This document shows positions 1 to 17,467 of a stretch of 17,467 nt of DNA, piece by piece. Position numbers and translations under genes: made by a program. The notes beneath the pieces were generated by a model that had not been told where the DNA came from, ran no database searches, and saw only the letters and a program-made list of their open reading frames with translations. Each line of letters opens with the position of its first letter. Position 1 is the stretch's first letter. Source of the DNA: an uncultured Phaeodactylibacter sp. (GTDB lineage Bacteria; Bacteroidota; Bacteroidia; Chitinophagales; Saprospiraceae); NCBI GenBank assembly GCA_913062745.1, contig CAJXXJ010000012.1, positions 1-17,467 on the forward strand. The letters are read 5' to 3'.

Positions 1-72
1 TGCCAGATCAAAGAACGCCCGGAACCTCGTAGCCTAAGCTACGAAGGTGAGGACGAGATGCAGAGCTGGTGA
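1..72 (+). CDS. possible 3' end of an upstream gene (partial)
   Basis: Frame 1 is open from the window edge to a TGA at 70-72. It encodes 23 residues rich in Glu, Arg and Ser and ending in Gln-Ser-Trp. The other two forward frames stop within the first 40 bases, and a terminator-like hairpin follows at 131-150, which fits the tail of a plus-strand gene. The stretch is too short to recognise a family, and 23 open codons can occur by chance, so this is tentative. Confidence 0.3.
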   Translation, partial: CQIKERPEPRSLSYEGEDEMQSW

Positions 73-113
73 AAAAGGCCATTCAGAGACATACAAAATT
101 TGCGTTAATAAAC

Positions 114-127
114 TCTGATAAATCAGA
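114..127. repeat. 14-bp palindrome in the leader of the protease gene
   Basis: TCTGAT-AA-ATCAGA is an exact inverted repeat with 6-bp arms. It lies about 40 bases upstream of the protease start, in an AT-rich stretch. It could be a regulator binding site, but no clear promoter (TTTG-N19-TAnnTTTG) is visible next to it, so a role is only possible. Confidence 0.3.
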
Positions 128-130
128 TAT

Positions 131-163
131 GGCCGGGCATCAGCCCGGCCCCAGTAAATTTTG
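131..163 (+). terminator. terminator-like hairpin before the protease gene
   Basis: GGCCGGGC (131-138) and GCCCGGCC (143-150) form a perfect 8-bp GC stem with a 4-base loop. Only a weak, delayed T run follows (159-162). It may end the upstream transcript. Because it sits only 17 bases before the ATG at 168, it could instead fold in the protease mRNA leader and affect translation. The sequence does not decide between these. Confidence 0.4.
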
Positions 164-167
164 ATAT

Positions 168-3100
168 ATGACCATAAAGACGACATTATTTGCAGTATTG
201 CTGTTGTTGGCAGGAGCACTGCCTGCACAGCAAAACTTCTGGTCGGATGCCGACCTGCGCAATTTAGATCAGACGCTGGCGCAGGAGCGCCTCTTCAAGG
301 TAACTAACTTCCGGGCGCAGCAGCTGAATACTACAGCTATGAAAGCTGCTCTGCGTAATGCCCCGCTGGAGGGTGCCGCAGAAACTCCGCTGCAACTGGC
401 TTTCCCTATGCCAAACGGCGGATACAAAACCTTTGAAGTAGTCGAGACACAGGTAATGGCGCCTGGCCTCGCTGCCCGCTATCCCGGCATTAAAACCTAC
501 AAGGGCTGGAATCCGGAAGACCGCCGCGAAACCCTACGCTTCGGCCATTCTCATAAGGGCTTTTACGCTACTATCCTGGACAAGGAGGGCGCAGTCTATA
601 TCGATGGGCTCTCCGCAGAGAATCCGGACGCCTACATGAGCTACTACGTTAAGGACAACCCCAACCCGGGGCTGCGTAATGGCTTTATTTGTGAAAAAGA
701 CCCGAATGAGGATGATGAGCCGGGAGTGTACGAAGGTGATGTCATTACCCCCCGCTCCGGCAACTCCGGGCAGGTCACCCTGCGTACCTACCGGGCCGCA
801 ATTGCCGTAACCGGAGAGTATACGATGTTCCACGGCGGTTCCGTAGCGGATGGCCTGGCAGCGGTGGTGCAAAAAGTCAACCGCCTTAATCAGGTGTTTG
901 TACGCGACCTGGCAGTACGGCTGCAACTGGTAGAAGACAATGACCAGCTCATCTTTACCGACCCGGATGAAGATGACATGAGCAATGGCAATACCGGTAA
1001 CCTTCTGGCGGAAGTCTCTGGTATTATCAACCCTATTATCGGCTTTGATAACTACGATGTGGGACACGTGCTAAATGTCCACGGCGACTTCGTTGGAAAC
1101 GGTGTAGCCAATCTTCAATCAGTTTGTACCATAAATAAAGCAAGGGGCGTATCCGGTATTACTCTACCGCAGGGCGACCCCTTCGTCATTGATATCATTG
1201 CCCACGAGTTCGGGCATCAGTTTGGTGCTACCCACACCATGAATAGCTGCCAAAACGTAGAGCCTTCCACCGCCTTCGAACCGGGCAGTGGCAGTACCAT
1301 CATGGGGTACGCGGGTATCTGCGGCTCTGCGAACAACGTGCAGGATTTCACCAACGACAACTTCCATACCATCTCCCTGCAGCAAATTTATCAGTTCACC
1401 CGTGAGGGTAGCGGCGATGGATGCCCGGAGAAAACACCTTTGGACAATACAAATCCGGAGGTAAGTATTCCGTTGCAAAACGGTTTCTATATCCCTACGA
1501 GCACTCCTTTCGAGCTGACTGCCAACGCAACGGATGCAGAGGATACCGACCTGACGTACTGCTGGGAACAATTTAACCTTGGCCCCAACAACGTAGGCCT
1601 GGGCAATCCGCAGGAAAACAGCCCGCTCTTCCGTTCCCTGAAGCCTACTGCTTCTCCAACCCGGGTGTTCCCGCGTTTGTCTGTACTGACCAGCATTAAC
1701 CCTAACAGCGACCCGGCAGCAATCCTGCCGGCCTACGAGCGCAACATGACCTTCCGCTGTACCGTGCGGGACAATAACGAAACCGGTGGCGGTGTCTCCT
1801 GGGAAGCAGTTTCCTTTGAAGTGGACGGCAATGCCGGACCTTTCCGCGTGCAGGTGCCCAATGAATTGAATACAGAGTGGAAAGTCGGCGATTACCAGGA
1901 GGTACGCTGGGACGTAGCCAATACGGACAACAGCCGCGTAAATTGCCAGACGGTAAATATTCTGCTTTCCATTGATGGTGGGTTCACTTACCCTTTTGTG
2001 CTCGCGGAAAATGTGCCCAATGATGGCAGCCACTTCATCACCGTGCCCGATGCGCTGAGCGACGATGCCCGTATCCGCGTGGAAGCGGCTGACAATATCT
2101 TTTTTGATATCAGCGACCGCGACTTCGATATCGTGCCGGCCACCGAGCCTGGCTACACTTTCGGTATCACACCGGAAAACCTGCAACTGCTCTGCTTGCC
2201 AACGGAACCGGTAGAAGTGGAAATCAATACGCAGTCTATTTTGGGCTTCGACAGCACGCTGACGCTGAGCATCCTGGGCGTCCTGCCGGGAGATGTGGAA
2301 GCGAGCCTGGAGTCAGATCAACTGATGCCGGGAGAAAGCACTACCCTTACTCTCGATGTGCCGCAGTTTGGCTTTGACCGCGATACGTTTGCATTACAGC
2401 TGCAGGCTATTGCCGAAAATGGCGATACTTCCCTGCGCGATCTGCGGGTCATTGTACAAAACAACAACTTCTCCGATATGCAGCTGGTGTCACCCGTAGA
2501 TGGTGTAAGCGATATCGTATTTACTACCGACTTTATGTGGGAGGGTTCGGAAAGCGCCAATTCCTACGATATTGAAATTGCAACTGAACCGACCTTTACC
2601 GAAGACGTACTGGTCGAATCCGCTACAGCGCTTGTGGATACGCTATACGAACCGGATGCCCTCTTCGATGCCGGCGAAACCTACTTCTGGCGGGTCCGCC
2701 CCGTCAACGAATGCGGGCCGGCAGACTTCCTGACGCCTTCTGTTTTCAAAGGCGCCTCCGTAGATTGTGAGGAATCTCCTGCCGGCGATACACCGATAAC
2801 ACTTCCGGCCAGCAGCGTAGAACGCCGCTCCACCATCTTCGTGGAACAGGAAGGCACCATCAGCGACATCAACGTCAAGGAAATGGAGATCATTTACTCT
2901 CCTATCAACGCACTGCAAGTATCACTGATCAGCCCATCGGGTACTGAGGTACTGCTGTTCGATCAGTCCTGCCTCAATACCACCCTGCTGCGTGCTTCTT
3001 TTGATGATGATGCTCCCGATGATATCAATTGCCCGCCCATCACCTTTGCGCCGGTAACTCCGGAAGAGCCTCTGGCTGCTTTCGAAGGGGAAAGCACCTT

Positions 3101-3812
3101 TGGCGAGGGGGAGCTGGTCGTGAACATCGCATCAAGTGGCAGCGGCGGATCTATTTCCAAGTGGAGCCTGGAGTTCTGTGCGGCTATCACCCCGGTGAGC
3201 CCGGTGCTGCTGGTGAATGAAGTTCTGGAAGTACGCCCGGGCGGTAGCAACCCGATTACAGCAGACTTGCTTTCCGCTGAAAAGGAAAATACCCCTGCGC
3301 AGTTTGTCGAGTACATGATTACGGAAATGCCGGAGCACGGACAGCTGTTCCGCGGCGGAATAGAGCTGCAGGTAGGCGATGAGTTTACCCAGCAGACCAT
3401 CAATGCCCTTAACCTGCTCTACGTGCACGACGGCGGCGATGCCACTACGGATCAGTTCGCTTTTGTCATCAACGATGATGAGGGAGGCTTGGTGCCTACG
3501 GAAATCTTCAACATTAATATTCTTGAAGACGCAATCGTCAACACCAGAGTAATCAGCCTGGAAGAGCGCCTCAAGGTATACCCGAACCCGGCTCAAAACG
3601 TACTCAATATCCACTTTGGAGAAACCGTACCGGGAGAGGTTGCGCTCCGGCTTGTCAACCTGCAGGGGCAAATGCTCCGTCAGCAGGAGCTGCAGAACCC
3701 CGGCGGCAACTGGCAGCTTGACCTGAGCAACCTGCCCACCGGGCTGTATCTGCTGCAACTGCAGTCAGAGGAAGGTTTGGTGAGCCGCAAAATTGTGATT
3801 CAGCAACCGTAA
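168..3812 (+). CDS. secreted reprolysin-like zinc metalloprotease with T9SS sorting domain
   Basis: A 1214-residue secreted protease. Residues 1-20 form a clear signal peptide (ending near Leu-Pro-Ala-Gln), which fixes the ATG at 168. A propeptide-like region runs to about 205. The metzincin catalytic domain follows at about 207-425, with the zinc site HEFGHQFGATH (His346, Glu347, His350, His356) and a Met-turn at Met379. Further on are beta-sandwich modules, a fibronectin III-like domain (about 770-862), a proprotein convertase P-domain-like region (about 867-1007) and a CSPG/cadherin-like repeat (about 1013-1119). Residues 1135-1214 are a type A T9SS C-terminal sorting domain starting with the VYPNP motif. 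All catalytic residues are present, so the protein should be active after export by T9SS. The substrate cannot be told from sequence; protein degradation or host or prey matrix attack are possible. It stands alone, with a strong terminator behind it. Confidence 0.92.
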   Translation: MTIKTTLFAVLLLLAGALPAQQNFWSDADLRNLDQTLAQERLFKVTNFRAQQLNTTAMKAALRNAPLEGAAETPLQLAFPMPNGGYKTFEVVETQVMAPGLAARYPGIKTYKGWNPEDRRETLRFGHSHKGFYATILDKEGAVYIDGLSAENPDAYMSYYVKDNPNPGLRNGFICEKDPNEDDEPGVYEGDVITPRSGNSGQVTLRTYRAAIAVTGEYTMFHGGSVADGLAAVVQKVNRLNQVFVRDLAVRLQLVEDNDQLIFTDPDEDDMSNGNTGNLLAEVSGIINPIIGFDNYDVGHVLNVHGDFVGNGVANLQSVCTINKARGVSGITLPQGDPFVIDIIAHEFGHQFGATHTMNSCQNVEPSTAFEPGSGSTIMGYAGICGSANNVQDFTNDNFHTISLQQIYQFTREGSGDGCPEKTPLDNTNPEVSIPLQNGFYIPTSTPFELTANATDAEDTDLTYCWEQFNLGPNNVGLGNPQENSPLFRSLKPTASPTRVFPRLSVLTSINPNSDPAAILPAYERNMTFRCTVRDNNETGGGVSWEAVSFEVDGNAGPFRVQVPNELNTEWKVGDYQEVRWDVANTDNSRVNCQTVNILLSIDGGFTYPFVLAENVPNDGSHFITVPDALSDDARIRVEAADNIFFDISDRDFDIVPATEPGYTFGITPENLQLLCLPTEPVEVEINTQSILGFDSTLTLSILGVLPGDVEASLESDQLMPGESTTLTLDVPQFGFDRDTFALQLQAIAENGDTSLRDLRVIVQNNNFSDMQLVSPVDGVSDIVFTTDFMWEGSESANSYDIEIATEPTFTEDVLVESATALVDTLYEPDALFDAGETYFWRVRPVNECGPADFLTPSVFKGASVDCEESPAGDTPITLPASSVERRSTIFVEQEGTISDINVKEMEIIYSPINALQVSLISPSGTEVLLFDQSCLNTTLLRASFDDDAPDDINCPPITFAPVTPEEPLAAFEGESTFGEGELVVNIASSGSGGSISKWSLEFCAAITPVSPVLLVNEVLEVRPGGSNPITADLLSAEKENTPAQFVEYMITEMPEHGQLFRGGIELQVGDEFTQQTINALNLLYVHDGGDATTDQFAFVINDDEGGLVPTEIFNINILEDAIVNTRVISLEERLKVYPNPAQNVLNIHFGETVPGEVALRLVNLQGQMLRQQELQNPGGNWQLDLSNLPTGLYLLQLQSEEGLVSRKIVIQQP

Positions 3813-3836
3813 GCGGAGTAACCACTCAGCAACGGG

Positions 3837-3875
3837 CCGGGCTGTCCTCCTCACGGGGGGCAGCCCGGTTTTTTT
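3837..3875 (+). terminator. Rho-independent terminator of the protease gene
   Basis: CCGGGCTG (3837-3844) pairs with CAGCCCGG (3861-3868), and the stem can extend inward through T3845-C3847. Seven T follow at 3869-3875. The T run overlaps the stop codon of the convergent queE gene. On the minus strand the hairpin lacks a T run, so it terminates mainly plus-strand transcription. Confidence 0.88.
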
Positions 3876-4620
3876 ATACACCCCGTTTGTTGCCGTACAC
3901 CAAAATGTGCAGGCGGCTTGTGAAGTGAAAACCATGTGCTTTGCACACCTCTATCAGCCAGTTTTGGCGCTCAGCAATCTGCGCTTTGGAGGTCCCTTCC
4001 GGCATCAGATAGACCCGCTCCGGCGGGATGCGGTAGCGCTCTACCAGCCCCAGCACTTCCTCCAGCTCATCCTCATGCGTCAGCACAAATTTGAAAATCG
4101 CCTTTGGCTCGGCGGCGAAGTGGCGGTAGACTTTCGGGCGTTCCCGCAGCTTAACAGGGTTGTTGGAGTTGGCGAGCTTGGGCGAAAGGTTGTATTGATC
4201 AATCAGGCGGTCAAAACCCGGCTCCGGCAGCAGCGTGCCGTTGGTTTCTATCTCAAACCAGTAGTCTTCACCCAGCAGCTCCATAAGCGTGGTCAGGGCA
4301 GCTTGCTGCAGCATTGGCTCTCCGCCGGTGAGCACCACGTTTTTGCAGGGAAACTGCCGGATATGCTCCGCCACGGCTTCCGGTGCCATCTCCGCAATAT
4401 GTTGCTTCTTGCTGAATTTCCGGTAGCCCGGCTGCTCATCGTTTTGGTGGCGAAAGCGCGTACCCTCCCAGTTCCAGGTATAGTCTGTATCGCACCAGAT
4501 GCAGTGCAGGTTGCAAAGCGAGGTGCGCACAAAAATACTGGGCTGGCCGATATTCTTGCCCTCCCCCTGAATGCTGTAAAAAATCTCCGGTTCCTGATCC
4601 GGCTTGGCTATCTTGATCAT
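3874..4620 (-). CDS. queE: 7-carboxy-7-deazaguanine synthase (radical SAM)
   Basis: QueE converts 6-carboxytetrahydropterin to 7-carboxy-7-deazaguanine in preQ0/queuosine synthesis, using SAM and a [4Fe-4S] cluster. The 248-residue protein has the N-terminal FYSIQGEG motif typical of QueE, the radical SAM cysteines Cys36, Cys40 and Cys43 (CxxxCxxC), a TGGEP motif at 98-102 that contacts SAM, and a downstream ETNG motif. The length fits the family, with a modest insert after the cysteine motif. The ATG at 4620 is chosen over an upstream TTG at 4668: it gives the normal QueE N-terminus and avoids overlapping the upstream MATE gene, which ends 19 bases away. The two genes are probably co-transcribed. 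No other queuosine gene is in the window. The reaction is known for the family; the assignment here is from motifs. Confidence 0.9.
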   Translation of the reverse strand: MIKIAKPDQEPEIFYSIQGEGKNIGQPSIFVRTSLCNLHCIWCDTDYTWNWEGTRFRHQNDEQPGYRKFSKKQHIAEMAPEAVAEHIRQFPCKNVVLTGGEPMLQQAALTTLMELLGEDYWFEIETNGTLLPEPGFDRLIDQYNLSPKLANSNNPVKLRERPKVYRHFAAEPKAIFKFVLTHEDELEEVLGLVERYRIPPERVYLMPEGTSKAQIAERQNWLIEVCKAHGFHFTSRLHILVYGNKRGV

Positions 4621-4639
4621 CAATTCCGTTCTTCTGCAA

Positions 4640-5929
4640 TTAGCGTAGCTCCAGCCCCTTTCGGGCAAACAGCCACTGTTGAATCACGCCGCGGGCAAAC
4701 AGGAACAGCAGTAATGCCAACCACAGCCCATGATTGCCCAGGCCCACGCTCAGGTAATAGCCGAGCAGGAAAATAACAACGGCAGCCAGCATACTGTTCC
4801 GCATAGAAACAGAAGCCGTCAACCCGATGTAGACACCGTCCCATATGTAGCTCGGCGTGCCCAGCAATGGGAAAAGGATCATCCAAAACAAATACGGCCG
4901 GGCCGCAGCAATGACATCCGGCTGATTGGTGAACAACCGGAGCAGCCCTTCCCCCGCCAGGCCATAGCCGAGGCTAAACAGCAGCGCCAGCCCCATACCC
5001 CATCCAAACGAAAGGCGGATGGCACGCCGGGTGCGGCTGCGATTGCCGGCTCCTTTGTATTTGCCGACAAGGCTCTCGCTTGCGTAGGCAAAGCCGTCTA
5101 CTCCGTACGACATCCAGTTCAGATACTGCAGCAGTATGGTATTCACCGCCAGTGCCATCTCTCCCTGTCCGGAAGACTGACTGTAGAAAAAGCCGAAAGC
5201 GCCGGTCAGGCAAAGCGTGCGCAGAAAAATATCCGCATTGATCCGCAGGAAACCCGTCAGCTCCCCCCAGGCAGCAATCGCCCGTAGCCGGAAATGGGGC
5301 AACAAATAGCGGTAGCGGTAAAAAAACAGCGCAATAGCCAGCAGTAAGCCAAAGTATTGCGCAATCAGGGTACCCAGTGCCACTCCATCCACATCCATGC
5401 CCTGGTATTCCACCAGGTACACACTGAGCAGGATGTTGACAACGTTAATGGCCACGGTGAGTATCAACGGGTAGATCGCATTTTGCATACCAAAAAACCA
5501 GCCCATAAAGGCATAAAGCCCGAGTGTGGCCGGTGCGGCCCAGATGCGCAGGTAAAAATATTGCGCCACAAGCGCCCGCTGCTCGCCCTCGGTTTGCATC
5601 AGTGTGAAACCAGCAGCGCCGATGGGCCCCTGCAACAGCAACAGCAAGGCACCCACCGCCAGCACAATCAGCAGCGCGCGCCCCAGGGTATGAGTGATTT
5701 CCGCCTCAGCAGAGCGCCCGTAGGCCTGTGCGGTCATGCCGGTAGTGCCCATGCGCAGAAACCCGAAATTCCAGTAAATGAAGTTGAAAATCATAGAACC
5801 AACCCCTACTGCCCCGATGTGCAGCTCCGACATGCGGCCCATGAGGGCAGTGTCCACGCTGCTCAGCAGAGGCACGGATATGTTGCTGATGATATTGGGT
5901 ATGGCCAGGCGCAGGATTTCCTTATTCAT
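4640..5929 (-). CDS. MATE family efflux transporter, DinF-like
   Basis: A 429-residue inner-membrane protein with about 12 hydrophobic segments spread along its length, as in MATE (multi-antimicrobial extrusion) cation- or proton-coupled antiporters. The N-terminus (MNKEILRLAIPNII, then a VDTALMGR motif at about 32-39) and the segment FLRMGTTGMTAQAYG are typical of the DinF subgroup. The ATG at 5929 is preferred to an in-frame TTG at 5953, which would add eight residues before the conserved start. The gene is first in a minus-strand pair with queE and is divergent from the Ddl-PASTA gene. DinF-like proteins are linked to export of toxic organic compounds, but the substrate here is unknown. 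No truncation is seen. Confidence 0.88.
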   Translation of the reverse strand: MNKEILRLAIPNIISNISVPLLSSVDTALMGRMSELHIGAVGVGSMIFNFIYWNFGFLRMGTTGMTAQAYGRSAEAEITHTLGRALLIVLAVGALLLLLQGPIGAAGFTLMQTEGEQRALVAQYFYLRIWAAPATLGLYAFMGWFFGMQNAIYPLILTVAINVVNILLSVYLVEYQGMDVDGVALGTLIAQYFGLLLAIALFFYRYRYLLPHFRLRAIAAWGELTGFLRINADIFLRTLCLTGAFGFFYSQSSGQGEMALAVNTILLQYLNWMSYGVDGFAYASESLVGKYKGAGNRSRTRRAIRLSFGWGMGLALLFSLGYGLAGEGLLRLFTNQPDVIAAARPYLFWMILFPLLGTPSYIWDGVYIGLTASVSMRNSMLAAVVIFLLGYYLSVGLGNHGLWLALLLFLFARGVIQQWLFARKGLELR

Positions 5930-6013
5930 GGTCTTGCTCAGTTTCTGGGGCAATGATAAAGCCTTTGCCGCTAATTTTTCCGGTCACTTAGTTACCTTTA
6001 CCGTTGTAAACAA
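5930..6013. promoter_or_regulatory. divergent intergenic region, probable promoters
   Basis: These 84 bases separate the divergent MATE and Ddl-PASTA genes, so both should have promoters here. On the plus strand TACCTTTA (5993-6000) matches seven of eight bases of the Bacteroidota -7 element TAnnTTTG, but no TTTG lies at the usual 19-base spacing (one lies 25 bases upstream at 5964-5967). On the minus strand TATCATTG (complement of 5951-5958) is also seven of eight. Neither match is strong. Confidence 0.25.
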
Positions 6014-9000
6014 ATGCTTTTTATGAGAGTAGGCATCTTCTTTGGCGGGCCGTCCCGCGAGCGTGAAACCTCCTTCATCATCGGGCGTACCGTATTTGAC
6101 AAGCTGGACCGCGCCCTGTTTGAACCGGTCCCGCTCTTTGTGGACAGCTACGGGCAGGTGATCCATCTGAACTGGAGATACCTCTACAAACGTAGCATCC
6201 AGGATTTTTTCCCGCCAGTGGAAGCCCTGCCGGAGCCTGAATTTCCCACCTATCAGGAAAGCCTGGCCGAGAGGAGCGAGGAAGGAATGGACGCTTTGCG
6301 CGAAAAGGTAGGCCGCCCGCTTGCCTGGTCGCGCCTTGCGGAGCATATTGACCTCGCTTTCGTTACCCTGCCCGGTGAAGTGGTGGCCGGGGAGAGCCTG
6401 CACCAGAAGCTGGAAAAGCTCGGCATCCCTTACACCGGAAGCAACGGCAAAGTGTGCCGCCTCTCTGCTGACCAGTCCCTCTTCCGCGAATTGCTCGGCC
6501 CGCAGGGGCTCTACCAGCCCCCTGCCATTACGCTGAACCGGCAGGAATGGCTGCAGGGCAAGCCCGGTGAACTGTATCAGCGCCTGCAGGATGAAGTCGG
6601 ATTACCCTGCATCATCCGGCCGGCAACAGCCACCAATGCCTGTGGTGCCACTGCGCTCGAGGAAGCTTCCGGGCTGGAAGACTTCGAACTGGCCGTCAAC
6701 CGGGCATTCTTCCGGGAGCTGATCCCGCTGGTGGAATGGAAGGACCGCAGTGCATACGAACGCGAAGAGTACATCCGCCTGCTGAGCGACCTGAAAGATG
6801 GGCTGGGTTTCCCGGTTCATCTCAGCTACCAGGAAGAAAAGCGCGTTTTTCTCAGCCCCAAAGCACTGCTCGAATACCTCAATGAGCAATCAGAAGCCGG
6901 AGGAGATGCCGATATCTTTCTGCTAGAGCGGCAGCCCGGCGAGTCGCGTATTCTGATCGAAGCTAAAGTGCAGGGCCAGGCTTTTGCCTGTACGGTCTTA
7001 GGCTCTGGTGAGAAGGATGCAGCAGCTCTGCTGCCCATGCCGATTATGCGTGGCACGGGACAGTACGGTACACGGGTAGTGGATGAGGTGGCCGCTCCGT
7101 TCACCGCTGAGCAGGCAGCGGCCATTCAGCAAGCCTGCGAAAAAGTATTCCTGGCGATGGGCATGCAGGTGTTTGCACAGGCAGAAGGCCTGCTGACCGA
7201 AGAAGGGCAGGTATACCTGGCGCATTTGCACCCGGCACTGCCGCTGCTGCCTGAATCGCCGGTATTCACACAAGCGGCTGATATCGCTCTCAGCCCTACT
7301 GCCCTGATGACCTTCATGATCCGGGCCTCTATCGATGATCAGTCTGTAGCGCCGGAAGATCTGGCTGCACTGGACCAAAAAATATCCGCTCACCGGGCGC
7401 GGGTAGAGAAAGCAATCGTTTTGCTGGATGAGCGCGCGCTTCAGCGGCCCGATAATCAGGCGAATGGCCGTCATATCTTCGAGCTGCTGGATGCGGCTGT
7501 AGCTTACGCCCCGCGGCTGGCGATGCATTCCGGCGACCGCAACGCACCGGACTTCCGTCAGGTGCCGTTATCCGTCCTTTACGGCTCGGCAGCAGCATAC
7601 AATGCTCCGGAAAGCATGGAGCAACTACGGCAGCGTACTGCTCCGCTAACAGAGGCCTACTCCAATCAGCGGGTGCTGGCCCCGGAATCTTACCCGCTGG
7701 AGCGCTGGAGCAAAGATCAGGTAGCCGCGGTGTTCATTGCCGGCGAAGAAAAGCCGGGCTGGCTGCGGTGGTCCCTGAAAGAAGCCGGGCTGCCGCACAG
7801 CGGGACCAAGAGCAAATCCTCCGAATTGGGGGAAGATTACTACAAAGTAGTGCAGACTTTGCGCCGCAACGGTTTGAAAGGGCCTTCACAGCTGCTGCTT
7901 ACCCGGAAAGCCTACGAAAAGGACGGTGCTGCTTTCTTCGAGCGTATTGAAAGCCAACTGGCCTATCCGCTCGTCGCAAAGCTGGCAGACCGAAAGAGCG
8001 GAGCAACCGCACGCCGTATTGAAAACCGGGCAGAACTGGAAGCCTACACCCGCCTGACCTTCCGCCCTGCCGAAGAGATGGGGAGTGAAGCGCGGCGGAT
8101 CCTGGGCCTGAAGAGCGGAGCGCATATGCCCCGCCGGGATACGCTGTTGGTGGAAGAAGCAATCAGCGACAAAGGGGCGGTAAGATTTTTGGAAATTCAG
8201 GGGAGCATCATTACCCACTTCGAGGCAGACGGCAGCCTGCGCTATGAACTCTTTGAGCCGGCGGAGCGGCTGCCTGCCGAGGCACAGCGCCCCCCGCAAA
8301 CGGAAACCTTCGTTTCGGCAGACGGGTACTTGCTGACGCCTGCCCGCTTTTCCGACCGCCCGGAGGAGCAGCGGGCGATCAGCAGCGAAGTGAAAAAAGA
8401 AATTGAGAAAGCCGCCCGTACCCTCAACCTGCAAGGCTACGCTACGCTTGAGGCTATGGTGCGGGTGTACGAAGACCAGAGCGTGGATACCATCATCACC
8501 GGCGTAGACCCGCTGCCTTCTCTGGCTACCGGCAGCGTGTTTTTCCAGCAGGCGGTCTACCGGGGGTATACGCCCGAGACGCTGATGCGCGCCATTCTGG
8601 TATTTGGGCAGGAGCGCGAGGAGCTTGCGGCTTCCCGGGCTGCGCGCCGCGAGGCTTACGACACTAAAACGGAAAGCGCTACTCCGGCCTATCAGCCACC
8701 GGCAGCAGCAGCGGCATCCGTTGCACCTGAAGTACCATCTGCAGACAGGGGGGGCAGGCAGGGCTACAAGCAGCCCACTGGCGAATACCTGAAGGAAAGA
8801 GCGGGAGTGGTGGCTAAAGAGGTTGCGCGCTTCTTTAGGAATGGGTTCGTGCTGCGCAATTTGCTGGGCATCATCGCTATGGTCGTTCTTTCCCTTTTGG
8901 CGGTGCGCTGGTCCTTAAGCCTCTACACCAATCACGGAGAGTCTATTCAGGTGCCGGATTTTACCGGTATGGATGTGCGGGACGCTCAGCGCAAAGCGGA

Positions 9001-9685
9001 AAAGCAGGATTTTCGGATTGTCGTCATTGATTCCTTCTTCGATTCCGGCAAACGGCCGAATACCATCTACCAGCAAAGCCCGGACCCGCTGCAGCGGGCG
9101 AAAGAGGGGCGCACCATTTACGTAAGTAAGTACCGGGTGCTGGCAGATTCTGTGCTGCTGCCGTCTCTCATCAGCGCAGGCTACAATTACGATCAGTACA
9201 GCATCAAGCTGAAGCGCCGGGACATCGAGCCGGTAGTGAAGGAACGCGTATTTGACAATAAGCAGGAAGCCAACAGTATCCTGTATTTTTACCATAAAGG
9301 CAGAAAGATTACCGAGGATATGCTCAAGCGGGGCGTCAAGGTGCCAAAAGGGGCAACCCTTGAATTTGTCATCACAGAACGCATCACCGATAATGTGCCT
9401 ATCCCCGACCTGGTCTGCAAGCGCTACGATGCTGCCGCCTTTTTAGTGACAAGCTCCGATCTGACCATAGGGGAGACCATCGGTGCCGACGGCAGTACTC
9501 AGGGCACCTACGTCTACCGGCAGGAGCCGGCCTTTGAAGCGGGCAAAATGGTGCCCAAGGGCACAGCCGTCACGCTGTACCTGTCGCCTGACCGGCCTGC
9601 AGGCTGCGCATCAGGGTCAATGCCCGGCGAAGATGCCTACGAAGAAGAGGATAACCCTCTCGAAGAAGGGGATGAAGATTTTTAA
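6014..9685 (+). CDS. tandem Ddl-like pseudoenzyme fused to a TM helix and three PASTA domains
   Basis: A 1223-residue fusion. Residues 4-440 resemble D-Ala-D-Ala ligase: an FFGGPSRERE start, a GIPYTGS turn, and an ATP-grasp fold with an insert at about 245-305. Residues 565-865 are a second, more divergent Ddl-like module. A Pro/Ala-rich linker (about 890-915) and a basic stretch precede one transmembrane helix (about 945-966). PASTA domains follow at about 977-1040, 1044-1121 and 1127-1192, then an acidic tail. Most E. coli DdlB catalytic positions are changed: in module 1 His63 is Pro120, Arg255 is Ala388, Asp257 is Ala390, and Glu270/Asn272 are His404/His406. In module 2 Arg255 is Thr811 and Glu270/Asn272 are Gly830/Asp832. 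Lys656 keeps the ATP lysine; module 1 has Arg202 there. Ligase activity is therefore unlikely. Inferred role: a wall sensor, with PASTA domains outside binding muropeptides and the Ddl-like part inside. ATG 6014 is used; ATG 6023 is also possible. Confidence 0.85.
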   Translation: MLFMRVGIFFGGPSRERETSFIIGRTVFDKLDRALFEPVPLFVDSYGQVIHLNWRYLYKRSIQDFFPPVEALPEPEFPTYQESLAERSEEGMDALREKVGRPLAWSRLAEHIDLAFVTLPGEVVAGESLHQKLEKLGIPYTGSNGKVCRLSADQSLFRELLGPQGLYQPPAITLNRQEWLQGKPGELYQRLQDEVGLPCIIRPATATNACGATALEEASGLEDFELAVNRAFFRELIPLVEWKDRSAYEREEYIRLLSDLKDGLGFPVHLSYQEEKRVFLSPKALLEYLNEQSEAGGDADIFLLERQPGESRILIEAKVQGQAFACTVLGSGEKDAAALLPMPIMRGTGQYGTRVVDEVAAPFTAEQAAAIQQACEKVFLAMGMQVFAQAEGLLTEEGQVYLAHLHPALPLLPESPVFTQAADIALSPTALMTFMIRASIDDQSVAPEDLAALDQKISAHRARVEKAIVLLDERALQRPDNQANGRHIFELLDAAVAYAPRLAMHSGDRNAPDFRQVPLSVLYGSAAAYNAPESMEQLRQRTAPLTEAYSNQRVLAPESYPLERWSKDQVAAVFIAGEEKPGWLRWSLKEAGLPHSGTKSKSSELGEDYYKVVQTLRRNGLKGPSQLLLTRKAYEKDGAAFFERIESQLAYPLVAKLADRKSGATARRIENRAELEAYTRLTFRPAEEMGSEARRILGLKSGAHMPRRDTLLVEEAISDKGAVRFLEIQGSIITHFEADGSLRYELFEPAERLPAEAQRPPQTETFVSADGYLLTPARFSDRPEEQRAISSEVKKEIEKAARTLNLQGYATLEAMVRVYEDQSVDTIITGVDPLPSLATGSVFFQQAVYRGYTPETLMRAILVFGQEREELAASRAARREAYDTKTESATPAYQPPAAAAASVAPEVPSADRGGRQGYKQPTGEYLKERAGVVAKEVARFFRNGFVLRNLLGIIAMVVLSLLAVRWSLSLYTNHGESIQVPDFTGMDVRDAQRKAEKQDFRIVVIDSFFDSGKRPNTIYQQSPDPLQRAKEGRTIYVSKYRVLADSVLLPSLISAGYNYDQYSIKLKRRDIEPVVKERVFDNKQEANSILYFYHKGRKITEDMLKRGVKVPKGATLEFVITERITDNVPIPDLVCKRYDAAAFLVTSSDLTIGETIGADGSTQGTYVYRQEPAFEAGKMVPKGTAVTLYLSPDRPAGCASGSMPGEDAYEEEDNPLEEGDEDF

Positions 9686-9712
9686 ACCATGTATAAACTA
9701 GAAGTAATCGAG

Positions 9713-10186
9713 ATGAGGAATGTATGCATTTGGTTGGTGGCAATGCTGGCTACTTTTTCAGCCTGTGACAGCACACAGCGGGAGTACGATCAACTGATGG
9801 GAGAATACGACCGGATCAAAGCAGGGGTGGAACAGCAACAACAGCAGTATGTGCAGATGCGGGCGGATTACGATGAGCTGCGGGCGCAGTACGACGGGCA
9901 AGACAACAAAATAGGGGAGGACTCGCTGCATACGACTATCCGGGAGCAGCACGATATCCTGCTGGAAGCCCATGCTGCCTATCAGAAACGGGCGGAAGAA
10001 ATTCTGCAGCTCAACCAGGATATCTTCAAGCGGCATGAGGTAGAAGATTACCCTATCGAAAACGTCCGTGCCGACTTTAAAGAATTGAATGCGAATATGG
10101 TCAAGCTGAATGATTACTACAATAACATCACGAACGAAATCATTCACATGCTTGATGAACAGCAGGGGATGCTGCAGGATTTATAG
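9713..10186 (+). CDS. coiled-coil lipoprotein of unknown function
   Basis: A 157-residue protein. Residues 1-17 are a lipoprotein signal peptide with the lipobox ending Phe-Ser-Ala-Cys18, so the mature protein is predicted to be lipid-anchored in the cell envelope. The rest is strongly charged, rich in Gln, Glu, Asp and Tyr with heptad-like spacing, and almost certainly forms long helices or coiled coils (about 20-80 and 85-155). The family is not recognised. The ATG at 9713 is preferred over an in-frame ATG at 9689, because it places the signal peptide at the N-terminus. The gene starts 27 bases after the Ddl-PASTA gene and is probably co-transcribed with it. A role as an envelope spacer or a partner of the PASTA protein is only a guess. 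Confidence 0.75.
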   Translation: MRNVCIWLVAMLATFSACDSTQREYDQLMGEYDRIKAGVEQQQQQYVQMRADYDELRAQYDGQDNKIGEDSLHTTIREQHDILLEAHAAYQKRAEEILQLNQDIFKRHEVEDYPIENVRADFKELNANMVKLNDYYNNITNEIIHMLDEQQGMLQDL

Positions 10187-10212
10187 GGTGTATCAATTTT
10201 GATCATACACCC
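10186..10212 (+). other. stem-loop between the lipoprotein and DUF2237 genes
   Basis: GGGTGTAT (10186-10193) and ATACACCC (10205-10212) form a perfect 8-bp stem with an 11-base loop. The first G is the last base of the lipoprotein stop codon. No T run follows, so it is not a standard terminator. An AAGAAGAG ribosome-binding-like sequence comes directly after it. It could stabilise the upstream mRNA, modulate translation of the next gene, or be a DNA operator. Confidence 0.45.
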
Positions 10213-10221
10213 AAAGAAGAG

Positions 10222-10617
10222 ATGATGGAGAAGGACGCATCGAGAAATGTATTCGGAGAACCCCTGCAAGCTTGTTGCATGGACCCGATGACTGGTTTTT
10301 ACCGGGATGGGCACTGCAATACCGGGCCGCAGGACCGCGGGACACATGTAGTATGTGCCCGGATGACGGAAGCGTTTTTGCAGTTTACCAAAGCCCGCGG
10401 GAATGACCTCAGCACGCCTGTGCCGATGTACAACTTCCCGGGGCTGAAGCCGGGAGACGGCTGGTGCCTGTGTGCGTTGCGGTGGAAGGAGGCTCATAAG
10501 GCGGGCGTTGCTCCTCCGGTGAAGCTCGAAGCGACACACGAAAAAGCGCTGCAGTACATTGAGATGGATACCCTGCTAAAGTATGCCATCCGCGAAAAAG
10601 ATAATAAGCAGGACTGA
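10222..10617 (+). CDS. DUF2237 family protein
   Basis: A 131-residue cytoplasmic protein of the DUF2237 (COG3651) family, whose biochemical function is unknown. Family features are visible: an N-terminal RNVFGEPLQACC segment, then GFYRDGHCNTG, DRGTHVVCA and a GDGWCLCA motif. The conserved cysteines at about 18-19, 32, 45, 82 and 84 could bind a metal or form a redox site, but that is inference. The length fits the family. Two adjacent ATGs (10222 and 10225) could serve as start; AAGAAGAG just upstream is a good ribosome binding site for either. The gene lies 35 bases after the lipoprotein gene and 53 before the next, in the same orientation. Confidence 0.88.
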   Translation: MMEKDASRNVFGEPLQACCMDPMTGFYRDGHCNTGPQDRGTHVVCARMTEAFLQFTKARGNDLSTPVPMYNFPGLKPGDGWCLCALRWKEAHKAGVAPPVKLEATHEKALQYIEMDTLLKYAIREKDNKQD

Positions 10618-10670
10618 CCCCCGCTGGCCGGTGTTGGCCGGGCAGGGAGCAGCCATAAAACAGCCACACC

Positions 10671-12089
10671 ATGCGCCAACTACTGGAAACGGACCAAAAA
10701 GCCCTGGAGATCAACCTCGACCCGGCCATTTACGGCACCTTCGCGGAAATCGGGGCCGGACAGGAAGTCGCCCGTTATTTCTTTCAGGTGGGAGCTGCCG
10801 CAGGCACAATCGCCAAGACGATGTCCGCCTACGACAAAACCTACTCAGACCAAATCTACGGGGAGGAAGCCTCGGGCCGCTACGTCTGCGAAGCCCGGCT
10901 GTACAAAATGCTCAACCACGAGTACGAACTGATGCGTACCCGCCTTAGCAACGAGCGGCCGGATACCAATTTCTTCGTATTTGCGGATACCGTTGCTGCC
11001 ATCAACTATCAGCGGACCATCAAAGGGAATGGCTGGCTGGGCATCCGTTTCCAGTTGCACCCCGAAGGCGGTACCAATGACCTGGTCCTGCACGTGCGTA
11101 TGCTGGACAATGATAATCAGCTGCAGCAGCAGGCCATCGGCATTCTGGGCGTCAACCTGATTTACGCCTGCTTCCGTTTTAATCAGGATCCGGAAACGTT
11201 GCTCCAATCCTTAATGGATGGCCTGCACGGCAGGGTGAAGATCGATATGGTCCGGCTGACCGGGGCAGATTTTGCGGAACTCGACAACCGTCTGCTTAGC
11301 CTCTGGATGGTGAAAAACGGGTTGACCGACGTAGCGATGTTTGGGCCTGACCGGCAGAATCTTCACCCCTCAGAGTTCCTGTACAAAAGGCACGTGATGA
11401 TGGTACGGGGCAGCTTCCGCCCGGCTACGCTGGTGAACTTGGATATGATCAACGCCAGCTTTCAGCAGTTCCGCAACGCCTCAGAGACAGACCCCCGCAA
11501 AACGTTTTTGCTTACTGAGATTACGCTGGACAACCTGCGCAGCAGCGGTGAGCTTGACGAGCAGGATTTTCTGGACCGTGCCGAATTGCTCAACGCGCTG
11601 GGGCAAACCGTAGTCATCTCGGATTGCCAGCAGTACCAGAAAATGGTGACTTATCTGGCTGACTTCAAAGTGCAGCAGCTGGCGTTTGCCATGGGCGTAC
11701 GGGAGCTGCTCGACCTGATCAACAATAAATACTACCAGAACCTCGACGGCCGCCTGCTGGCTGCTTTTGGGGAGCTGTTTACCCGCAACGTGAAATTCTA
11801 CGTATACCCGGCTCTGCAGGAAGGCAGTGGAGAGCTGATCACGGCGCAGTCCCTGCCGGTGCCGGAAGGCGTCAAGTTTTTGTATAAACACCTGTTGGAT
11901 AACCGGCAGATTATTGATGTGGAAGGCTTCGACCGCGGGCTGCTGCACATTTTTTCTAAAGAGGTGCTGCGTATGCTGCGCAACAACGAAGACGGCTGGG
12001 AGAGCATGGTGCCGAGTCAGGTTGCCAACCTGATCAGGGAGAAGTACTTGTTCGGCTTTCCTGCGGAACAAATGGAATTTGATTACTAA
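10671..12089 (+). CDS. conserved 472-residue protein of unknown function
   Basis: A 472-residue protein with no signal peptide or obvious membrane helix, so probably cytoplasmic. The N-terminal part has a striking conserved-looking block, FAEIGAGQEVARYFF (about 24-38), then a Gly/Ala-rich GAAAGTIAKTMSAYD (about 42-56). From memory, related proteins occur widely in bacteria and are often auto-labelled nicotinate-nucleotide adenylyltransferase or TonB-dependent receptor. Neither label is supported: there is no HxGH nucleotidyltransferase motif, no plug or barrel, and no signal sequence. The C-terminal two thirds are mixed alpha/beta with no motif I can name. It starts 53 bases after the DUF2237 gene and ends 23 before the M15 peptidase gene, in the same orientation. 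Its function is unknown. Confidence 0.8.
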   Translation: MRQLLETDQKALEINLDPAIYGTFAEIGAGQEVARYFFQVGAAAGTIAKTMSAYDKTYSDQIYGEEASGRYVCEARLYKMLNHEYELMRTRLSNERPDTNFFVFADTVAAINYQRTIKGNGWLGIRFQLHPEGGTNDLVLHVRMLDNDNQLQQQAIGILGVNLIYACFRFNQDPETLLQSLMDGLHGRVKIDMVRLTGADFAELDNRLLSLWMVKNGLTDVAMFGPDRQNLHPSEFLYKRHVMMVRGSFRPATLVNLDMINASFQQFRNASETDPRKTFLLTEITLDNLRSSGELDEQDFLDRAELLNALGQTVVISDCQQYQKMVTYLADFKVQQLAFAMGVRELLDLINNKYYQNLDGRLLAAFGELFTRNVKFYVYPALQEGSGELITAQSLPVPEGVKFLYKHLLDNRQIIDVEGFDRGLLHIFSKEVLRMLRNNEDGWESMVPSQVANLIREKYLFGFPAEQMEFDY

Positions 12090-12112
12090 GCTGAAAAATC
12101 TATACTGCTGAT

Positions 12113-12946
12113 ATGAGTATTCGATCAATTGCCCTGCTTTTTGGCGCAAGCCTGTTATTTTTCAACTGCAGCAACGGGCAGGAAAAAAGCGGTACACAGG
12201 AGACGCCTGCTGATTCCACGCAGCTGCCGCACGAACCGCCTCCCATCAGCCTGGCGCAGCAAGCCCGGGAAGCCGGCTTCGATAAGGATTACCTGACGGG
12301 AAACTTTGAGCCCGCCGAGCATCCCGACTTTGTACGGGTCAGCTCAAAGTATGCCGACCGGGAAGGGCTGTACCTGCGGGAAGATACCTATCAGGCTTTT
12401 TTGCAACTCCGTGAAGCAGCTGCAGCGGCCGGGCATACCCTGGTGATCCGCTCCGCTACCCGGAACTTTGACTACCAAAAGGGAATTTGGGAGCGCAAGT
12501 GGAACGGGCAGCGCACGCTTTCCAGCGGCGAAAACGCAGCAGAGGCTTACCCGGATCCTAAAGAACGGGCACTGCAGATCCTGAAATACAGCTCTATGCC
12601 TGGCACTTCGCGCCACCACTGGGGCACAGATTTCGACATCAACGCCTTCAATAACGAGTATTTTGAATCCGGCAAGGGCAAAGCGTTGTACGAATGGATG
12701 GCGGCGCACGCACATGAGTACGGCTTTTGTCAACCATATACGCCCAAGGGAGAGGCCCGGCCGCACGGTTACAACGAAGAGAAATGGCACTGGTCTTATA
12801 TGCCAATTGCTCAGCCGCTGACTGCTCTGGCAGAGGAAGAGCTGGAAAACAGGGATATTTCCGGATTTGCCGGAGCAGATGTTGCAGAAAGCCTGCTGGT
12901 GGTACAGCGTTATGTGCTGGGGGTCAGCCCTAACTGCCTGCCTTGA
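12113..12946 (+). CDS. M15 family D-Ala-D-Ala carboxypeptidase-like lipoprotein
   Basis: A 277-residue envelope peptidase of the VanY/M15B type, which typically cleaves the terminal D-Ala from peptidoglycan stem peptides. The signal peptide ends at lipobox Cys19 (LLFFNC), so the protein should be a lipoprotein. A low-complexity linker spans about 20-45. The zinc motif SRHHWGTDFD gives ligands His168 and Asp175; Glu223 and His226 (EKWHW) supply the catalytic Glu and third ligand. The set is complete, so the enzyme should be active. It starts 23 bases after the 472-residue protein gene, last in the five-gene run that begins with the Ddl-PASTA fusion; both ends of the run point to D-Ala-D-Ala or cell-wall chemistry. 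Exact substrate specificity (endo- or carboxypeptidase) is not visible. Confidence 0.87.
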   Translation: MSIRSIALLFGASLLFFNCSNGQEKSGTQETPADSTQLPHEPPPISLAQQAREAGFDKDYLTGNFEPAEHPDFVRVSSKYADREGLYLREDTYQAFLQLREAAAAAGHTLVIRSATRNFDYQKGIWERKWNGQRTLSSGENAAEAYPDPKERALQILKYSSMPGTSRHHWGTDFDINAFNNEYFESGKGKALYEWMAAHAHEYGFCQPYTPKGEARPHGYNEEKWHWSYMPIAQPLTALAEEELENRDISGFAGADVAESLLVVQRYVLGVSPNCLP

Positions 12947-13221
12947 TGATAGCCTGTCACAAAATATTAGTTTCTTGTAAATTTAAGCGGTTGGCTTGCT
13001 CTATTTTGTGTGCATAAAGCATTACAATAAAGAAAGCGTATGGCAAAACGGCAATGACCGCCAAACAAATTTTACACACAAAAACTACACAAACTCGACC
13101 TTGCAACTGTAAGCTCATCAAGGGTTTCTAAAAATTGCTAGGCATTACCCCCCACTCCGTAAGTCCCTTCAACATTTGGACAAATATGCAGCAGGCGCGA
13201 TCGACTCGCTTTTGCCAGCTG

Positions 13222-13417
13222 TTCTCCGGGAGATAAGACCAAGGAGAATGCACCAGATGTTTTCTGCTTTGTAATGTCTAATTTTTCAGGTAAAAGCAGT
13301 AAGTAACAATGAGCAACCGCTCCTGTGCTTATCATGCTTCAAGCACTAACATTTCGATGAGTGTGTTCTCGAAGCGGCTAGTCTACCCAAACAGGCTAGC
13401 CGCTTTCTTTTTATTTT
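13222..13417 (+). ncRNA. candidate structured RNA or structured 3' UTR
   Basis: Successive inverted repeats could fold: TTCTCC/GGAGAA (13222-13227, 13243-13248), CTGCTTT/AAAGCAG (13264-13270, 13293-13299), GTGCTT/AAGCAC (13325-13330, 13341-13346) and the terminator stem (13372-13405). This series, ending in an intrinsic terminator about 430 bases beyond the nearest gene, suggests a small RNA or a long processed 3' UTR of the M15 transcript. The 5' end is unknown; no good promoter is seen. It does not match tmRNA, SRP RNA, RNase P RNA or a known riboswitch by eye. Confidence 0.3.
13372..13417 (+). terminator. strong Rho-independent terminator
   Basis: AAGCGGCTAG (13372-13381) pairs exactly with CTAGCCGCTT (13396-13405), a 10-bp stem with a 14-base loop. 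The T-rich tail TCTTTTTATTTT follows to 13417. It ends plus-strand transcription coming either from the M15 gene run or from an RNA gene in the intergenic region. Confidence 0.85.
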
Positions 13418-13480
13418 CAGGTATTTTCTCTTTTGCTGTTAAACCAATGCCATTTGCATGGATTTTCGCAACGGTAAGTA

Positions 13481-13488
13481 TATCTTTG
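13481..13488 (+). promoter_or_regulatory. probable -7 promoter element for the ppiD-like gene
   Basis: TATCTTTG is an exact match to the Bacteroidota -7 consensus TAnnTTTG. It lies after the terminator at 13372-13417 and about 110 bases before the ATG at 13600. The nearest TTTG (13453-13456) is 24 bases upstream, more than the usual 19-20, so the -33 element is weak. It implies a leader of roughly 100 bases. Confidence 0.45.
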
Positions 13489-13599
13489 CGGGTCCTTAGT
13501 AGTAGGCTAGGGAAAACAGGTGTGGGCCAAGCCGGTCCCGCGCGCCTGCAGAAATTGAATCGCGTGAACATCATTGAATAAAAAACATCAGTCGTAGAG

Positions 13600-15708
13600 A
13601 TGGCTTTGATTAGCAAAATTAGGAAGAACTCGTGGCTGCTCGTGGTCCTCATCGCCCTGGGCCTTATTGGCTTCATTGTGATGGATATGACCTCTGGCCA
13701 ACAAAGCGTTTTTGGCAGCTCACAGACCACGGTAGGAGATATCGAGGGCAAGCGGTTGGATTGGAATCAGTTTAACCGCGTAGAACAGATCCTGTACGGC
13801 AGTTCCGGTGGAGAAGTCTTCTCTCGCCGCAATCAGCTTTGGAACTACTTTGTGGAAGAAGCGATCATACAGGAAGAAGCGGAAGAGCTGGGCCTTGGCG
13901 TAAGCCGCCCGGAATTGATGGACCTGCAGTTTGGTACCAACCCAAGCCCGATCATCCGTCAGCGCTTCGCTAACCCGCAAACGCGTCAGGTAGATTTTCA
14001 GCAGCTGAATCAGATCAAAGCAGCGATCGAAGATGGCAGCATCAATGATGATCCGCGGCTGACTGCCTTCTGGGCGCATCAGGAAAAAGAAATCATCAAA
14101 GAGCGCCTGCAGAGCAAACTGAGCGCTATGGTGAGCAAAGCAGTCTATACACCAACCTGGATGGCGGAAATGGGCCACACAGAGCAGAACGCTCCGGCCA
14201 CTTTCGCTTACGTGAAAATCCCGTACGATGAGGTGGATGACAGCGAAGTAAGCCTGACTGACGAAGACTACGAAAACTATCTGGAGGAGCGCTCTGAGCG
14301 TTACACCAATGATGAAGAGACGCGCATCGTGGAGTACGTGGTATTTGACGTGGTGCCGACTTCCAAAGACTCTGCGGACCTGCGTGCGAAGGTGGCAGAG
14401 CTGATTCCGGAGTTCGAAACTGCAGACAACGATTCTGCATTTGCGCAGCGCTACTACGGTATCCCGCCGAGCGGCTTCGTGACCGAAGAGGGCCTGAGCC
14501 CGGTCATCGCTGATACGCTGGCTGGCCTGGCAGTAGGCAGTGTCTACGGCCCGTATGTAGACGGCAATCAGTATAAAGCAGTCAAGCTGGTGGACCGCCG
14601 CATGATCGCAGACTCTGCGGATACCCGCCACATCCTGCGTCAGGCACAGACGCCGGATCAGTTTGCACAAGCTAAAAAAACGATCGACAGCCTGGAAAAC
14701 CTGCTCGTGACCGGCAGTGCTTCCTTTGACTCACTGGCCATGCGGTTCAGCCAAGATCAGGGCAGCGCTACCAACGGCGGTAAGTACGAAGGTATCACGC
14801 CGGGGCAATTCGTCCCTGAGTTTAACGAGGTGCTGTTCGTGACCGGCGAAGTTGGCCCGTATTATAAGGTAAGAACCTCCTTCGGCTGGCACCTGATCGA
14901 AATTCTGAGCCGCAGCGCCGCTAAGACGGAACGCTACAAGACGGCTTACCTGCAGGAGGCTATTGTGCCTTCTGAAGAAACACAGACAGAAATCGAAGGC
15001 AAGGTGCTGGAGTTCATCGGTGAAAACCGTGACCTCGAGACGATGCGTCAGGCTGCTGCGAATCAGGGCCTGGATACAGAAGTTTCCGGCCGTCTGGAGC
15101 GCAACGATTTCACGCTGGGCGACTTGGGTGCCGGACAGGCAAGCCGCGACATCGTCCGCTGGGCATTCAATGCGAACGAAGGCGAAGTTTCTCCGGAACT
15201 TTATGCTTATCAGGATCCGGTAGAATACTATACGAATAAGTATGTTGTTGCCGGCTTGCGCGCCAAGCAATCCGCCGGGCTTCCGTCTGTAGCGAATATC
15301 AAGACCGAGATCGAACCGGAAGTGATCAAGCGCAAGAAGGCGGAGCTGCTGAAGTCACGCATCAAGAGCACAGACCTTACGGCTATTGCTGCCGAATTTA
15401 ACACGCAGGTAGATACCGCACAGAATGTGAAGTTCAACGCACTGTTTGTACCGGACCTCGGCTTCGAGCCTAAAGTTATCGGCCAGGTATTTACCATGGA
15501 CAACGGCAGCACTTCCCAGCCAATCGGCGGTAATTCCGGTGTAGTGGTTGTGAAACTGCTGCAGCGCCCGGAATTGGGGCAGGCGAACAACATCCCGCAA
15601 CTGCGCCGCACCATGTCTGCGCCGGTGCGTCAGCAACTGCCAAGCCAGCTGATTCAGGCTATGAAGGATAATGCGGATATCGAGGATAACCGCTCCCGTT
15701 TCTACTAG
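13600..15708 (+). CDS. PpiD-like peptidylprolyl isomerase / periplasmic chaperone
   Basis: A 702-residue membrane-anchored parvulin-type folding factor. One N-terminal transmembrane helix (about 12-30) with a positive N-terminus (KIRKN) puts the rest in the periplasm. A SurA/PpiD-like helical chaperone region follows (about 40-200). A degenerate rotamase-like module lies at about 240-335 (ending in a GPYVDGNQYKAVKLVDRR segment). A clear PPIC/parvulin domain spans about 343-436, with RHIL at its start, a SQDQGSATNGGKYEG core and FGWHLIEI at its end. A long C-terminal helical part completes the protein. PpiD helps newly exported proteins fold after the Sec translocon. Bacteroidota homologues are usually this long (E. 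coli PpiD is shorter). The start is supported by the helix and the nearby GTAGAG. A bidirectional terminator follows. Activity of the first rotamase-like module is doubtful. Confidence 0.9.
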   Translation: MALISKIRKNSWLLVVLIALGLIGFIVMDMTSGQQSVFGSSQTTVGDIEGKRLDWNQFNRVEQILYGSSGGEVFSRRNQLWNYFVEEAIIQEEAEELGLGVSRPELMDLQFGTNPSPIIRQRFANPQTRQVDFQQLNQIKAAIEDGSINDDPRLTAFWAHQEKEIIKERLQSKLSAMVSKAVYTPTWMAEMGHTEQNAPATFAYVKIPYDEVDDSEVSLTDEDYENYLEERSERYTNDEETRIVEYVVFDVVPTSKDSADLRAKVAELIPEFETADNDSAFAQRYYGIPPSGFVTEEGLSPVIADTLAGLAVGSVYGPYVDGNQYKAVKLVDRRMIADSADTRHILRQAQTPDQFAQAKKTIDSLENLLVTGSASFDSLAMRFSQDQGSATNGGKYEGITPGQFVPEFNEVLFVTGEVGPYYKVRTSFGWHLIEILSRSAAKTERYKTAYLQEAIVPSEETQTEIEGKVLEFIGENRDLETMRQAAANQGLDTEVSGRLERNDFTLGDLGAGQASRDIVRWAFNANEGEVSPELYAYQDPVEYYTNKYVVAGLRAKQSAGLPSVANIKTEIEPEVIKRKKAELLKSRIKSTDLTAIAAEFNTQVDTAQNVKFNALFVPDLGFEPKVIGQVFTMDNGSTSQPIGGNSGVVVVKLLQRPELGQANNIPQLRRTMSAPVRQQLPSQLIQAMKDNADIEDNRSRFY

Positions 15709-15734
15709 GATTTTGTAAAATCCGGAACGAGACA

Positions 15735-15773
15735 GAAAAAAGCCGGCAGCGCGTATGCATTGCCGGCTTTTTT
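15735..15773. terminator. bidirectional terminator after the ppiD-like gene
   Basis: AGCCGGCA (15741-15748) pairs exactly with TGCCGGCT (15761-15768) around a 12-base loop. T runs to 15773 on the plus strand and an A run starts at 15736 on the other side, so the site could work in both directions. It separates the ppiD-like gene from the small gene that follows. Confidence 0.88.
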
Positions 15774-15821
15774 CGTATCCGTACACCGGTCCGGTCAAGG
15801 GTCGGTATAGCCGGTTTAAAC

Positions 15822-15852
15822 TTTGCCAATTTTATATTTTTATCCATCTTTG
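15822..15852 (+). promoter_or_regulatory. promoter of the 43-residue membrane protein gene
   Basis: TTTG (15822-15825) is followed after exactly 19 bases by CATCTTTG (15845-15852), seven of eight bases of the Bacteroidota -7 element TAnnTTTG. The predicted transcript starts near 15858, about 30 bases before the ATG at 15890, with a T/A-rich leader typical of the phylum. It lies just after the upstream terminator. Confidence 0.6.
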
Positions 15853-15889
15853 CAGCCGCAACCATTCCTTTTTTAAAACATAAGAAACC

Positions 15890-16021
15890 ATGTCTGACGA
15901 AATAAAAAATGCAGGGAACAAAGGCTATTGTCTTATGTTCTTCTTCATCGGCTTACTGCTGTTCATGATCCTGGTAATTGGTATCTATCAGTACAACGAT
16001 AACTTCCTCCCTCAGGGATAA
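15890..16021 (+). CDS. 43-residue single-pass membrane protein
   Basis: An open frame of 43 codons starting MSDEIKNAGNKGYC, then one strongly hydrophobic helix (about residues 14-32, rich in Phe, Leu, Met and Ile), then a short polar tail ending Leu-Pro-Gln-Gly. The family is not recognised. Support for a real gene is contextual: a well-spaced promoter about 30 bases upstream, an A-rich start region (ACATAAGAAACC before ATG), a terminator directly before the promoter and another 3 bases after the stop. It is thus an independent single-gene unit. It is likely an inner-membrane small protein, possibly a regulator or subunit of a larger membrane complex; that is a guess. Confidence 0.65.
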   Translation: MSDEIKNAGNKGYCLMFFFIGLLLFMILVIGIYQYNDNFLPQG

Positions 16022-16024
16022 ATC

Positions 16025-16065
16025 AAAAAAGCCCGACGCAGCAGGAAGCAGCGACGGGCTTTTTT
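16025..16065. terminator. bidirectional terminator between convergent genes
   Basis: GCCCGACGC (16031-16039) pairs with GCGACGGGC (16051-16059), eight pairs with one internal A-A mismatch and an 11-base loop. Six T follow on the plus strand (16060-16065) and six A precede (16025-16030), giving a T run on the minus strand. It serves both the small membrane protein gene and the convergent acyl-CoA synthetase gene. Confidence 0.88.
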
Positions 16066-16107
16066 GTGTCTGGTTCTAACGCTTTAGAGATGCAAACATA
16101 GCATTTC

Positions 16108-17467
16108 TTAAACGCTGGCACGCTCTTCCGCGTACAGCTTATCTATTTGCTGACCATATTTCTCGCGAATCACGCGGCGCTTCAGCTTCATCGTAGGCGT
16201 AAGCTCTGCCGCCGTGCCATCGTTGCGCACCGGCTCCCAGCTTGTGGGTAGCAGGCAGAATTTTTTGATTTGCTCAATTTTGCTGAAAAGCGGGTTGTAC
16301 CGGTCAATGATTGACTGATACTTCGCTATGACTTTGGGGTTTTCAATCGCATCCGCCATCCCGTTCCAGGGAATATCGTGCTGCGTACACCAGTCTTTGA
16401 GTGCTTCCTCCGCCGGCAGGATTACTGCGGATACGAACTTGCGCTGTTCGCCTACCACCATCACCTGTTCCACCAGAAAGTCTTCTTTCAGCTTGTTCTC
16501 AATCGGTGCCGGAGCGACGTATTTTCCGCCGGATGTTTTGAGCAATTCCTTCTTGCGGTCGGTAATCTGCAGGAAGTCTTCGCCGGACGGGCCTTTCACA
16601 AACTTGCCGACATCGCCGGTGCAGAACCAGCGCTCGCCGTCAATTTCCCGGAAGACTTCGGCGGTAGCTTCCGGTTTTTTGTAGTAGCCCATCATGATAT
16701 TGGGGCCTTTGGCCAGGATTTCCCCTTCTCCGTCGCCGTACTCGCCTCCGGTGGGGTCCAGCCGCAGCTCAACACTTTTCAGGGCCGGCCCGATAGCGCC
16801 CAGCATCGCTCCTTGTGGCTTGTAGCGCCCGATTGCGAGTCCCGGAGAGGTTTCCGTCAGCCCGTAGCCTTCCCGAATAGGAATGCCGGCGGCAGAGAAC
16901 ACCTTGGCCATTTTGACCGGGCAGGGGGCCGCGCCGGTCAGGATGCCACGCACGTTTCCGCCCAGCGCTTCTCTCCACTTACTGAAGATGAGCTTATCGG
17001 CAATCTTCATTTTGAGGCCGGCGAGCCCGGAGAACTGTTTGTCGTACTCGTAGTCATCCGTCAGGCCGAGTGCCCAGAAGAAGAGGGACTTTTTGGCGCC
17101 GCTCAGTTCCAGGCCCTTGTTGTAGATCTTTTCGTATACTTTTTCGATCAAACGAGGTACAGCAGTAAATATTTCTGGCTGTACTTCTCGGATATTATCA
17201 CCAATCGTATCCATGCTCTCCGCAAAGTGGATTGAACAACCGATTTTCATGTATAAATAGTGCAACATACGCTCGTAAACGTGACAGACCGGCAAGAAAC
17301 TCAATGAGCTACTGTTATGGTCACCAGGGATTCTTGGTTCACAGGCTAAAACATTGGAAAGAATATTATTGTGTGACAACATAACCCCTTTAGGATTTCC
17401 TGTTGTACCCGATGTATAAATCATCGTGGCTAAGTCTCCGTTTTTGATGTTCTTGGATCGCTCTTCC
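16108..17467 (-). CDS. long-chain acyl-CoA synthetase, C-terminal part (5' end outside window)
   Basis: An AMP-forming fatty acyl-CoA ligase (COG1022, FadD15-like) that activates fatty acids with ATP and CoA. The frame stays open to the window edge: 14 codons precede the Met at 17424 and read into the conserved DLATMIYTSGTTGNPKG, so that Met is internal and the true start lies beyond 17467. About 452 of an expected 590-600 residues are present. Numbered from that Met, the motifs are the ATP P-loop YTSGTTGNPKG (3-13), GYGLTETSP (186-194), the TGD motif (269-271), DRKKELLKTSGGKYVAP (289-305) and a candidate catalytic lysine in PTMKLKRR (Lys413 or Lys415). All core motifs are intact, so the enzyme should be active. 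It is a membrane-associated cytoplasmic enzyme of lipid metabolism and ends at a bidirectional terminator. Confidence 0.92.
   Translation of the reverse strand, partial: EERSKNIKNGDLATMIYTSGTTGNPKGVMLSHNNILSNVLACEPRIPGDHNSSSLSFLPVCHVYERMLHYLYMKIGCSIHFAESMDTIGDNIREVQPEIFTAVPRLIEKVYEKIYNKGLELSGAKKSLFFWALGLTDDYEYDKQFSGLAGLKMKIADKLIFSKWREALGGNVRGILTGAAPCPVKMAKVFSAAGIPIREGYGLTETSPGLAIGRYKPQGAMLGAIGPALKSVELRLDPTGGEYGDGEGEILAKGPNIMMGYYKKPEATAEVFREIDGERWFCTGDVGKFVKGPSGEDFLQITDRKKELLKTSGGKYVAPAPIENKLKEDFLVEQVMVVGEQRKFVSAVILPAEEALKDWCTQHDIPWNGMADAIENPKVIAKYQSIIDRYNPLFSKIEQIKKFCLLPTSWEPVRNDGTAAELTPTMKLKRRVIREKYGQQIDKLYAEERASV

Follow-up and report, generated by a model that had tools for sequence, protein, structure and literature searches.

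D-Ala-D-Ala ligase (Ddl) supplies the D-Ala-D-Ala terminus of peptidoglycan precursors, and the usual picture of the enzyme is a soluble homodimer with one module per subunit. The current study concerns a putative tandem pseudo-Ddl/transmembrane (TM)/PASTA fusion gene of a Lewinella-like member of the Bacteroidota, which occupies 6014..9685 on the + strand of the window (the whole 17,467-nucleotide stretch of DNA that was analysed) and encodes 1223 residues in a single frame. Its product shares with Ddl (PF01820/PF07478, TIGR01205; E. coli DdlB) the fold of an N-terminal domain plus ATP-grasp, but it has two such modules per chain, is predicted to be membrane-anchored, has lost most of the catalytic residues and stays below cut-off with all the NCBIfam Ddl models listed. 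A second parallel is found in the PASTA kinases (PknB, PrkC and Stk1), with which it shares the layout of a cytoplasmic catalytic-type domain, one TM helix and outer PASTA repeats. The PASTA kinase model NF033483 matches residues 884–1191 of the window protein at 58.7 bits (cut-off 450); however, this match comprises the linker, TM helix and PASTA repeats only, whereas a ligase pair makes up the inner part, and no Ser/Thr kinase domain was detected in the window protein with Pfam or NCBIfam (25 of the 26 families listed). Excerpts of two reports (PMC5786024, PMC6428115) describe binding of peptidoglycan fragments or lipid II by the outer part of PASTA kinases, and by analogy the PASTA repeats of the window protein may bind peptidoglycan or lipid II as well. 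CarB likewise carries tandem ATP-grasp modules in one chain and was matched by Foldseek, although the TM-scores to the E. coli chains are 0.33–0.39 with an rmsd of 14–15 Å, and the window protein reaches only 17.8 bits with the CarB model (cut-off 599). In the structure search with an intact tandem, the matches listed covered module 1 only.

The tandem Ddls of Rufibacter glacialis (P0043), Hymenobacter actinosclerus (P0045) and Pontibacter litorisediminis (L163) are built from these two modules, likewise in this order, although these proteins stop after module 2, whereas the window protein continues into TM-PASTA. Unlike the window protein, P0043 and P0045 have all ten core Ddl residues in both sites. 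Within the window's own family, intact fusions (genomes G111 and G068 and protein P0007) exhibit the same architecture, but with ten of ten core residues in both sites, and neither G111 nor G068 encodes a single Ddl above cut-off. Among the papers listed in searches of the open-licence PMC literature, none describing a tandem Ddl was seen.

The start codon that agrees with homologs of the fusion protein is Met4 (6023). Module 1 (site-1 type; residues 4–449, 6023..7360) and module 2 (site-2 type; residues 463–880, 7400..8653) both adopt Ddl folds according to predicted structure and structure comparison, which bears out the two inner Ddl-like modules proposed by the first-pass annotation; its caveat that the N-terminal regions might be neither ATP-grasp nor Ddl was checked by structure, and Ddl folds were found instead. 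The modules are followed by a linker (residues 881–943, 8654..8842) modelled mainly with low confidence (pLDDT <50 at 888–921), a predicted TM helix that is also helical in the structure model (944–971, 8843..8926), PASTA unit 1 (977–1041, 8942..9136; Pfam PF03793 and model), PASTA-like unit 2 (1042–1123, 9137..9382), which is drawn from the secondary structure of the model and is unscored by Pfam, PASTA unit 3 (1124–1192, 9383..9589; PF03793 at 9395–9586 and model) and an acidic C-terminal tail read from the sequence (9590..9682), all on the + strand. The Pfam scan scores PASTA at 70.4 bits over two stretches (cut-off 23.2). An Arg/Lys-rich stretch N-terminal to the TM helix points to a cytoplasmic location of the Ddl modules. 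Every part of the tandem-Ddl/TM-PASTA layout, namely two Ddl modules, a TM helix and PASTA repeats, is present in the single frame, and the claim of a 1223-residue frame with a TM helix and three PASTA-type repeats is confirmed by Pfam and the structure model taken together. The remaining concern, a frame joined through assembly error, can be dismissed with near certainty, since the architecture recurs in 40 further proteins and the continuous frame in 14 further genomes, one of them ending at a contig edge.

The next gene (9689..10186, + strand) begins 3 bp downstream and, as read from its sequence, encodes a coiled-coil, lipoprotein-like protein of 165 residues; a relative with 36–41% identity follows the fusion in four further genomes of the genus. 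A MATE gene recurs in 11 of the 19 compared stretches. Two further recurring products, both named from sequence, are a large secreted protein whose end resembles a sorting domain (8 of 19) and a rhodanese-like protein (7 of 19). Genes downstream encode a DUF2237 protein and a 472-residue protein with no family above cut-off in Pfam or NCBIfam. The recurring neighbours give no clear pointer to the function of the fusion protein.

Catalytic status was read at ten core positions (E. coli DdlB numbering: E15, K97, K144, S151, E180, K215, R255, D257, E270 and N272), accepting K/R at 144 and D/E at 270; the Ddl core residues have catalytic and ATP/Mg-binding roles. Module 1 retains three of the ten (E16, R202 for K144, and E316) and module 2 two (K656 and E714), a loss that the first-pass annotation overlooked. 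In module 1, the changed positions include the oxyanion Arg, two of the three Mg ligands, the omega-loop Lys and the triphosphate-loop Ser, and module 2 is changed largely likewise. An excerpt of PMC5717164 places Glu15 and Arg255 of Ddl close to the ligand. The window protein also scores 79.6 bits against TIGR01205, below the cut-off of 245.65, but intact tandems from genomes that lack a single Ddl fall under this cut-off too, so the shortfall alone is no proof of lost function. Judging from its residues, the window copy looks catalytically dead, and it is among the most decayed tandem copies seen. Conceivably, the modules could instead be an active ATP-grasp pair with altered catalytic residues and a different substrate, as the folds are retained and possible phosphate or metal binders are left in module 1 (R202, E316 and E391) and module 2 (K656, E714, E813 and D832). 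However, the positions changed are those of the catalytic machinery listed above, and the replacement residues vary among species of one genus, unlike a newly selected site, which makes a new activity quite improbable.

When the order is examined as a whole, 74 of 156 genomes encode a single Ddl only, 65 a tandem only, 7 both, and 10 neither above cut-off (G014, G062, G073, G077, G078, G092, G118, G120, G131 and G134), with a sub-cut-off Ddl match in G062, G073, G092, G118 and G134. The tandems in genomes with a single Ddl above the TIGR01205 cut-off are degenerate in 7 of 7 cases, four of these genomes belonging to the window's genus, and the other fully read tandems in genomes without a single Ddl keep all 10 + 10 core residues (59 of 59). 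Three tandems cut at contig ends and intact where visible (G006, G010 and G148) were not scored as degenerate, and G096 and G051 were left out of the residue reading. In many relatives, the intact tandem is the sole Ddl found and would seem to stand in for the ordinary single enzyme. The single Ddls beside degenerate tandems belong to two Ddl clades that lie apart. Some tandem copies have decayed only in part: module 2 still has all ten core residues in G142 and eight of the ten in G124, so a degenerate copy is not necessarily dead. The intact relatives also bear upon the idea of a wall-to-cytosol sensor, raised in the first-pass annotation, in which PASTA binding would alter the state of the Ddl modules, which in turn would signal inward. 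Despite the architectural parallel to PASTA kinases, Pfam and NCBIfam scans of the window protein found no output domain, and the inner part of the intact relatives is an enzyme by its residues; the architecture would thus tether an enzyme rather than signal, leaving the sensor a slim prospect.

Within the window's own genome, which is 83.6% complete, no single Ddl above the TIGR01205 cut-off was found. Eight matches exceed the low Pfam cut-off, one being the fusion gene. Five others lie far under the Ddl cut-offs and are best assigned to biotin carboxylase, PurK or other ATP-grasp proteins, and the remaining two were judged from sequence to be a carbamoyl-phosphate synthase and a RimK-like protein. 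None of these seven is a Ddl. The genome encodes MurF, so D-Ala-D-Ala should still be needed by the host, and we predict that a single Ddl would be found in the unassembled part. Apparently such an ordinary enzyme does the job, which would account for catalytic loss in both modules. If the host has no single Ddl, the window protein must be active or D-Ala-D-Ala must come otherwise.

As for the origin of the tandem, it comprises two anciently different Ddl paralogs, with a Tyr-type site 1 and a Phe-type site 2; Phe at the position of DdlB Y216 marks the D-Ala-D-lactate ligases of lactic acid bacteria. In a midpoint-rooted tree, site 2 forms a clade (100/99) with the second gene of pairs from other phyla, including one of two adjacent genes in Chloroflexota and Syntrophales, and site 1 groups with single Ddls and is not itself resolved as a single clade. 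The two members of the pair are neighbouring genes in Chloroflexota and Syntrophales, are joined in one chain in Bacteroidota and Ca. Uhrbacteria, and lie in two separate genes in Ca. Cardinium. Unfused tandems are found in many families of the order, whereas PASTA-fused ones are confined to the window's family. A ddl beside a TM-PASTA gene, described in the first-pass annotation for many Bacteroidota, is common in the order: 30 of 63 genomes with a single Ddl above cut-off have a TM-PASTA match ≤250 bp away, and unfused tandem genes usually adjoin one, as L163 does, with a PASTA frame on the same stretch in 44 of 55 cases, some stretches being short. Fusion of such a neighbourhood is a reading that stands. 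The duplication placed afterwards does not, since site 2 belongs to a separate Ddl clade shared with other phyla and the tandem also exists unfused; a recent duplication of the modules is excluded.

In the PASTA-half tree, the degenerate group that includes the window copy has four intact copies (P0007, P0008, P0010 and P0017) as its sister (100/98), and further degenerate copies branch outside, which argues that decay occurred more than once, unless sites were regained. A single origin is suggested by the module-only tree, where all degenerate copies form one clade with one change and long branches were flagged, but not by the PASTA-half trees. Because the module tree unites long, decayed branches, we place greater trust in the PASTA-half trees, although a multiple origin is still tentative. 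The seven changes counted include G148, which is merely contig-cut, and P0031, whose 7/10 scores rest partly on alignment gaps; the claim is therefore limited to decay more than once. The link between decay and a second Ddl comprises only two independent pairs (p 0.5), for which significance is unattainable. These module and PASTA-half trees, like the half-by-half identity comparisons, rest on chosen sequence subsets.

In degenerate copies the conserved half is PASTA, whereas in intact fused copies it is the ligase. Among 15 chosen degenerate sequences, the modules are 40% identical and PASTA 60%, with PASTA higher in 103 of 105 pairs; among 10 intact fused sequences, the values are 63% and 43%, with PASTA higher in 0 of 45. 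Between G119 and G122, dN/dS is 0.11 and 0.13 for the modules, compared with 0.015 in PASTA and 0.05 in the adjacent MATE gene. The modules yield 0.25 and 0.19 for the window versus G121, and 0.34 and 0.39 versus G119, where dS is near saturation. The decayed modules remain under constraint, which is weaker in the farther pairs. The modules might nevertheless be vestigial, with the TM-PASTA half alone functional and the dead Ddl portion being lost. This would fit their faster evolution relative to PASTA in degenerate copies, the highest of the above dN/dS values and the existence of single-Ddl relatives (G138 and G017 among them) that carry a TM-PASTA gene alone, as after complete loss. It appears unlikely, however, given that the open module frame is kept in four fusion-bearing congeners (G119, G121, G122 and G123), that the window modules retain confident predicted folds, that dN/dS is well below 1 in the three degenerate pairs examined (0.11–0.39), and that 880 codons evolving neutrally ahead of a domain still required would be expected to gather stops and deletions.

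We therefore consider it somewhat probable that the window protein is a pseudoenzyme anchored in the membrane, which retains the role of its PASTA half, decayed where an ordinary Ddl was present and may serve as a scaffold or receptor. This is based upon several observations: 1) both modules have Ddl folds, 2) catalytic residues are lost, 3) in related genomes the loss goes together with a second Ddl, and 4) dN/dS is below 1. The ancestor would have been a two-site D-Ala-D-Ala ligase, with two Ddl paralogs in a single chain, which at that time served as sole Ddl and was then joined to the TM-PASTA protein normally encoded next door. In lineages that also had a single Ddl, the tandem would have lost its catalytic residues while retaining the frame, the folds and chiefly the PASTA half. 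Presumably, PASTA repeats in the periplasm anchor the protein at nascent peptidoglycan, and the dead ligase pair in the cytoplasm may have the scaffold or receptor function, whose partner could be the single Ddl or a different precursor enzyme.

Beyond the window protein, we raise the tentative and still rather doubtful proposal of a distinct class of two-site D-Ala-D-X ligases, in which an obligate Tyr-type/Phe-type pair would replace the ordinary Ddl in much of the order and in other Bacteroidota, its sites either differing in product or forming an obligate heterodimer. In one family this pair would have become PASTA-fused and there been repeatedly turned into a conserved, dead, wall-linked scaffold where an ordinary Ddl is present. 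The 65 of 156 genomes of the order, as well as named Bacteroidota (Pontibacter, Rufibacter), carry a two-site ligase annotated merely as Ddl. Outside the seven genomes with both genes, no ordinary Ddl was found in the searched genomes bearing the two-site ligase, and this ligase is tied genetically, and sometimes physically, to a wall-binding membrane protein. This opens the questions of what role a PASTA anchor plays without a kinase and why a two-site Ddl needs both of its sites. The window protein and its seven counterparts from genomes with a second Ddl constitute a natural experiment, in which the catalytic half decays where a second Ddl is present and the wall-binding half becomes the conserved one.

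The joining of two Ddl-like modules, a transmembrane helix and PASTA repeats in one 1223-residue frame (6014-9685, forward strand), for which the first-pass annotation had named an assembly error as the refuting explanation, is genuine, since the same architecture occurs in 40 other proteins and in four of five congener genomes. These 40 proteins (1133-1306 aa, 70-100% query coverage; 7991 candidates scored in a protein database search) carry source names including Saprospiraceae, Lewinellaceae and Phaeodactylibacter, and the same search returned 7 further proteins of ~900 aa, including those of Rufibacter glacialis and Hymenobacter actinosclerus, with two Ddl modules and no PASTA. The fused frame was not found in the fifth congener genome (G120, 61% complete). 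Among the 70 genomes in which the two-site Ddl (tandem) was read, the PASTA fusion is present in 15, all from the window's family, and in 44 of the 55 with a non-fused tandem the fetched stretch also includes a PASTA frame. Both Ddl and PASTA proteins are already known, and the database names such proteins either D-alanine-D-alanine ligase or PASTA domain-containing protein; among open-licence PMC papers, we found no publication on the tandem, its replacing the ordinary Ddl, or its dead form.

Related arrangements were encountered elsewhere. In Ca. Uhrbacteria, a candidate phylum, a fused two-site Ddl is followed directly by a putative alanine racemase gene (L170:2971-6508). In Ca. Cardinium (L169, L259), each site has a gene of its own, and the two lie on different contigs of the record; both keep the core catalytic residues, and the site-2 gene adjoins a TM-PASTA gene. 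P0049-P0101 (672-716 aa; three source names are Alistipes) join PASTA domains to a radical-SAM CofH/aminodeoxyfutalosine-synthase-like enzyme, a further case in Bacteroidota of PASTA fused to something other than a kinase, and a domain scan of P0049 gave three PASTA stretches.

Modules of intact tandems were aligned with single Ddls of related genomes and E. coli DdlB, and residues were read at ten DdlB positions which we take to be catalytic: E15, K97, K144, S151, E180, K215, R255, D257, E270 and N272 (K/R accepted at 144, D/E at 270). Intact tandems have two constant signatures, one per site. Site 1 is DdlB-like, but with Asp at the E270 position and Lys or Arg at 144, and site 2 is marked by Cys, Phe and Thr at positions 150, 216 and 281, respectively. 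All ten positions are kept at both sites by every PASTA-less two-module protein (7/7) and by 17 of the 41 fused proteins (the 40 above plus the window's); losses in the other 24 range from slight (P0014, nine and nine) to near total. With 3/10 positions kept in module 1 and 2/10 in module 2, the window protein would, by its residues, be a catalytically dead, membrane-anchored relative of the two-site Ddl.

The search for the tandem and for the single Ddl (a TIGR01205 match over its cut-off) covered 119 genomes of the order plus 69 relatives, which amount to 156 different genomes with the window's included. Single Ddl only was found in 74, tandem only in 65, both in 7 and neither over cut-off in 10. 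Among the 65 tandem-only genomes, 59 tandems keep ten and ten, three cut by contig ends are intact where visible, one is the window's, and those of G051 and G096 lay outside the residue reading. These counts make it very probable that the working Ddl of tandem-only cells is the tandem. It is also present in eight further Bacteroidota genomes reached via named records (G156-G163; completeness not given), in which no separate Ddl over cut-off was found, the sole flagged match, in G163, being its own tandem frame. Decay of the tandem goes with a second Ddl in the genome: all seven genomes with both (G119, G121, G122 and G123, of the window's genus, and G124, G140 and G142) have degenerate tandems, module 1 keeping 1 to 6 of the ten positions and module 2 keeping 2 to 10. 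A paired test of this association comprised 2 pairs (p 0.5) and, with few independent events, had no power.

The accompanying single Ddls belong to two separated clades (fork 100/99), of about 360-420 aa (g1 and G142) versus about 327 aa (G124 and G140). The module tree, which carries long-branch warnings, groups all degenerate copies and gives one fusion and one decay change. Trees were also built from the PASTA half, itself not decayed; here the intact P0007, P0008, P0010 and P0017 (in one tree P0007 alone of the four) form the sister of the window's group (100/98), with further degenerate copies placed elsewhere. This placement suggests repeated decay, barring a regain of sites.

In the window's genome, MurF was detected over cut-off, and D-Ala-D-Ala should therefore still be needed. 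No single Ddl was found there by the TIGR01205 search (83.6% complete, 874 contigs), and it is predicted to sit in the missing part; other Ddl-like matches were rejected as different ATP-grasp enzymes. The genome has two MurF-like genes (G000:C528, G000:C174), one over and one below cut-off, the latter a 769-aa frame in which MurF may be fused to an alanine racemase. Downstream of the tandem-PASTA fusion gene lie genes for a DUF2237 protein (10222-10617) and a 472-aa protein (10671-12089) lacking any match over cut-off in Pfam, NCBIfam or PHROG, which are 80% and 89% conserved against G121, the fusion gene being less conserved at 54%. A VanY-type D-Ala-D-Ala carboxypeptidase follows (12113-12946), some 2.4 kb beyond the fusion gene; a related frame was found in none of 19 compared stretches, some ending too early to tell. 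A reprolysin-like metalloprotease with cadherin-like, P-domain and C-terminal sorting domains (168-3812) has a domain set as in type 9 secretion.

In the G119/G122 pair (dS about 0.4-0.6), the dead modules have dN/dS values of 0.11 and 0.13; the corresponding figures are 0.015 in PASTA and 0.049 in the neighbouring MATE gene. With dS near saturation in both comparisons, the modules, PASTA and MATE give 0.25 and 0.19, 0.10 and 0.11 for the window versus G121, and 0.34 and 0.39, 0.09 and 0.14 versus G119; the intact fused pair G068/G079 gives 0.14 and 0.13 for the modules and 0.24 for PASTA. The better-conserved half is clearly reversed between degenerate and intact fused copies: PASTA is 60% and the modules 40% conserved in 15 chosen degenerate sequences (PASTA higher in 103/105 pairs), versus 43% and 63% in 10 chosen intact ones (0/45), the pairs being non-independent and the two sets differing in depth. 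The window protein retains its wall-binding half and a folded inner half. Its likeliest function, which we would put at about an even chance, would be that of a scaffold or receptor in precursor supply, an estimate that allows for looser constraint between more distant pairs and for copies that have decayed in part. The main rival reading is that its Ddl modules are vestigial. The wall-to-cytosol sensor proposed in the first-pass annotation is possible, the architecture being the one feature that speaks for it.
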